A stretch of DNA of 64,000 nt from Bacteroidota bacterium (GTDB lineage Bacteria > Bacteroidota > Ignavibacteria > Kapaibacteriales > UBA961), in contig JAFDZU010000003.1 in the NCBI GenBank assembly GCA_018266765.1, forward strand, positions 1 to 64,000. The letters run 5' to 3'. The position numbers were made by a program, and so were the translations under genes. Positions within the stretch are counted from its first letter, which is position 1. Each line of letters starts with the position of its first letter. Shown here piece by piece: positions 1 to 64,000 of the stretch. The notes beneath the pieces are model-generated. The model ran no database searches. It saw only the letters and a list, made by a program, of their open reading frames with translations, and was not told the DNA's origin.

Positions 1-171
1 GGACTTGGCGTAGGAATTTTTTCTAATTTCATGTCTTTTGGGATGATACATATTTTCTTTTTAGCATTACAAATGGGAATATTTGTTCTTGCTGTTCTTG
101 GAATTATCAATGCGGCAAACGGTAAAATGGCTCCGCTTCCACTTGTTGGCGGAATAACTATTATTAAATGA
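1..171 (+). CDS. C-terminal end of a small membrane protein (partial)
   Basis: Frame 1 is open from the first base of the window to a TGA at 169-171, giving 56 residues with no start. The residues are strongly hydrophobic, apparently one or two transmembrane segments, followed by a short tail containing NAANGKMAPLPLVGG. A hydrophobic stretch, then an A-x-x-G-K-x-x-P-L-P pattern, resembles the C-terminus of DUF4870/Tic20-like small membrane proteins. That assignment is an inference from a short fragment. A convincing intrinsic terminator follows 23 bases after the stop, which supports this being a real gene end. Confidence 0.6.
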   Translation, partial: GLGVGIFSNFMSFGMIHIFFLALQMGIFVLAVLGIINAANGKMAPLPLVGGITIIK

Positions 172-194
172 GATTGTGGAGAATATTAATAACG

Positions 195-226
195 AAGGCG
201 GTGATTTCATCGCCTTTTTTTATTTT
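195..226 (+). terminator. Intrinsic terminator after the partial membrane protein gene
   Basis: AAGGCG (195-200) pairs with CGCCTT (211-216), with a TGA/TCA extension inside the loop, and runs into a T-rich tract. It separates the upstream gene from the enoyl-CoA hydratase at 315. Confidence 0.75.
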
Positions 227-314
227 TGAGCAGATTTTCTGCAATGTTAATAACTCTTAGTCGAAGTAAGATGAGTAAACCTATCAATTGTGATTATTAT
301 TATAAGGATGAAAT

Positions 315-1094
315 ATGTCGGAATTTACGTGTATAAAAATTTATCAGCCAAAGCCATTTGTAGGTGCAATCGAACTTCACCGTCCTGAGGCACTTAACGC
401 ACTGAGTTTGCAATTAATGGTCGAACTTGTGGAAGCTGTCGAAACGTATGATAAGAATCCTGATATTCGCTGTATTGTCATTCATGGCAGTGCAAAAGCA
501 TTCGCCGCCGGAGCTGATATTAAAGAAATGGCAGAAGCCGGAACTATTGAAATGCTCGAACGAGACCAATTTGCTCGTTGGGAACGTATTCGCCTATGTA
601 AAACACCACTTATTGCGGCAGTTTCGGGATTTGCTTTGGGGGGTGGATGCGAACTTACGATGCATTGTGATATGATTATTGCAAGTGAAACGGCTCAATT
701 CGGACAGCCGGAAATTAATCTTGGTGCAATGCCCGGAGCAGGCGGAACCCAACGTCTTACTCGTGCAATCGGTAAAGCACTTGCTATGGAAATGGTTCTG
801 ACCGGAAGAATGATGAGCGCAAAAGAAGCATTACGAGCAGGATTAGTTAACCGTGTAGTACCGGTGGAAGGATATTTGAACGAGGCATTCGCACTTGCGG
901 CAGAAGTTGCCTCAAAAGCTCCGATTTCCGCTCGACTTGCAAAAGAAGCAGTGCTAAAATCATTCAGCACTACACTCGAAGGCGGATTAGAATTTGAACG
1001 TAAAAACTTCTATATGCTCTTTGCAAGTCAAGACCAAAAAGAAGGAATGGCGGCTTTTGTCGAAAAACGTAAACCATTATGGAAAGGGAAGTAA
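315..1094 (+). CDS. Enoyl-CoA hydratase/isomerase (crotonase) family protein
   Basis: A 259-residue protein of the usual crotonase length. Enzymes of this family hydrate trans-2-enoyl-CoA thioesters in fatty-acid beta-oxidation and related pathways. Visible motifs are the oxyanion-hole stretch AFAAGADIKEM (62-72), FALGGGCELTMHCD (106-119) and GQPEINLGAMPGAGGTQRL (130-148). The two catalytic glutamates of the mitochondrial hydratase align with Glu113 and Glu133, so true hydratase activity is more likely than an isomerase-only or diverged role. The stop overlaps the coaD start by one base (TAATG), which implies co-transcription and translational coupling with CoA biosynthesis. Substrate chain length cannot be read from the sequence. 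Confidence 0.92.
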   Translation: MSEFTCIKIYQPKPFVGAIELHRPEALNALSLQLMVELVEAVETYDKNPDIRCIVIHGSAKAFAAGADIKEMAEAGTIEMLERDQFARWERIRLCKTPLIAAVSGFALGGGCELTMHCDMIIASETAQFGQPEINLGAMPGAGGTQRLTRAIGKALAMEMVLTGRMMSAKEALRAGLVNRVVPVEGYLNEAFALAAEVASKAPISARLAKEAVLKSFSTTLEGGLEFERKNFYMLFASQDQKEGMAAFVEKRKPLWKGK

Positions 1095-1573
1095 TGCGAA
1101 CTGCAATCTATCCGGGAACATTCGACCCCATTACAAACGGACATCTCGATATTATTGAGCGTGCGGCGGCAATGTTCGACCGAGTGATTGTGGTTATAGC
1201 AATTAATAGTAATAAATCACCGCTGTTTAGTAAAGATGAGCGTGTGGAACTTGTTCGAGATGCACTTTCTGAACTTCCGAATGCAGAGGTGATTCTGCAC
1301 GAAGGACTTATGATAGACTGTGCGAGAGAACATTCTGCAATTGCAATTATTCGAGGATTGAGAGCTATTTCCGACTTTGAATATGAATTCCAAATGGCAC
1401 TGATGAACCGTAAACTTGAACCGACTATTTCCACGATTTTCCTGATGCCACATGAAAAATACACGTATTTAAATTCTACAATCATTCGTGAATTAGCACG
1501 TTACCGCCAAAACGTTAGCGAATTTGTCTCCCCGAAAGTAGCCGAAATGCTTGCCCTAAAATATGGGGAATAA
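1094..1573 (+). CDS. coaD: Phosphopantetheine adenylyltransferase
   Basis: Transfers AMP from ATP to 4'-phosphopantetheine, the penultimate step of coenzyme A synthesis. The 159-residue product equals the length of the E. coli enzyme when translated from the ATG at 1094. An in-frame start 15 bases upstream would lie inside the previous gene and adds five non-conserved residues. The purine-rich GGAAAGGGA just upstream acts as ribosome binding site. Motifs are the nucleotidyltransferase TNGH signature (His17), IIRGLRAISDFEYEFQMA and the C-terminal NSTIIRE stretch that corresponds to the ISSTxVRE motif. It overlaps the stop of the enoyl-CoA hydratase gene by one base. Confidence 0.96.
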   Translation: MRTAIYPGTFDPITNGHLDIIERAAAMFDRVIVVIAINSNKSPLFSKDERVELVRDALSELPNAEVILHEGLMIDCAREHSAIAIIRGLRAISDFEYEFQMALMNRKLEPTISTIFLMPHEKYTYLNSTIIRELARYRQNVSEFVSPKVAEMLALKYGE

Positions 1574-1613
1574 ATAATAATCACAGTATATTCACCCGTT
1601 AATTTAATATTTA

Positions 1614-2534
1614 ATGCCTTCTGATACAATAATTGAAATAAAAGACTTAACGAAAAAATTTAAGGATTTTACGGCGGTAGATAATCTCTCGATGAGCGTC
1701 TGTCGCGGAGATATTTTTGGATTTTTAGGGCCAAATGGAGCAGGGAAAAGCACCACTATTCGTATGATGCTTTCGCTGATTGAACCCACCGAAGGCATAA
1801 TCACAATCTTTGGCAAACCACTGGCTTCGCATCGCAAAGAAATTCTCAGAAATATTGGGGCAATCGTCGAAAAACCGGATTTCTATCTTTATCTTACTGC
1901 ATTTAAAAATCTCGAAATTTTGGGAAGAATTTCCGGTGCGGATATTTCTCGTAAACGCATAATGGAAGTACTGGAATTGGTAAATCTCCACGAACGTGCC
2001 GACAGCAAGGTGAAAACATATTCCTATGGAATGAAACAACGGCTAGGAATTGCTCAAGCACTTATCCATAATCCTGAACTAATTATCCTCGACGAACCAA
2101 CCAACGGTCTCGACCCAATGGGTGTGAAAGAAGTGCGTGATTTAATTCTTCATCTCAGCCGTGAAGAGAAAAAAACGATTTTCCTTTCGTCTCATATACT
2201 TCCCGAAGTAGAAGTAGTGGCAAGCCGTATGGCGATTATCAACAAAGGACGAACGGTTGTTGAAGGTGAAGTGCAAACTCTGCTTAATTCAGGGAATTTT
2301 ATGGTGAGAATTGGAGTAGATAAACTGCACGATGCGCAGATTCTCCTCGAAAATTCAGAATGGAAAAAACATTTGGAGAAGTCTGAGAGCGAACTTCGGC
2401 TGTCGCTTTTACAGTCTGATATTGCACGAGTTAATGAATTCCTTGTTCGGAATGATATTGCTGTTCACTCGATTACATCTACTCGCTCTCTTGAGGATTA
2501 TTTTTTGAATATTACACAAGGGGAGCATTCATGA
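1614..2534 (+). CDS. ABC transporter ATP-binding protein
   Basis: A 306-residue ATPase of the CcmA/NatA type, which usually works with a separate multi-pass permease as an exporter. It has Walker A GPNGAGKST (39-47), the signature SYGMKQR (137-143), and Walker B LIILDEPTNGLDP (156-168). The last ~90 residues form the extra C-terminal domain common in this subfamily. The stop overlaps the start of the permease gene by four bases (ATGA), so the two form one transporter. The substrate is unknown. No obvious Shine-Dalgarno sequence precedes the ATG, which is normal for Bacteroidota. Confidence 0.95.
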   Translation: MPSDTIIEIKDLTKKFKDFTAVDNLSMSVCRGDIFGFLGPNGAGKSTTIRMMLSLIEPTEGIITIFGKPLASHRKEILRNIGAIVEKPDFYLYLTAFKNLEILGRISGADISRKRIMEVLELVNLHERADSKVKTYSYGMKQRLGIAQALIHNPELIILDEPTNGLDPMGVKEVRDLILHLSREEKKTIFLSSHILPEVEVVASRMAIINKGRTVVEGEVQTLLNSGNFMVRIGVDKLHDAQILLENSEWKKHLEKSESELRLSLLQSDIARVNEFLVRNDIAVHSITSTRSLEDYFLNITQGEHS

Positions 2535-3370
2535 TAGGTACACTTATCCGAATAGAACTCTCCAAAATATTCAGCAAGTGGCGTTCTTTTATTGGTTTTA
2601 TAGCTGTTACAGTGTTAGTGCCGATAATCCAAGTAGCGATGTACTCGGAAGGCGACGAGTATTTTAATTTATTCACCCAAACTCTTCAACAGCAATTTGA
2701 TTTTGCGGGAAATATGACCAACGGATTCCTTATTGCATTCGTTACGCTCCAAAGTTTATATGTTCATATTCCCTTATTAATATCATTAGTTACCGGTGAT
2801 TTACTTGCAGGCGAGGCAACTGCCGGCACATATCGGCTGCTGCTTGTACGTCCGATTTCGAGATTACAAGTGGTAACTTCAAAATTTATTGCGGGTTTAG
2901 TCTATACCAATCTTTTGATTCTATGGATGGCGATACTCAGTTTAGGATTAAGTATTTTGGTATTTGGCAGAGGCGAATTGCTGATTGTAGGCGAAAAAAT
3001 TACTATTTTAGCGTCGGGTGATATTTTTTGGCGGTTTCTCTATTCGTATTATTATGCAGCGCTTAGCATGACAGCGGTGGCATCTCTTGCGTTTCTTTTT
3101 TCGGCATTAGTAGAAAATGCGATTGGGCCAATTGCTTCGACAATGGCAATTATCATTGTATTTACAATTATTTCTACGCTTAATGCTCCATTTATTATGG
3201 CTATCAAGCCGTTTTTAATTACTACGCATCTAACGGGTTGGAAGTTCTTTTTTGAGCAACCTGTTGCAATTGATAAGGTGATAACTTCAGCCGGTGCATT
3301 AGTGGCGTATTGTTTGGTATTTTTTACAGCGGCGGCTGTGATTTTCCGTCGGAAAGATATTCTTTCTTGA
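2531..3370 (+). CDS. ABC transporter permease (ABC-2 type)
   Basis: A 279-residue multi-pass membrane protein with about six hydrophobic segments, including a long N-terminal helix around 18-38 and a C-terminal helix around 252-272. The architecture, and the phrase LLAGEATAGTYRLLLVRPISR typical of ABC-2 permeases, identify it as the membrane partner of the ATPase immediately upstream (four-base overlap). The pair probably forms an exporter of unknown substrate; NatB-like and antibiotic or lipid exporters share this layout. Confidence 0.92.
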   Translation: MIGTLIRIELSKIFSKWRSFIGFIAVTVLVPIIQVAMYSEGDEYFNLFTQTLQQQFDFAGNMTNGFLIAFVTLQSLYVHIPLLISLVTGDLLAGEATAGTYRLLLVRPISRLQVVTSKFIAGLVYTNLLILWMAILSLGLSILVFGRGELLIVGEKITILASGDIFWRFLYSYYYAALSMTAVASLAFLFSALVENAIGPIASTMAIIIVFTIISTLNAPFIMAIKPFLITTHLTGWKFFFEQPVAIDKVITSAGALVAYCLVFFTAAAVIFRRKDILS

Positions 3371-3427
3371 GGGAAATTTCGTGTATATACGCTCTTTTTC
3401 TAAAAATTAAATTATAGTATTCAATCT

Positions 3428-4033
3428 ATGTCAATTCTTCCTGTTTATTTATATAATCATCCGGTCTTAAAGAAAAAGACGGAGCCAATCACCGAGATGA
3501 CCGGCGAACTTCGTACGTTTATCCAAGATATGTTCGACACAATGTATGCCGCTGACGGGATTGGACTTGCCGCTAATCAAGTTGGCTCATCCATATCGCT
3601 TACTGTGATAGATGTTTCCCGTGCTGATGACGATGAAGACGAAGATGATGACGAGCCGGTTATCGAGCCGCTTGCACTTATTAATCCAATTATTGAGTAT
3701 TTCTCTGATGAGGAAATTGACTTTGAAGAGGGCTGTTTGTCGCTTCCGCATTTCCGTGAGAAAGTAATGCGTCCCGATGCGGTGCAGATTCGGTATATGG
3801 ATATTGACATGAAGGAACACACGATCGAGGTAGATGGACTTTTTGCTCGTGTAGCCCAGCATGAAATTGACCATTTGAACGGAATTTACTTTTTTGAGCG
3901 GCTTACCTCGCTCCGCCGAACACTCTCGCAGAAAAAGCTAAAAAGAATTATTCGCGGTGATATTGCGCCTAAATACTCGGTGGTGGATGCTTCCGGCAAA
4001 CGCTTTGATTACTCACCGGATGATGATGAGTAA
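3428..4033 (+). CDS. def: Peptide deformylase
   Basis: Removes the formyl group from the N-terminal methionine of nascent proteins; metal-dependent and cytoplasmic. All three family motifs are present: GIGLAANQ (44-51), EGCLSLP (101-107, metal ligand Cys103) and HEIDH (145-149, ligands His145 and His149, catalytic Glu146). The 201-residue length is normal for the long bacterial forms. An unusual very acidic insertion of consecutive Asp/Glu residues lies at about 66-77, between motifs 1 and 2, probably a surface loop. A rho-independent terminator follows, shared with the convergent aminotransferase gene. Confidence 0.97.
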   Translation: MSILPVYLYNHPVLKKKTEPITEMTGELRTFIQDMFDTMYAADGIGLAANQVGSSISLTVIDVSRADDDEDEDDDEPVIEPLALINPIIEYFSDEEIDFEEGCLSLPHFREKVMRPDAVQIRYMDIDMKEHTIEVDGLFARVAQHEIDHLNGIYFFERLTSLRRTLSQKKLKRIIRGDIAPKYSVVDASGKRFDYSPDDDE

Positions 4034-4054
4034 AATAGTGAGAATTTTTAAAAC

Positions 4055-4089
4055 AAACGACAAAAGGTCTTAGCCCTTTTGTCGTTTTA
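4055..4089. terminator. Bidirectional terminator between def and the aminotransferase gene
   Basis: AAACGACAAAAGG (4055-4067) is the exact reverse complement of CCTTTTGTCGTTT (4075-4087), with a 7-base loop. A/T tracts on both sides allow it to work for both convergent genes. Confidence 0.85.
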
Positions 4090-4109
4090 AATGCTTGTCT
4101 GAGCGATTA

Positions 4110-5276
4110 TTACCCGCGAATAAACTCGGCGATTTTTTCGACTACACAATAAATCTGTTCGGTGCGAAGTTCGGGGAAAATAGGGAGTGCAAGCGAAGTA
4201 TCCGCCGCAAAGTTTGCCACAGGAAAATCTGAATCAATAGGATTCAAATATTGAAAACATTCTTGGCGATGAAATGGAACAGGGTAGTAAATTTCTGCTC
4301 CAATGTCATTTGACTTTAGAAATTCCCGCAATTCATCACGCCTTTCAACTCTGATGATAAATTGATTGTAGATATGGTAGTTTTTCACACCTGAAGATTT
4401 ATAAATTGCAGCAGGAAGCAAAACTTTATTTGCTTCATCAAACGCTGTTTTGCCTGCTTCTTGGGCAAGTCCTTGTTCGCAGAATAAGGTTTCGTAAAGG
4501 TTCGCATTTCGCCGGCGTGCTTCGTGCCATGATTCTAAATGTGGGAATTTTACATTCAAAACTGCCGCTTGGATTGCATCCATACGGAAATTCCCTCCAA
4601 CGAATTTATGATAGTAACGCGGTTCCATACCGTGGTCACGCATTTGCCGCAGTTTTTTATAAAGCGTTTCATCATTTGTAGTTAGTAATCCAGCATCGCC
4701 GAATGCACCGAGATTTTTTGTGGGGTAAAATGAGAAACATCCCATTAATCCCATCGAACCGACAGGCAAACCGTTTTGGTAGTGTGTGCCGATTGCTTGC
4801 GCCGCATCTTCGATAATCGGAATACCAAATTCATTTCCAATCGCCAAAATTTCGTCCATTGCCGCACTCTGTCCATAAAGATGAACAGGAATAATGGCTT
4901 TTGTCCGCGATGTTATTACCGCGCGAATTGCATCGGGATTGATATTGAGGGTAATTGGTTCTGAATCAACAAAAATGGGTTTTGCTCGAAGGCGAGCGGC
5001 AACTCCTGCCGTTGCAAAAAACGAATACGTAGGCATAATAACTTCATCATCCGGCTCAAGGTCTAATGCCATTAGTGCCATGAGCAAAGCATCTGTTCCG
5101 CTCGAAACGCCGAGAGCGAATTTTGCACCGCAATAGTGTGCTAATGTTTGTTCGAGGTCGGCTGTATCCTTACCAAGAATAAGGGCTTGAGATTGAGCAA
5201 CACGAAGCAGAACGGGCTCAATTTCTGATTGAATAGTTTGGTATTGAAGCTGTAAATCTAGAAGAGGAACTCGCAT
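4110..5276 (-). CDS. DegT/DnrJ/EryC1/StrS family PLP-dependent aminotransferase
   Basis: A 388-residue sugar aminotransferase-type protein. These enzymes use pyridoxal phosphate to aminate keto-sugar nucleotides for lipopolysaccharide or capsule sugars. Features are the N-terminal VPLLDLQLQY, the cofactor-binding SSGTDALLMAL (58-68), the EDAAQAIG motif (156-163) and SFYPTKNLGAFGDAG (182-196) with the Schiff-base lysine at Lys187. No other sugar-nucleotide genes are next to it, so the product sugar cannot be named. A TAnnTTTG -7 element lies at 5320-5327 on this strand. Confidence 0.93.
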   Translation of the reverse strand: MRVPLLDLQLQYQTIQSEIEPVLLRVAQSQALILGKDTADLEQTLAHYCGAKFALGVSSGTDALLMALMALDLEPDDEVIMPTYSFFATAGVAARLRAKPIFVDSEPITLNINPDAIRAVITSRTKAIIPVHLYGQSAAMDEILAIGNEFGIPIIEDAAQAIGTHYQNGLPVGSMGLMGCFSFYPTKNLGAFGDAGLLTTNDETLYKKLRQMRDHGMEPRYYHKFVGGNFRMDAIQAAVLNVKFPHLESWHEARRRNANLYETLFCEQGLAQEAGKTAFDEANKVLLPAAIYKSSGVKNYHIYNQFIIRVERRDELREFLKSNDIGAEIYYPVPFHRQECFQYLNPIDSDFPVANFAADTSLALPIFPELRTEQIYCVVEKIAEFIRG

Positions 5277-5319
5277 ATTTCTCCAAAAAAAGGTGGAATT
5301 TCAAGGGCTGTTAACACCA

Positions 5320-5327
5320 CAAAAATA
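5320..5327 (-). promoter_or_regulatory. Bacteroidota-type -7 element for the DegT-family gene
   Basis: TATTTTTG on the minus strand, 44 bases upstream of the start codon at 5276, matches the TAnnTTTG consensus of the Bacteroidota housekeeping sigma factor. No clear TTTG -33 element lies at the expected spacing, so this is tentative. Confidence 0.4.
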
Positions 5328-5390
5328 CGAAATTAACGTAGGTTTAGCGGGCTAAATAAAAAGTCATTTTTATTTAGTTAAAATACAATC

Positions 5391-6263
5391 CTACTTTCCA
5401 AGTTGGTTAAGTCGTTCTAAACGCTGTGGTTCGTCGCGAACGAGCCATGCGTCTTTTGATAACAGTTCAAACGCTTTATGGAAATAATCCTTAGATTCCT
5501 TTCCGAGAGCGTATAAGCATTCGGCTATTTCCTCAAAAATATATCCGTCTTGTTCATTAATTGCTTGAAGTATTTTTTCAAGTTCAAATTGGGTAGCCAA
5601 TGCTATTGCAGTTTCACCAAGCAGGCGTTGCATTTTAGCAGCTGACCAACGGGCAATTCTCATTTGAGTTGTCATTTCCCGTTCAGCATACCACTTCTCA
5701 TCTTTTTGGAAAAAATCAAGTGCAGTTTGATAATCACCTTTGCTGTGATAAGTCCAGCCGATATTATTATAGAGTGCACCAAGCCAATTTTTTGCGCGTT
5801 GATTATCAGATGCTTCAGCTAATTGACAAGCACGTTCATTCCACTCAAGAGCCTCATCGGCTTCAAGAACTATTCCAAGCATGTGAGCGGCATCAACTGC
5901 ATAAAAATCAAGGTTAGCATCGCGAGCAATTTCCCATGCTTTTAGGAATAATGGTGCGGATTTGGTAGGATTACCGGAAGAATTAAATACTCTGCCACGC
6001 TCCAAAAATAGTCGGACTGTAGGTAAGGTCATATCTTCGTTTATCATTTTTTCAGCTTGGTCGAGAGTTTTATGAGCTTTGTCAAATTTCATTTGAAGTC
6101 CCTCACATCGTGCTATTTGCGTGAGTAATTGAGCAGTATAATCCGGTGTACTTTCAGATTGCAATGAATCAAGAATAGTACGAAACTGCTTTTCGGTTTC
6201 GTCTGGTTTGGAATAATTCCACAACTTGTCGAAATCAGGAAGGTTATTTAGGGATGTTGCCAT
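5391..6263 (-). CDS. TPR-repeat protein, cytoplasmic
   Basis: A 290-residue protein without signal peptide or membrane segment, made of repeated helix pairs of tetratricopeptide type. The clearest is at about 163-196, where NNIGWTYHSKGDYQTALDFF shows the classic W/L-G-Y-A-F spacing. Such proteins scaffold protein-protein contacts. No catalytic residues are visible and no partner gene is adjacent. The 5' end lies only 17 bases from an insertion sequence whose left inverted repeat begins at 6281. The native promoter is therefore probably displaced or replaced. Confidence 0.8.
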   Translation of the reverse strand: MATSLNNLPDFDKLWNYSKPDETEKQFRTILDSLQSESTPDYTAQLLTQIARCEGLQMKFDKAHKTLDQAEKMINEDMTLPTVRLFLERGRVFNSSGNPTKSAPLFLKAWEIARDANLDFYAVDAAHMLGIVLEADEALEWNERACQLAEASDNQRAKNWLGALYNNIGWTYHSKGDYQTALDFFQKDEKWYAEREMTTQMRIARWSAAKMQRLLGETAIALATQFELEKILQAINEQDGYIFEEIAECLYALGKESKDYFHKAFELLSKDAWLVRDEPQRLERLNQLGK

Positions 6264-6280
6264 TGTTATATTGTTATTTA

Positions 6281-6295
6281 TTAGAGATTATGAAG
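6281..6295 (+). repeat. Left terminal inverted repeat of the IS element
   Basis: TTAGAGATTATGAAG, identical to the reverse complement of 7281-7295. An 11-base partial copy sits 23 bases further in, at 6304-6314. Confidence 0.9.
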
Positions 6296-6330
6296 TTAAA
6301 TTTTTAGAGATTATCGTGCGTCTGCGTGTA

Positions 6331-7295
6331 ATGCAAGCATGCGTAGTCAGGCAAATACCAATATTTGATAAAGGAAAATCAAATTTGAATTATTTACAAT
6401 TGCGGAGCAACCCTGCTCAATTTCGTTCCATTACGTCGTTATCTGTCGAAGATTTCGACCATCTTTTACCGATGTTTGTCGGTCAATGGGAGTACTTTAT
6501 TACTCGGTATAATCTTGATGGCTCGCCTCGCTTTCGCCGATACTGTCCTGACGACCCGACCACCCTTGCAACAGTCGAAGAAAAGTTATTTTTTATTCTT
6601 GCCTATCAGAAGCATGCTACCATTCAAGCGTTCTTTGCAGCCGCCTTTGACCTCAGCCAAGATATGGCTAATAAGTGGATTCATATCCTGAGTCCGTTAC
6701 TCAATGCAGCACTCAAATTCTATCGTCCCGAACGCAGAGCCGAAGATATACCCCATGTCGCTAACTCTGAGTATATTCTTGATGCAACAGAGCGTCCGGT
6801 CGAACGAGATACCTACGAACAAGAAGAATATTTTAGCGGTAAAAAACACCAACGTACGATTAAAAATCTCTTGCTCTGCTCCGCATGGTCGGATTCATTC
6901 TTTTTCTCAGTCCTACCGTCTATGGTAAGACACACGATAAGAAACTTGCTGACGAAACTCTTATGTTTATTCTGCCGGGCACCGTACTAGCTGACCTCGG
7001 ATTTATCGGGTATAAACCGCCGTTTGCTACCATCATACTACCACATAAAAAACCAAGAAAAAAGGAACTCACCGATGTTCAAAAAGATGAGAATACTGCA
7101 TTCAGCAGACGAAGAGTTCGTATTGAAAACTGCATCGGTATAACCAAAATTATGCGATGTGTCAAAGACAAAAATAGAAACAGAAAATTTGGCTATAGAG
7201 ACCAAATTATTGTAACCGCTGTTAGCTTACACAATATGAAACTAACGAATAAAATTGAACGATACCTAATTATGATATTGCTTCATAATCTCTAA
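6331..7295 (+). pseudogene. DDE transposase (DDE_Tnp_4 type), two frameshifts
   Basis: The N-terminal half reads in one frame from 6331 to about 6880. It includes a helix-turn-helix-like region (LATVEEKLFFILAYQKHATIQ) and the first catalytic Asp in YILDATERPVERD, and ends with SGKKHQRTIKNLLLCS. The C-terminal half reads in another frame from about 6897 to 7295: ILFLSPTVYGKTHDKKLADE, the second Asp in LADLGFIGYKPP, and the Glu in RVRIENCIG. A third frame supplies HGRI in between. The frames rejoin if one extra base is removed near 6881 and one unit of the ATTC tandem duplication (6893-6900) is removed. This yields the family-typical CSHGRILFLSPT. I read it as an inactivated transposase rather than programmed frameshifting. 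The start at 6331 is the first plausible ATG; a TTG at 6385 is also possible. Confidence 0.85.
7281..7295 (-). repeat. Right terminal inverted repeat of the IS element
   Basis: CTTCATAATCTCTAA, the exact reverse complement of 6281-6295; it contains the transposase stop codon. Confidence 0.9.
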
Positions 7296-7572
7296 TCAAT
7301 AAAACAAATGAGGATGCTAAAAATAAGAAATCACATTTTATTCACAAAAATACGATAACAGAAGGTTCTATAGAATTGAGAGAAGCACATAATACCTAAA
7401 TAATTACACTTAAAATAAAAATGAAGATGGTACGGTATTAAAATATGGCGAGCAATAATACTACCATATCAAATTCTGTTGCGAATCTCATTGTATTTTG
7501 GTATGTTGTAGATGATATCCATCACAAACGGAATCCTAATAATTCCAAACTTAATATTTATAAGGAAACACA

Positions 7573-8217
7573 ATGAAAACACTCACACTTTCAGTTTTAC
7601 TCTTTGCTTTTGTATTCTCAACCCTTCCTGCTCAGGTAGTGGGAACTCCTAGTGCCTTTTCTCCAATTGATTCTACGCAAAAGCCGATTACTCAACAAAT
7701 AGAACAACCCAAATCGAAAGAAGCGACGCTTCATTCGGGTATAAATTTCGGTATAGGATTTGGGTACGGTTTCAAGGCAGGGTATGATTTTGGGGTGAAT
7801 ATACGTGCAGGAATTTCAACTGATAGCCGCTTATATCTTGGCGGATTATTTAACTATAATTTTGGAAGATCACTTAAACACACTTTTGATACCAATTCCA
7901 TATCATTAGAAACATTCGGATATTCTATTGCCGGAGAATTGGGCTATGATTTGTTGGTGGAGAAACAAGCAATTCTTCGTCCGTCGGTAGCTGTTGGAGT
8001 TATCTCTTTTAGGGAAATTTCAGATATTAAAGTCGGTGCCATTACTGAGTCACGCGACGAAATTACTTCTCATCTGCTTATTAGTCCGGGTATGCTACTC
8101 CAATTTCCTATTACTAAAGACATATTTTGGGGCGCTGAATTACGGTATAATGTAGTAACCGGTGATGGTGATTTTAATGCGTTTGCATTACACACAAACT
8201 TTCTGTTCAGATTTTAA
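7573..8217 (+). CDS. Outer-membrane beta-barrel protein
   Basis: A 214-residue protein with a signal peptide (MKTLTLSVLLFAFVFSTLPAQ, cleavage near 20). A short Pro/Gln/Lys-rich linker follows, then about 150 residues of alternating hydrophobic/polar strands rich in Gly and Tyr. The C-terminus ends FALHTNFLFRF, with the terminal Phe recognised by the BAM complex. This fits an 8-stranded OmpA/OmpW-like barrel. No ligand or enzymatic role can be read. The 277 bases between the IS and this gene hold no other gene; the IS right end could contribute to its transcription. Confidence 0.82.
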   Translation: MKTLTLSVLLFAFVFSTLPAQVVGTPSAFSPIDSTQKPITQQIEQPKSKEATLHSGINFGIGFGYGFKAGYDFGVNIRAGISTDSRLYLGGLFNYNFGRSLKHTFDTNSISLETFGYSIAGELGYDLLVEKQAILRPSVAVGVISFREISDIKVGAITESRDEITSHLLISPGMLLQFPITKDIFWGAELRYNVVTGDGDFNAFALHTNFLFRF

Positions 8218-8241
8218 TAAATATTATCAAGCTAAATATAT

Positions 8242-9006
8242 ATGCTATCTTTACGGCAATTTGTTCCTTCAGTTCAGCAGTTTGTGGTTGGTCACCGTGG
8301 GTCGTCAGGGACTGCTCCCGAAAATACACTTGCATCAATTCGTAAAGCTTTAGAAGCGGGTGTAGATATGATAGAGCTTGATGTACAGCTTACCGCAGAC
8401 CGTGAAATTGTTGTATTTCATGATGCTGTGCTGGGGCGTACAACCCAAGGTAAGGGGCGAGTACAATACACAACACTTGGAGAGATGCAAAGTCTGGATG
8501 CCGGTTCGTGGTTTTCTGAAGAATATCAAGGTGAAGTTGTACCATCATTACGTCAAGCCATCAATCTTATTCGTGGAAAAGCATACTTAAATATCGAGAT
8601 TAAACCGCCACAGCAGGACGAGGATTATCATATTCGTCTCGAGAAGATATTAGAATGTATATTTGAGAATCAAATGGAGCAATTCACATTATTTGGGTCA
8701 TTTCATCATGGCGCACTTGCCCATCTTAAACGGCGATATCCAGAACTCCACACAGCCGCCATTAACGTTCCGAATGATAAGCGACTACCCTCTGAAATTG
8801 CAGATGAAATTGGCTGTGAAGGATTTATTTGTTCTTTGCGCGAACTTACCTATAAACGCTCTGAAGATGCTCTTCGAAGTGGGATTTATCTAGGCGTTTA
8901 TACTGTAAATACAGAGGAAGATTTAACATTTGCTCTAATCCGTAAAGCAAAAGCAATTGCAACTAATTATCCAGCTCGAATTCAGGAATATTTAAAACAA
9001 CAGTAA
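8242..9006 (+). CDS. Glycerophosphodiester phosphodiesterase
   Basis: Hydrolyses glycerophosphodiesters to glycerol-3-phosphate and an alcohol, recycling phospholipid head groups. The 254 residues form a single GDPD TIM barrel with the family residues visible: GHRGSSGTAPENT (17-29, catalytic His18), IELDVQLT (44-51, metal-binding Glu45 and Asp47) and VVFHD (57-61, catalytic His60). The C-terminal YTVNTEEDL is also typical. There is no signal peptide, so it is probably cytoplasmic like UgpQ rather than periplasmic like GlpQ. It starts 24 bases after the barrel gene and may be co-transcribed with it. Confidence 0.94.
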   Translation: MLSLRQFVPSVQQFVVGHRGSSGTAPENTLASIRKALEAGVDMIELDVQLTADREIVVFHDAVLGRTTQGKGRVQYTTLGEMQSLDAGSWFSEEYQGEVVPSLRQAINLIRGKAYLNIEIKPPQQDEDYHIRLEKILECIFENQMEQFTLFGSFHHGALAHLKRRYPELHTAAINVPNDKRLPSEIADEIGCEGFICSLRELTYKRSEDALRSGIYLGVYTVNTEEDLTFALIRKAKAIATNYPARIQEYLKQQ

Positions 9007-9479
9007 TAAATTGTTTGACTAAAATGAAAAAAACATTTACCTATATAATTAATATTTGTAGGATGAAAAGTGGCATATTACTTGTGAAATGCAAGATACC
9101 AAATCTAACTCGACATAGATATATATCGAGCTAGCAGTTGAATTTCGGAGAAATGATGTATTTTTTGTTGTTTATATGGACATTTTTACCGAAATTTGCA
9201 ACAATAGTGTAGATTTGCTATGAAGTTTCACCTTTTTCTTTGATTAAGGTGAAACTATTTATGTAGATATCAACACATTACAAATGTGATGAGGTGAGAT
9301 GGTGATTTATATATAATATTTATAAAACTTACAAATTGTTGAAAGTTTAATGAAATCAATTAGCTGTGTGAGTTTTAGGATGCCATTGATAAGAATATTA
9401 TATCGTTTTGTAATGAAAATAATAAATCAAAATATCTAAGTTTTTTTTAATTTTTTTAATTTTTCTAGGAGAATAAGCT
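9007..9479. other. 473-base noncoding leader with inverted repeats
   Basis: No convincing gene. It holds a perfect 11-bp inverted repeat (AGTTTCACCTT 9224-9234 and AAGGTGAAACT 9246-9256, 11-base loop). A weaker pair is CTCGA/TCGAG at 9109-9130, and AATTTCGG (about 9142) is complementary to CCGAAATT (about 9189). The 3' end is T-rich and carries a clear Shine-Dalgarno AGGAG about 10 bases before the ATG at 9480. It probably contains the promoter and a structured 5' leader of the large secreted protein gene. Confidence 0.5.
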
Positions 9480-12400
9480 ATGAACATTTTACGTTACCTT
9501 TATGCAGGCGCAAAGAGGTATTCATTCGGGGTAGCGCTTGCTGCGCTCTTAAGCGTATTTTCGCCTAACTTAGCAACATCACAAGGAATCAACTGTATTC
9601 CTTCAACATGGTATGCTAACTATAATGGTTGCGGTGCTATTACCAATGTAACTCTTGGTTCATTGAACAATACGACCTCAAACTGTGCAACAAATGCCGG
9701 TAACAATGATTATACCGCATCAGGATTTTCTGAGCCAACAGTTATTGCTACTATCCCATCGAATATGTCAATAACTATTAATCAAGACTGGACTTATGGA
9801 GCAGGATTTCTATATGTTTGGATTGATTCAGACCGTAATGGTGTATTTAACGAAGGTCCTGTATTCTCAAATACAGGAGTTCCGGGTGGTGTAAGTACAC
9901 GTACATTTGCAATTAACCTTCCTATAACATCAGGTACAGGCCGTACAAGAATGCGTGTTAAATGGGGCGGTTATGCTTATTACAACACCCCGTCAGACCC
10001 ATGTAGCGGTCCTGCGATGGGTGAATGGGAAGACTATATTATCAACATTGCTCCACCATATCCGGATCCAACTCCAACAGGTTTAGCATTAACAGATCCG
10101 GGTGCACCGACAGGTTCCAACCCACCGATTGCTCCGGGAAATTATGACATCGGATTCTTTCTCAAAAACCTTAGTGGTTCAAATTTGACTTCAGTATTAG
10201 TAACCTATACTTTTACGGGACCAACAAGTGGTTCGAGTTCATTTACGTATACACCGACACCTCCTCTCTCACCGGGTAGCACTGTCTTAGTAAAACTTCC
10301 ACTTTTGGCAAATATCGTTCTTACAGATGCACTTGTACCTTATAACGTAAGCGTTACATTGTCAAATTCAGTAGGTTCAAGTGGTGCCGGAGATTCCAAT
10401 CCTAATAATAATAGTTTAGTAGCATCGGTCGGACCCGCGCTTCAGGGCGGTACGAATGCAGCACCTAAGATTTACTATGTGGGTGGTAGCAATACAGGTA
10501 ACGGCGATTGGTTCCCAAATCTAACAAATGTAGGAACAGCTCTAACGTATGGCGGAATAATGGGTTCGGTAGAGTTTCGAGTACGTCCGGGAACTCATTC
10601 TAGTCAATTGTTGCTTGGTCAGATATCACAAACAGTAACAGGTCTTCCGGGTGGCGGAGCCGGTGCAACTGTTCTTTTTGGACCTGATGTAGCTGCAGGT
10701 GGAAATGCATCAAATGTTATCATTAATTCTCCAAATACATCTGGAGCAGGTAATTATAACGTACAAATTAACGGTGCAAAATACATTACATTCAATAACC
10801 TTACATTTGGAACTAGTTCAGCAGTTGCCGGTAGAATTTTTTGGTTACTTAATGGAAGTCAGTTTATCAACATAAGAAATTGTGTGTTGAATGGTAGAAT
10901 AGTTTCATCATCAACTATAACAGAAGATGCAATAATCTATTCTGATCCAACAAATGGAATTGCTGATGTTTCTATAACAGGTAATACGTTTAATAACGGT
11001 GATTATGCATTGAATCTCGATGGTGGCGGTAGTGGACCTGTTGTAACGAATATAACCATATCAGGCAATACAATCAATAATTTCTACTCAAGAGGAATTT
11101 CGATTCAGCGTTATACAATTCCGCTTATCCAGAATAACGTTATTACATCGAACAGCACAAATGCTTCTCCGATATATGGAATATTCTTAAATCTAATCCA
11201 AAACAGTGCACAAGTATTGCAAAATACCATTACTTTTGCACGTTCAGGTTATGGAATTAGCTTTACATCAAACACATCAGTTGCAGGTAACTTTACGGTG
11301 TTTGCAAATAACATGATTAATGTGGGTAATGCGACAACAAGTACCTATGGAATTTATGCTTCGAGTTTCAATACAGTTAATATATTCCAGAATACAGTTA
11401 ATGTTAATACACTCTCTTCTTCATTGGCATCTGCATTATATCTTATTAGTCCTGGTGCAAATACGAGAGTAGTAAATAATATATTCTACAACCGAGGCGC
11501 AGGTTATGCTTATTATCACAATAATACAACATATCCAACTGAATCAAATTATAACAATATCTATTCAGCAGGTCTTTATCTAGGATATACAGGTGGAACA
11601 AATCATTCAACGATAACAACCTTCCGTTCATCAACTGCACGTGAAGCAAATTCAGTATCGAAAACAGTTACATGGATAGGAACAAACAGTACTTATTTAG
11701 GAGCAATGGATGCGGCACTTCGTGGAACAAATTCCTATAATAATACTTCAGTTGGTAATGTAAATACTGATATTAATAATGTTGTGAGACGAGTTCCTCC
11801 TTATATGGGAGCACACGAATTAATTCCGGTTGCAAACTTTACAGGTGGTTCGATTGATAGTGGTTGTGCCGGCAGAACATCGGTGTTATCACCAACAGTA
11901 ACATTTACAAGCGCATATCCGACTCCGTTTACTCTAACGGTATCACCATCAAATGTTCGTTATCAATGGACAAAAGGTGGTATTCCGATTTTTGATGATG
12001 GTGTTAGAATTTTCGGATCACAAACAACACAACTGACAATATTGAATACAAATGCTTTTGATGAAGATAATTATGCATTAAATGCGATTATTAAAGATGG
12101 TGCGGCTCAATTTACTTTTGTAGATACGTTAACCTATCAATATTCAGTTTTCTTACGTGTTAATGAGCCGGTAGTAATCTCAACTCCTCCTCAATCTCAA
12201 GTTGTTTGCCGCGGTGGTAATTTAGTACTTACTGTTATAGCAACCAAAGGAAGAATTTGGGGATATCAGTGGACACGTGATGGTCAACCTCTTACGAATG
12301 GTTTTGGACAATACAATGCAGATGAAGTACGCGGAGCAAATAGTGTATCATTAACACTAACAAATGTTCAGTATGGTGCATCGGGTAATTATCGTTGTAT

Positions 12401-13874
12401 CATTGCAACATCATGCGGTAAGAATTTTGATACAACAGCAACAGCCGTTGTTTATGTATCAAAACCAACTCAAATAGTAGTTCCACCAACAAGTCAAATA
12501 GCACAGCTTGGTGGTGCGGCACGATTTGAAGTATCAGTAGCAGAGGCAACAACCGGTTTCAATAATAATTTGAATCCTGTGCAATATTATTGGTATAAAG
12601 GCACACAACGTTTAACTGATAATACAAGAATCAGTGGAGCAACAACTTCAGTATTGACAATCAGAAATCTAACTGCAGCTGATGCAGCAAGCAATTATTA
12701 TGTAAAAGTAATAGGTGCTTGTGGTACAGATAGTACAGCAACATTTGCATTGTCAGTAGGTAATATTGCGATTGCTCAAATACCTGAGGTTAAAGTTTGT
12801 CCAGGACAAGTTGCTTCAATAGCTTCAAACGCAACACTTACGGGTGCGAGTGGTCTGACACTTACTTATCAATGGCGCAGAGGCACACAAGTACTTACTG
12901 AAGGAACTAAATATACAGGTACAAAAACTGCAACTCTTGCAATTAATGGTATTGATATGACAGATGCAGGTGCAGATTATAATGTAGTAGTAACAGGTAA
13001 TCCTGGTGGAGCTGTAAGCACTACATCTGCAAATGCTACAGTAACGGTAAAGAAAGCAACAACAGTAACTGATCCAATGGCAGTAAGTGTATGTGCAGGC
13101 AAACCGGCTCAATTAAAAGTAATGGGTGCTGGCGAAGGTATGTTAACTTACAAATGGAGCAAAAACGGTCAGGCAATTACTGGTGCTACAAATGACAGTT
13201 TAGAATTTGCGGCAATAACCGTAGCAGATGCAGGTAAATACGCTGGTTGGGTAACGGGTGAATGCGGTGAAGTACAGTCTAAAGAAGCTATGGTAACAGT
13301 AAAAACAGCTCCAATGGTTTATGGACCATCTGAGAAAAAAATTAGTGTTAAACAAGGTGGATTGATTCGCTTTGCAGTAGCAACAATTTCTGATCCAACA
13401 ACAAAATATCATTGGTTTAAAGATGGTGTTTCTGTATCAACAGATTCATCAGCTAATCAATTCTACACAAAATTTGATATTAAAACAGCAAGTGATGCCG
13501 GTAAATACTGGTGTGTTGTGACAAATGAATGTGGTTCGACCTCATCAGACACTACAGTTGTAGCAGTAACTCCAAGTGCATCAGGTGTAGATGACGGTGA
13601 AGCTAATGGATTTGCATTGGAAGATAATCAACCAAATCCATTTACAGATGTAACAACACTTCGTTTTAGAATACCTCAAACAACTGGTGTACGTTTATCA
13701 ATTACAGATATTTATGGTCGTGAGATTGCAGTATTGGCATCCGGTGAAATGGGAGCAAATACTTATCAAGTGCAGTTTAATGCTCATGATTTTAACTTAG
13801 CGGCAGGAGTTTATTACTACTCTCTTAATGCAGGCGGAGTTAGCATATCTAAAAAAATGATGTTTGTGAAATAA
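9480..13874 (+). CDS. Large T9SS-secreted protein with GEVED, beta-helix and Ig-like domains
   Basis: A 1464-residue secreted protein. A signal peptide spans about 1-35. A GEVED-type domain follows (about 40-190, with the diagnostic GEWEDY), then a CARDB-like beta-sandwich (about 200-310). Next is a right-handed parallel beta-helix of N/T/G-rich repeats such as ITISGNTINN (about 330-770). Several immunoglobulin-like domains follow (about 780-1360, each with YQW or YHW and DAGxY). A T9SS type A sorting domain closes the protein (about 1375-1464: NQPNPFTDVTTLRFRIP, DIYGREI, GVYYYSL, ending KKMMFVK). It is probably surface-anchored or released, with an adhesive or polysaccharide-related role that the sequence does not fix. 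It has a strong AGGAG ribosome binding site and its own terminator, so it is monocistronic. Confidence 0.9.
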   Translation: MNILRYLYAGAKRYSFGVALAALLSVFSPNLATSQGINCIPSTWYANYNGCGAITNVTLGSLNNTTSNCATNAGNNDYTASGFSEPTVIATIPSNMSITINQDWTYGAGFLYVWIDSDRNGVFNEGPVFSNTGVPGGVSTRTFAINLPITSGTGRTRMRVKWGGYAYYNTPSDPCSGPAMGEWEDYIINIAPPYPDPTPTGLALTDPGAPTGSNPPIAPGNYDIGFFLKNLSGSNLTSVLVTYTFTGPTSGSSSFTYTPTPPLSPGSTVLVKLPLLANIVLTDALVPYNVSVTLSNSVGSSGAGDSNPNNNSLVASVGPALQGGTNAAPKIYYVGGSNTGNGDWFPNLTNVGTALTYGGIMGSVEFRVRPGTHSSQLLLGQISQTVTGLPGGGAGATVLFGPDVAAGGNASNVIINSPNTSGAGNYNVQINGAKYITFNNLTFGTSSAVAGRIFWLLNGSQFINIRNCVLNGRIVSSSTITEDAIIYSDPTNGIADVSITGNTFNNGDYALNLDGGGSGPVVTNITISGNTINNFYSRGISIQRYTIPLIQNNVITSNSTNASPIYGIFLNLIQNSAQVLQNTITFARSGYGISFTSNTSVAGNFTVFANNMINVGNATTSTYGIYASSFNTVNIFQNTVNVNTLSSSLASALYLISPGANTRVVNNIFYNRGAGYAYYHNNTTYPTESNYNNIYSAGLYLGYTGGTNHSTITTFRSSTAREANSVSKTVTWIGTNSTYLGAMDAALRGTNSYNNTSVGNVNTDINNVVRRVPPYMGAHELIPVANFTGGSIDSGCAGRTSVLSPTVTFTSAYPTPFTLTVSPSNVRYQWTKGGIPIFDDGVRIFGSQTTQLTILNTNAFDEDNYALNAIIKDGAAQFTFVDTLTYQYSVFLRVNEPVVISTPPQSQVVCRGGNLVLTVIATKGRIWGYQWTRDGQPLTNGFGQYNADEVRGANSVSLTLTNVQYGASGNYRCIIATSCGKNFDTTATAVVYVSKPTQIVVPPTSQIAQLGGAARFEVSVAEATTGFNNNLNPVQYYWYKGTQRLTDNTRISGATTSVLTIRNLTAADAASNYYVKVIGACGTDSTATFALSVGNIAIAQIPEVKVCPGQVASIASNATLTGASGLTLTYQWRRGTQVLTEGTKYTGTKTATLAINGIDMTDAGADYNVVVTGNPGGAVSTTSANATVTVKKATTVTDPMAVSVCAGKPAQLKVMGAGEGMLTYKWSKNGQAITGATNDSLEFAAITVADAGKYAGWVTGECGEVQSKEAMVTVKTAPMVYGPSEKKISVKQGGLIRFAVATISDPTTKYHWFKDGVSVSTDSSANQFYTKFDIKTASDAGKYWCVVTNECGSTSSDTTVVAVTPSASGVDDGEANGFALEDNQPNPFTDVTTLRFRIPQTTGVRLSITDIYGREIAVLASGEMGANTYQVQFNAHDFNLAAGVYYYSLNAGGVSISKKMMFVK

Positions 13875-13894
13875 TCACAAATATCAATAATCAA

Positions 13895-13933
13895 GAAAGC
13901 CGGTACGTTTAATCACGTATCGGCTTTTTTTTT
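13895..13933 (+). terminator. Intrinsic terminator of the large T9SS cargo gene
   Basis: AAAGCCGGTACGT (13896-13908) pairs with ACGTATCGGCTTT (13915-13927), with one internal mismatch, followed by a run of T. Confidence 0.9.
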
Positions 13934-13967
13934 GTGCTTGAAATATAAAAGTATAATCTAAATTCGG

Positions 13968-13975
13968 TAAATTTG
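13968..13975 (+). promoter_or_regulatory. Bacteroidota-type -7 element for rfaE1
   Basis: TAAATTTG matches TAnnTTTG and lies 30 bases before the ATG at 14006. The nearest TTG upstream is farther than the ideal spacing, so the -33 element is uncertain. Confidence 0.4.
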
Positions 13976-14005
13976 CAGATTATCTAATCCAATAAAAGAA
14001 AACAA

Positions 14006-14989
14006 ATGCATATACTAACGGGCAAAAGAGTCGAAGAATTACTGAATAAGAGTGCGGGTCGCGAAATAGCTGTCATTGGTGATTTAATGCTTGATCGCTA
14101 CTTTTGGGGTACAGTTTCCAGAATATCGCCGGAAGCACCTGTACCGGTCATAGATATTGAAAACGAAACATTCCATTTGGGAGGTGCGGCAAACGTAGCA
14201 CAAAATCTTAAATCTTTGGGGGTTACACCACTACTTTGCGGAGTCGTTGGAAATGATAATTCAGGGAAATTACTTATAGAAATAGCTAATAATTTAGGGC
14301 TGCAAACGAAAAGTATTATTTCGGTTGATTCTCGTCCAACCACAGTTAAAACAAGAATTATTGGGAATAATCAGCATATTGCACGCTTAGACAGAGAAAC
14401 TCGCTCAGAAATTGAAAGTACAATAACTAATCAAATAATAAGCATGCTAAAATCTTCCACAAATTTGGCAGGTATTATTATGGAAGATTATAATAAAGGA
14501 GTAATTACTAAATATTTAATCGAAGAAATATCAAAATTCACTCAAGAAAATAATATACCTCTGTTTGTAGATCCTAAGTTAAATTTTTTCTTTGATTATC
14601 AATTTGCCACTGTTTTTAAACCAAATCGTAAAGAAGCACAGGAAGCATTAGGGTATAACTTGAAAACCGATGAAGACATTATCAAAGCAGGCAAAGAACT
14701 ATTGCACCGTTTGCAAGCAGAAAATATTTTACTTACCCTTGGAGACAAAGGAATGATGCTCTTTCAGAAGAATGGAACAATTGCATCAGTTCCTACCAAA
14801 GCTCGGCATATTGCAGATGTATCGGGCGCGGGCGATACTACGATTGCAACACTTGCTACTGCAATTGCAGGTGGAGCTTTGGCGACTGAAGCTGCTGCTT
14901 TGGCTAATATTGCAGCCGGGGTTGTCTGTGAAGAGCCGGGTATTGTTTCTATTAAACCCGGGGCATTAATGGAGGCACTTCATTATTAA
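14006..14989 (+). CDS. rfaE1: D-glycero-beta-D-manno-heptose-7-phosphate kinase (RfaE/HldE domain I)
   Basis: A 327-residue PfkB/ribokinase-family protein that phosphorylates heptose-7-phosphate at C1 on the way to ADP-heptose for lipopolysaccharide core. Diagnostic stretches are IGDLMLDRYFWGTVSRISPEAPVPV near the N-terminus, LGGAANVAQNL, and the C-terminal anion-hole motif DVSGAGDTT with the catalytic Asp. Only the kinase domain is present. The adenylyltransferase domain fused to it in E. coli HldE is absent and must be encoded elsewhere. It is followed 36 bases later by a nitrilase-family gene, perhaps co-transcribed without a shared pathway. Confidence 0.9.
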   Translation: MHILTGKRVEELLNKSAGREIAVIGDLMLDRYFWGTVSRISPEAPVPVIDIENETFHLGGAANVAQNLKSLGVTPLLCGVVGNDNSGKLLIEIANNLGLQTKSIISVDSRPTTVKTRIIGNNQHIARLDRETRSEIESTITNQIISMLKSSTNLAGIIMEDYNKGVITKYLIEEISKFTQENNIPLFVDPKLNFFFDYQFATVFKPNRKEAQEALGYNLKTDEDIIKAGKELLHRLQAENILLTLGDKGMMLFQKNGTIASVPTKARHIADVSGAGDTTIATLATAIAGGALATEAAALANIAAGVVCEEPGIVSIKPGALMEALHY

Positions 14990-15025
14990 ATTGGTTCCTT
15001 ATAAAATAGTAAATTACAATCTATT

Positions 15026-15835
15026 ATGCTCACACTCTCAACCGTTCAATTCGCCCCGATTTTCGGAGATAAATCGGTAAATATTAAGAGAATACACAGT
15101 TATATTGAATCGATAAAATCCGATATTATCGTTTTTCCCGAACTCTGTACTACCGGATATTTCTTTCAAACTCAAGAGGAAGCAATTTCAGCATCCGAAC
15201 CATTTTCAGGTGAAACAATTACCGCATTACAGCACACTGCAACTGCTCGCAATCAAATATATGTAGTTGGATTTGCCGAACTTGGAACGGACGGCAAAGT
15301 ATATAATTCGGCGGCTCTGATTATGCCCGATGCCAAACTTTCTTCGGTGTATCGCAAGACACATTTATTTTATAAAGAACGGAATTGTTTTGCCGAGGGC
15401 GATACGGGTTTTTTTGTGGTGGAAGATAGCGAGCGTGATATTCGTATTGGCATGATGATATGCTATGATTGGCGTTTTCCTGAATCGTCTCGTACTCTCG
15501 GACTTCAAGGTGCAGATATTATAGTGTGCCCTGCAAATCTTGTAACGGATGTTTGGCATATCGTGATGCCGGCACGCGCACTCGAAAATAAAGTGTATTT
15601 GGCGGTTGCCAATAGAACAGGCACAGAAACAGGAGGCGGAGAAGAACTAATTTTCAAAGGTGAATCGGCAATTTGGGGATATAACGGCAAAATTATGGCA
15701 AAATCTGCACCCGATGAAGAATCCATCCTGACCGTAACAATTGACCCCGCGCAAACTCGCAATAAAAGTTTCAACACATTTAATGATATTTTTGCCGACC
15801 GACGACCTGAATTGTATAAAAATATTATCGTGTAA
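15026..15835 (+). CDS. Carbon-nitrogen hydrolase (nitrilase superfamily)
   Basis: A 269-residue single-domain amidase. The Glu-Lys-Cys triad is clear: FPELCTTGY (Glu39), YRKTHLF (Lys111) and MICYDWRFPE (Cys146). Members hydrolyse small amides (omega-amidase, N-carbamoyl-putrescine amidase, deaminated glutathione amidase). The sequence does not settle which, although the CYDWRFPE form is common in omega-amidase-like proteins. It is cytoplasmic, with no signal peptide. Its 3' end overlaps the convergent zinc-ribbon gene by 11 bases. Confidence 0.92.
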   Translation: MLTLSTVQFAPIFGDKSVNIKRIHSYIESIKSDIIVFPELCTTGYFFQTQEEAISASEPFSGETITALQHTATARNQIYVVGFAELGTDGKVYNSAALIMPDAKLSSVYRKTHLFYKERNCFAEGDTGFFVVEDSERDIRIGMMICYDWRFPESSRTLGLQGADIIVCPANLVTDVWHIVMPARALENKVYLAVANRTGTETGGGEELIFKGESAIWGYNGKIMAKSAPDEESILTVTIDPAQTRNKSFNTFNDIFADRRPELYKNIIV

Positions 15836-16340
15836 GAAGATAAACAATCAGTATAAACAAGCACAATCCTCCAATAATATATCCGTTCATTTTTGAGCTT
15901 TTACTTTCACTTAGATAAATACGTTTCTTCTTGCGATAAATCGAGCAATGCATCGAATACGCCCTTCCTCGTATAATATCTATTCTTACTGAATACGGAA
16001 CAATGCGCCCATGTTCTTTTATACTAAAATCCACTTCATACCAATCACCGAGGATTGAAGTAGTAATTGATTTTTCGGCAACAATTTCATCATTATAAAG
16101 AACAATAATTTCTTTTCTTGCATCAAATACCACACGAATTTCGTTGTCTTGATATTTCGTAATGAAATAATCGGACTCGTTTAAGTATGAGCCGATATTT
16201 CTAAGATTGGCGTCTGAATTGCTTATTACAGTCTTTTCAGTACATATCGGACATATAAATGTTCGTTGCAATTGTTCTTCTTCGCTTAACTGTAGAAGGG
16301 AACTACAGTTCGGACATTTTATATAGGGAGCAAGATTCAT
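15825..16340 (-). CDS. Zinc-ribbon protein with C-terminal membrane anchor, unknown function
   Basis: A 171-residue protein. The N-terminus has two CxxC knuckles, CPNC (9-12) and CPIC (about 31-34), forming a short zinc ribbon. A middle domain of about 90 residues is beta-rich, and a hydrophobic helix near the C-terminus (YIIGGLCLFILIVYLL) should anchor it in the membrane. I do not recognise the middle domain. It overlaps the end of the nitrilase gene on the other strand by 11 bases and lies 71 bases from purC, which reads toward the same side from upstream. Confidence 0.7.
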   Translation of the reverse strand: MNLAPYIKCPNCSSLLQLSEEEQLQRTFICPICTEKTVISNSDANLRNIGSYLNESDYFITKYQDNEIRVVFDARKEIIVLYNDEIVAEKSITTSILGDWYEVDFSIKEHGRIVPYSVRIDIIRGRAYSMHCSIYRKKKRIYLSESKSSKMNGYIIGGLCLFILIVYLLTR

Positions 16341-16411
16341 TTATGTACATTTTAAACACATATTTCTAATCGATTATTTATTGTTATTTTTAATCCCACT
16401 AAAGTTATAAT

Positions 16412-17296
16412 TTATGCGGTCAATCTGTCGAGTGCTTCTTGATATTTCTGCTTTACTTTTACCACAATTTCATCGGGAAGCGGCGGTGGGGGCGGCTGTT
16501 TATTCCAGTCCAAGGTTTCGAGATAATCACGAAGAACCTGCTTATCGAAATTCGTTTGAGTTTTGCCGGGCTGATACTCTTCTGCGAGCCAATAGCGCGA
16601 TGAATCGGGTGTAAGTGCTTCGTCTATCAAAATTAATTCACCATTTGGCAGTGTGCCAAATTCAAATTTTGTATCTGCAAGAATAATATTGCGGTTAGCG
16701 GCATATTCAGAAGCAAATTTATAGAGTTTTAAGGAAATTTCTCGTGCTTTTTCGGCAATTTCAGCCCCGCATATTTGCTGTGCCTCGGCAAAAGAAATAT
16801 TTTCATCGTGTCCCGTTTCGGCTTTGGTTGCAGGTGTAAAAATCGGTTCCGGTAATTTGGAAGATTCTACCAAACCATCGGGTAAAGCAATCCCACAGAC
16901 AGTCTTCGACGCTGAATATTCCTTCCATCCCGAACCCGCCAAATATCCTCGAACGACACATTCTATCGGAAGCGGAGTTGTGGTGCGAACAAGCATCGAG
17001 CGTCCTGCAAGTTGGTCTGAATAGGGCAAGCATTCGGCAGGATAATCGGCAACAGTAGAAGAGATAAGATGGTTTGGTATAATTGACTTGGTCATTTCAA
17101 ACCAGAATAACGAAAGATTCGTAAGGATTTTCCCTTTGCCGGCAATTGGAGTATCCATCACCACATCAAACGCCGAAATTCTATCGGAAGCGACCATCAA
17201 AAGTACATCACCAAGAGTATAAACATCGCGAACTTTTCCCCGACGAAATAACGAAAGAGTAGGAAAATCAGACATGAAAAGAGCATCAGAATTCAT
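16412..17296 (-). CDS. purC: Phosphoribosylaminoimidazole-succinocarboxamide synthase
   Basis: Joins CAIR and aspartate with ATP to form SAICAR in de novo purine synthesis. The 294 residues show the ATP-binding N-terminal RRGKVRDVYTLGD, the SDRISAFD motif, the ECVVRGYLAGSGW stretch and the C-terminal LIDEALTPDSSRYW. The length is that of the longer SAICAR synthetase form found in Bacteroidota and eukaryotes rather than the shorter ~240-residue E. coli form. No other purine genes are adjacent. Confidence 0.96.
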   Translation of the reverse strand: MNSDALFMSDFPTLSLFRRGKVRDVYTLGDVLLMVASDRISAFDVVMDTPIAGKGKILTNLSLFWFEMTKSIIPNHLISSTVADYPAECLPYSDQLAGRSMLVRTTTPLPIECVVRGYLAGSGWKEYSASKTVCGIALPDGLVESSKLPEPIFTPATKAETGHDENISFAEAQQICGAEIAEKAREISLKLYKFASEYAANRNIILADTKFEFGTLPNGELILIDEALTPDSSRYWLAEEYQPGKTQTNFDKQVLRDYLETLDWNKQPPPPPLPDEIVVKVKQKYQEALDRLTA

Positions 17297-17469
17297 AAGG
17301 CAAATAATAAAATTGAAATACTGTTAAAAATGTAAGGATACTGTTAAAATACAAGAGAAAATTGAGGAAAGCAAAAATTCTATTTCCGTAGGTTCGCCAA
17401 AACAGCTAAGTTTGTGCATACGAAAATGAATATTCTTCATAATGTTTAATTAATATAAGTACAAAAATT

Positions 17470-17766
17470 ATGGCAAAAGCACTTCAAACTAAAGCGGCAA
17501 AAGCCGCCGCCGCCGCAAAAGCTCCACTATGGAATTTTCCGCTTACCAAACGTAATTACTTGCTTTTTGCAGGTGGACTTGGCATTATCATTATTGGATT
17601 TCTCCTCATGGCTACTGCAATTACCGACGACCCTGCAAAATACCAAACAGCATGGAATAACCCAATGGCAGTTTCGGTTGCACCAATAGTATTGGTAATT
17701 GGGTATTGCGTTATAATTCCATTTGCGCTGATGGCACGTACTTCCGAGCAAGAACAAGAAAACTAA
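17470..17766 (+). CDS. DUF3098-type small membrane protein
   Basis: A 98-residue protein with an Ala/Lys-rich N-terminus and two transmembrane helices (about 31-52 and 69-90) separated by a short loop. The pattern of N-Y-x-L-x-F-x-G, G-F-L-L-M and A-P-I-V-L-V-I-G-Y matches DUF3098, a family found mainly in Bacteroidota, where it often lies near ftsX. Its function is unknown. It is followed 18 bases later by the DUF1232 gene, so the two form a likely operon. Confidence 0.8.
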   Translation: MAKALQTKAAKAAAAAKAPLWNFPLTKRNYLLFAGGLGIIIIGFLLMATAITDDPAKYQTAWNNPMAVSVAPIVLVIGYCVIIPFALMARTSEQEQEN

Positions 17767-17784
17767 CAAATAAAGGGCGGTCTC

Positions 17785-18186
17785 ATGGCACAGAATACTA
17801 CAATCCTGAATGATGATACCGCCCAAATTTTGCTCGAAAAACAACATTCGTCCATAAAGCGAGAGGATGAAGCCCGTATCCTCCAAGAAATCCCTCATAA
17901 AACTCGCGCTCTTGCCGCAAAAGCCGCTACATCTCGTTTGTCAATTCGCCGACTTCTTCGCGAAATAAAACTGCTTTCAGAAATGATTCGCAATCGTAAT
18001 TTTTCATTACAATGGAAATCGAAAGCAATCGCACTTGCAGGACTTGCATACTTTTTGCTTCCGACGGATGCAATTCCCGATTTCATTCCGTTTGTCGGAT
18101 ATATTGACGACGGCGCAGTTATCGCCGCTGTCCTGCGGATGCTTGCAAGTGAAATAGAACGCTATTCAAATTTTAAACAAAGCTAA
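17785..18186 (+). CDS. DUF1232 (YkvA-like) membrane protein
   Basis: A 133-residue protein. The C-terminal half carries the DUF1232 hallmark YFLLPTDAIPDFIPFVGYIDD in a hydrophobic context, a short motif often seen in YkvA-like proteins. The N-terminal half is charged and helical. Its function is unknown; it probably associates with the membrane. The start is supported by a GGGCGG sequence upstream. Its stop is 20 bases from the convergent end of rsmI. Confidence 0.82.
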   Translation: MAQNTTILNDDTAQILLEKQHSSIKREDEARILQEIPHKTRALAAKAATSRLSIRRLLREIKLLSEMIRNRNFSLQWKSKAIALAGLAYFLLPTDAIPDFIPFVGYIDDGAVIAAVLRMLASEIERYSNFKQS

Positions 18187-18206
18187 CTTGCTTTTGTAAT
18201 AATCTG

Positions 18207-19724
18207 TTATCTTCGACTTTTGCTTCGTGCTCCACCACGACCTGCGCCAAATTTACCACTGCCACCAAATTTCTTGAATGGTTTTTTACCTTTGAAACCA
18301 CCGCCACCGCTAAATCCTTCACTGCGAAATTCTCCACCTTCTCTTCGGTCTTCACCACCTGAATTTCTATCATCAAATTTTTTAAATGGAGGGCGAGCAC
18401 TGCCGCCGCCGCGTTTATCATCATCAAATTTCCTAAATGGAGGGCGAGCACCACCGCCACTCGATTTTCTGTCGTCAAATTTTTTAAATGGAGGGCGAGC
18501 ACTGCCACCGCCACGTCTATCATCATCAAACTTTTTAAATGGAGGACGACGGTCACCACCTTCTCCGCTTCTGCGTCTATCGTCATCAAACTTTTTAAAT
18601 GGAGGACGACGGTCACTTCCTTCTCCGCCTTCGCGTCTATCGTCATCAAATTTCTTAAATGGAGGACGACGGTCACCGCCTTCTCCGCTTCCACGTCTAT
18701 CATCATCAAACTTTTTAAATGGAGGACGACGGTCACTGCCTCCGCTTCCACGTCTATCATCATCGAATTTCTTAAATGGAGGACGACGGTCACCGCCTTC
18801 TCCGCTTCCACGTCTATCATCGTCGAATTTTCTGGCAGGACGTTCACCGCCATTATCATCTCTGCATTCGTAACCACCGGCCGGACGTGGTTTTTGAAAA
18901 TCTTTTTTAGTTCTATCAAATCGTGGTTTGCGGTCAGAATCAGATGGTGGTTGGAATCCTTTTGGTCGCTCATCACCTTCAAAAAACTCTTTAGCCAATG
19001 TTTCCACAGGTGCAGTTACTTCTTCGATTGCATTAGGATTTCCGGCGAAACAAAGCACAAATTCACCCTTAAATTTTTCTTCGGTAAATTTAGCGAATAA
19101 CTCAGTAAATGTTCCGTAATGGTGCGTTTCAAACGGAAGTGTAAGATTACAACCAAGATACGCAGTACGCTTAGGCATCACCTGAGTGGCGGCATCCAAA
19201 AGCGGTAATAATCTATAAGGAGTTTCGAGCAAAATAACAGTACGTCGTTCGCGTGCAAGCTCTTTAAGTTCGGCGATGCGCTCATCCGGCTTACGGCTTA
19301 CAAACCCTGCAAATAGAAATTGATTGCTCGGAAGTCCACTCCGAACAAGTCCTGTGAGAACGCTTGATGCACCCGGCACAACATTAATCGGAACATCATG
19401 TTTAATTGCTAATTTTACAAGTGCTAGTCCGGGGTCGGCAAGAAGCGGAGTTCCGGCATCTGATATGAGAGCGAGATTTTTTCCGACACGAAGTTGCTCC
19501 AATAATACAGTAGCCGTTGTATCTTCGTTATGTTCATTAAGTTCTTCGATTGGTTGAGAAATCTTATGCTGACGCAAAAGTTTTGCGCCTACTTTACCTT
19601 CTTCACAAACAACGATGTCGCACGTTTTTAGCACTTTTAGTGCACGAAGCGAAATATCATCGTCATTTCCTATGGGCGTTGAAACCACATAGAGTGTTCC
19701 CGAATTGTTCATTCTGTCTTTCAT
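18207..19724 (-). CDS. rsmI: RsmI-family rRNA 2'-O-methyltransferase with a long RGG/FKKFDDDRR repeat tail
   Basis: Residues 1-230 are an RsmI-type SAM methyltransferase, the family that 2'-O-methylates C1402 of 16S rRNA: VVSTPIGNDDDISLRAL (13-29), LISDAGTPLLADPG (86-99) and GASSVLTGLVRSGLPS (118-133). Residues 250-505 are an unusual extension, about nine imperfect ~20-residue units of the form RPPFKKFDDDRRGSGEGGD, ending in a Gly/Arg/Lys-rich tail. Such basic, disordered tails occur on DEAD-box helicases and pseudouridine synthases of Bacteroidota and probably bind RNA. At DNA level it is a ~60-bp tandem repeat prone to length change. It starts 26 bases after the endonuclease gene and may be co-transcribed. 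MNN at residue 5 is an alternative start. Confidence 0.9.
   Translation of the reverse strand: MKDRMNNSGTLYVVSTPIGNDDDISLRALKVLKTCDIVVCEEGKVGAKLLRQHKISQPIEELNEHNEDTTATVLLEQLRVGKNLALISDAGTPLLADPGLALVKLAIKHDVPINVVPGASSVLTGLVRSGLPSNQFLFAGFVSRKPDERIAELKELARERRTVILLETPYRLLPLLDAATQVMPKRTAYLGCNLTLPFETHHYGTFTELFAKFTEEKFKGEFVLCFAGNPNAIEEVTAPVETLAKEFFEGDERPKGFQPPSDSDRKPRFDRTKKDFQKPRPAGGYECRDDNGGERPARKFDDDRRGSGEGGDRRPPFKKFDDDRRGSGGSDRRPPFKKFDDDRRGSGEGGDRRPPFKKFDDDRREGGEGSDRRPPFKKFDDDRRRSGEGGDRRPPFKKFDDDRRGGGSARPPFKKFDDRKSSGGGARPPFRKFDDDKRGGGSARPPFKKFDDRNSGGEDRREGGEFRSEGFSGGGGFKGKKPFKKFGGSGKFGAGRGGARSKSRR
18362..18835 (-). repeat. ~60-bp coding tandem repeat in rsmI
   Basis: About eight or nine imperfect copies of a ~57-60-base unit containing (plus strand) AAATTTTTTAAATGGAGG and TCTATCATCATC, all in the rsmI reading frame. 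Because the unit length is a multiple of three, long spurious open frames appear on both strands here. Confidence 0.9.
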
Positions 19725-19750
19725 TAAATGGAAAAATTGAGTATCGTTTT

Positions 19751-21427
19751 TTACCGAGCATCTATCATAATTTTTGCGGCGGAATATCCGGGCGCAGTCA
19801 AACGGTAGATTGAATATTTAGGCAGTGGGTTGTTGTTTAAAAGCATGAATGTTCCTTCGCCATGATGCCACGAAATATCGCTCGTTGCATCATAGAGTTC
19901 TTTGCCGTCGAGCGAATAGAACTTCAGTGTTGTAAATTTCATACTGCTCTCAGGCACTTGGAACATTATAGAAATAGTAGCAACGGCAGGATTAGGAATG
20001 TTTTGTTCTAATCTAAACTCTGATTGTGCAGTCGCTTTTTCGGATACAGAAGTAGAGCCACTTGTCTGCAACAATACATTTACCGAAGAAACTCCTGCTG
20101 TAAATCGCACTCGAGCCGTTGCACTTCCTTCTGCTTTTGTAGAATTAACTACTATTTTAGCCCGTGAATCCGGCTGAATAGTCGTATCAAATTGGACAAT
20201 CGAGAAAATATCACCGGTCGCATTTTTAAAATCAATCGCTTGAATGACAGCCACTTCATTTCCGGTATTCTGAATATAAAAAGAAAGTTGTTTCTCTTTG
20301 CCAAAGGTAACAACTGAATCACTTAAAACAGGTTGCGGATACTTTGGGAAATCCGGTTGATTGCCAATATTATAGATTCGCTCTACAAATTCAGGATGGT
20401 CTATATATGGGTTGCGACGTAATTGAATCTTGGCAATTCCTTCATTTCGATTCATTTCAGCCATGTCAACCGTATCCAAAGTATTCCATGTACGCATTGT
20501 AGATTCCATCGAAGTCAGAAACCCCTGTGTGTCGTTTGTACCTTTGCGATTGCCGTATCGTGTGGCATAATAAAACAAACTGCGGGCTACATTTCCTTTG
20601 TGCTTATCACGCGGCTCGAATATTATATCACTGCTTCCATCGCCTTGTCCAAGCTTCGAACCGCCGTCTTGCCAAGTAATATTACGAGTAACAGTACCAA
20701 ATGCATAATTTGAACGCTTTGTATTTGCTGTTTCCCATGCCGGATATAAGTGATAAATATCTGTTTTAGCCGGTTCTACGTCCGAGCCCTTGCTTTGCGG
20801 CCAAGTATGCTCGCAATTGAATTGATTAGGGTCGGGAATCCCTGTCGTTTTAATCGTTCGCCCGGAATAAACACATTCTACCTCGCCATTTCTGTTATCT
20901 AAATTGCTAAAAAAAGCGTTTCGTGCATCGTAATACGAAAGAACTGTCTGACCTTGAAGATACGTTTTTAGCGACTGAAACAGTGCTCCTCCGATGAGGT
21001 TTTGAGTGAAATTATACACTGTATCAGGATAATAACACGAACCATGAAGCGTTATCGGAATTGAATAAACTGCACCGGAACTCTGGCATTCACCACGAGC
21101 ATAAACCGAAGCATTGAACGTAATATTTTGATTGGTAGTAAATTGAATTTCGATTGGAATACTGTCATTTGGCTGTAATAGAACAGGTTGTGCTATTCTA
21201 GAAATAGTAAATACCGGAGCATTTGAAATAATTGAAAAAGAACGAAGCAAAATAGGAGCAGAAGCAGGCGAGGTCTTCAGCCATACTGTTTTGGTCGAAA
21301 CTGTTCGCGCTTGGATACTGCCGAAATCCACCGAATTTTCAGAAAACTGAACTGGGCAATCCTGACTGAAACTTGGGAGATAAAGCATGAAAATAAATAT
21401 AAAAACTATTCCGGAACGGAATGGCAT
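19751..21427 (-). CDS. Secreted endonuclease I (EndA/NucM family) with T9SS sorting domain
   Basis: A 558-residue secreted nuclease. A signal peptide spans about 1-22 (ending FSQ). An N-terminal beta-sandwich of choice-of-anchor type spans about 25-125. The endonuclease I domain spans about 140-345, with NCEHTWPQSKGSD (the His-containing metal-dependent active-site motif) and LYPAWETANTKRSNYAFG. A second sandwich domain is at about 365-455, and a T9SS type A domain at about 468-558 (RLEQNIPNPAVATISIMFQVP, FYSLDGKELYD). It probably degrades extracellular DNA for nutrients or biofilm turnover. An AGGAG site precedes the ATG and a TAnnTTTG element lies at 21465-21472. Confidence 0.9.
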   Translation of the reverse strand: MPFRSGIVFIFIFMLYLPSFSQDCPVQFSENSVDFGSIQARTVSTKTVWLKTSPASAPILLRSFSIISNAPVFTISRIAQPVLLQPNDSIPIEIQFTTNQNITFNASVYARGECQSSGAVYSIPITLHGSCYYPDTVYNFTQNLIGGALFQSLKTYLQGQTVLSYYDARNAFFSNLDNRNGEVECVYSGRTIKTTGIPDPNQFNCEHTWPQSKGSDVEPAKTDIYHLYPAWETANTKRSNYAFGTVTRNITWQDGGSKLGQGDGSSDIIFEPRDKHKGNVARSLFYYATRYGNRKGTNDTQGFLTSMESTMRTWNTLDTVDMAEMNRNEGIAKIQLRRNPYIDHPEFVERIYNIGNQPDFPKYPQPVLSDSVVTFGKEKQLSFYIQNTGNEVAVIQAIDFKNATGDIFSIVQFDTTIQPDSRAKIVVNSTKAEGSATARVRFTAGVSSVNVLLQTSGSTSVSEKATAQSEFRLEQNIPNPAVATISIMFQVPESSMKFTTLKFYSLDGKELYDATSDISWHHGEGTFMLLNNNPLPKYSIYRLTAPGYSAAKIMIDAR

Positions 21428-21744
21428 AGTTGTTCTCCTGAATGAAAGACGGGGATTAATTCTACAAAAATACGCAACTTTCTCTGAATACTATGCGTTG
21501 TAGTGGTAAATCCGGCAAAGTAGAGTGCTATTTGCAAATTGGTCTTCGACTTTTAAATAGCATTTTCAATTGCATATTGCTGGCAATTGATTGTGAAAAT
21601 TTCTTTGAAACGCTTAAAAATAAATACGGAATATTATTTTAAGCAAAAGTATTGCACAATCCAACATTTCTTGAAATTTTAATGATGCACAATCCGTCTT
21701 AGGGTTCGTTTTTCCGTTGAATTTATAAATATCCTATTCCCTTT
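21428..21744. other. 317-base divergent intergenic region
   Basis: It separates the endonuclease gene (minus) from the metallo-hydrolase gene (plus). No ORF or stable hairpin stands out. It carries the minus-strand -7 element at 21465-21472 and presumably the promoter of the plus-strand gene, which I could not locate. Confidence 0.5.
21465..21472 (-). promoter_or_regulatory. Bacteroidota-type -7 element for the endonuclease gene
   Basis: TATTTTTG on the minus strand, 38 bases upstream of the start codon; it matches TAnnTTTG. No clear -33 element was found. Confidence 0.4.
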
Positions 21745-22836
21745 ATGATGATTTTTTTGTCCGTGATTGCTCTTATTGTTGTGGTAATTGTCATGTTCTT
21801 TCGGCTTAAATCTTTTGGTGGAAAATTAAATGGGGAGCGGCTTATTCGGGTTCAACAATCTCCAAACTACCAAAATGGTGCATTCCGTTATCCTACCAAA
21901 ACTGTCTTGATGTCGGGTGCAGGAAATCATTTTGAGGTATTAAAGAAATTCCTGAAAAAAGACCTGAATAAACAACCAAATTCACCAGTGCCAACCATAA
22001 AAACTGATTTAAAAAATTTGCCAACAGATGAAACTACACTCGTTTGGTTTGGGCATTCCTCGTATTTTTTGCAGATAAATGATTTCAAAATGTTGGTTGA
22101 CCCTGTACTTAGCAAGCGAATTTCGCCCGTAACATTTGCAGGGACAAAAAGCTATTTGGGAACACAAATTTACTCGCCGGATGATATTCCCAATCTCGAT
22201 TGCATACTTCTAACCCATGATCATTATGACCATTTAGATTACCAAACAGTACTTGCACTTAATTCTAAAGCTACAAAAGTTTACACATCCCTTGGCGTTG
22301 GTGTTCATCTTGAACATTGGGGAATAGAAGCAAGTAAAATCCATGAGTTTGATTGGTGGGACTCTCAAACGATAGCATCTGATATTCAATTAACAGCGAC
22401 TCCTGCTCGGCATTTTTCGGGAAGGCGGCTCACGAATCGTAATCAAACTTTATGGTCGTCGTTTGTGCTTACTTCTGCAAATCATCGTATATTTATCGGT
22501 GGTGATTCAGGGTACGGTGAGCATTTTAAGGAAATAGGTGAGAAGTTTGGCCCGTTCGACCTTGTCATTATGGAGACAGGACAATATAATGAGCAATGGG
22601 CAAATATCCATTCGATGCCCGAAGAAGCAGTTCAGGCGAGTGTTGACCTTCAAGGAAAAATAATGTTGCCGGTTCATTGGGCGAAATTTACACTTTCGCT
22701 CCATCCATGGAAAGAGCCGATAGAGCGAGTTCTGGCGAAAGCTAAAGAGTTAGAAGTAAAGATTACAACACCCAAAATTGGTGAAAAAATGGTTCTTGAC
22801 AAAGTTTATCCCGTATCGAAGTGGTGGGATTATTAA
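21745..22836 (+). CDS. Metallo-beta-lactamase-fold hydrolase (UlaG/NAPE-PLD-like)
   Basis: A 363-residue protein with an N-terminal hydrophobic anchor (1-22) and a metallo-beta-lactamase domain. The metal motif THDHYDHLD is clear, with further ligands in ATPARHFSGR and the HSMPEEA...HWAKF region. The WFGHSSYFLQINDFKMLVDPV stretch is characteristic of the UlaG/RomA/NAPE-phospholipase D branch. The substrate may be a phospholipid or lactone and cannot be assigned. The anchor places the active domain on the periplasmic side or at the inner membrane. The DJ-1-type gene begins 24 bases downstream, a probable operon. Confidence 0.88.
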   Translation: MMIFLSVIALIVVVIVMFFRLKSFGGKLNGERLIRVQQSPNYQNGAFRYPTKTVLMSGAGNHFEVLKKFLKKDLNKQPNSPVPTIKTDLKNLPTDETTLVWFGHSSYFLQINDFKMLVDPVLSKRISPVTFAGTKSYLGTQIYSPDDIPNLDCILLTHDHYDHLDYQTVLALNSKATKVYTSLGVGVHLEHWGIEASKIHEFDWWDSQTIASDIQLTATPARHFSGRRLTNRNQTLWSSFVLTSANHRIFIGGDSGYGEHFKEIGEKFGPFDLVIMETGQYNEQWANIHSMPEEAVQASVDLQGKIMLPVHWAKFTLSLHPWKEPIERVLAKAKELEVKITTPKIGEKMVLDKVYPVSKWWDY

Positions 22837-22860
22837 ATAATTATTTATACAAACAACTGT

Positions 22861-23499
22861 ATGCCTCGCAAACCTAAACCTAAACCTAAAGAACGCACTC
22901 TCGAAACGCTCTTACTTTTGCCGTATGGAGCAGAAGAAATGGAAGCTGTTATTATCATAGATATTCTCCGACGTGCCGGTGTTTCCGTCCAAGTCGCGGG
23001 CGAAAATGAGATAGTTACCTGTTCAAGAGGTGTTAAAATCATTCCCGATATACTGTTTGACGATTTACTCGAAGACGAGTTTTTCGATGCAATTATACTG
23101 CCGGGCGGTGCTGACGGAGTAGATTCGCTTGCATCACATCCGCATATTGAGAAGATTCTGCATATTCAACAAAAGCGTGGTGGAATTATTGCCGCAATCT
23201 GCGCCGCACCAATATTGATCGCACAATTTGGGCTTGCAAAACATGGCACAGCTCTCACAAGTCATCCAAGTGTGGAGCGTCAGTTAAGTAAATTTGTTTA
23301 TCTGCAAGATACAGTGGTAATTGACCGAAATATTATTACTTCACGTGGGGCAGGAACTGCAATTGAATTTGCATTAACTCTTGTGGAAATCTTGGCTGAT
23401 GAGGAAACGAAAAATAAAATTGCAAATGACATTGTGTATCATTCTAACAAGCACAACGACGATAGTGGCGAATTACCGGAGGAAAGTTTACCGGTCTAA
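22861..23499 (+). CDS. DJ-1/PfpI family protein
   Basis: A 212-residue protein. The N-terminus is Lys/Pro-rich (1-16), then a DJ-1/YajL-type domain: TLLLLPYGAEEMEAVIIIDILRRAG, DAIILPGGADG and the nucleophile elbow AAICAAP with its cysteine, followed by TSHPSVERQL and TSRGAGTAIEFAL. Members are described as deglycases or redox-responsive chaperones; the exact role is open. The 3' end overlaps the convergent fibronectin-III gene by 12 bases. Confidence 0.9.
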   Translation: MPRKPKPKPKERTLETLLLLPYGAEEMEAVIIIDILRRAGVSVQVAGENEIVTCSRGVKIIPDILFDDLLEDEFFDAIILPGGADGVDSLASHPHIEKILHIQQKRGGIIAAICAAPILIAQFGLAKHGTALTSHPSVERQLSKFVYLQDTVVIDRNIITSRGAGTAIEFALTLVEILADEETKNKIANDIVYHSNKHNDDSGELPEESLPV

Positions 23500-25470
23500 T
23501 TTACACATTTTTACTTCTGAAGGTTCGCTCCAATTTCCGTATTGATTACGGATTCTAAGGCGATAGAAATATTGATCATTATCGCGGGCTGAAAGGTCTG
23601 TGAAACTGGAAACATTTGTTTCTAAAAGCGGGCTAATCTGTACAAATCGGCTGTTATCACGACTTCGCTCAACCACGAGTTCAAAATGTGCTTGCGGTTT
23701 CCCACCCCAACTCCACTTGACGGTGATTCCACCTGAACTAATAATCAATGTATCAATTCTCGGTGCAACGGGATGGCGCGTGTCGTAGCTTCGTCCGGCA
23801 ATTCGGGCTGACGGTGACGAATAGTTCATTGCGCTGTCAATAGAAACTATTTCATAAAAATAGAGAATACCGGGTGTGGCACTTGAATCATGGAAATATA
23901 CGCTTTGAGGTGGAAGCAATTCACGATTAAGTGTTATTGGTGTAAAAAGCGTATCGTCCGTTCGATTAACCCAGTATCCCATAAGGTCAGTATTGTAGTT
24001 TGCCTGCCATTCGAGAGTAATCGTACGATCTCCATTTTTAATAGAACTGATTGCCGGTGCCGGCGGTGCTATAACATCTGGAATTTTACCGAGAGTAGCG
24101 GCTGTCCAATTGCTACGATTACCGTGCAAATCCACAGCTCTCAGCCGATACCAAAATGTAGTTTTTCCGGATGTAGTCGGTACTGAATCTGCAAAAATTG
24201 AATCAGATATCACACCTGTTATAAGCGAATATTCGCCGTTTGCTTTTATCGAGCGTTCTATCTCATATCCTTCAATATCTACAGCTTGACTACGTGACCA
24301 AGTAAGTAAAATTCGATTGCTCTCACCTTGAGCAATAAAAAACTGAGGTACATCGGGCGGCATTATATCAGGCACAGGAACAGAATGCTCGAATGAGCGT
24401 TCGCTTTCGTTACCTGCACTATCGAGCGAAGTGAGAGAATATGCGATCGTAGGCGATGGAATTGAGTGCGGATGGTCGGTATATTGCTTGGCTTTTTCGG
24501 GAAGTTGCTGTTCTGTCAGGCGAATCGGTGGTTTTTGGGGTAAACCGCGGTAAACATGAAACCCACGAACTCGCTTGTCCATTGATGCTATCCAAGAAAC
24601 TAATACACTATCTGCACCGGCACGAGCTGTAATGGAACTTGGCGGTTGAAGCGGTGCATTAGAATTTGGCGTTAGGCGAACGGGCTGACTGCGCTGACTT
24701 TCTTGTCCAAAAACAGAATATGCCGTTACACAATACTCATACTGTTTGCCATTGATGAGGTTTTCATCTTCGAATAAATAAGAAGCCGGATACCCCTCGT
24801 CAAAAAACAATGCAAGAATCGGACGATTCACAACCCGAAAGGCACCATTAACCTCGTCGCGCCGATATACTTTCCATCCGGCAATCCCTCGCTCGAAACT
24901 TCGTATGATACTCCATGATAATCGCGCACCATTATTGGTTGGTTTTGCAGTAAGTTTTTCCGGTGGATTTAAAATTTGTGAAGCCGAGGGTTGTATGTTT
25001 TCTATTGATGTAATCGGCTCATTGCCAATTGCAACAGCATAATCATACATATTTGCAAGTCGTGCCGATGTATCTAAATACTGCAATCCTAAAGCTGGGA
25101 AAAATACATTAGGTTTAGAAAATACCAACAGCCGAAGGGTTAAACCAAGCGATACTTTTTCGGAAACTATGGTATTTATACTATTTATACTATTGACAAT
25201 ACGAGCAAGTGTATCGCGTTCGGAAGGATTTATTACTGCTTCGGGAGTTGGCTTTACGGTTGCAATCGGCTGAAATTGCACAAGTGAACCGTGCTTTTTT
25301 CGGAGAATAGTATATCCTTCTTTCGGTAATGGATTATCTGGCAGGAAAGTCCATCGTAGCATAACTGTTCCGTCTGTAGGTTCTGCCCACAGATGAGGTT
25401 TAGCTTGCGTTTGGGAGAATGTCACCGAAACGCTTGCAAGGAGTATCAATGCCAAAAGTAATAGGCGCAT
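23488..25470 (-). CDS. Secreted fibronectin type III repeat protein
   Basis: A 660-residue protein with a signal peptide (about 1-19, ending TFSQ) followed by roughly six fibronectin III modules. The repeated signatures are PP...ITAR...D-S-V-L-V-S-W, YRLRAVDLHGNRSNW and YFYRLRIRNQYGNWSEPSEV. No catalytic domain and no T9SS sorting domain are present, so it may remain periplasmic or attach to a partner. It starts 20 bases after the stop of the 1395-residue secreted protein on the same strand, and the two are almost certainly co-expressed. This suggests a common surface structure. Confidence 0.85.
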   Translation of the reverse strand: MRLLLLALILLASVSVTFSQTQAKPHLWAEPTDGTVMLRWTFLPDNPLPKEGYTILRKKHGSLVQFQPIATVKPTPEAVINPSERDTLARIVNSINSINTIVSEKVSLGLTLRLLVFSKPNVFFPALGLQYLDTSARLANMYDYAVAIGNEPITSIENIQPSASQILNPPEKLTAKPTNNGARLSWSIIRSFERGIAGWKVYRRDEVNGAFRVVNRPILALFFDEGYPASYLFEDENLINGKQYEYCVTAYSVFGQESQRSQPVRLTPNSNAPLQPPSSITARAGADSVLVSWIASMDKRVRGFHVYRGLPQKPPIRLTEQQLPEKAKQYTDHPHSIPSPTIAYSLTSLDSAGNESERSFEHSVPVPDIMPPDVPQFFIAQGESNRILLTWSRSQAVDIEGYEIERSIKANGEYSLITGVISDSIFADSVPTTSGKTTFWYRLRAVDLHGNRSNWTAATLGKIPDVIAPPAPAISSIKNGDRTITLEWQANYNTDLMGYWVNRTDDTLFTPITLNRELLPPQSVYFHDSSATPGILYFYEIVSIDSAMNYSSPSARIAGRSYDTRHPVAPRIDTLIISSGGITVKWSWGGKPQAHFELVVERSRDNSRFVQISPLLETNVSSFTDLSARDNDQYFYRLRIRNQYGNWSEPSEVKMCKLDR

Positions 25471-25490
25471 TGGTTAGTATTGCTAAACAT

Positions 25491-28400
25491 TTACGGACAT
25501 TCCATACTGCCGATGGTAGTACAGTTATCAGTTAAATTAATTTCTATAATTTGATTAGACAAGGTAATAATTGACAATCGAACTCCCGTAATTTCTTTGG
25601 AAGTAAGTGAAGGCATATCAATTAATTCAAATGAAGTATCGGGTATAAGCGCAATAGGAAGTTCAATAATTTTTTTAATTGTACTGATTGTTTCGCCCGA
25701 ACTCGAATGTTTCTTTACCAAGATAGTTGCTTCGAATTTTGTTCCTTGCGGAATAGAATTCATCGCTGAATTACGAAGAAAACAGGCACCATTTTTATCC
25801 ATGGAAACCGCAATATCAATTGGAATTGATATTGCATTCTGACCAATAATTCTGGAAATATCCTCGCACGTTTGGATGGTAGAATTGCCGCGTTCTTTAT
25901 GCCACTGATTACCCAAACACTCAGTATAAATATATCCATCCGGAGATTTTTCATCGGATTTTACGGCAAAGCCATCTAATACAACTAAGTTTTGAGAATC
26001 ACCTACACGAACGCTGATTTCTTTAATTGGTGAACTATGTTCGATTGCTACCGATGCCTTTGTATGCGCTTGTACTGCAAGAGCATTTTTTTCTCCTAAT
26101 ACTGAAAAGTTATCAAGCCAAACTTTTGCTGTATTAGTGTGGTCAGTTGCTGCCCAAAAGTTCATTGTTGCTACTGTAGAGCCAAGTGAATAGGAAAATT
26201 TAGTACATAAAGGAGTAAGTATTTCGACCGAACCAAATGAATTAGAAGCAATTGACTGAACTGCAAATTTACCGAGAGTGCGGACAGTTGCCGAGATATT
26301 TTTTGTGAATTCAATTGTTTGAGGTGTAATACGAATGGTTGCATTATCAAGTTCAGGAAGAATGACAGCGGAAACTTCACTACCTTTTTCGGTACGTCCA
26401 CTTTCTGCCGAAATATCAAGCAAAGCCAACTTTTTAGTGAGTCCGCCAAGTAATATTTGCGATTGAGATGAAGAAAAATCGGCATGAATATCACAAGTTT
26501 CAAAAGTAGTTCCCATTATCGAAGCACGACCCGAACCCGAAAGCGATATTGATTTTTGTTCACCGGTTGCAGTCGAAATTTGTCCTCGAACTGTTCCGCG
26601 AGCCAAACCGAGTGATGGTAATACTGCAAAGTCACCATTCAAATGGAGCATTGAACCAAATCCGCCGTTCATGCTTTCGAGATGCGCCGATGCTGCATAG
26701 CGGAATAAGCGATGATTATTGGATGTAAATAATAATCCGGCATTGAATTGAAGTGGTAAACCATCTTTAGGTTGGATTGCAGGAACTGAAATCGAGCCGC
26801 CGTTTGCGTCAATATTTACTGTGTTTGAGTCAAAACCCGTTAGTTGTACATTCCATCCAAGTCCAATAACTCCACCTAAAAGTTGCCATTCTGGAACAAA
26901 CTGTACACCTTCGGAGCGCATATCACCGCCACGAGCATACCAATAGACTGATGAAGATTTTCCACCTATGGATTTACCGTTTTTTAGAGAAATTCCTGCA
27001 AGAGCAAAATCCATTGGTAATTGAAAATCTGAAAGTGCGTGGACCGTTGCCGAAAGTTTTCCCGTAATTCCTTGTGCAGTTTGAGAACCCGAAAGCAATC
27101 CCCAATGTAAATTTCCATTCATGGAAACAGTTTTGCCAACGGTTAAGGTAACAGGTGTTTCATCGCTTGTAATTTCTAACGGAGTACCAGCAATTATTCG
27201 CAGATGTTTAATTTCGACACCGCCAATTCCACTTGCTTCGGGAGGTGTGGTAGTTCCACTGAATCCGCACCACCATTTTCCGTTTTCGATACCAAAACCT
27301 GCTTCTTTTGCTAAAAACGGAACACCTTCAATCATTAAATAAGGAAGTGACTGAAGGGATGTAAACGTAGTATTATCAAGGAATTTTCCTTGTGAAGCGT
27401 AGAGTTTCAAAGGAAATTGAGCAGAACCGATAGGATTTTCAATCGGTGTAGAAAGAGTAACTTCTGACCATTCTAAAGTACCTTCACCTGCAGAAGTTTC
27501 GCGAAGAGAACCATTTTCTAAACGAACTAACGCTGTCTTTCCAAATGGAAGATTAATGGGTTTATTATTAGTTATTGTAGCATGCCACTTCCAATTTGCA
27601 TCGGCATTAAGTGAAATTTTAAGCGAATCGAGCGCATTCCATTCTTTAGGATGCACAGCAGGAAATTGGAGCGTTCCGATGGCTGAAAGTTGCTGAATAG
27701 AACTTTGGCATAAGTCAAGCGAAAGAGAATCCAAAAGAATTGAGAATCCTCCATAATTGAGAGTTTTATTCTTACCATCTTGTCCTTTTATGCTGAGTTT
27801 TAGTTCATTTGAAATTGGTTCTAATAGTAAATTTTGTGACTCAAACTTAAATTGCCCGCTTGGCATTAGAAGTGTAACCGATGCACTGGGAATAATCATT
27901 CCGCGCCAGAGAGGATTAGACCAACTTTGGCTGTAAAGACATGAAGACGACGGTGAAATTGCTGTGTAATTTGCCTCCGAAGTAAGGTCGAGTAATAGTT
28001 TTTCAGTAGAAAGAGTTAGCGGTAATGTTCCTATGCGAACATCACGCATTTTTACGGGGAGTGACACGAGCAGATTATCACTGCTTATTCGGTCGATCGG
28101 CAAGTGGAAACGTCCTGATACAGTTTGATTGTTCGATTGTAAACATGGGATTTTTGCTTCGCCAGCTAGTGATGCTTTGAGTGTGGGTTCGGTAAATTGC
28201 AGGGTAATTCCAAGAGAAAGTGTATCATAACTTAATTCAAGACACGAGCCGAATCCAACATCACTACCGCTTTGGCGTAAAGAAACAGGCAGAGCATTCT
28301 GCTTGATGGCATTGGGAGCAAACTCACTACCAATGAATGATATACGTGAAGTTCCGTTGCCAATCATTGCCGCAGTCCAATTAATCTCTACAAATCCTTT

Positions 28401-29678
28401 TGCCGTCGCGTTTTCGAGTGTCCATTCTAAATCTGTGGCTGTCCATTTTACTGCGGGAAAAGTAAATATTTTAGGAGTTGAAAGTTCAGAAATTATGTTT
28501 CCTATACCAGTTGCAACAAATTCATTGCGTTTGCGCTCTACACGTACTCCCGAAAAACGAACAGGAATTGAATCATTGAAAATTGCTACAAAAATTTTGC
28601 CTGTTCCGCTTAGAGAACATTCTCCAACACAGAGTTGGGGGAAGTCGAGGGTAAGCCAAAATTCACCGATATGGATTCGTTTGATACTGTTTGCAATGGA
28701 ATTACCGCCATTTGAATTGGTAGTTGAGTCTCCGCCGTTCTGTTTGCCTCCACCGAACGTGCCGCCGCCTGATCCGTTACCGGAAAGTGTGGTATCAGAA
28801 GTGGAATTATCATTGTTGTCTCCCGATTTATTATTGAAACGGAAAGTAAAAATTTCGCTTTTCCCGTCGTTGCGAGTTGCGGGTTGATTGCGCTCGTCAA
28901 TTGCCTGAACTTGCCATGCAAACCCAACAGCAAGCGGATAATATCCAAAAGGAAGTCCGTCTTGTCCGTAGCGCAAAGAAGTAGCAGGTGTAATTTTTTC
29001 GTACATAACGGGATTATAGTCCATTGCGAAGCGTTCGTTCTGTCCTGTAAAAACAGGGACAACACGAATTTTATAACGAATGATATTTCCTCCGGTTTGC
29101 ACTCCTGTCCAAATGAAATTAGGTAGAAATCCGACCGTTAGAACAGATTTATTCTCAGGTAAAATTAATGATGGCGGGTCACCAATGATAACATTGAATA
29201 GTCTGCAAATCTCGCCGGAAGAACCAATTTCATTGTTATTTGCGTCAAATACACGCACACAAAACTCATAGCTTCCTTCGGGAATACTATTCGTGGTTGA
29301 GATGACATTCTGAAGTGTAGGGTCGAGCGTGGTGGCACTCTCGGAAATAATATCTGCGCCAAAACGAGGTGTTACCGAAAAACCCGCAGGAATAGTAAAA
29401 CGCGGTATAAACGGACTGGCATCTTGCGAGCGAGCAATAATATGCTCTGTGCCAAATTCTCTAATAATAAAAGAAATGCGTGCGTTTCGATATTCTTGAT
29501 TGCCAGCCGGATTGGTTAGAATCACCTGAAATAACGAGCGGTCACGTTGCCATTCCGAAATTTTTGCCGGCATCGGTGAGCGTGTAACGACGGTGACTCC
29601 CACTTGAGCTTGCCCAGTGGTAATGCTCAGTAGAATAAAAAATAGTACAGTTAAAAAGCGATTCATTGAAATTTTCAT
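25491..29678 (-). CDS. Very large secreted protein of unknown function
   Basis: A 1395-residue protein from the ATG at 29678. An upstream start at 29714 adds 12 polar residues before the signal peptide, while one at 29666 gives the cleanest signal sequence. The signal peptide ends TTGQAQ. The N-terminal ~290 residues form beta-sandwich modules (SYEFCVRVFDANNNEIGSSG; LILPENKSVL...FIWTG, resembling fibronectin III). A disordered Gly/Asn/Ser/Asp linker follows (about 290-335). The rest is ~1050 residues of monotonous beta-strand-rich sequence with few charged clusters and no recognised enzyme motif. There is no T9SS C-terminal domain. It is the first gene of a two-gene unit with the fibronectin III gene. 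I do not recognise the family. Confidence 0.75.
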   Translation of the reverse strand: MKISMNRFLTVLFFILLSITTGQAQVGVTVVTRSPMPAKISEWQRDRSLFQVILTNPAGNQEYRNARISFIIREFGTEHIIARSQDASPFIPRFTIPAGFSVTPRFGADIISESATTLDPTLQNVISTTNSIPEGSYEFCVRVFDANNNEIGSSGEICRLFNVIIGDPPSLILPENKSVLTVGFLPNFIWTGVQTGGNIIRYKIRVVPVFTGQNERFAMDYNPVMYEKITPATSLRYGQDGLPFGYYPLAVGFAWQVQAIDERNQPATRNDGKSEIFTFRFNNKSGDNNDNSTSDTTLSGNGSGGGTFGGGKQNGGDSTTNSNGGNSIANSIKRIHIGEFWLTLDFPQLCVGECSLSGTGKIFVAIFNDSIPVRFSGVRVERKRNEFVATGIGNIISELSTPKIFTFPAVKWTATDLEWTLENATAKGFVEINWTAAMIGNGTSRISFIGSEFAPNAIKQNALPVSLRQSGSDVGFGSCLELSYDTLSLGITLQFTEPTLKASLAGEAKIPCLQSNNQTVSGRFHLPIDRISSDNLLVSLPVKMRDVRIGTLPLTLSTEKLLLDLTSEANYTAISPSSSCLYSQSWSNPLWRGMIIPSASVTLLMPSGQFKFESQNLLLEPISNELKLSIKGQDGKNKTLNYGGFSILLDSLSLDLCQSSIQQLSAIGTLQFPAVHPKEWNALDSLKISLNADANWKWHATITNNKPINLPFGKTALVRLENGSLRETSAGEGTLEWSEVTLSTPIENPIGSAQFPLKLYASQGKFLDNTTFTSLQSLPYLMIEGVPFLAKEAGFGIENGKWWCGFSGTTTPPEASGIGGVEIKHLRIIAGTPLEITSDETPVTLTVGKTVSMNGNLHWGLLSGSQTAQGITGKLSATVHALSDFQLPMDFALAGISLKNGKSIGGKSSSVYWYARGGDMRSEGVQFVPEWQLLGGVIGLGWNVQLTGFDSNTVNIDANGGSISVPAIQPKDGLPLQFNAGLLFTSNNHRLFRYAASAHLESMNGGFGSMLHLNGDFAVLPSLGLARGTVRGQISTATGEQKSISLSGSGRASIMGTTFETCDIHADFSSSQSQILLGGLTKKLALLDISAESGRTEKGSEVSAVILPELDNATIRITPQTIEFTKNISATVRTLGKFAVQSIASNSFGSVEILTPLCTKFSYSLGSTVATMNFWAATDHTNTAKVWLDNFSVLGEKNALAVQAHTKASVAIEHSSPIKEISVRVGDSQNLVVLDGFAVKSDEKSPDGYIYTECLGNQWHKERGNSTIQTCEDISRIIGQNAISIPIDIAVSMDKNGACFLRNSAMNSIPQGTKFEATILVKKHSSSGETISTIKKIIELPIALIPDTSFELIDMPSLTSKEITGVRLSIITLSNQIIEINLTDNCTTIGSMECP

Positions 29679-29851
29679 TGGAATTGAGTAATCTTTGCTA
29701 CTGTCAAAGTACAAAAAAAAGGCGGTATTACCGCATAATTGTACTCTGACTTTTATCTAAACTTCGTCACCACAGAAAAAGTTCCTTCTTATAGTAAATA
29801 ACAACACTAAAAATAGGCGCAAATACTACTCCAAGTTCTTCATTATTTGTA

Positions 29852-29859
29852 TATTTTTG
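29852..29859 (+). promoter_or_regulatory. Bacteroidota-type -7 element upstream of the peptidase gene
   Basis: TATTTTTG, matching TAnnTTTG, 70 bases before the ATG at about 29930. The spacing to any TTTG upstream is not ideal. Confidence 0.35.
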
Positions 29860-29929
29860 TAGGGAAGTGGAAGTTTTTATGAGTACGAGAAACTTCCTTA
29901 TACTTGCAAAGTAACGGTAATTTTAAAGG

Positions 29930-30769
29930 ATGAACATGAGAACTTTAAGACTAATAATAATACTTTTTATAACCGCTACTTTGCAGGAGAGTATCTCTCA
30001 GCAAGTTGTATTTCGACAACCTTCCTCTTATGTTTTAGGATTTATTGGAAATGACTCCATTTCTCTTTCTTCAGTCAACTATAAATCTTTTCGAATTTAT
30101 TTTACAGAAAGTTCCTACACCGCAAATCATCTCAATGAAATTGAACGTGAACTGGATATAGCGTATAATAAAATACTCTCAGTATTAAATATAAGCTCTT
30201 ATAATAATGGAATTTATTTGTTGGCAGTTGATAGTAAGGAGGAGATGAATAAAGTGATGGGATATAAAATAAAAGGTGGTGCTGCTAAGGGACACGACTT
30301 AGTTTTTTTTGTTTACAACCAAAATATTCGTCCTCAATTTAAACACGAAATATTCCACTTAATATCTTACGAAATATGGGGATTGACAAATTATCGTTTG
30401 TTAGATGAAGGCGGTGCAACTTATACTGACAACTATTGCTTTTATGACAATCCCATGTATTCTATAAATGCATATTACCTTCAACAAAAAAAACTATTCC
30501 CGCTTGACAGTTTAATTAATAGATTCGATAATCAAGTAAAAAAAAGTGATGTAATAGCATACATACAAAGTGCTGGAATTTACAAATATCTGTATGAGAA
30601 ATACGGTGTAGAAAAAATGAAACTACTTTGGACCGGAGGTTTTGAGAACTTCAATTCAATCTATGGTTTCTCAATCGAAGAATTAGAAACAGAGTGGATT
30701 AGTTTCATTAAAACAATCCCTATACCTAAAGACTTTGACATTAATAAATTGAAAGAAGGTTGTGGATAG
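29930..30769 (+). CDS. Secreted gluzincin-type metallopeptidase (peptidase MA-like)
   Basis: A 279-residue protein with a signal peptide (about 1-24) and no membrane anchor. The zinc motif HEIFH (His139, Glu140, His143) is followed 17 residues later by the third-ligand region LLDEGGATY (Glu160), the gluzincin arrangement. It resembles the peptidase MA family found in many Bacteroidota and Chloroflexota. Its substrate is unknown. It directly precedes the sigma-factor operon with no terminator in the 130 bases between, so read-through is possible. The second in-frame ATG (residue 3) may be the real start. Confidence 0.82.
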   Translation: MNMRTLRLIIILFITATLQESISQQVVFRQPSSYVLGFIGNDSISLSSVNYKSFRIYFTESSYTANHLNEIERELDIAYNKILSVLNISSYNNGIYLLAVDSKEEMNKVMGYKIKGGAAKGHDLVFFVYNQNIRPQFKHEIFHLISYEIWGLTNYRLLDEGGATYTDNYCFYDNPMYSINAYYLQQKKLFPLDSLINRFDNQVKKSDVIAYIQSAGIYKYLYEKYGVEKMKLLWTGGFENFNSIYGFSIEELETEWISFIKTIPIPKDFDINKLKEGCG

Positions 30770-30899
30770 AAAATGTACCGCTAACAGCACCTTTGCAATA
30801 GGAAGAGTTCGCTACTCCTTGGCTCGCACAAGAAGAAAACATTCAACTTTAGTCTATTACTCTTCGATAGAAAATTATAAAAGCAAAATAACGACTACT

Positions 30900-31421
30900 T
30901 TGATTTTTGAAGAACTATACAGCTCGCACAAACGCATGGTTTACAACCTTGCTCTGCAATACGTGCAAAACACCGAAGATGCCGAAGAAATAACACAGGA
31001 TGTTTTTGTTTCGGTGTTTCAATCGCTTGATAATTTTAAGTTGGAGTCGAATGTTGCTACATGGATTTACCGCATTACCATCAATAAATCACTCGACCAT
31101 ATCAAATCTAAGCAACGTAAGAAACGATTCTCATTTTTAACATCGCTGTTTTTTGACGATAGTAGTGAATTACGACATGACCCGCCAGAGTTTAATCATC
31201 CGGGTGTGCAGTTGGAAAATAAAGAAGCGATAGAGCATATTTTCAAGCATATCAATCAATTGCCCGACAATCAAAAAACAGCATTAATTCTCCACAAAAT
31301 CGAACAAATGACACAAACGGAAGTTGCTGAAATTATGGAAATTACCCCAAAAGCAGTCGAATCTCTCATTCAAAGAGCCAAAACAAAACTTTCAGCTACA
31401 TTGAGATTGAGCGAAGGATAA
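30900..31421 (+). CDS. ECF-type RNA polymerase sigma factor
   Basis: The protein contains sigma-70 region 2 (FEELYSSHKRMVYNLALQYVQNTEDAEEITQDVFVSVFQSL, then TWIYRITINKSLDHIKS) and region 4 (LPDNQKTALILHKIEQMTQTEVAEIM...AVESLIQRAKTKL). I place the start at the TTG at 30900, six codons before the conserved FEELY. The frame stays open up to a GTG at 30762, but those extra 46 residues are unlike the family and overlap the peptidase stop. ECF factors redirect RNA polymerase in response to envelope signals. The next genes (anti-sigma-like, Spy-like sensor, MbnP, MbnH) are the likely regulon. Confidence 0.9.
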   Translation: MIFEELYSSHKRMVYNLALQYVQNTEDAEEITQDVFVSVFQSLDNFKLESNVATWIYRITINKSLDHIKSKQRKKRFSFLTSLFFDDSSELRHDPPEFNHPGVQLENKEAIEHIFKHINQLPDNQKTALILHKIEQMTQTEVAEIMEITPKAVESLIQRAKTKLSATLRLSEG

Positions 31422-31478
31422 ACAGAATTATATCGTCAAACATTTTCAGAATATCAATACTTGAGAAAGCAGATTACA

Positions 31479-31733
31479 ATGAACATAGATTATTTAGATA
31501 CAATTCGGAAAGTAGATGCGCCTCCGTACTTATTTACTCGTATTCAACAGAAAATCCGAGACTCGCACTCTGCCACAGTTCCGAAAAAATTTGCTTGGGC
31601 TGTCGCTCTTTCGTGCTTTGTGGTGCTGTATGTAAATATCAGCGCAGTATTGTACACAACCGAATCTTATAAACCCACAACAAACATTGCTCAATCAATG
31701 GATTTAATGCCAAATAATTCTTTCTACAAATGA
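31479..31733 (+). CDS. Small single-pass membrane protein, probable anti-sigma factor
   Basis: 84 residues from the ATG at 31479; a TTG at 31461 gives six more residues but looks less likely. The N-terminal cytoplasmic part contains IRKVDAPPYLFTRIQQKI, a short helix seen in Bacteroidota anti-sigma-type proteins. One transmembrane helix follows (about 40-60) and a short periplasmic tail. Position directly after the ECF sigma gene and a four-base overlap with the next gene support a role in binding the sigma factor. No conserved anti-sigma zinc motif is present, so this is an inference. Confidence 0.7.
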   Translation: MNIDYLDTIRKVDAPPYLFTRIQQKIRDSHSATVPKKFAWAVALSCFVVLYVNISAVLYTTESYKPTTNIAQSMDLMPNNSFYK

Positions 31734-32191
31734 GTAAATTACGATTATTAACCGCTGTATTCATCGGCTTGCTTGCAGTAAACATTGTACTGATTTGGAT
31801 GCTGTTCTCACACAGACCAATGCCTCCCGGCGGTGGTGAAGGGCCAAGAGCCATCGTTATCGAAAAACTTGGCTTTGATGAAAATCAATCGAAGGAATAT
31901 GATAACTATATTGAGTGGCATAAATCCGAGATACGAGAATCTGACGGGCAAATTAAGGAGCTAAAAAACAAATTGTATGCAACCTTAATTTCCGACGGGC
32001 AGGAATCTGTTAAAGATTCATTGATTAATGAAATTAGCAAGGTTCAAGTTCACATTGAACAGATACATTACAAGCATTTTCAGGACATTAAAAAGCTCTG
32101 CTCGCCGGATCAGGTAAAAGCATTCGACACACTTTGCATAGACCTTGCAAAAATATTCGCCCCTCATCCACCAAAAAGAAAGAAGGAATGA
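31730..32191 (+). CDS. Periplasmic Spy/CpxP-like sensor of the ECF system
   Basis: A 153-residue protein. An N-terminal signal anchor (about 6-27) is followed by a short Pro/Gly linker (PMPPGGGEGP). An all-helical domain then reads LGFDENQSKEYDNYIEWHKSEI...IKELKNKLYATLIS...QIHYKHFQDIKKLCSPDQVKAFDTL. This is the arrangement of the Metal_resist/CnrR/ZraP group and of Bacteroidota proteins annotated as sensor of ECF-type sigma factor. It has several His and two Cys in the sensor part, consistent with metal binding. It overlaps its neighbours by four bases on both sides. It probably passes a periplasmic metal or misfolding signal to the anti-sigma protein. Confidence 0.75.
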   Translation: MSKLRLLTAVFIGLLAVNIVLIWMLFSHRPMPPGGGEGPRAIVIEKLGFDENQSKEYDNYIEWHKSEIRESDGQIKELKNKLYATLISDGQESVKDSLINEISKVQVHIEQIHYKHFQDIKKLCSPDQVKAFDTLCIDLAKIFAPHPPKRKKE

Positions 32192-32883
32192 AAAACCTTT
32201 CTATAATTTTTGTGATTGTTTTTGTGTCGTCTGTGCGTTTCATATCTGCTCAAACAAACACAGCAATGTATATTTCCATTTCGCCAACGTATGGGGCAAA
32301 TGTTGTGGATTTGGCTGATTCTTCTTTTCTTACTAATGATTCCAATAACTTACAAATTGATGTGTTGAAATTTTATATTTCACACTTTCAGTTTCTCAAG
32401 GCAGGAATTAATGTTTTAGAAGAGCAAAACAGTTTTCATCTTGTAGATGCCTCTGACCCAAAAACACTGCAAATTATCATCCTAAATAAACAAAACATAG
32501 TGTTTGATCAACTCGATTTTTATCTTGGAATTGATAGCATTACTACAGTTTCCGGTGCAATGGGTGGCGACTTAGACCCGACAAAAGGAATGTATTGGAG
32601 TTGGCAAAGCGGATATATTAATTGTAAATTAGAAGGAAAAAGCAAACTATGCAGTACACGAAACAACGAGTTTCAATTTCATCTTGGTGGATACCAATCA
32701 CCATTTAATACTTTGCAAGCATTAGAATTTCCAATTTCCAACACTGAGCATATTCATATTACTTTTGACATTAAAAAGATTATTGAGAATATAAACTTAG
32801 CGACACTCAATCATGTGATGTCGCCAAATAACGTTGCACTGCAACTCTCAAAAACGGTTTCCAAAGCAATTTCGATTAAATAA
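32188..32883 (+). CDS. MbnP-like periplasmic protein
   Basis: 231 residues from the ATG at 32188, which overlaps the previous stop by four bases; a longer frame from 32134 lies inside that gene. It has a signal peptide (about 1-21, ending ISAQ) and then an MbnP-type domain with DVLKFYISHFQF and GGDLDPTKGMYWSWQSGYINCKLEG (about 126-150). In characterised methanotrophs MbnP carries a tryptophan that MbnH oxidises to kynurenine; Trp137 and Trp139 here lie in the matching region, although I cannot say which would be modified. It sits one base before the mbnH-like gene, which supports the pairing. Copper binding is inferred from the family. Its link to methanobactin does not apply, since no such genes are visible. 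Confidence 0.85.
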   Translation: MKNLSIIFVIVFVSSVRFISAQTNTAMYISISPTYGANVVDLADSSFLTNDSNNLQIDVLKFYISHFQFLKAGINVLEEQNSFHLVDASDPKTLQIIILNKQNIVFDQLDFYLGIDSITTVSGAMGGDLDPTKGMYWSWQSGYINCKLEGKSKLCSTRNNEFQFHLGGYQSPFNTLQALEFPISNTEHIHITFDIKKIIENINLATLNHVMSPNNVALQLSKTVSKAISIK

Positions 32884-32884
32884 C

Positions 32885-33895
32885 ATGAAAGCACGACGGT
32901 ACTTCCTTTTATGTATTTGTTTCGTCGTATCGGCTTTTCAATTTACCGAAAAATCACTTTTTTTCGTTCCTGATACTTGGCCAAAGCCCAAGTATGATTT
33001 TTCCAAAAATCCCATTACTGAAAGCAAGGTAGAATTAGGTAGAAAATTGTTTTACGACCCGATTTTTTCCGGTGATAACACTATTTCTTGTGCAAGTTGT
33101 CACTCGCAATATACTGCGTTCACACATGTAGATCATGCACTTAGTCATGGCATCGAAGATAGAATCGGCACTCGCAATTCACCTGCATTAATGAATCTAG
33201 CTTGGCAAAAATTATTCATGCGTGATGGTGCAGTTAATCATTTGGATATGCAGGCACTTGCTCCAATCAGTAATCCGCTTGAGATGGATGAAACTATTAC
33301 TCATGTTGTGTCAAAACTACAAGCAAATAATTTATATCCGACGCTGTTTTACAGAGCATTCGGCGATTCAATTATTACAGGCGAGCACACTCTAAAAGCA
33401 ATTTCTCAATTTATGCTCACGCTTATTTCAAGTAACTCACGATATGACAGTGTGATGCGAAAACAAGCAAATTTCTCTGAACAGGAAAAAAATGGCTATC
33501 GGTTGTATCAACAGAACTGTTCGTCATGCCATCCTGAGCCGTTATTTACCAATGATGAATTTATGAATAATGGGCTTCCGACTGACTCAACGCTGAAAGA
33601 TTATGGAAGATTAGGAGTAACTAAAAATCCAAATGATTCCTTAAAATTTAAAGTGCCCACACTTCGCAATGTCGAATTTTCATACCCCTACATGCACGAT
33701 GGTCGTTTCAAACGACTTTCGGAAGTTCTGAAGCATTATACTTCTGGCATTAGGCAAAGCAACACATTAGCAAATGTTTTACAAAAACCAATCGTGCTGA
33801 CTTCCAATGAAAAAGTTGATATTATAGCGTTCCTACTGACGCTGACCGATAAATCTTTTCTATTTAATCCGAAATTTTCTTACCCCAGGAAATAG
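32885..33895 (+). CDS. MbnH/MauG-like diheme cytochrome c peroxidase
   Basis: 336 residues from the ATG at 32885. A signal-like N-terminus (1-22) leads into a bacterial diheme peroxidase fold with two CxxCH haem motifs, CASCH (69-73) and CSSCH (212-216). Other family marks are LGRKLFYDPIFSGDNTISC, TRNSPALMNLAW, the SNPLEM loop and FKVPTLRNVEFSYPYMHDGRF near the C-terminus. Paired with the MbnP-like gene (one base apart), it most likely oxidises that partner in the periplasm rather than detoxifying peroxide. It is the last gene of the sigma operon. Confidence 0.92.
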   Translation: MKARRYFLLCICFVVSAFQFTEKSLFFVPDTWPKPKYDFSKNPITESKVELGRKLFYDPIFSGDNTISCASCHSQYTAFTHVDHALSHGIEDRIGTRNSPALMNLAWQKLFMRDGAVNHLDMQALAPISNPLEMDETITHVVSKLQANNLYPTLFYRAFGDSIITGEHTLKAISQFMLTLISSNSRYDSVMRKQANFSEQEKNGYRLYQQNCSSCHPEPLFTNDEFMNNGLPTDSTLKDYGRLGVTKNPNDSLKFKVPTLRNVEFSYPYMHDGRFKRLSEVLKHYTSGIRQSNTLANVLQKPIVLTSNEKVDIIAFLLTLTDKSFLFNPKFSYPRK

Positions 33896-34315
33896 GGTGT
33901 TGAAATAGTTTAAAAAATTGCATTAACTCTTATTTAATTACTAATTAAATATAAAAGTATCGAATGTGTAATGTTTATTTTAATGCTCAGAACCAACGTA
34001 AAAAATCTTTGCTAAGAATAGCAATATCAGTAAAAAAACAGTCAATCCAATCGAATTCCAAGGTGTTATTTAATATTTCTGATTGTTAATTTCTTCTCTT
34101 CTGCACCAATCACTCAAATGAGTCGAAGAATACAGTTTTCTGATAGAAAACTCTTGTAAATACAGTCGAAAATTAGTAAAAAAGAAAATACCACAGTTTG
34201 CTGTATTTTGCTTCATCTTATTCACTATTTTTGCAGTGCAAATCGTTGTAAAATACCCTTCCGCGATTCGTCCCCAAGATTCGCACATTTTTCTAATATT
34301 TTCTTAGGATTTCTC
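33896..34315. other. 420-base intergenic region
   Basis: No convincing gene; a 72-codon minus-strand frame at 34070-34288 has no recognisable features. It holds a perfect hairpin (AGTTTTCT 34134-34141, AGAAAACT 34145-34152) without a T-run, and the probable promoter of the macroglobulin gene (-7 element at 34226-34233). Confidence 0.5.
34226..34233 (+). promoter_or_regulatory. Bacteroidota-type -7 element for the macroglobulin gene
   Basis: TATTTTTG, matching TAnnTTTG, 82 bases before the ATG at 34316. A TTTTG lies 15 bases upstream, shorter than the usual spacer. Confidence 0.4.
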
Positions 34316-37300
34316 ATGATATTCCGCGTTGTTTTGTTTGTAGTTTCTGTGCTTGTTTTGGCAAGCTGTAGCGGTGATAAAGTCAATATAACCTCTCGAA
34401 ATTTTACTGATGAAGTTCAACGAGAACAAAATCTTTCGTTTACGTTCGATAAGCCGTTGATGCCTGACTCGCTTCTTACCTACAATTGGGATACAACATC
34501 GTATATTAAATTTACGCCGTCAGTTCGCGGAAAATTTCGATGGAATTCGCCAACGGAACTTCTCTTTTCGCCAAGCAAAGGATTCAAGCCGAGCACCGAC
34601 TACAAAGGTGAATTAAGCGAAATAATTTTGCGGTATGCCGATAAAAAATTGAAAATATCCGATGAAAATGTATTTGCTTTTCACACGCCGTATCTGAAAC
34701 TTATGGATGCTTTGCCTTTTTGGGCAAAATCCACCAAAAACCCCTCGCAGGTTGCACTGCAATTACGGTTAAATTTCACAGAAAATGTTAATCCTCAAGA
34801 ACTTGCAAATTTACTGCATATTCAGTTGGACGGCAAAGATGCGCCTTTTGAACTTCCGTTTTCGACTGTAGATAAAACAATTCAAGTGATTATAGAAAAT
34901 CCGCCTTCGGGTACAGCACGTTTGCCCGTAAGAGTTCTTGTAGATAAAGGATTACGGTGTGTAGAAAGTGAGTTTATTACCAAAAATCCATTTGAACTTA
35001 TATTTGACGCACCTTCACGCGATAAAATTCAGATTGTACAAGTATCTACAGGTTTTGAAGACGAAAAACAGGCAATTGAAATTCTTACCACACAAAGTAT
35101 TGATAATTCTGATATTCAACCGCTTGTATCTGTCAATCCTTCGGTAAAATTTACAGCTGAAACTATGGAATACGGTTTAATTGTCAAAGGCGATTTCAAG
35201 ATTGGAACTACGTACGAACTGACCGTTTCGGGAAAATTAAAGGGAATTGTGGGCGGTGAAATGCAACAGGATTACAAACAATATGTACAGTTCGGAGAGC
35301 TGAGACCGACGCTTGCTTTTACTTCACAGAAAGCGGTGTATCTCACATCAAAAGGCGATAAAAATGTTGGTCTGAAAATCACCAATATTCCGAGAGTTCG
35401 GGTAATTATCACAAAAATTTATGAAAATAATATTCTTGCGTTCCTGCGTGACGGCGGAGGGTATTCCGAAGATGGATATCAAGAGGAATATAATAATTAC
35501 AGCTGGCTCGACACCAAAAATTATGGTGATGAAATTGTCAATAAAATCGTTGAAACAAAATCACTTCCCAAAGACAACGGACGTAGTTTATTAAATCTAA
35601 ATTTCGATGATAAAACTATGTTCAAGGGAATCTATTTAGTAAAAGTAACTTCCGAAGATGAAGAATATCTGAATGCTACCAAAGTAGTAGCAATTTCCGA
35701 CATCGGACTCATAGCCAAATCCACCGACAATGAAATCGTAGTATTTGCCAATTCAATTATAAGTGCAAACCCGCTTTCGGGGGTAAATATACAGCTTGTA
35801 AGTTCAAATAACCAGTTTGTTTATAAGGCATCAACCGGCACCGACGGCATTGCACGCTTCCCGAATATCAAACAAAAAGCTCCGGGGTTTCATGTCGAAA
35901 TGTTGACAGCGCAAATGGATAAAGATTATACGTATCTGCATCTAAACAGAACAAAAGTCGAAACTTCTCGCTTTGATGTCGGTGGGGTGCGCGAAAATCC
36001 GACGGGATATCAGGCATTTATCTATGGTGACAGAAATATCTATCGTCCGGGTGAAACGCTTCATTTAAGTGCTATTGTTCGTACGATGGAATGGGAACCT
36101 GTAGTCAATATTCCTGTTAAATTAAAGCTTTTAATGCCAAATGGCAAGGAATACAAAACCGCAAAATTTACTCTCGGAGAACAAGGTTCGTTTGAAACTG
36201 CGATTAACTTGCCAACGACAGTTGTAACGGGTTCGTATAGTGCAGAACTGTATTCTGCTAATGATATCTTACTGAATTCTACGGTAATTAGCGTCGAAGA
36301 ATTTATGCCTGACCGAATAAGTGTGGCTGTTCATACGGATAAATCAGATTATAAAATAAACGAACAAGTTACTGTCAATGCTCAGGTTATGAATCTATTC
36401 GGGCCGCCTGCTTCGGGACGTAATTATCAAATGGAATATTCACTTGCTCGCAAGCAATTTATCGCAAAAAACTTCAAAGATTATATTTTTACTATTCAAA
36501 CTAAAAATAATACTCAATTCCAAAAAGAACTGCGTGAAGGTAAAACCGATGCCGAAGGTAAAGCATCGCAAACATTCGCAATTGGTCAGGAATATGAGAA
36601 TCTTGGGCTGTTGGCCAGCAAGGTTTATACTACTGTTTTTGATGAAACAGGTCGTCCTGTGAACCGGCTTTCTACATTTGATATTATAACTCAAAGCGCA
36701 TTTTTTGGAATTAAAAATTTTGATAATTATGTTGGCTTGCGAAGTAATCTGACAATTCCTTTGCTTGCCGTTGATAAAAATGGAAATGCACAAAACGGAG
36801 TTCAAGCAAAAGTACAAATCATCAAGTTTAATTGGCAAAATGTGATTGAAAAGGACTATAATTATTATAGAAATGTATCACAAAAGCAGGAACAGATTTT
36901 AATTGAACGTACCATGACGCTCAGCGGTTCGTCCACTTCGTTGAATTTTACACCGATGCTTTCGGGTGAATACGAAGTTAGGATTATGAAACCTGGAGCG
37001 AGTGGATATGTAGCCCAAAGTTTCTATGCTTACGGATGGGGATATACGCAAAGTTCATCGTTTGAAGTGAATAAAGAAGGACAAATTGACATCGAAACCG
37101 ACAAAGAAAAGTATAATATTGGCGATAAAGCATCAATTCTATTCAAAACTCCATTTGCCGGAAAACTGCTCGTAACGATTGAACGAAATAAAGTTTTAGA
37201 GTATTTCTATCTCGAAACAGATAAAAAGTCGGCATTGCTTACCTTGCCGATTAAAGAAGAGTATCTGCCGAATGTCTATGTAACGGCAACTCTCTTTAAA

Positions 37301-39700
37301 CCAGTTGATGACGGCACAATGCCACTGACCGTTGCAACAGGTTTTCAGCCGATTATCGTGGACAAACCTTCTTCGAGGATTCCGGTGAGTATTACCGTTG
37401 CCGAAAAATCTCGCTCGAACACCAAACAAACAATCACTGTTCGCACAGGTGAACCAAATGTTCATCTTACAATTGCAGTGGTGGACGAAGGAATTCTTCA
37501 GCTTAAAAATTATAAAACTCCCGACCCTCATGACTTTTTCTATGCAAAACGTGCACTTGAAGTTAATTCACACAATCTCTATCCATTCCTCTTTCCTGAA
37601 TTTTCTCGAAAGAAATCAAGTACTGCCGGTGACGGTTACGACCTGAATAAACGAGTGAATCCATTTACGACCAAACGAGTTAATTTAATTTCTTTGTGGA
37701 GCGGAATTATCAAAACTTCCGGCTCTGAGGCGAGTTATACAATTGATATTCCACAATTTTCGGGTGATTTGAGAGTGATGGTAGTTTGTTATAAAAACAA
37801 ATCGTTCGGAGCTGCAGAAAAGCATATTAAGGTTGCCGACCCGATTGTCGTTTCATCGGCTTTGCCTCGATTTGCAAGTCCGAATGATACACTTGTTATA
37901 CCTGTAACACTAACAAATACAACCTCAAAAACTGCAAATGCAACTGCAAAACTTTCGATAAGTGGAGCAATGTATGTGGTGGGAAATTATCAGCAATCGG
38001 TCAATATTTCGGCTAATTCCGAAGCAAATGTTACATTCCGTGCAGTCGCAAAACAAGAAATCGGAATTGCTGATGCTACCGTAAGCGTGCAAGCACTCGG
38101 TGAAACATTTACAGAAAAAACCTCGATGAGTGTTCGTCCGGTCGCAGGTCTGCTCAAAACTTCGGGCGATGGCGTGGTAAATTCAGGGCAAACGCAAACA
38201 GTTAATCTTACTGTAGGGTATATTCCTTCTTCGATGGATGCAAAACTTATTGTATCGCGTTCGCCGCTCGTTCAATTTACCAAGAATCTCACGTATCTTG
38301 TTCAATATCCGTATGGTTGTGTAGAACAAACTGTTTCGTCGGCTTTTCCTCAGATTTACTATTTCGACCTCGCTAAATCAATTCAAGACCGTTCGATGCA
38401 GGGAGCAAATCCTGCCTACAATGTACAGCAAGCAATTACCAAACTTGGCTCGATGCAAGTGTATAACGGAGGGTTCGGGTATTGGCAAGGTGACGAATCT
38501 GCTTCATGGTGGGGAAGTGCGTATGCCGTTCATTTCCTTTGGGAAGCCAAAAAAGGCGGGTTTGAAGTACCATCTTCTACAATTGATAAAGCCGCTTCGT
38601 ATTTATTCCAAGAAGTGAAGACTCGTCGAACAATTCAGTATAATTATCGTGTGAATGGCGGAACGGTGAAATCTCGTCCGATTATTCCCCAAGAAGTGGC
38701 GTATTCTCTTTATGTACTTGCACTTGTAGGACGAGCCGATGTATCAACCATGAACTATTGCAAGTCGAATTTAACACAACTTACCGATGATTCGCGCTAT
38801 CTTTTAGCTGGTGCGTTCATGCTCATTGGCGACCAAACAAGTTTCAAAGGGCTACTTCCCAAATCTTCATTCACGGATGAACAATCAGTTTCGATAACTG
38901 CCGGAAGTTTTTGCTCTTCAATTCGTGACCAAGGCATTGCACTCAATACACTTTTGGAAGTTGATCCCGATAACAAACAAATCCCGATTATGGCACGGCA
39001 TCTTTCTGAAAATATGAAACATCAGCGATATTTATCAACGCAAGAAAATGTGTTTGCTCTGCTCGCCTTCGGGAAAATTGCCAAAAGAAACTTTTCTGCG
39101 AACGCCTCGGCAACAATCACCGTTGGCGGAAAAACTATCGGTTCGGCCGGCGAAAATACTTTTGTTACTTCAAAAGATATTGCCGGAAAGCAAGTAAGCA
39201 TTAGCGCAAATGGCGGAACAATGTATTATTTCTGGAGTTTGGAAGGACTGAGTGCGGATGGCAAATTTGTGCAGGAAGATAACTTCCTTAGAGTTCGCAA
39301 GGAGTTTTTGAATAGAAACGGACAGCAACTTTCATCAACTACGTTTAAACAGAATGATTTAGTTGTTGTGAAAATAATACTTTCAACAATTCACAATGAA
39401 CAAGTATTTAATGTTGCAATTACTGATATGCTTCCTGCCGGATTTGAAATTGAGAATCCGCGGGTTGGGTCTGTGCCCGAACTCTCATGGATAAAAAACA
39501 ATACAAAACCGGAATATTTAGACATTCGCGACGACAGAATTAACATTTTTACAACAGCTTCGGGTAAAGAAACGGCGTATTATTATCTTGTGCGTGCAGT
39601 CTCGAAAGGTTCATTTATGATGGGGCCGGTGAGTGCAGATGCTATGTATAACGGTGAATATCATTCGTATAATGGAGCTGGAGTGGTGAGGATTGAGTAA
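34316..39700 (+). CDS. Alpha-2-macroglobulin family lipoprotein
   Basis: 1794 residues from the ATG at 34316; the frame is open from 34208, but the earlier residues precede the signal. The lipoprotein signal ends in LVLASC (lipidated Cys18). Bacterial macroglobulins are periplasmic protease traps that bind attacking proteases through a reactive thioester. Domains in order are an N-terminal MG region, the MG2-type FIYGDRNIYRPGETLHLSAIVR, the TIAVVDEGILQL stretch, and the thioester domain with PYGCVEQTVSS (Cys1335 of CxEQ). The thioester is intact, so covalent trapping is possible. No pbpC gene is adjacent, unlike in many Proteobacteria. It is transcribed alone. Confidence 0.93.
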   Translation: MIFRVVLFVVSVLVLASCSGDKVNITSRNFTDEVQREQNLSFTFDKPLMPDSLLTYNWDTTSYIKFTPSVRGKFRWNSPTELLFSPSKGFKPSTDYKGELSEIILRYADKKLKISDENVFAFHTPYLKLMDALPFWAKSTKNPSQVALQLRLNFTENVNPQELANLLHIQLDGKDAPFELPFSTVDKTIQVIIENPPSGTARLPVRVLVDKGLRCVESEFITKNPFELIFDAPSRDKIQIVQVSTGFEDEKQAIEILTTQSIDNSDIQPLVSVNPSVKFTAETMEYGLIVKGDFKIGTTYELTVSGKLKGIVGGEMQQDYKQYVQFGELRPTLAFTSQKAVYLTSKGDKNVGLKITNIPRVRVIITKIYENNILAFLRDGGGYSEDGYQEEYNNYSWLDTKNYGDEIVNKIVETKSLPKDNGRSLLNLNFDDKTMFKGIYLVKVTSEDEEYLNATKVVAISDIGLIAKSTDNEIVVFANSIISANPLSGVNIQLVSSNNQFVYKASTGTDGIARFPNIKQKAPGFHVEMLTAQMDKDYTYLHLNRTKVETSRFDVGGVRENPTGYQAFIYGDRNIYRPGETLHLSAIVRTMEWEPVVNIPVKLKLLMPNGKEYKTAKFTLGEQGSFETAINLPTTVVTGSYSAELYSANDILLNSTVISVEEFMPDRISVAVHTDKSDYKINEQVTVNAQVMNLFGPPASGRNYQMEYSLARKQFIAKNFKDYIFTIQTKNNTQFQKELREGKTDAEGKASQTFAIGQEYENLGLLASKVYTTVFDETGRPVNRLSTFDIITQSAFFGIKNFDNYVGLRSNLTIPLLAVDKNGNAQNGVQAKVQIIKFNWQNVIEKDYNYYRNVSQKQEQILIERTMTLSGSSTSLNFTPMLSGEYEVRIMKPGASGYVAQSFYAYGWGYTQSSSFEVNKEGQIDIETDKEKYNIGDKASILFKTPFAGKLLVTIERNKVLEYFYLETDKKSALLTLPIKEEYLPNVYVTATLFKPVDDGTMPLTVATGFQPIIVDKPSSRIPVSITVAEKSRSNTKQTITVRTGEPNVHLTIAVVDEGILQLKNYKTPDPHDFFYAKRALEVNSHNLYPFLFPEFSRKKSSTAGDGYDLNKRVNPFTTKRVNLISLWSGIIKTSGSEASYTIDIPQFSGDLRVMVVCYKNKSFGAAEKHIKVADPIVVSSALPRFASPNDTLVIPVTLTNTTSKTANATAKLSISGAMYVVGNYQQSVNISANSEANVTFRAVAKQEIGIADATVSVQALGETFTEKTSMSVRPVAGLLKTSGDGVVNSGQTQTVNLTVGYIPSSMDAKLIVSRSPLVQFTKNLTYLVQYPYGCVEQTVSSAFPQIYYFDLAKSIQDRSMQGANPAYNVQQAITKLGSMQVYNGGFGYWQGDESASWWGSAYAVHFLWEAKKGGFEVPSSTIDKAASYLFQEVKTRRTIQYNYRVNGGTVKSRPIIPQEVAYSLYVLALVGRADVSTMNYCKSNLTQLTDDSRYLLAGAFMLIGDQTSFKGLLPKSSFTDEQSVSITAGSFCSSIRDQGIALNTLLEVDPDNKQIPIMARHLSENMKHQRYLSTQENVFALLAFGKIAKRNFSANASATITVGGKTIGSAGENTFVTSKDIAGKQVSISANGGTMYYFWSLEGLSADGKFVQEDNFLRVRKEFLNRNGQQLSSTTFKQNDLVVVKIILSTIHNEQVFNVAITDMLPAGFEIENPRVGSVPELSWIKNNTKPEYLDIRDDRINIFTTASGKETAYYYLVRAVSKGSFMMGPVSADAMYNGEYHSYNGAGVVRIE

Positions 39701-39895
39701 ATAATTAAAGACAGCTAACGGGAAAGTATTTGAAATGCTGGTGGAAGGTCAATTAATAACTTTGATAAAAAAAAATGATAGTAATATCTTTTTATGTAGC
39801 TTGTACCGACAGGTTGATGATTTCCTATAGAATTGAATTTAATACATTTGGGAATTTAAAACTATTTGTTCAATTATTAAATGATATAAACTATT

Positions 39896-40591
39896 ATGAT
39901 AAAAGATTTTATGGTAAATAATAATGGAGTTAATATATCTTATTACAAAGTAAATGAAGCAAGCGGAGGCAAACCACTTGTCATTATTCCGGGGGCGATT
40001 AACTCGGCAGAGGAGGTTATGTCTGCTTTTAGCTCATCGTTACCCATTTATCACATAATTATAAGTCTTCGAGGGCGGGGGAAAAGTGATTCGCCCGAAA
40101 CGCACTATTCACTTGATGATCAAGCCAGCGACATTCAGGCAGTTGTTCATCAAGAGAAGTTGTCCGAATATTTTTTGTTCGGACATTCTTTTGGCTCTTC
40201 GATTGCAATACGTGCAGCCGTAGGTGATAAAGCGGCTGTAAAAGGACTAATTATGGGAGATTTCCCGCCTTTCTACCCACCATTTGATAAAAGTTGGGCG
40301 AGCAGAATACTATGGCAAAACGACCTCCATATTTCCAAAACAGCAGTCGAAGGTTTAGCCAATTCTGCAAAATATATTGACCTTGCAAGTGATGTAAACA
40401 GCTTAGAATGTTCTTTGGTCGCCTTGCAAGCCACCAAAGAAGATGCCGTAATTCGCAGTGAAGATGTGGAAGGCTTACGTCGTTTATGCCCGAATGTACT
40501 TGTGAAAGAACTTCCCAATACTGGTCATGAAATGCTGATTGAAAATCCAACAGTCGTGGCTGAAATACTGAAAGAAATTGTAACTCAATAA
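39896..40591 (+). CDS. Alpha/beta hydrolase
   Basis: A 231-residue single-domain hydrolase. It has the nucleophile elbow GHSFGS (Ser98) after FLFGHSFG, an early SLRGRGKSDSP loop typical of the fold, and a C-terminal LPNTGHEMLIENP with the catalytic histidine. The acid residue is probably an Asp or Glu between strands 6 and 7. The substrate is unknown. A small ~30-residue lid contrasts with larger esterases. No operon partner is obvious. Confidence 0.88.
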   Translation: MIKDFMVNNNGVNISYYKVNEASGGKPLVIIPGAINSAEEVMSAFSSSLPIYHIIISLRGRGKSDSPETHYSLDDQASDIQAVVHQEKLSEYFLFGHSFGSSIAIRAAVGDKAAVKGLIMGDFPPFYPPFDKSWASRILWQNDLHISKTAVEGLANSAKYIDLASDVNSLECSLVALQATKEDAVIRSEDVEGLRRLCPNVLVKELPNTGHEMLIENPTVVAEILKEIVTQ

Positions 40592-40711
40592 ATTGATTTT
40601 AAGAATATTTCAAGTCAAGTCAGTTTTTAAAACTGACTTTCAATTACTTAGCAAAGTTAAAGTTATGAAGACGGTTGGTTGACACCTGAGCGGACGGGAC
40701 GGAAAATCTTT

Positions 40712-40865
40712 TTCCCGTAGGGAATACATATCGGTAGAATAGTGTTTCTCCAACGACTTATTAAGCCCATAGGGCTGGGATAGAGCAACAACATTCCGTT
40801 CCATACGGAACTTTTAAAGGGGTGATGCGAGATTATTCTCTACCGATATTGCGCCTCTAACGAGG
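40712..40865. repeat. REP-like palindrome cluster flanked by an inverted ATATCGGTAGA block
   Basis: Four small palindromes share a CC-x-TA-x-GG style core: TTCCCGTAGGGAA (40712-40724), AGCCCATAGGGCT (40764-40776), GTTCCATACGGAAC (40798-40811) and CCTCTAACGAGG (40854-40865). An outer pair, ATATCGGTAGAATA (40729-40742) and its near-complement ending TACCGATAT (about 40834-40849), brackets two of them. This resembles dispersed repeats I recall from several Bacteroidota genomes. Confidence 0.75.
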
Positions 40866-40932
40866 TAGGAAATTTTTAAAGTCAGTCCGGCAATACGCAA
40901 ACCGAGCAGAATTAGAATAACGAACTTGACCG

Positions 40933-40976
40933 AAAAGTAAGAAGTCTCGGCGAACAATAACACCGAAACTTCTTAC
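40933..40976 (-). terminator. Terminator of the IgGFc-type secreted protein gene
   Basis: GTAAGAAGT (40937-40945) pairs with ACTTCTTAC (40968-40976) and the stem extends through TCGG/CCGA. On the minus strand a short T-run follows. It lies 46 bases downstream of the minus-strand stop at 41022. Confidence 0.7.
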
Positions 40977-41021
40977 TGTGTCTATTTATGGTTCAAATAT
41001 TCAACCAACCATATTACATTT

Positions 41022-43775
41022 CTACCGTTGAATAAGTATCATAATAGTAGAAATAAAGAGACCATCGGCACTTGTAGCCAGAAGCCGATACGCGCCAATC
41101 GGCAACATTCCAACATTCGGGAGTAAAATACTTTTGCCATGTTCTATTTCAGCCGAACAAGCTGTTAGTTCCCGTCCAATTGCATCAAATAGCCGAAGAT
41201 GAACAGTATTACGCTGTAATTCATTACCGAAAACCGTTACCAGTACATTCTCATCAGCAGGATTTGGTGTTGTTGTCATCCCAAATTTAGATTGATGTGT
41301 GCCTTCATCAACACCAACAGCCGTAAGTATACCGAGTAGTGGAATACGCAGTTCGGAAGCGTACAGCCCTCTGATATGAAGTGTATCTAATTCAGTTTTA
41401 TTGACGGAAGCAGAAGTCGGCTTGTATTGCACCTCAATGATATGCTTAGCAGTTGGAGCAAGTGGCACATCAGAATTGATATTCCCGCTTGTAACCGAAA
41501 AAACAGTAGATTGCTGAAGTGAAACTGAACGAAGATGAACAGTATCCTCAGATGGATTTGTGATGGTAATTGTTCGCAAATGAGCAGAATCTACAACATT
41601 TGTATAGATATAAAGTGCTTTAGGATTCGCAGAGACAGCAAGAGTGATAATTTTTCCGGCAAGCGAAATAATTTGTTGCGGATTGCCACAGCCGCTGTAA
41701 GTAATAGAGAGTGAGTCCAGTTCTGTAATTCCTTTATTCTGAGTAGTGGGTTTATATTGAATTATTATCGAATAAGTTTCAGCAGGAGCAAGGTCAAATT
41801 TCTGGGAGATGCCTCCGCTTGTAATAGAAAATGCTTTGGCTGTCTTTAATGAAAGTGATTCAATTGAAATGGTATTTTGTGTTGAGTTTGTAATCGTAAT
41901 TGTTTGATTGAGAGTAGTATCAGCCGTCGGTACTTTAAATAAATAAGCAGACGGCGACATATCAGGCAATTTTACGGCTTGAAAACGAACAGTATCAAAT
42001 GCGTAATTTCCTACTCGATCAAGTGCTTTAACGACAGCAAAAGCATCTTTAGTTTTATCTTTTACCAAGAGTTTAAAATCGAATTCTGTTATTTTAGGCA
42101 GTGGAATAATTTTATCGGAAGTGATAAGTTTTAGTTCGTAATTATAACTGACTAAATTTTCAATAAAGATATCAAAAATCCCTTGGTCAATTTGCACAGT
42201 ATCTGCCGACGACGGCCCATAATTGCGTAATTCGGTTGCATGAAACGTATAGTCGCCGCAATCTTTGGTAAATGTAAGAACAGGTGGGAGAGTATCTACA
42301 TTTGTTAGAGATTTTGTGCCGGCAGGGGCAGGCCATCCGTATGAATTAAACGTTCCAAATCCATAAACATAACCACCAAACAGAGTATTGCTGTTTACAA
42401 AATGCACCCCTTGGGATAGAGTTTTCCGCCCCCAATAGTAGTTTGTTCCGGGAATATTATTTTTTAACAATTGAGAATATGATTTATAAACAGTATCGCC
42501 ATCAATAGTTAATGATTTCAGTTTCGTTTGTTGGGCATCGCTTGTATCTCCTTCAATAATATAGGAGAAAAAATTATTGACAAAATTCTCATTGATTGGT
42601 GTTTGGACTAATGCAGAGCGGATGTATTGTTCCTGCGGAGAAAGTACTATCATAAACGGGTCGAAATCACTGCCATTATCCCAATCAGCCGAATAGGCAT
42701 ATTGCATCACTAAAATCGGCTTGTCGGCTTCCCATACAGTTGTTCCGTTGAATCCTGTTATTGCTCCTTTTCCTACCCAAGCGTTAAAATCTTGGTAATA
42801 ATCACCAGCTTTCGACAAAACAAAATCGCGCTGACCGAGAAGTGATTTGGTAACTTTATCATAATACTTCATCTTGACTTTGGTATTGGGCTGGGAACTG
42901 ACAGCTCTATAAAAATCACCTTTACCATCACGTTGAAGTTCAATCGAACAATACTTTTTGCCCCAAGAAGAGATTGGCGGAAGCATTTCGCAAAGATGGT
43001 CGCGTCCATTGGTATTATTCGACGGTAACATTGTTCGTTCGTGGTAGGAAATAAGCCCGATAGGTTTGTTGGCAGTAATTCTCGAACCGGAAAGGTCGAA
43101 TACGCCCACGCTTGTACCGTCGCCAACGACGTTATAGACCTCACCTTTGTTGAGTTTTATGGGACCTACTATATCACCAATTTTGGAGCCGCTCCGAGTT
43201 TTACCGAGTGTCGAACCCACTCCTTTTAAGTTTATCGTTACTTCTGTGTTATCTTCGGAGGCAATAACAATAAACCCTGCTCCCCAAGGACGAAATTCAC
43301 CATAATCATAATAGGCACAATGAATATAATCGGTTCCCCATGCACTCACAGGCAGAGCAAGGTAGCCGTCAGAAGTAACTTGTTTGGAATTCATCATAGT
43401 TACCGAAATAGGTTGGTCGGCATAAATATGAATTCCGTGGGGGTCGGGTATTTGCGAGCTGACAATCTCAAAATCAAACGTAGCCGAACCGTCTTTGGTC
43501 GAAAAAATCACTACTTCATTAGCATTTAACTTTTTGCTTCGTAAAAATCCGGTTCCCGGAACTTCGACAGAAACAAGAGTATTATAGCTTGACGTTACAT
43601 AAAATTCTAACTCTAAAATGGGCTGAGATTTAGCGTCATTCAGCGGCACTGCCAGCCAAAAATCACGTCCTTGCGTCGAAAGAGTAGTATTGCCGTCCTT
43701 TGTTTGGGAATTGCTCTCGTTTATCAAGGCAAAAACACAGAAAAGCGTAATGAAACAACGGTAAAAATTTTTCAT
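41022..43775 (-). CDS. Secreted IgGFc-binding-like protein with T9SS sorting domain
   Basis: A 917-residue protein. A signal peptide spans about 1-23. An N-terminal domain resembles the IgGFc-binding protein N-terminal region (GRDFWLAVPLNDAK, YADQPISVTMMNSKQVTSDGYLALP, KPIGLISYHERTMLP). Further domains (about 600-830) contain two choice-of-anchor/ASPM-like sandwiches with NQTITITNSTQNTISIESLSL and a paralogous HLRTITITNPSEDTVHLRSVSL. A T9SS type A domain closes it (about 835-917: TTTPNPADENVLVTVF, LFDAIGREL, GAYRLLATSADG). It is probably a surface adhesin. It has an AGGAG site before its start and no adjacent partner gene. Confidence 0.87.
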   Translation of the reverse strand: MKNFYRCFITLFCVFALINESNSQTKDGNTTLSTQGRDFWLAVPLNDAKSQPILELEFYVTSSYNTLVSVEVPGTGFLRSKKLNANEVVIFSTKDGSATFDFEIVSSQIPDPHGIHIYADQPISVTMMNSKQVTSDGYLALPVSAWGTDYIHCAYYDYGEFRPWGAGFIVIASEDNTEVTINLKGVGSTLGKTRSGSKIGDIVGPIKLNKGEVYNVVGDGTSVGVFDLSGSRITANKPIGLISYHERTMLPSNNTNGRDHLCEMLPPISSWGKKYCSIELQRDGKGDFYRAVSSQPNTKVKMKYYDKVTKSLLGQRDFVLSKAGDYYQDFNAWVGKGAITGFNGTTVWEADKPILVMQYAYSADWDNGSDFDPFMIVLSPQEQYIRSALVQTPINENFVNNFFSYIIEGDTSDAQQTKLKSLTIDGDTVYKSYSQLLKNNIPGTNYYWGRKTLSQGVHFVNSNTLFGGYVYGFGTFNSYGWPAPAGTKSLTNVDTLPPVLTFTKDCGDYTFHATELRNYGPSSADTVQIDQGIFDIFIENLVSYNYELKLITSDKIIPLPKITEFDFKLLVKDKTKDAFAVVKALDRVGNYAFDTVRFQAVKLPDMSPSAYLFKVPTADTTLNQTITITNSTQNTISIESLSLKTAKAFSITSGGISQKFDLAPAETYSIIIQYKPTTQNKGITELDSLSITYSGCGNPQQIISLAGKIITLAVSANPKALYIYTNVVDSAHLRTITITNPSEDTVHLRSVSLQQSTVFSVTSGNINSDVPLAPTAKHIIEVQYKPTSASVNKTELDTLHIRGLYASELRIPLLGILTAVGVDEGTHQSKFGMTTTPNPADENVLVTVFGNELQRNTVHLRLFDAIGRELTACSAEIEHGKSILLPNVGMLPIGAYRLLATSADGLFISTIMILIQR

Positions 43776-44034
43776 AACAATCTCCTAAAATTAGGTGTAA
43801 AAAAACTATTGATGTATAATCTCGAGTAGATAATCCGGTAGGTCAAATGATATGCCAAGAATATTCCGAACTCTTTATTATGATTAAAGTAACACAAAAT
43901 TGGATGAAATGAAACACGAATTGTATTTTGAAGATATATTTCGTCAAGATACATTTAGAATCAGTAATTAACCATTGTCCAACTTTTTTTTCAATATGAA
44001 AAATTCTTGACACAATATTTTGCTGTAAAATACG

Positions 44035-44042
44035 TAATTTTG
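44035..44042 (+). promoter_or_regulatory. Bacteroidota-type -7 element, nearly leaderless
   Basis: TAATTTTG matches TAnnTTTG and ends eight bases before the ATG at 44050, so the transcript would be almost leaderless. The nearest TTG for a -33 element is 25 bases upstream, a little far. Confidence 0.35.
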
Positions 44043-44049
44043 CACTATT

Positions 44050-44400
44050 ATGAATTCAATTCTACTTCATAGTATCCGAATCTCTAAAATTGCCGTTGCA
44101 GTTTTAGTTTGTATTTCCTTTCTTTTGGGACAATGGGTTGAGGTATGGCATCATCATACAGCAGTTTCATCTCAATCTAAAACTCAATCAGTAGCCCAAA
44201 CTGCGAAAGCAGGAGAATTTACCTCGCATGATTCATGTCCGATTTGCAGTGGAAGTCAATTCCTGAAAGATGGATTGATGAAACCTGTTTCGGAGTTTTT
44301 CTCATCGGTCACGAAGTCTGTTTTTACTTTTTTCAAACACATCTGCTATCAGTTCCTCGCTAAAGTTCTTCATTCAGGTCGCGCTCCTCCAACGCTTTAA
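44050..44400 (+). CDS. Small His/Cys-rich membrane protein, DUF2946-like
   Basis: A 116-residue protein. An N-terminal hydrophobic segment (about 12-30) is followed by WHHHTAV, then a linker and DSCPICSGS, a CxxC metal-binding pattern. A second helical stretch follows and the protein ends SGRAPPTL. A hydrophobic N-terminus, His cluster, CPxC and a terminal R-x-P-P are shared with DUF2946-type proteins often found beside metal-related TonB receptors. A role in sensing or binding copper or zinc is inferred. It precedes the TonB-receptor gene by 127 bases. Confidence 0.65.
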   Translation: MNSILLHSIRISKIAVAVLVCISFLLGQWVEVWHHHTAVSSQSKTQSVAQTAKAGEFTSHDSCPICSGSQFLKDGLMKPVSEFFSSVTKSVFTFFKHICYQFLAKVLHSGRAPPTL

Positions 44401-44527
44401 CACTACTGTACCATTCTAATTAAAGAGATATTCTTACGATTTTGTAGGGATAATTCTTGATTGCTATTCGCGTCTAATCTATTGACGGTGAATAATTTGC
44501 TCATTTGGTTTTTAAATTAAATATTCT

Positions 44528-46870
44528 ATGATACTGCTTTATCGGTGTAGTTGTTTTGCAGTTGCATCTCTATTTTTATTTGCATGGAGTTTGAACGCTC
44601 AAATGCCTGTAAACATTCGCGGAACTGTGGTTGATTCAGTAACAAAACATCCATTAGTCGGTGCAACTCTCGAACTATTGCCAATTCAAAAAGGAAGTAT
44701 TTCCCGCAAAAAAGGTGTATTCGTAATAGATGAAATTCCCGAAGGAAAATATACATTTATAGCAAAATATATTGGTTACGATTCATTCTCACGCCAAATT
44801 GAACTTCCAAAAGACAGCGTTCTCTTTATCATGCTCGAACCATCAAGTGTTCTCATGAAGCCGACGGTAGTAGAGTCTGACCGAACATCCGAACTTGGAG
44901 CTGCAACGAAGCAAACAATTCATATTACGACAGCAGAATTGGACGAACATCGCGGGCAAACGCTTGGTGATGCACTCAAAACTATTAATGGTGTAACGAC
45001 ACTTCAAACAGGCCCGTCTATTTCCAAGCCCGTTATTCACGGTCTTCATTCCCAAAGAATTACGGTGATGAATGCCGGCGTAGCGCAAGAAGGACAGCAA
45101 TGGGGCGCAGAGCACGCACCTGAAATTGATCCGTTTTCAATATCATCTATCGAAGTGCTCAAAGGTTCAGCCGGTGTCGAATATGGAGTGGGTGCGATTG
45201 GCGGAGTGATTCGTGTAGAGCAGCGAGAATTACCGACCTCTATAGGAATTGGCGGAGAATTCACAGCAAATGGATTTTCAAACAACCGACAAGGTGCGGG
45301 TTCATTGCTTATAGAAGGTGGAGCGTTTGGTGGTAGTGTCGGCTGGCGAGCACAAGCAAGTGCCCGCAAAGCTGGTAATTCCCAAACAAGTGACTATTGG
45401 ATGGCAAATACAGGTTTTGAGGAATTAAACAGCTCGGCTACAATCGGGTATTCCGCTGGCAATTTTACTTCCAAAGCATATTATTCGCACTTTGGAACAA
45501 CACTTGGGATTTATCTTGGTTCACATTTTGGAAATCAAGATGATTTATATCGTGCTATTGCCGCCGGAAAACCTCTGACTGATGCTGATTTTACTTATAC
45601 AATCAATGGCCCGAAACAAGAAATTGCCCATGATTTATGGTCAGTTCATGCAAGCTATCGAATGCCATCTTTAGGGAAATTTGAAATTCAAGGAGGGTAT
45701 CAATTAAACTCCCGAAAGGAATTTGACGCACGAAAACGGTATTCTGATTCGGTTTCTTCAACTCCAATTCCCGCATTTTCTCTAAATCTTGAAAGTGGTT
45801 CTTTGGAGATGAAACTTCATCATAATCCAATCGGTTCGGTGAATGGAACAGTAGGGATTAGTGCGGTTGCACAGCAAAATGTCGGTAGTAGCTTGACATA
45901 TTTAATTCCAAATTTTTCAGTTCAAGGTGCAGGAATTTTTGCAGTTGAGACCTATACAACGGGAGAAATGATCTTCAATACCGGGCTTCGGTTTGATGTT
46001 CGCTCCCAACGTACGTATCTATATATTCCCAAGAATGTTCCTGATTCTTCGGTTACATATTCGGGAATCTCGGGTTCGGTGGGTGCTCTTTGGCAAATTT
46101 CCAAACAAATATCGCTTTCAAGCAATCTTTCTACAGCATTTCGTGCACCTTCTATCAATGAATTGTATTCTGAGGGAGTGCATCACGGAACAGCACAATA
46201 TGAAGTCGGCGACCGAACTCTTAAACCGGAACGCGGATATTCGTGGGATGCAAACTTCAAAATTAATGGATACCATACTTCTTCGGAAATCGGTGTGTAT
46301 GCTCATTATTTTGATGGATTTATCTACACAAAGCCGAGTTTGACAACGATTTTGACACTTCGAGGTGCTTTTCCTGTATTTCAATATCGCCAAGTAGAGG
46401 CATTGATTGCAGGAATAGACGCAAATACTTCGCTCTTTTTTACTGATTATTTCCGTACTGATTTAGCTGTTTCATGGCTTTTCGGGCAGAATCTTAGTGC
46501 CAATGAGCCACTTCTGCAAATGCCTGCTCCGCGTGGTAAAATAACCAACCATTTCCATTTGCCTAATATTGGTATGTTTCTGCATAATTATGTGGAAATT
46601 GGTGGTCAATTTGTGGCAAGGCAAATGAGATTTCCTATTAATGGCGATTATGTCTCACCGCCTGCGAGCTATGCGCTGTTTGATGTATCAGCAGGAACTG
46701 AAATTCCTGTTTCGGAATTTCATAAACTTCATCTGAATATTGGAATTCAAAATATTTTCAACAAAGACTATCGAGATTATATGAGTCGCTTCCGCTATTT
46801 TATTTCTGACACAGGAATGAATGTTATTATGCGATTGCGCATCCCTTTTGGAGAATATCCCGATGAATAG
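44528..46870 (+). CDS. TonB-dependent outer-membrane receptor
   Basis: A 780-residue protein. A signal peptide (about 1-24) is followed by a carboxypeptidase-regulatory-like domain (GTVVDSVTKHPLVGATLEL, about 32-105). A plug domain follows with SISKPVIHGLHSQRITVMNAGVAQEGQQWGAEHAPEIDPF and VLKGSAGVEYGVGAIGGVI. A 22-stranded barrel follows, whose C-terminal part includes LNIGIQNIFNKDYRDYMS. The plug wording is typical of a flavobacterial group likely involved in zinc or other metal uptake. The substrate is inferred from its neighbours: a His/Cys-rich membrane protein upstream and a His/Asp-rich lipoprotein downstream. Confidence 0.9.
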   Translation: MILLYRCSCFAVASLFLFAWSLNAQMPVNIRGTVVDSVTKHPLVGATLELLPIQKGSISRKKGVFVIDEIPEGKYTFIAKYIGYDSFSRQIELPKDSVLFIMLEPSSVLMKPTVVESDRTSELGAATKQTIHITTAELDEHRGQTLGDALKTINGVTTLQTGPSISKPVIHGLHSQRITVMNAGVAQEGQQWGAEHAPEIDPFSISSIEVLKGSAGVEYGVGAIGGVIRVEQRELPTSIGIGGEFTANGFSNNRQGAGSLLIEGGAFGGSVGWRAQASARKAGNSQTSDYWMANTGFEELNSSATIGYSAGNFTSKAYYSHFGTTLGIYLGSHFGNQDDLYRAIAAGKPLTDADFTYTINGPKQEIAHDLWSVHASYRMPSLGKFEIQGGYQLNSRKEFDARKRYSDSVSSTPIPAFSLNLESGSLEMKLHHNPIGSVNGTVGISAVAQQNVGSSLTYLIPNFSVQGAGIFAVETYTTGEMIFNTGLRFDVRSQRTYLYIPKNVPDSSVTYSGISGSVGALWQISKQISLSSNLSTAFRAPSINELYSEGVHHGTAQYEVGDRTLKPERGYSWDANFKINGYHTSSEIGVYAHYFDGFIYTKPSLTTILTLRGAFPVFQYRQVEALIAGIDANTSLFFTDYFRTDLAVSWLFGQNLSANEPLLQMPAPRGKITNHFHLPNIGMFLHNYVEIGGQFVARQMRFPINGDYVSPPASYALFDVSAGTEIPVSEFHKLHLNIGIQNIFNKDYRDYMSRFRYFISDTGMNVIMRLRIPFGEYPDE

Positions 46871-46927
46871 AATCATTGTAATATGGCTATTAACAAATAA
46901 ACTTAAAAAATAATCAATTTATAAATC

Positions 46928-47021
46928 TTGTCATGCTGAATTCATTCCAGCATCTCCGCAAGAAGAAGAAAAAACTAGGCAAAATAGTACCGGAGATCCT
47001 GAATCAAGTTCAGGATGACAG
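46928..47021 (+). repeat. Dispersed ~95-bp inverted-repeat element, copy 1
   Basis: It starts TTGTCATGCTGAATTCATTC and ends with GATCCTGAATCAAGTTCAGG followed by ATGACAG. Its two ends resemble each other's reverse complement (GTCATGCTGAA, GTCATCCTGAA). The same unit occurs in opposite orientation at 59645-59743, with a variable middle. Repeats of this type are dispersed in many Bacteroidota genomes. No gene lies inside. Confidence 0.85.
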
Positions 47022-47102
47022 AAAATAATTGATGTTTGATTTGTAAATAGTAATTATGTATATAATTCAAAACAACTTATCACAAAATTAACAGGAATTT
47101 TT

Positions 47103-47672
47103 ATGAAAACGTATTATTTGTATCTCATTGCTTTAGTTGTAATAATTGCAGGATGCTCCAAAGACCCGACAGCACCACCGGTAAGCAATGATCATTCGCC
47201 TGCGACAACGGTTATTCTAACTCTTGTTCGTATGGATTTATCAGGAATGCCATTGGACACAACGAGTTGTACAGTTCGAGACACATCGGTTATTAAAGGT
47301 AAATTACCGATTGAAGGAAAACTTTCATTACAAGCTGGAAGTGTTTATAAAGGATTCTTAACGCTTTTAGATGAATCGCAATCACCTGTTAAGGATATTA
47401 CAAGTTCAATTATAGCAGAAAAAGATGCACATCAATTCAGATTTAGTGTCAAAGAAAATAGCTTGCCATCGTCGGCAGTTGTAATTTCAGATTTAGATAA
47501 AGACAGCAAGGGTTTAGACTTCGGATTGAATTTTAAGGCAACCACAAGTATTATTGCCAAACCCTCAATTGGTCTAATTCATATAACATTAGAGCATCAC
47601 GACGACGGCAATAAAGCTGGTTCGCAGTTTGATACAGACCTCGACCGAGATTTCCCGTTTATTTTACCCTAA
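47103..47672 (+). CDS. Lipoprotein partner of the TonB receptor, metal-associated
   Basis: A 189-residue lipoprotein (lipobox LVVIIAGCSK, lipidated Cys about 18). The rest is a beta-rich domain with TTVILTLVRMD, LQAGSVYKGFLTLLDES, EKDAHQFRFSV and a His/Asp-rich tail LEHHDDGNKAGSQFDTDLDRDFPFIL. The same arrangement occurs in small Bacteroidota lipoproteins encoded next to TonB receptors of this group. The role of the partner, probably metal capture at the outer membrane, is inferred. A clear terminator follows. Confidence 0.78.
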   Translation: MKTYYLYLIALVVIIAGCSKDPTAPPVSNDHSPATTVILTLVRMDLSGMPLDTTSCTVRDTSVIKGKLPIEGKLSLQAGSVYKGFLTLLDESQSPVKDITSSIIAEKDAHQFRFSVKENSLPSSAVVISDLDKDSKGLDFGLNFKATTSIIAKPSIGLIHITLEHHDDGNKAGSQFDTDLDRDFPFILP

Positions 47673-47692
47673 TAACGCAATGATTTATAATT

Positions 47693-47731
47693 GAAGCTCT
47701 ACGGAATTATCTCCATAGGGCTTTTTTTTTA
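47693..47731 (+). terminator. Intrinsic terminator after the metal-cluster lipoprotein
   Basis: AGCTCTACGGA (about 47695-47705) pairs imperfectly with TCTCCATAGGGCT, followed by a run of nine or more T. Confidence 0.8.
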
Positions 47732-47782
47732 TGGGTAATTAGTGTGGTAAAATCAAATAATTAGAGATATTCTACAAATAAC

Positions 47783-47814
47783 TTGGCAAAAAAAGAACTT
47801 TGTGTGTATTTTTG
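47783..47814 (+). promoter_or_regulatory. Bacteroidota-type promoter (TTG -33, TATTTTTG -7)
   Basis: TTG at 47783-47785 and TATTTTTG at 47807-47814 are separated by 21 bases, matching the Bacteroidota TTTG/TAnnTTTG promoter. Transcription would start near 47820 and run into the 47861 gene. Confidence 0.6.
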
Positions 47815-47860
47815 CCACACAGTTTAGGTGAATGTATTGTATTCCTTTTTCGGAGGTGTT

Positions 47861-48604
47861 ATGCGTCGTTCTTTGCAATTGGGAAGCGTGGGAATTTCTG
47901 CGCTGATAGGTACTGTTCTGGTACTTGGTTTATCATATATCAGTGGTTCGAAGTTTGCCACACCGCCGTTTCCTATAATGGCAATCCTTTCGGGCTTTAT
48001 CGTTACGGGAATCGTAGCGGGTATTATCTCAAAAGAAAAAACAATTTTAGAGCCGGGAATCGCCGCTATTATTGTGAGTATTATTTCTGCATTTGTTCTG
48101 CCGAGTTTCCAGCTCAAAGGACTTATGGACATGAACCAATCAAGTTTTTGGCTCGTACTTGCTAATGGAGTTATCATAACATTTATGGGAGCTTGGGCAG
48201 GAGAATATATCCAAGGTGAAGAAGACACAAAAGCCGAAACAAGCTCGATTGAATGGGGATGGATTATTTGTGGCGGAATCATTGGCGTAGCTGTAAGTAT
48301 GTTACTTGCAAGTTCGGTAGTGGTGTTACTTGGTGGTGGATTTCTGCTCAGTTATCATCTTGTTGCTTTTATTGTTGGATTATTCTGTACAGGAATGCTG
48401 GTGGGTTGGCGTTCCCCCGGGATTACAATTCGTGAAGCGGCTTTAGCGGGATTTCTCACTGTTATTATTGATTTAGATGCTATTATGCTGACGCTCGGAC
48501 TTGAAAACGATCAGCTTCAAAGTCTGCTAATGTTCGGTGCGGCTATTGGCGTAGTGGTAGCACTTATTGGCGGATTCATCGGAGAAAAAATACAGAGTAA
48601 CTAA
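47861..48604 (+). CDS. Polytopic membrane protein, unknown function
   Basis: 247 residues from the ATG at 47861, chosen because a strong GGAGG sequence sits about 7 bases before it. The GTG at 47828 lies almost at the predicted transcript start. About six to seven transmembrane helices are visible with many Gly and Ala, for example VGISALIGTVLVLGLSYISG and GWIICGGIIGVAVSMLLAS. I do not recognise a family. The next gene, encoding a DedA protein, begins directly after the stop, so the two form an operon. Confidence 0.8.
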   Translation: MRRSLQLGSVGISALIGTVLVLGLSYISGSKFATPPFPIMAILSGFIVTGIVAGIISKEKTILEPGIAAIIVSIISAFVLPSFQLKGLMDMNQSSFWLVLANGVIITFMGAWAGEYIQGEEDTKAETSSIEWGWIICGGIIGVAVSMLLASSVVVLLGGGFLLSYHLVAFIVGLFCTGMLVGWRSPGITIREAALAGFLTVIIDLDAIMLTLGLENDQLQSLLMFGAAIGVVVALIGGFIGEKIQSN

Positions 48605-49246
48605 ATGAATATATTACATCAGGTTATAGATATTGTTCTTCATCTTGACATTCACCTAGCTACACTTGCCATCGAATATGGCGTTTGGATGTATGGTATA
48701 TTATTTCTTGTTATTTTCTGTGAAACCGGACTTGTCGTAACGCCATTTTTACCCGGAGACTCTCTGCTCTTTGCCGCCGGAAGTTTGTGTGCAATAACTG
48801 AGTTGAGTGTTTTTGTGGTTGTGCCGTTGCTTATAGTAGCCGCAGTTTTGGGAGACAGCACTAATTATTGGGTTGGTCGCGGGTTCGGATTGAAATTATT
48901 TCAAAATAAAGATTCAAGGATTTTTAAGAGGAAATACGTTGACCAAACCGAACTATTCTATAAAAAGCACGGCTCTAAAACAGTGATATTAGCTCGATTT
49001 ATGCCGATTATCCGCACGTTTGCACCATTTGTAGCCGGAATTGGAAGTATGGATTATCGAAAATTTTTGAGTTTTAGTGTGATTGGCTCTGTGTTGTGGA
49101 TAGGTTCATTTTCTTTTGGCGGGTATTTTTTCGGAAATATCCCGTTTTTTAAGAAGAATTTTACGCTTGTAATCGTTGCTATTATGATTGTTTCGCTTTT
49201 GCCGGGGATTATTCAATATTTCAAGCATCGAAGAGGGAAAGTTTAA
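48605..49246 (+). CDS. DedA/VTT-domain membrane protein
   Basis: A 213-residue DedA-type protein. It shows the signature FCETGLVVTPFLPGDSLLFAAG, the conserved GRGFGLKLF and ARFMPIIRTFAPFVAGIGSMDYRKF, and about four to five hydrophobic segments. Family members help maintain proton motive force and envelope integrity and have been implicated in undecaprenyl-phosphate or lipid translocation. It starts on the base after the previous gene's stop, so it is translationally coupled to the unknown membrane protein. Confidence 0.93.
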   Translation: MNILHQVIDIVLHLDIHLATLAIEYGVWMYGILFLVIFCETGLVVTPFLPGDSLLFAAGSLCAITELSVFVVVPLLIVAAVLGDSTNYWVGRGFGLKLFQNKDSRIFKRKYVDQTELFYKKHGSKTVILARFMPIIRTFAPFVAGIGSMDYRKFLSFSVIGSVLWIGSFSFGGYFFGNIPFFKKNFTLVIVAIMIVSLLPGIIQYFKHRRGKV

Positions 49247-49442
49247 AATTGCACAAGTTGAACAAATAGTAATATTAATAAAGGGTTATTTAGAAGTATT
49301 CTGTAGTAGAAGCAGATATATAATAATGTATTGAATTGTAAAAATTTAAGTAGCTGACTGTATGGCTTTCACAATATCTAAGTATTTTTAATTTAAAATA
49401 GTTATTAATTTATTTTTTTAATTTATGAAATAGGAGAATCTT

Positions 49443-49637
49443 ATGTTTAAGAAACAATATAAATCAAGTTCAGAAGATGATTCACTCTATTTTGTCCAAG
49501 CGTTAGAAGAAAGAGGGATGAAAAAATTACCAGAAGGTGAAGAGTTAAAACCTGGATATTATGATGATTGGGCTGGAGAAACCGAGGATGGTGATTTGGT
49601 TCTTGGTGTTGATTATTATGATGAATTTGAAGAATGA
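49443..49637 (+). CDS. Small acidic protein of unknown function
   Basis: 64 residues, very rich in Asp/Glu/Tyr toward the C-terminus (GYYDDWAGETEDGDLVLGVDYYDEFEE). A TAGGAG ribosome binding site lies about 9 bases before the ATG, which supports expression. I recognise no family. An acidic surface of this kind can mimic DNA or bind a basic partner, but that is speculative. It stands at the left edge of the toxin-antitoxin-like island. Confidence 0.6.
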   Translation: MFKKQYKSSSEDDSLYFVQALEERGMKKLPEGEELKPGYYDDWAGETEDGDLVLGVDYYDEFEE

Positions 49638-49666
49638 TTATAATTGAATATTTTATGGGATTCTTA

Positions 49667-49698
49667 AGTCCTTTCGGTTGTAATATCTTACCTCAACT
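49667..49698. repeat. Degenerate copy of the TA-island repeat
   Basis: AGTCC, TCGGTTGT and ACCTCAAC appear in the same order and spacing as in the full copies at 50019-50085 and 50592-50659. It lies next to the stop of the Phd-like antitoxin gene. Confidence 0.5.
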
Positions 49699-49699
49699 T

Positions 49700-49945
49700 T
49701 CACGAGTGTTTTTGCTCTAAAAAAGTATGATAATCATCTTGAATTTCTTCGTCAGTTAAATGTGAAGGTAGAAGACCAATAAGTCGGGCAACTTTGCTTT
49801 GGCCAGGTATTCCCAAATGTTCGGGAACAATTCTGACTATAATTGTTCCTTCGTCGTTCAAAATAATGCTGTCGCCGTTACGCACTTTTTGGAGGACTTC
49901 GCTGAACCTTCGTTCAACTTCGGATATTGCAATGGAATAAGTCAT
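49700..49945 (-). CDS. Phd/YefM-like antitoxin, orphan
   Basis: An 81-residue protein. The N-terminal MTYSIAISEVERRFSEVLQKVRNGDSIILNDEGTIIVRIVP is the Phd/YefM fold of DNA-binding antitoxins that repress their own operon. The C-terminal DDYHTFLEQKHS would be the toxin-binding tail. No toxin gene follows on this strand, since the next gene downstream is on the other strand. It is therefore an orphan antitoxin, a remnant, or a regulator. It is divergent from hicA. Confidence 0.75.
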   Translation of the reverse strand: MTYSIAISEVERRFSEVLQKVRNGDSIILNDEGTIIVRIVPEHLGIPGQSKVARLIGLLPSHLTDEEIQDDYHTFLEQKHS

Positions 49946-50018
49946 GAGATAAAACCAGATTACGAGTAATTTTGTAGTGCAAATATACGAAATTGAAGGA
50001 ATGTAAGTTTATTTCCCA

Positions 50019-50085
50019 GTCCGGTCGGTTGTTACAACTGACCTCAACAAATTCAAAATAAAGAGTTGCATTTATTACTTGAATA
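50019..50085 (+). repeat. TA-island direct repeat, copy A (upstream of hicA)
   Basis: A ~67-base repeat shared with 50592-50659. It contains an imperfect dyad, GGTCGGTTGT-T-ACAACTGACC (one mismatch), followed by AAAGAGTTG and TTTATTACTTGAATA. It ends about 15 bases before the hicA start, so it may hold an operator or promoter. Confidence 0.75.
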
Positions 50086-50100
50086 GAGCTATAAATAAAC

Positions 50101-50365
50101 ATGAATAAAGTAATAAAGACCCTTTTGAAGATACTCAACGGGAGGAACGATTCTAATATTGAATTTGCCGATATGATACATTTACTAACCTTTTTGAAGT
50201 TTGAAGAAAGAATAAAGGGCAGTCATCATATTTTTTCTAAGTCAGGAATTATCGAAATTATTAATCTTCAATCAAGTAGTACTAAATAAATGTAAAAATT
50301 ATCAAGTTAAGCAAGTTAGAAATTTAATAGTAAAGTATAAATTGGGGGAATTAGCCGATGAATAA
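50101..50365 (+). pseudogene. hicA: HicA-type toxin, single frameshift
   Basis: The frame from 50101 encodes a HicA-type domain (FADMIHLLTFLKFEERIKGSHHIF, with the catalytic His in GSHH, then EIINLQ). It stops at 50287-50289. The family's C-terminal sequence, NYQVKQVRNLIVKYKLGELADE, is present in the next frame, 50297-50365, ending at a stop that overlaps the hicB start by eight bases. Removing one base around 50284-50293 restores a full-length HicA of about 87 residues. HicA is an mRNA interferase held in check by HicB. Either the toxin has been inactivated or the assembly has a one-base error. Confidence 0.85.
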
Positions 50366-50567
50366 ATATGAAATAATATTGTATTGGAGTGATGAAGATA
50401 ATTGTTTTGTTGCAGAAGTTCCTGAATTAGCAGGATGTATGGCAGATGGTGCAACATATTATGAAGCATTACAAAATACAGAAGTAATTATAAATGAATG
50501 GATAGAAACTGCACAAGAATTAGGACGACAAATTCCAGTTCCCAAAGGAAGATTAGTATATGCTTAA
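50358..50567 (+). CDS. hicB: HicB-type antitoxin
   Basis: A 69-residue protein with the HicB fold, YEIILYWSDEDNCFVAEVPELAGCMADGATYYEALQNTEVIINEWIETAQELG, followed by a short basic tail. HicB binds HicA and autoregulates the operon. The short length means no separate DNA-binding domain, as in the small HicB class. Its start overlaps the original hicA stop, so the two genes were translationally coupled. Confidence 0.88.
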   Translation: MNKYEIILYWSDEDNCFVAEVPELAGCMADGATYYEALQNTEVIINEWIETAQELGRQIPVPKGRLVYA

Positions 50568-50591
50568 GTGAAGATTTATAAAACTGTTCAA

Positions 50592-50659
50592 GTTCGGTAG
50601 TTGTTACAACTGCCCTCAATAGATTACAAAACAAAGAGTTGTATTTATTACTTGAATAC
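50592..50659 (+). repeat. TA-island direct repeat, copy B (upstream of the DUF4160 gene)
   Basis: It matches copy A (50019-50085) over about 67 bases, including GTTGTTACAACTG, AAAGAGTTG and TATTTATTACTTGAATA. It ends about 20 bases before the DUF4160 start. Confidence 0.75.
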
Positions 50660-50679
50660 ATATCTATTTTTAAAGTTAA

Positions 50680-50958
50680 ATGCAAAAAATAGCAATTTAT
50701 AAATATTTAACGTTTTACATATTTTCCTATGATGCAGTGAATGAACCACCACATTTACACATAGCAAAAGAAAGAGGTAATAGACAACGTTCAGCTAAAA
50801 TATGGTTAAAAACACTTGAAATAGCAGAAACAGGAAGTCTGACAGATACTGAATTGAATCAAGCAGTTAAATTAATTGAAAACAATCAAAAGATATTAAT
50901 TGAATCCTTCAATAAAGTTAAAGAAGGAAAAAGAATAACAACTATAAAATTAAAATAA
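50680..50958 (+). CDS. DUF4160 protein
   Basis: A 92-residue protein with the DUF4160 pattern FYIFSYDAVNEPPHLHIAKERGNRQRSAKIWLKTLEIAETG. The PPHLHI histidines and Arg/Lys-rich strand are typical. DUF4160 and DUF2442 genes commonly occur as adjacent pairs and are suspected, but not proven, toxin-antitoxin modules. Here the DUF2442 gene starts two bases after the stop, so the pair is one transcription unit. A, K and AT-rich codons suggest recent acquisition. Confidence 0.85.
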   Translation: MQKIAIYKYLTFYIFSYDAVNEPPHLHIAKERGNRQRSAKIWLKTLEIAETGSLTDTELNQAVKLIENNQKILIESFNKVKEGKRITTIKLK

Positions 50959-50960
50959 GT

Positions 50961-51221
50961 ATGGAAACACTTCTAAAAGACAAACCAATGAGTATCAACA
51001 AATTGCTCTTTGATATTCCCGGGAAAATAACCATCAAATTAGAAGATGGAAGAATAGTTATTGTACCATTAAAGTATTTTCCTGAATTACAACGGTTAAG
51101 CATTGACAAACGAAAAAAATATACGATAGTAGATGACCGAACAATCTTATTTTCTTACTCCAATTTAATCTACCATCTTGAAGATTTTATTGGCTTAGAA
51201 AGCAAATGGCGGCAACGATAA
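50961..51221 (+). CDS. DUF2442 protein
   Basis: An 86-residue protein. ITIKLEDGRIVIVPLKYFPELQRLS and the C-terminal LIYHLEDFIGLES fit DUF2442 (consensus dGR-x-hxVPL-x-WFPrL and a final LLG-like end). It probably binds the DUF4160 partner or acts as antitoxin-like regulator; the family has no proven function. The ATG at 50961 starts two bases after the previous stop. Confidence 0.85.
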   Translation: METLLKDKPMSINKLLFDIPGKITIKLEDGRIVIVPLKYFPELQRLSIDKRKKYTIVDDRTILFSYSNLIYHLEDFIGLESKWRQR

Positions 51222-51272
51222 AAGAACATCGTAAAAATAGTTAATTAAGAACTCAATATATTCCCAATATCC

Positions 51273-52355
51273 ATGATTCAATATCTCATAAAACGCATAC
51301 TGTTATTTATTCCTACGCTGTTTGTAATTACCCTGATTTCGTTTTGTATTAGTCGGCTTGCCCCGGGCGACCCCGCCGCTCTAAAAGCAGGAGTTGGAAG
51401 TGAAGGCGCAATGTCTTCTTCCGGCGGAATTAATCAAAAAATAATTGAAATGGTACGCAAACAGTGGCATTTAGATAAACCTATATGGCAACAATATATT
51501 ATCTGGACGGGCGGATTAGTTTGTATGAATTTTGCAGATGTTTTCGAGGGCGGTTCTACTGATTTATCTAAGTTTGCATTTTTAGGACATCCTGATTTGG
51601 GAACTTCTTTTCAGGACAATCGTCCGGTGTTCGAGAAAATGGTAGAGCGAGTTCCTGTGACTATGAGTATGAATTTAATTGCTGTGTTTTTGGCGTATAT
51701 AATTGCAGTTCCGCTTGGAATTTATTCGGCAACGCACCAAGATTCCTATTTTGATAGGATTTCTACGTTCTTTTTGTTTGCAATGTACTCATTGCCGGTG
51801 TTTTGGGTGGGAACAATGGCTGTGACTTTTTTGTGTAATTATGAATACTTGAGTATTTTTCCTTCTACGGGGATACGAGCAACAGATTTTTCGGATAATT
51901 GGACAATTTGGGAGAAATTAGCGGATTATTCTAAGCATTTAGCACTTCCGATTATTATTTATACCTATGGAAGTTTTGCATTTATTTCTCGTCAGATGCG
52001 AAGCGCGATGCTTGAAACCGTGCGGCAAGATTACATCAGAACAGCTCGCGCCAAAGGTCTTTCAGAGCGGGTTGTTATTTATAAACATGCACTCAGAAAT
52101 TCACTGATACCTGTGATTACACTTCTTGCAGGAATTCTACCGAGTTTAATCGGCGGAAGTGTGATTGTCGAAACAATATTTAGTATTCCTGGTATGGGAG
52201 AATTATCTTTTAAAGCATTGGTAGCGCGAGATTATCCGATGATAATGGCTGTGTTTACTATTTCGGCAGTTCTCACTTTGGCAGGAATATTGGTATCGGA
52301 TATATTGTATTCATTTGCCGACCCACGAATCGCATTTTCTAAGAAGAACGGGTGA
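51273..52355 (+). CDS. ABC transporter permease, DppB/OppB type
   Basis: A 360-residue permease with the hallmark N-terminus KRILLFIPTLFVITLISFCISRLAPGDPA, about six membrane helices, and the EAA loop DYIRTARAKGLSERVVIYKHALRNSLIPVIT that contacts the ATPase. Family members import peptides or nickel. The usual second permease (DppC), ATPases and binding protein are not adjacent; the next gene is scpB. The partner genes must be elsewhere, or this is a split-off paralogue. Confidence 0.93.
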   Translation: MIQYLIKRILLFIPTLFVITLISFCISRLAPGDPAALKAGVGSEGAMSSSGGINQKIIEMVRKQWHLDKPIWQQYIIWTGGLVCMNFADVFEGGSTDLSKFAFLGHPDLGTSFQDNRPVFEKMVERVPVTMSMNLIAVFLAYIIAVPLGIYSATHQDSYFDRISTFFLFAMYSLPVFWVGTMAVTFLCNYEYLSIFPSTGIRATDFSDNWTIWEKLADYSKHLALPIIIYTYGSFAFISRQMRSAMLETVRQDYIRTARAKGLSERVVIYKHALRNSLIPVITLLAGILPSLIGGSVIVETIFSIPGMGELSFKALVARDYPMIMAVFTISAVLTLAGILVSDILYSFADPRIAFSKKNG

Positions 52356-52431
52356 GATTATTTTTATAACCACAGAGTTCACAGAGAATTATTCTATCAA
52401 TCATTATTAATTGCATACAAAATATTAGTTT

Positions 52432-53136
52432 ATGACAGAACTTCCACTTGTTCCCGAGCTTTCCCACGAAGATAAACGGTCTGTAATCGAAGCACTTATT
52501 TTTGCATCCGATGAACCGCTGACTTCCGAAACATTGTTTCAAATTATGCAATTAGATAATGCTGTATTTGGAATGAATGAATCAGACACTGAAAATCCGA
52601 CCGAGGAGCAGGTCTTGGAATATTTCACAACAATGATTAATGAAATTAATGAAGAACTTGCCTCTACAACGCGCCCGTATCGTATCGTAACTGTTGCAGG
52701 TGGGTTTCATTTTGCTACAATGCCGGAGCAAGGCGAATATGTGCAAAAACTTCTTAAATCAAAATCTCGCAGACGGTTATCGCAAGCATCACTCGAAACG
52801 TTAGCAATTATAAGCTATCGCCAGCCGATTTCCAAACCCGAGATTGAGTCTATTCGTGGTGTAAATTCTAATGAAATTGTCAATTCATTAATGGAGAAAA
52901 ACCTTGTGGCAATTATTGGCAGGGCAGAAGTTGTGGGCAAGCCACTTCTTTATGGAACAACTCCCGAATTTCTGCGGGTTTTTGGGTTGAATGCACTCAC
53001 AGATTTACCGAAACTTCGTGAAATTGAAGAATTATTAGAACAACGCCAGCAGGCAATTGCAATTCAAGCAGAATCAGATATTGAGATTCCTCAAGAATCA
53101 CCATCCGAGCCAAAAATGCAATCAGAGAATCAATAA
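52432..53136 (+). CDS. scpB: Segregation and condensation protein B
   Basis: A 234-residue subunit of the SMC-ScpAB condensin complex. It forms two winged-helix domains, the first containing LIFASDEPLTSETLFQIM. The highly conserved SQASLETLAIISYRQPISKPEIESIRGVNSNEIVNSLMEKNLV, GKPLLYGTT and FLRVFGL stretch follows. The C-terminus is Gln/Glu-rich and disordered. It lies 2 kb upstream of smc, with mreC and mreD between. Confidence 0.95.
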   Translation: MTELPLVPELSHEDKRSVIEALIFASDEPLTSETLFQIMQLDNAVFGMNESDTENPTEEQVLEYFTTMINEINEELASTTRPYRIVTVAGGFHFATMPEQGEYVQKLLKSKSRRRLSQASLETLAIISYRQPISKPEIESIRGVNSNEIVNSLMEKNLVAIIGRAEVVGKPLLYGTTPEFLRVFGLNALTDLPKLREIEELLEQRQQAIAIQAESDIEIPQESPSEPKMQSENQ

Positions 53137-53149
53137 AGAATTAAGCTCC

Positions 53150-53183
53150 TTTGCCCGTTTTCAGTTCTAAAACCGTATTTTTG
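53150..53183 (+). promoter_or_regulatory. Bacteroidota-type promoter upstream of mreC
   Basis: TTTG at 53150-53153 and TATTTTTG at 53176-53183 are 22 bases apart, matching the Bacteroidota TTTG/TAnnTTTG promoter. Transcription would start near 53190, giving an ~80-base leader for mreC. Confidence 0.6.
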
Positions 53184-53272
53184 CACCAGTATATTTTCGG
53201 AATTGACGTGAATTCCAATTATAATAAATTTAATAACAACACAGTTTTTTTCTCCTGTTTTTAATTCGTTGA

Positions 53273-54130
53273 ATGTATCGCATTATTGAGTTTATCGTTC
53301 GATTTAAGGAATATGTATCGCTATCAGCCGTAGTCGTGATGTGCTTTTCATTGATGACATTTGGTAATGTTGCACAATTGGGCGGATTTCGTTCGGTGGT
53401 CGTTGGAGGAATCGGCTGGCTTCAAAGTGCTTTTTCGTGGATTCCCAATCCCGTAGCTCTTAAAAGTGAAAACGCTGCTTTGCGCGAACTCAATTACCAA
53501 TTATCGGATGAACGCGCCAAAATTCGCCAAGCCCTCATCGAAAATGAAAAACTTCGTAAATTATTAGAATTCAAAAAGCAAACAACGTATCCTGTTGTAA
53601 TTGCTGATGTAGTCGGTAAAACAACAACCGAAGTCCGAAATTATGCTACGCTCAACAAAGGTGCCGACGACGGAATACAAGAAGGTATGACCGTGAGGAC
53701 TGATGCAGGAATTGCCGGATTAATTATTGCTTCGAGTAAAAATTATTCATTGGTTCGATTATTGATAAATCGTGACAGCCGAGTAGCTGCAAAAATTCAA
53801 CGAAGCAGGATTGACGGTATTTTAGTATGGGAAGACGACCAAACGATGATAATGAAAAATATTCCTAAGTCTTATGATGTAAAAGTAGGTGATGAGATAA
53901 TTACTTCTGAATACAGTAATCGTTTCCCACAGAATATACCGATTGGTTATGTATCAGAAGTGCGAGATGATCAGAGTTCATTATTTAAAAAAATAATAGT
54001 AATGCCGGCTGTAAATTTTACATCTCTCGAACAAGTATTTGTAGTGAAAATGTTGCCGAATCCTGAACGAGTAGCACTCGAAAAAGAAATTGAAGACCGC
54101 TGGAAATCAAGAAACAGCAATCAACGCTAA
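53273..54130 (+). CDS. mreC: Rod shape-determining protein MreC
   Basis: A 285-residue protein. One N-terminal transmembrane helix (about 15-36) is followed by a coiled coil (LKSENAALRELNYQLSDERAKIRQALIENEKLRKLLEF, about 65-100). The periplasmic beta-barrel domain then follows (VVIADVVGKTTTEVRNYATLNKGADDGIQEGMTV, GIAGLII, DSRVAAKI, IPIGYVSEVRDD). It acts with MreB and MreD in the elongasome that guides lateral cell-wall synthesis. The mreD gene starts 30 bases downstream. MreB is not encoded in the window. Confidence 0.94.
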   Translation: MYRIIEFIVRFKEYVSLSAVVVMCFSLMTFGNVAQLGGFRSVVVGGIGWLQSAFSWIPNPVALKSENAALRELNYQLSDERAKIRQALIENEKLRKLLEFKKQTTYPVVIADVVGKTTTEVRNYATLNKGADDGIQEGMTVRTDAGIAGLIIASSKNYSLVRLLINRDSRVAAKIQRSRIDGILVWEDDQTMIMKNIPKSYDVKVGDEIITSEYSNRFPQNIPIGYVSEVRDDQSSLFKKIIVMPAVNFTSLEQVFVVKMLPNPERVALEKEIEDRWKSRNSNQR

Positions 54131-54159
54131 CGTATAATTTCAAAAGCAATTACAAAGTA

Positions 54160-54690
54160 ATGCCTCCATTCCAAGAAAAATCTTTATTTGAAACATGGCC
54201 CGCGATTCGCTATGTGATTTATGCGATAATAGCGTTGATTCTATCGGTTCTTCACGTTGTTTTTCTCAATTTAATTTCTGTAAGCAGCATCACACCCGAT
54301 TTACTGTTGGTATTGTGTGTGTGGATAGCAATTACCGAAGGTCAATTCATTGGAATATTTGCCGGATTCGGCTGTGGCTTGCTTTTTGATATACTTTCGG
54401 CGGATGTTCTTGGCTCGAATGCACTTGCCAAAACACTTGCTGCTTTTGTAGCGGGATATTTTTTTAAAGAGAAATTTACTGACCAAACTATTGGTAGTTA
54501 TAAGTTTATAATTGCGGTGTTTGTGAGTTCAATGGTTCATAATCTAACCTATTTTTTCTTTTATGTTCGACCGACGGACATTACATTTAGCGGGTTTTTC
54601 TTGAAATATGGAGTTGCATCAACGCTCTATACTTCCGTTGCGGCAATTTTCCCGATGCTTATCAAAGCTCAGAAACTAACACGACGGTAA
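54160..54690 (+). CDS. mreD: Rod shape-determining protein MreD
   Basis: A 176-residue membrane protein with about five helices and the MreD pattern TPDLLLVLCVWIAITEGQFIGIFAGFGCGLLFDILSADVLGSNAL. It follows mreC after 30 bases, the normal order. The usual downstream penicillin-binding protein gene and rodA are absent; the next gene is smc. Confidence 0.92.
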   Translation: MPPFQEKSLFETWPAIRYVIYAIIALILSVLHVVFLNLISVSSITPDLLLVLCVWIAITEGQFIGIFAGFGCGLLFDILSADVLGSNALAKTLAAFVAGYFFKEKFTDQTIGSYKFIIAVFVSSMVHNLTYFFFYVRPTDITFSGFFLKYGVASTLYTSVAAIFPMLIKAQKLTRR

Positions 54691-54764
54691 AGAGACATTT
54701 TAGTTCACAGCGATTTATCATTAATTTTCTGAGTATTCTAACGAATAGAAACACATAGTTATTC

Positions 54765-57700
54765 ATGTATTTATCAAAAGTAGAAATAGTTGGTTTTAAG
54801 TCTTTTTCACAGAAGACACTTCTGAATTTTACTGATGGTCTTACCGCGATTGTAGGGCCGAACGGTTGTGGCAAAACTAATATAGTAGATGCTATTCGTT
54901 GGGCTTTGGGCGAGCAAAAAACTGCTGTGCTCCGTTCAGACTCGATGGAAAATGTGATTTTTAACGGCACACGATTGCGCAAATCACTCGGAATGGCAGA
55001 AGTTTCGCTGACCATCGAGAATAATAAAAAAATACTACCTGTTGAATATTCTGAAGTTACGATTACACGACGTTTGTTCCGCAACGGCGAAAGCCAATAT
55101 TTACTCAATAAAACTCAATGCCGTCTGCGAGATATTATTGACTTATTCATGGATACGGGAATGGGTGCAGATGCGTATTCTGTGATTGAGCTTAAAATGG
55201 TGGAGTCAATTTTGAGTGACCGCACCGATGAACGCCGTCATCTATTTGAAGAAGCTGCCGGAGTCACCAAATACAAAGCTCGCCGCCGCGAAGCTCAACG
55301 AAAATTAGATTCTACTCAAATTGACCTTTCTCGTGTTCAAGATATTCTGCTCGAAGTGAAAAAAAATGCTGCTTCACTCGGTCGGCAGGCCGATAAAGCA
55401 CGACTGTATAATGAACTTTCGGAACAAGTACGATTGCTCGAAATTGACCTTTTGCGCTATGAATTTAAAACTATAACCGAACTTTCGGCGGTTCAAGAAG
55501 CAGAATTTGCATCGTTTACTGCCGAAAAGCAACGATTGCAAGCAATTGTAGAGCAAGCTGAAACGACACATCAAGTTGCTGAACAAGAACAAGATAGCGT
55601 TAATTATCAATTGCATACAGCGCAAGAACAAGAAAACACCCTCAGTAATTTACTCGCTCAACTATCACAGCAAAATGCAGTTTCTAACGAACGTCGGATT
55701 TCATTTGAACAATCGCATTCGCGGCTAATTCGTGAACAAGCTGAATCAGACCATTCGGGAAAGTTTCATGCCGAAACGATGAGTAAGCTCATTGAACGCA
55801 TTGAAATAGTTAAAAATAAACTTAAATCATCCGAGCAGCTTTTCAATGACCTCCGCCAAAAACGCGACACAGCCCGCGAAAACGTACAGACATTACGAGA
55901 AAAATTACGCAGTGCCGACTCTGCATTTATTGATGCAAATAATAAATTAAGTGCCTTACAAACAAGTAATGAACGCCACCAGGAACGAGTAGCGGGATTG
56001 CGAAGAAGAATTAATGAAAATATTCTCGAAGCAGAACGAACTGCCGCAACTCTTAAGGAATTAAACGAAAAAGCTACTGTTCAAGAGCAACGTCGGGGAG
56101 CAATCGAGGCGGCTATTCTTACTGCTGAAAAAGAATCACAAACAGCACATCAACGCCAAACTGCACTTCGAGCAGAGATGGATAATCTCCAAACTATCCT
56201 TGCTAATAATAAGGGAAATCTTGCACATAAATCTGCTTCTCTTGAATTTTTAAACGGACTGATGGATACATCCGAATCATCCGTATTTTTGATGAAAACT
56301 CCCGAATGGAAACCTGCTACCGACAAAGCATTACTTGCCGAGTTGGTTGGTGCAGATGCCGAATATCGAGTGGCAATCGAAGCTGCACTCGGGGAAGCAG
56401 GACGATATTTTGTGGTGGAAACTCGAAGTGATGCAGAACAAGGATGCGCCGCATTGAGCAATAATTCCAAAGGAAAAGCGACGTTTATTTGCCGTGAATA
56501 TGCGCCCGAACTCTCTCCTCCTAAAAAGCTTACAACAAGTAGTGATATAATTGGTTGGGCAAGTGAAATAGTACGGTGTGATGATGTACTGAGGAATATA
56601 CTACGTGGATTCTTGGGCAAAACGCTTGTCGTTGCGACGATGGAGAAAGCTTATCAGGTTATCGAGAAAAATATTGCTGACCAAGCAGTAACGCTTGCCG
56701 GTGAAATTGTTCGTGCAGGATTAATTCGCGGTGGCGCACGCTCCAAAACCGAAGGGTTAGCCGTAGGAAAACGTGAGCAAATTGGGAATTTGAGCAACGA
56801 AATTGAAGAATTACAAAAAGAAATATCGAATTCCGAACAGCAATTTAAAACTGCTAAAAAAGAACATGATGCAATTAATCTTCGAGCATTCGATGACGCT
56901 ATTCGTCGTGCAGAAGCCGAAAAAAATGCGTTTGAACAATCATTCTCACAAATTCGATATAGACGTGAAGCATTAGAATCAGCCCAACAGCAGCAACAAG
57001 AAGCTCTTATTCAATTCACAACTGCAATTCAAACCGAAGAAGAATCAAATTCAGGACTTACTTCCGAGATTAATCTTGCGATAACTCATAAAAATGAAGC
57101 TCATGAAGCACGTACAGTACTTCAACAGGAAGTGAGTCATTCGGAAAGTTATTTGGTGGAATTTGAACAAAAGGTTCGAGATGCTGAAATTGAACTTGTG
57201 CAATTACGCGGTGAAGATAAAACATTAGTAACCGACAAAAAAAGACTCGAAGACCAATCGGCAAATGCTGACCGCCGGACGAAAGCACGCAACGATGAAA
57301 TACAGGCAATCCTAAAAAATATCGAAGAATTAAGTATTTCAACTGCTAAAAATGACAGTGAACTTTCTACGCTTCGAGAAGAGCGCGGGAAAGCCAAAGC
57401 ACAATTTGACAATTTTAGTACTCAAGCTACTGCACTCAAAGAACGCTATCATGCGCTTGCAGAAGATATGCGCTTACGTAGGCGTGAATACGAAAAGCAC
57501 ATTGCCGCCGTCCATGAAAGCGAGCTTCGGCTGAGTCAGTCCCGTGCTTCGATAGAGCATATCACCCGCCGCGCCGAGGAGGAATTGAAAATAATGCCGG
57601 AAGAATTAAGAGCAGAACTAAGTTCAGATTTTGACCAAGCCGCTACTCAATTCGTTCATAAACAAAAAAAATCAAAATTGCTTTCGCTTGGAAACGTCAA

Positions 57701-58280
57701 TTTTCTTGCTCTCGAAGAATTTGAGAAGGAAAGTGAACGATTGAATTTCCTGACAACTCAAGTGAATGATTTGCTTGCCTCGGAAAAAACGCTGAACGAA
57801 ACTATTGAGGAAATTAATACAACAGCACAGCAGAAATTTACGCAAACATTTGAGAGTATTCGCGGACATTTTCAAAACTTATTCGGAATGATGTTTCCGG
57901 GTGGTGGCGAGGCGAACTTACTGATAAATGACGGCGACCCGCTTGATGCCTCAATTAATATTATAGCAAAACCGGCGGGAAAACGTCCGCAATCTATAGA
58001 ATTACTCTCCGCTGGCGAGAAAACGCTCACGGCAATTGCACTTCTGTTTGCGATTTATCTTGAAAAACCAAGCCCTTTTTGTATTTTGGATGAAGTAGAT
58101 GCGCCGCTTGATGATGCAAATATTGAGCGATATTTACAGATTCTTCGTAAATTTAGTGAGAATACTCAGTTTCTCATTATTACTCACAACAAAAAAACAA
58201 TGGAGGCGGCTGATATTCTCTATGGAGTCACGCAAGAAGAAGAAGGCGTTTCGCGTGTGGTTTCGGTGAAAATGAATTAA
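54765..58280 (+). CDS. smc: Chromosome segregation ATPase SMC
   Basis: A 1171-residue condensin ATPase with the complete architecture. The Walker A head is GPNGCGKTNI (about 32-41), and the N-terminal region includes RSDSMENVIFNGT. A long coiled coil (about 170-500) leads to a hinge domain (about 510-660, VGADAEYRVAIEAALGEAGRYFVVE). A second coiled coil (about 680-1010) leads to the C-terminal head with LLSAGEKTLTAIALLFAIY (signature) and FCILDEVDAPLDD (Walker B). It binds ScpA and ScpB, both encoded nearby, and organises and segregates the nucleoid. Confidence 0.97.
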   Translation: MYLSKVEIVGFKSFSQKTLLNFTDGLTAIVGPNGCGKTNIVDAIRWALGEQKTAVLRSDSMENVIFNGTRLRKSLGMAEVSLTIENNKKILPVEYSEVTITRRLFRNGESQYLLNKTQCRLRDIIDLFMDTGMGADAYSVIELKMVESILSDRTDERRHLFEEAAGVTKYKARRREAQRKLDSTQIDLSRVQDILLEVKKNAASLGRQADKARLYNELSEQVRLLEIDLLRYEFKTITELSAVQEAEFASFTAEKQRLQAIVEQAETTHQVAEQEQDSVNYQLHTAQEQENTLSNLLAQLSQQNAVSNERRISFEQSHSRLIREQAESDHSGKFHAETMSKLIERIEIVKNKLKSSEQLFNDLRQKRDTARENVQTLREKLRSADSAFIDANNKLSALQTSNERHQERVAGLRRRINENILEAERTAATLKELNEKATVQEQRRGAIEAAILTAEKESQTAHQRQTALRAEMDNLQTILANNKGNLAHKSASLEFLNGLMDTSESSVFLMKTPEWKPATDKALLAELVGADAEYRVAIEAALGEAGRYFVVETRSDAEQGCAALSNNSKGKATFICREYAPELSPPKKLTTSSDIIGWASEIVRCDDVLRNILRGFLGKTLVVATMEKAYQVIEKNIADQAVTLAGEIVRAGLIRGGARSKTEGLAVGKREQIGNLSNEIEELQKEISNSEQQFKTAKKEHDAINLRAFDDAIRRAEAEKNAFEQSFSQIRYRREALESAQQQQQEALIQFTTAIQTEEESNSGLTSEINLAITHKNEAHEARTVLQQEVSHSESYLVEFEQKVRDAEIELVQLRGEDKTLVTDKKRLEDQSANADRRTKARNDEIQAILKNIEELSISTAKNDSELSTLREERGKAKAQFDNFSTQATALKERYHALAEDMRLRRREYEKHIAAVHESELRLSQSRASIEHITRRAEEELKIMPEELRAELSSDFDQAATQFVHKQKKSKLLSLGNVNFLALEEFEKESERLNFLTTQVNDLLASEKTLNETIEEINTTAQQKFTQTFESIRGHFQNLFGMMFPGGGEANLLINDGDPLDASINIIAKPAGKRPQSIELLSAGEKTLTAIALLFAIYLEKPSPFCILDEVDAPLDDANIERYLQILRKFSENTQFLIITHNKKTMEAADILYGVTQEEEGVSRVVSVKMN

Positions 58281-58328
58281 ACCTGCAAATTCTATAACTT
58301 TATTTAATTACAACTAAAAGGATATACA

Positions 58329-58850
58329 ATGAAACAATATTTTATCATAGCAGCAGTAGTGCTTATCGCATTGTGCGGTAATGTTCCGGTGTTTGCCCAA
58401 TTAGACCAAACGCCACAATTTGTACTTGAAGAAAACCTTAAAAAGCCATTCCCGACTGTTTGGAAAGCGATTCATAACGCACTCGAAACAATGAGTTGTC
58501 GTGTTGAAACAGAAAAATATTCGCAAAGTGGTGATGATAATTTATTTAAGGGCAATATACGAACAGAAAACTGGATATTTATCACAGGTGAAGATAGTAC
58601 TTTAGATGTTTTGGAAAAATATGGAGTTGTGCCGACTATACGTGCGGGACGTTGGGTTTCGGGACGAGCGCAATTCAAATTTATAGTAAGAGAAAAAGAT
58701 GATGAAACAACAGACGTGCGCCTAACAACCGAAATTAGCGGTTTTGAGGAATACGTTACTCAAAAAGTCCATTTTTGGAATTCCAATGGTGTTTTGGATG
58801 CGCAAATATTGGAGAAAATCAAGAAAGCATTAGCAGAATTGAAGGATTAA
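58329..58850 (+). CDS. Secreted/periplasmic protein of unknown function
   Basis: A 173-residue protein with a signal peptide (about 1-23, ending PVFAQ). A compact alpha/beta domain contains KKPFPTVWKAIHNALETMSCRVETEKY, WVSGRAQFKFIVREKDDETTDVRLTTEISGFE and a C-terminal helix. The fold layout recalls BamC/NlpB-like or SRPBCC-like domains but I recognise no family. It has no lipobox. It is convergent with a LolA-like gene, with a three-base gap between the stops. Confidence 0.72.
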   Translation: MKQYFIIAAVVLIALCGNVPVFAQLDQTPQFVLEENLKKPFPTVWKAIHNALETMSCRVETEKYSQSGDDNLFKGNIRTENWIFITGEDSTLDVLEKYGVVPTIRAGRWVSGRAQFKFIVREKDDETTDVRLTTEISGFEEYVTQKVHFWNSNGVLDAQILEKIKKALAELKD

Positions 58851-58853
58851 ACC

Positions 58854-59558
58854 TCATTTCTTTTTATCGGTAAATATACTGTCAGACAATCCTTTATTGA
58901 TTGAATATTTAGAATACGTAAGCGTTGCGCTGCCTTTCACTTGTTTGGAAGGCGGCTTTTTTTTTGCGCTGTTATCCGAGCCGCCAATATCACCGGTAAG
59001 AGTTTTAGGCAAAGAGAAGTTTGGTAAGTCAAAGGATATTTTAACGGTTGAAGGAAGTCCGAGAGAAATATATTCTTTATACGTAAAGTCGAGCTGAACA
59101 GTGCCACGCCGAGTGGAAGATGTGATTTTTTCGACAACGGAGCGTTTTTCGTCAATCCATAGAGTCGAAAGAATAACATCACCTGTATCAGAAGCCGGAA
59201 TAACTTTTACAATGGTTAAATTCTTGCCGTTGGTCGTTTCTTTGCCACTGTACAGAGCAGTGTAATTCCCTTCCAAAAGCATTGCAACCGGCAAACCTGT
59301 TCCTTGTTTCGGGAGCATTGCAAAGCCCGTTGATTCCAATTTAGTTTTGTTGGGTTGTTTGAAGTATAACTTGGCTTTGGATTCGGGAGCTTTTAGGAAT
59401 TCTACATCAACTTTGATGGTTACATCTGCCTCAAAATCTTGAACCTTATTGAGTTTATCTTTTACTTTGCCAATGAGAGCATTTACATCCGGCGATTGGG
59501 CATGTGCAGTGAAATAAAAACAACAACAAAAAAATAGCAGAATCGAACGAAGAATCAT
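58854..59558 (-). CDS. LolA-family outer-membrane lipoprotein carrier
   Basis: 234 residues from the ATG at 59558; the frame extends to 59651 but those extra residues precede the signal peptide. The signal peptide ends in TAHAQ. The LolA-like domain has VKDKLNKVQDFEADVTIKVDVEF, KAKLYFKQPNKTKLES and GTVQLDFTYKEYISLGLPSTVKISFD. LolA carries lipoproteins through the periplasm to the outer membrane. This form may be a LolA paralogue (outer membrane lipoprotein-sorting protein), as the family is broad. Confidence 0.85.
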   Translation of the reverse strand: MILRSILLFFCCCFYFTAHAQSPDVNALIGKVKDKLNKVQDFEADVTIKVDVEFLKAPESKAKLYFKQPNKTKLESTGFAMLPKQGTGLPVAMLLEGNYTALYSGKETTNGKNLTIVKVIPASDTGDVILSTLWIDEKRSVVEKITSSTRRGTVQLDFTYKEYISLGLPSTVKISFDLPNFSLPKTLTGDIGGSDNSAKKKPPSKQVKGSATLTYSKYSINKGLSDSIFTDKKK

Positions 59559-59644
59559 AATGGTAGTTTTATATATATGTATAAAAAAATGATGGAACGT
59601 AACTGAGTTAAATACAACGTACAAATTAAACACCAATTTTATTC

Positions 59645-59743
59645 CTGTCATCCTGAACTTGATTCAGGATCTTCGTGGCTATTTTTGGTCGTTCTTTGTT
59701 CTGTGTACTTGAGGAGATGCTGAAATGAATTCAGCATGACAAG
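59645..59743 (-). repeat. Dispersed ~95-bp inverted-repeat element, copy 2
   Basis: Reverse-complement copy of the element at 46928-47021: it begins CTGTCATCCTGAACTTGATT and ends with AATTCAGCATGACAA. The outer ~28 bases on each side match copy 1; the middle differs. No gene lies inside. Confidence 0.85.
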
Positions 59744-59805
59744 GTATTTAAGATTGCTTTCTACTGTTGAAGTTTAATTGTAAAAACCCACTTAGATACA
59801 AAAAC

Positions 59806-60540
59806 TTAATGTACAAGAACTTCTGATTCGGTTCTTTCCGAAATAATAAGTTCGTCGCTTGTAGCATCTTGCTGAAGCCATATCAATTGACCTTTGACCA
59901 AATCAAGCAATGCAAGGAACGTTACGACGATGTGCATCCTTGTTAGATTTTGGATAAGCTCAATAAATCTGATGTTTTTCTTTGAGCGAAGCATCGAAGT
60001 AATATACTCAATTTTCTCATCAACGGTTACTTGCTGACGCTCTACGATGTGATGTTTTGGAGTAATTGGTGCTTTGTCGAGAGCTCGTTTGACGGAGCGA
60101 AGAAGGTCGAAAAGTGTTGCATTTTTGAGTGAATCATTATAACTGAGATGTTGCTGTTCGCCCTCGAAATACGTGCGATAGAAGTAATATTTTTTATCAT
60201 CGGAACGAACGGCAAGATCGAGCGCGGCATCTTTAAACTGTTTATACATCAAGAGTCGTTCCATCAGAAGTGCGCGCGGGTCTTCTTCTTCGCCGGTTTC
60301 GGGATTAATCGTTTCGCTCGGCAAAAGCATGAGGGTTTTGATTTGAATAAGCGTCGAAGCCATTACCAAAAAATCGCCGGCAAGCTCGAGGTCGAAAAGT
60401 TGAATAAGCCGTGTATATTCCAAAAAATCGCCGGTTATCTTGGCAATAGGAATATCATAAATATTTAGTTCGTCCCGTTTTATAAAAAACAGTAACAGGT
60501 CGAGCGGGCCTTCAAAATTAGGAAGTCGAATTGTGTACAT
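59806..60540 (-). CDS. scpA: Segregation and condensation protein A
   Basis: A 244-residue kleisin subunit of the SMC complex. The N-terminal MYTIRLPNFEGPLDLLLFFIKRDELNIYDIPIAKIT and DFLVMASTLIQIKTLMLLP are diagnostic, with a C-terminal winged-helix TFLALLDLVKGQLIWLQQD. It links SMC heads and binds ScpB. It is transcribed toward smc from the opposite strand, so the three condensin genes lie within about 8 kb in two orientations. Confidence 0.95.
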   Translation of the reverse strand: MYTIRLPNFEGPLDLLLFFIKRDELNIYDIPIAKITGDFLEYTRLIQLFDLELAGDFLVMASTLIQIKTLMLLPSETINPETGEEEDPRALLMERLLMYKQFKDAALDLAVRSDDKKYYFYRTYFEGEQQHLSYNDSLKNATLFDLLRSVKRALDKAPITPKHHIVERQQVTVDEKIEYITSMLRSKKNIRFIELIQNLTRMHIVVTFLALLDLVKGQLIWLQQDATSDELIISERTESEVLVH

Positions 60541-60925
60541 CGTTATCTATTCTGAAAAGTAGTTGATTCGCATCATGACGAACTCTCGGCTCTGCAATTA
60601 CCTTGCCTAAAACATAAAGAGACCTGAAAACTAATGGTTTCATTCTGTACTTTTAGCGGATTATCTGTAGTTTCGCCAACGAGTATTTTGTCGTAATTCT
60701 AAATTGACAATACAAACTGCAAACTTAGTTTTATTTTTATAAAAGATTAGGATATTTTAGGTTACAGATACTGATTTTTAATTATTTTTGTTCAATATAT
60801 TCGACAGTATAGATATTAGTAGTCATTGTATAGATATTAGTAGCCATTGTGTTGCATCACAGCAATCTTGAAACTGTGCAAGAAGTTAATATTGATGAAG
60901 AAAACAAAAGCAAAGGAAGCTGAAT
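60541..60925. other. 385-base divergent intergenic region
   Basis: No convincing gene. It carries the 2 x 21-bp tandem repeat at 60807-60848 and is AT-rich; the promoters of scpA (minus) and the deiminase gene (plus) should lie here but I could not place them. Confidence 0.5.
60807..60848 (+). repeat. Tandem duplication, 2 x 21 bp
   Basis: GTATAGATATTAGTAGTCATT is followed at once by a copy with one T to C change. It lies ~80 bases before the deiminase gene and could be a duplicated regulator site. Confidence 0.85.
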
Positions 60926-62179
60926 ATGAAATTACTCAATCAAATACTTTCCTTAATTACACTGATAATTTTGAGTTCTTGCAATCAAAAGAATAAAACC
61001 GAATTTTATCTTCCGGCAGAATGGGAACATCAGATAGGTGTTATAATTAACAACTTTGATGATTCAGCCACCTTCGAAATGGCAACCCAATTAAGTAAGG
61101 AAATGAAAATATATTGTTTTGCGGTTGATTCGGCAAAAGAAACAATTATAAAGAAACTCAAGGATGCAGGAATCCCCTTAGATAGTATTCAATTTATTTC
61201 ATCCTCAAAAGATTTTAGCTATGCCCAAAGGGATGGATTTTTGTTTATGAAGAATGCAAATGGGGATAAGCAATTGGTAAATTTTACATGGAATCTCTAT
61301 GGCTGGTATCTTGATCCGAGTTTCAAAAATTTTGTTGAAGAAGATAAAAAAAATAGAAAATTATATACTGCTACACTTAATAAGACTTTTCCGTACCCTG
61401 TAATTACTTCCTCTATGGTTAATGAAGGCGGGGCTATTGAAACAAATGGAAAGGGAACCATATTGCAGGTAGAATCTGTAAATATGCAACGCAATCCAAA
61501 AATAACAAAAGAGACTCAAGAAGCCGAATTAAAAAGAATACTGAATGCGAAAAAGATAATCTGGTTAAAAGAAGGTTCGGCAGAAGACCCCGATGGTTGG
61601 GGAACTCTGATAACAGAGAATTATTTCGGAATTGGTGTGAAAGGACATCTTGATGAGTTTTGCCGTTTTGTAAATGAGAACACAATTTTAATTTCATTTC
61701 CTGATTCAGCCGAAGCCGAAATAGATCCTGTGAAAAAAATTACACTTGAACGAATGAAAATTAATTACGAAATTTTAAAAAATGCCACAGACCAAGATGG
61801 TAAACAATTTACCATAGTTAAAATGCCTGTACCCGATATTAATTATATGACATTCACATTGGACACAAACAAAACTAATAGCGAGATTAAAGCTTTGTCG
61901 CAATGGATTCTAAAGAAACATAAGAATTTTTCGATGGGCGACACCGTTCATTTTGTTCCTGCAAGTAGTTATTTGAATTTTTTAATTACTAATGAAACTG
62001 TATTTGAAGCTAAATACTGGACAGAGGGTAAACCGAATACTTCAAAAGCAAAAGATGAGAAAGCAAAACAAATACTAAAACAATATTTTCCAGACAAAAG
62101 GATTTACCAGATAAACACCACCGAAACCAACCATGGTGGTGGCGGACTTCATTGCTGGAGTATGCAGGTCCCAAAATAA
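60926..62179 (+). CDS. Agmatine/peptidylarginine deiminase-family lipoprotein
   Basis: A 417-residue lipoprotein (lipobox ILSSC, Cys19) of the porphyromonas-type PAD/agmatine deiminase family. The guanidine-modifying fold motifs are visible: RDGFLF (Asp103), NEGGAIETNGKGTIL (Glu167), QRNPKITK, GHLDEFCRFVN (His241, Asp243) and the C-terminal GGGLHCWSMQVP with the catalytic Cys410. These enzymes deiminate agmatine or protein arginine. A periplasm-facing lipoprotein form is unlike cytoplasmic agmatine deiminases and nearer to the secreted PPAD group. The substrate is unknown. The trypsin-like gene follows 100 bases later, and both are AT-richer than the core genes. Confidence 0.88.
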   Translation: MKLLNQILSLITLIILSSCNQKNKTEFYLPAEWEHQIGVIINNFDDSATFEMATQLSKEMKIYCFAVDSAKETIIKKLKDAGIPLDSIQFISSSKDFSYAQRDGFLFMKNANGDKQLVNFTWNLYGWYLDPSFKNFVEEDKKNRKLYTATLNKTFPYPVITSSMVNEGGAIETNGKGTILQVESVNMQRNPKITKETQEAELKRILNAKKIIWLKEGSAEDPDGWGTLITENYFGIGVKGHLDEFCRFVNENTILISFPDSAEAEIDPVKKITLERMKINYEILKNATDQDGKQFTIVKMPVPDINYMTFTLDTNKTNSEIKALSQWILKKHKNFSMGDTVHFVPASSYLNFLITNETVFEAKYWTEGKPNTSKAKDEKAKQILKQYFPDKRIYQINTTETNHGGGGLHCWSMQVPK

Positions 62180-62279
62180 ATTTCAAACAGCCATCTTTGA
62201 TTAAAAATTGTAGTGGTGCGTTAACGAATAGTAGTTCTTCTAAGCCCTTTTCGCTTAGTTCCAATATAACAGCAACAAT

Positions 62280-63071
62280 ATGTACAATTATCCTCCAAAT
62301 AATTTTCTATATACAAGTTATAGAATTGAGGCAATATTCTCGAATGGAGAAGAACCAATCTCTCCCAGAATGGCAACAGGTTTTGTTTTAGAAATTGGCA
62401 ATGGAATCCCATTTATAATAACAAATAGACATGTTATTGAATTGGATTATAAACAGCAAACTCCTAAATATAAAGACTTTAAACTTGTAGAACTGAAATT
62501 AACAAGTAGAAGACAGAATGATACTGAGTATTCAATAAACATAAACCCCGAAACTGAATTTTGTTTTCACGACAACATAGAAAACGATGTAGTTATAATA
62601 AAACCATTAAGTTTACCTAGTGAAACAAATATTTTTCATTACCACTTCAATCTAGAACACCTTGCAAATGAAGAAAAATATAAAGACATTTTACCTTATG
62701 ATTTAATTTGCTTTACTGGATTTCCAAATACGCACGATAAACTTATGGGTAGACCAATACTAAGAACTGGAACTATAGCGAGTGACCCAAATTTTGAATA
62801 CTCATGGGATAAAAATTCACACGGAAATTGCGTTGCTTATGAAGGGTTTTCTACTGAAGGTGCATCAGGAAGTCCAATTTTTGCTCCTCCTAGAGGAATG
62901 CTTGGAATTCCTAATTCACGAGACGGTTATTTAATTGGAATTAACGCTGGACATATCCCTGAAAAATATGGACATAGTGCCATTTCGTATTTTTACAAAT
63001 CGACAATTATTCATCAAATAATTGAAAAATATAAATTATCAGAATTGCCTGCTGTGGAAAAAGCCAAATAA
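62280..63071 (+). CDS. Trypsin-like serine protease, no signal peptide
   Basis: A 263-residue single-domain chymotrypsin-fold protein. The triad is visible as ITNRHVIE (His51), ENDVVIIKPL (Asp103) and EGASGSPIF (Ser196). There is no signal peptide, membrane segment or PDZ domain. It could act in the cytoplasm, unlike typical HtrA/DegP proteases. Cytosolic trypsin-like domains are often parts of multi-gene defence systems, but here it stands alone. The AT-rich codons suggest horizontal acquisition. Confidence 0.85.
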   Translation: MYNYPPNNFLYTSYRIEAIFSNGEEPISPRMATGFVLEIGNGIPFIITNRHVIELDYKQQTPKYKDFKLVELKLTSRRQNDTEYSININPETEFCFHDNIENDVVIIKPLSLPSETNIFHYHFNLEHLANEEKYKDILPYDLICFTGFPNTHDKLMGRPILRTGTIASDPNFEYSWDKNSHGNCVAYEGFSTEGASGSPIFAPPRGMLGIPNSRDGYLIGINAGHIPEKYGHSAISYFYKSTIIHQIIEKYKLSELPAVEKAK

Positions 63072-63687
63072 TTAAACTGGCGCTAAAATTGGTTTTGTAT
63101 AATTGGGATTCATGGGATAAATAGAATATCTGTGGATCTAATTCCTTTCCTTCGCTAAATCCTAATAATGTTAATTACCTATCCACTAATAGTACCTCTT
63201 CCTATCCTAATACTATAGAGAGAAATACTCTGAAACAACGGCACGGGTGAACTTTCGAACAGGTTTATAAACTAATTTTTAGCCGTTCGACACATTACTT
63301 TTTCCTTTTGTTAAGTACACCTTATCATCTTCGGTTTTTTTTTGTAGTTGTTCTGCATATTGGTTTAAGTTTTCCACAGAGTTTTCCACAGTTGTGTACT
63401 ACTTTTTAAGTTTGAGTTGAATACCAAAAGAAACTTGATTATATTCCACTGTAAGTGTTTGAATAGAGTATAAAATTTTTTCGGTTGTATTCTCAAAAAA
63501 GTGTAACGCTACTATGAATGTTGGTTTTATTCGGACAATAATATCCGATGAATACTGTCCATTATAAACAGCCCAACAATCCATTACTTTTAAGTTTGTT
63601 TGCATATCTCTACGAACTTTCGGATTTTTGTGTTCCTAATTTAAAAATCAAACGTACTATTTATAACTTTTGCAGGATTATCCTCTA
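63072..63687. other. 616-base intergenic region
   Basis: No supported gene; a 68-codon minus-strand frame (63399-63605) has no recognisable features. It holds two TTTTCCACA boxes at 63370-63378 and 63382-63390, one base off the DnaA-box TTATCCACA. It presumably carries the promoter of the chaperone gene at 63688; I could not place it with confidence. Confidence 0.5.
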
Positions 63688-64000
63688 ATGCGAAAAATCA
63701 GTTTACTCACCTTTTTGCTCCTTGGAGTAACACTATGTTCACTCGAAGCAACAGCGCAAAAAGGCAAATCGTCGAAGTCAGTTTCCAAGTCAGTTTCCAA
63801 ATCAAAATCCTCTCTCGATAACAAAGTTCTCGCAACTATCGGAAAAGAACCAATTACCTACCAAGAACTCGAATATGCTTTCCGCAAAAACATGAATCGC
63901 CGAAACGCACAACTCGCTGAAGTATCTCGTGATAGTGTTATGGATTTTTTACAGTTATATGTTAAATATCGCCTCAAAGTGCAGGATGCTATTGACCGTA
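63688..64000 (+). CDS. SurA/PpiC-type peptidyl-prolyl isomerase, N-terminal part (partial)
   Basis: The frame is open from the ATG at 63688 to the window end, giving 104 residues. A signal peptide spans about 1-24 (ending TAQ). A Ser/Lys-rich linker follows (KSVSKSVSKSKSS). A SurA-like N-terminal domain follows: ATIGKEPITYQELEYAFRKNMNRRNAQLAEVSRDSVMDFLQLYVKYRLKVQDAIDR. The catalytic parvulin domains would lie beyond the window. The protein is likely a periplasmic chaperone for outer-membrane proteins. Confidence 0.85.
   Translation, partial: MRKISLLTFLLLGVTLCSLEATAQKGKSSKSVSKSVSKSKSSLDNKVLATIGKEPITYQELEYAFRKNMNRRNAQLAEVSRDSVMDFLQLYVKYRLKVQDAIDR

Follow-up and report, generated by a model that had tools for sequence, protein, structure and literature searches.

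A CnrYXH-like ECF sigma factor module joined to an MbnP/MbnH pair in a Kapaibacteriales genome

The locus type described here bears on the regulation of the MbnP/MbnH protein pair outside methanobactin loci. The locus lies in a 64,000-nucleotide stretch of DNA (the window) from a member of the Bacteroidota, in which genes for an extracytoplasmic function (ECF) sigma factor, a small membrane protein, and a periplasmic sensor precede those for MbnP and MbnH. Here, we characterize the five gene products, trace their linkage through the phylum, and consider which signal the unit might read.

The Five-Gene Unit and Its Products

The genes in Table 1 were described in the preliminary description as standing head to tail from 30900 to 33895, and they do so, all on the plus strand. 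From the sigma gene to MbnH, the inter-gene gaps are +57, -4, -4, and +1 nt. The tight packing that had been noted after the sigma gene holds for the three junctions 3' of the anti-sigma gene (a 4-nt overlap or 1 nt), while the sigma/anti-sigma junction of 57 nt is looser than the other three. This gap has room for an internal promoter, which counts against control as one unit. Downstream of the operon, window positions 34208-39700 encode a large bacterial alpha-2-macroglobulin-like protein.

Table 1. Coordinates of the genes, motifs, and candidate residues (window numbering).
Feature	Position	Strand	Basis
ECF sigma factor, 173 aa, TTG start	30900..31421	+	Sigma70_r2 and r4_2 profile matches
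Anti-sigma-like protein, 84 aa, one TM	31479..31733	+	Topology; conserved in 24 loci
Sensor, CnrX-fold (predicted), periplasmic, 153 aa, N-terminal TM (residues 3-27)	31730..32191	+	AF2 model and fold search
Sensor His64 codon	31919..31921	+	H in 20/24
Sensor His116 codon, aligned with CnrX ligand H119	32075..32077	+	H in 20/24
Sensor Cys124 codon, invariant	32099..32101	+	24/24 in cassette set
MbnP, 231 aa, signal peptide	32188..32883	+	PF20243 1.6e-39; AF2 fold match 7l6g
MbnP WxW motif (W137, W139), invariant	32596..32604	+	Alignment A4, 28 sequences
MbnH/MauG-type di-heme enzyme, 336 aa, two CxxCH	32885..33895	+	CCP_MauG 3e-53; PDB sequence match 6e1c
MbnH heme motif 1, CASCH	33089..33103	+	Cys/His invariant in alignment A6
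MbnH heme motif 2, CSSCH	33518..33532	+	Cys/His invariant in alignment A6
MbnH Tyr285	33737..33739	+	Aligned with Tyr of 6e1c; invariant in A6 (17 relatives)

The sigma factor matches the Pfam families Sigma70_r2 (3.4e-18) and r4_2 (1.8e-14), and its profile matches CnrH (E=9.5e-22). Its start is placed at the TTG at 30900 because the TTG/ATG starts of homologues, which open on M(I/N)FEELY, align there. Dyad and k-mer counts upstream of the sigma gene in 20 loci gave no shared ECF promoter dyad above shuffles, and autoregulation by the sigma factor is therefore unsupported; a TAnnTTTG sigma-A-like box is present in a few of these loci.

The second gene product consists of about 39 cytosolic residues, a transmembrane (TM) helix at residues 40-58, and a 26-aa periplasmic tail, a topology shared with CnrY (95 aa, TM 46-64). 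No Pfam or NCBIfam family matches it, and no sequence similarity to CnrY is detectable. Members of the set have 37-60 cytosolic residues, one TM, and 23-41 periplasmic residues, and the tail ends in a conserved N-x-(L/F)-Y, usually N-x-L-Y (24 loci). The protein is a putative short class-II-like anti-sigma factor on the CnrY plan.

The sensor reaches PF13801 (Metal_resist) only under the cut-off (E=0.003), with relatives up to 2.8e-12. When its AF2 model (pLDDT 90) was searched against the PDB, ranks 1-15 were all NccX or CnrX (probability 1.00, E about 0.01, not <0.001) and CpxP stood at rank 49. The sensor, which had been called Spy-like, is thus nearer to CnrX/NccX in its predicted fold, which favours metal or redox sensing over the sensing of misfolded proteins. 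A CnrX-like fold in the sensor and a CnrY-like topology in the anti-sigma protein together make the first three genes a CnrYXH-like module. Only one of five metal ligands of CnrX is kept, with H42, H46, E63, H119, and M123 aligned with R, I, I, H, and I, respectively. The residues His64, His116, and Cys124 form a candidate metal or redox site, as judged from their conservation. Both histidines are absent from the same four sensors (L018, L050, L052, and L055), and the HHC trio is again the rule in a wider set of sensors that takes in a few paralogues outside the module (44 of 59 rows).

The identities proposed earlier for the last two genes are upheld by Pfam profiles, the MbnP fold, and the alignment of the MbnH heme ligands. 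The sole significant solved fold for the AlphaFold model of MbnP (pLDDT 90) is 7l6g, the MbnP of Methylosinus trichosporium (E 6e-8); the sequence profile has no match in the PDB, and the homology becomes visible by fold search. The best PDB sequence match of MbnH is 6e1c (E=1.1e-40, entry title 'Di-heme enzyme'), which we take to be the MbnH structure. By alignment, Tyr285 takes the distal heme-ligand position: it matches a Tyr of 6e1c and the Met region of 1iqc, the residue being Met in di-heme cytochrome c peroxidases. The NCBIfam model MbnP_like_WxW matches MbnP under its equivalog cut-off, as does TIGR04039 (MbnH) for the enzyme, at 220.9 bits against 362.85. In papers from 2019-2021, MbnH reportedly converts an MbnP tryptophan to kynurenine, which serves to bind copper. 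A parallel case of Trp oxidation and copper binding is documented for CorA (PMC3912023). By analogy, MbnH may oxidise a tryptophan of the window MbnP, probably in the WxW motif, and the copper site is putative.

Recurrence of the Linkage and Its Partners

The prediction that the sigma-MbnP/MbnH linkage would recur in distant genera was borne out across several classes. The regulatory cassette stands with MbnP/MbnH in Ignavibacteria/Kapaibacteria, Flavobacteriia, Chitinophagia, and Sphingobacteriia. The loci from named genomes were picked by similarity to the window MbnP, and many cassette-bearing genomes are metagenome-assembled genomes (MAGs) whose names may be wrong. Chryseobacterium edaphi and Flavobacterium paronense, both isolates, are among the carriers in Flavobacteriia. 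Across 392 genomes sampled evenly from the phylum, sensor and MbnP genes lie within 5 kb of each other at four loci, the window included, against about 0.04 expected, a value slightly too low in that some genomes with both were left out of the calculation; with so large an excess, the adjacency is not due to chance. Besides the window, the sensor adjoins MbnP in 3 of about 95 MbnP loci in the even phylum sample (L139, L146, and L226), and most MbnP/MbnH pairs of the phylum are without the module.

The cassette-linked MbnPs, 27 in number, all belong to one MbnP clade of 42 (support 99, repeated with IQ-TREE), and 41 of the 42 have the cassette, a gene for a YHYH-domain protein, or both as neighbours. 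Outside this clade, the cassette is found in 0/96 and the YHYH gene in 2/96 cases, as counted with a YHYH HMM limited to the domain, T9SS tail excluded. This T9SS-sorted YHYH protein, which went unnoticed in the preliminary description, is the most constant partner and is encoded after MbnH in most relatives. Its profile matched PDB entries through the T9SS tail only, with nothing for the domain. Among the 392 genomes, the YHYH gene lies within 5 kb of a sensor at nine loci (0.08 expected), the sensors being ranked by likeness to cassette sensors, and within 5 kb of MbnP at seven (0.2 expected).

In the present genome the YHYH gene sits elsewhere, on contig C21 (L243:5922-12827), in the order YHYH, multicopper oxidase, AhpC/TSA redoxin, and sulfatase, with T9SS tails and BACON domains; in relatives, these genes stand beside MbnP/MbnH. 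A second MbnP/MbnH pair, followed by a di-heme peroxidase-like gene (378 aa), is found on contig C31 (L003:1-2774). Its MbnP belongs to a different clade, and no module is present as far as the contig extends. The absence of a visible methanobactin gene, remarked on earlier, extends to the genome, in which no methanobactin-type operon, with an MbnA precursor gene close to MbnB and MbnC genes, was found. The sole MbnB-family protein is encoded on a different contig, C36, as part of a bufferin-like pair, and this candidate for such an operon was rejected. The pair (L250:1070-2295) consists of a 99-aa signal-peptide protein with repeated CKG motifs and a DUF692/MbnB-family protein (E=2e-105).

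The module itself is a general one in the Bacteroidota; its cargoes are several, and it is not specific to MbnP/MbnH. Twenty further top sensor loci include one full MbnP/MbnH-YHYH operon, four loci in which the first or second gene downstream is a YHYH gene confirmed by Pfam, and two with a di-heme peroxidase directly downstream, the remainder having other genes. YHYH proteins, di-heme peroxidases, and MscS-like and DUF1566-like proteins all occur as cargo, and many modules have no adjoining copper gene. At L234 and L239, the sigma/anti-sigma/sensor module lies right upstream of di-heme peroxidases without MbnP. At L057:6452-11036, in a Saprospiraceae MAG, the MbnP/MbnH-YHYH genes stand behind a different, weakly matching ECF gene and a gene for a TM-TPR protein.

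The AU test on a tree of sigma factor and sensor rejects the grouping of all MbnP-linked modules in a single clade (p=0.0003). Pairwise distances correlate at 0.75-0.87 within the regulatory half, at 0.54 between MbnP and MbnH, and at 0.04-0.21 between the halves, a weakness to which saturation of the pair distances may contribute. In a same-genus relative (L018/L245), MbnP is 46% identical to that of the window and the sensor 18%. Taken together, these results indicate that the two halves came together on more than one occasion, or that the module was repeatedly exchanged, and such recurrence speaks for a function. In L063, a rearranged copy, the module and MbnP/MbnH are still adjacent.

Proposed Mechanism and Alternative Readings

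We put at roughly 55% the probability that the operon combines an ECF signalling module of the CnrYXH type with an effector pair on one transcript, copper or a copper-linked redox change being the most likely signal. In this mechanism, the sensor, with its predicted CnrX fold, and the short anti-sigma factor, which is class-II-like, would hold the sigma factor at the inner membrane. A periplasmic signal, read through His64, His116, and Cys124, would alter the sensor/anti-sigma complex, possibly via the C-terminal N-x-L-Y tail of the anti-sigma factor, and free the sigma factor. The freed sigma factor would raise expression of its own operon, MbnP and MbnH included, and perhaps act in trans on the YHYH/multicopper-oxidase cluster of this genome. 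MbnH would then build the copper site of MbnP by oxidising one of its tryptophans, the probable target lying in the WxW motif. The recurrent and repeated linkage suggests that the module probably controls the MbnP/MbnH pair. Copper as the signal is a reasoned guess, the multicopper oxidase in the extended neighbourhood supporting a copper theme, and we infer the direction of the response. The envelope-sensing circuit over a copper-type protein that had been proposed from the window thus keeps its five-gene unit and gains recurrent linkage, but misfolding as its signal is disfavoured by the sensor fold.

The same module could instead answer to Ni, Co, Zn, or an oxidant acting through Cys124, MbnP/MbnH being one cargo among several. 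Ni and Co are what CnrX and NccX sense, the invariant cysteine could act as a redox switch, and the cargoes vary as described above; with the Ni/Co ligands of CnrX lost in the sensor and copper-type cargo (MbnP, multicopper oxidase) in this clade, we consider a signal other than copper unlikely. It is quite improbable that the sensor is a chaperone-sensor of misfolded envelope protein of the Spy/CpxP type and MbnP/MbnH an envelope-stress target. Spy does top the profile-sequence search of the PDB with the sensor (E=0.003), and LTXXQ family matches occur in 7 of 24 members, but the fold search places CpxP far below CnrX and NccX, and the single N-terminal TM, the conserved His/His/Cys trio, and the invariable pairing with a short one-TM anti-sigma protein all speak against it.

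Neutral linkage, in which an old operon is kept by descent or hitch-hiking and the sigma factor regulates other genes, would fit the existence of the module without MbnP/MbnH and the lack of a shared promoter motif in the 20 loci. The recruitment more than once, the rearranged yet adjacent copy in L063, the joining of a different ECF gene and TM-TPR gene to MbnP/MbnH-YHYH in the Saprospiraceae MAG, and the translational overlaps between the genes render it very improbable. A broader form of the copper reading, possible but on balance doubtful, is that MbnP-MbnH-YHYH constitutes an undescribed Bacteroidota copper-handling system that repeatedly gained a dedicated CnrYXH-like ECF module, the His/His/Cys site of the sensor reading periplasmic Cu(I). 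As part of the same tentative proposal, the system would often include a multicopper oxidase and a redoxin, with several parts secreted by the T9SS.

Comparison with Known Systems

A 2020 survey found a class I anti-sigma factor next to no more than 6% of the ECFs in Bacteroidetes and suggested that anti-sigma factors of other classes may prevail in this group (PMC7406223). The locus type offers a concrete candidate class for Bacteroidota, which is CnrY-like and comes with a sensor of predicted CnrX fold. It links this class to a copper-type protein pair and a YHYH partner and singles out His64, His116, and Cys124 of the sensor as targets.

Methanotroph MbnP/MbnH, CorA/CorB, and MopE/SACCP likewise combine a partner protein with a MauG-like di-heme enzyme, and the methanotroph MbnP/MbnH group shares the WxW motif, the Tyr at the heme-ligand position, and the MbnP fold. 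The window pair differs in having no methanobactin operon, in its own MbnP clade linked to YHYH, and in scoring below the NCBIfam equivalog cut-offs. In Methylosinus, isolated MbnP/MbnH pairs lie by the ECF factor MbnI and the anti-sigma factor MbnR with a TonB receptor, an arrangement of the FecIR type (PMC3621798; PMC9601215). This MbnIR-MbnT system resembles the window in its ECF and anti-sigma genes near an MbnP/MbnH pair, but its anti-sigma factor is FecR-type and signalled by the TonB receptor, whereas the window has a CnrX-like sensor and no TonB receptor; a search by Pfam families gave neither a FecR-like anti-sigma factor nor a TonB receptor among the operon proteins and the scanned flanking genes. 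The sigma link, which had been presented as the novel part, is therefore new in its CnrYXH-like type and not in the presence of an ECF gene beside MbnP/MbnH (PMC3621798). In Acinetobacter, the copper-responsive ECF factor SigAb has a CnrY-like small anti-sigma factor, AabA (PMC12153292). SigAb-AabA-AabB would match the window unit in this pairing and in the proposed copper response, and it belongs to another phylum with another regulon.

A close parallel is CnrYXH/NccYXH of Cupriavidus metallidurans, where, as proposed for the window, an ECF factor, a short one-TM anti-sigma factor, and a one-TM CnrX-fold sensor have effectors directly downstream. There, CnrH is released once CnrX binds metal, and it drives transcription both of cnrYXH and of its targets (PMC7689651; PMC4803752). 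A 40-aa 'YHYH domain-containing' protein of pMOL28, encoded upstream of cnrY and on the opposite strand (L249:12905-13027), is probably a coincidence of naming. No report of a CnrYXH-like module with MbnP/MbnH or YHYH was found in the open-access papers that the search covered. The window operon differs from CnrYXH/NccYXH in gene order, with the sigma gene first, in the loss of four of five Ni/Co ligands with His64, His116, and Cys124 present instead, and in having MbnP/MbnH as effectors in place of an RND efflux pump. What is new is a CnrYXH-like module with a putative new sensing site and new effectors.
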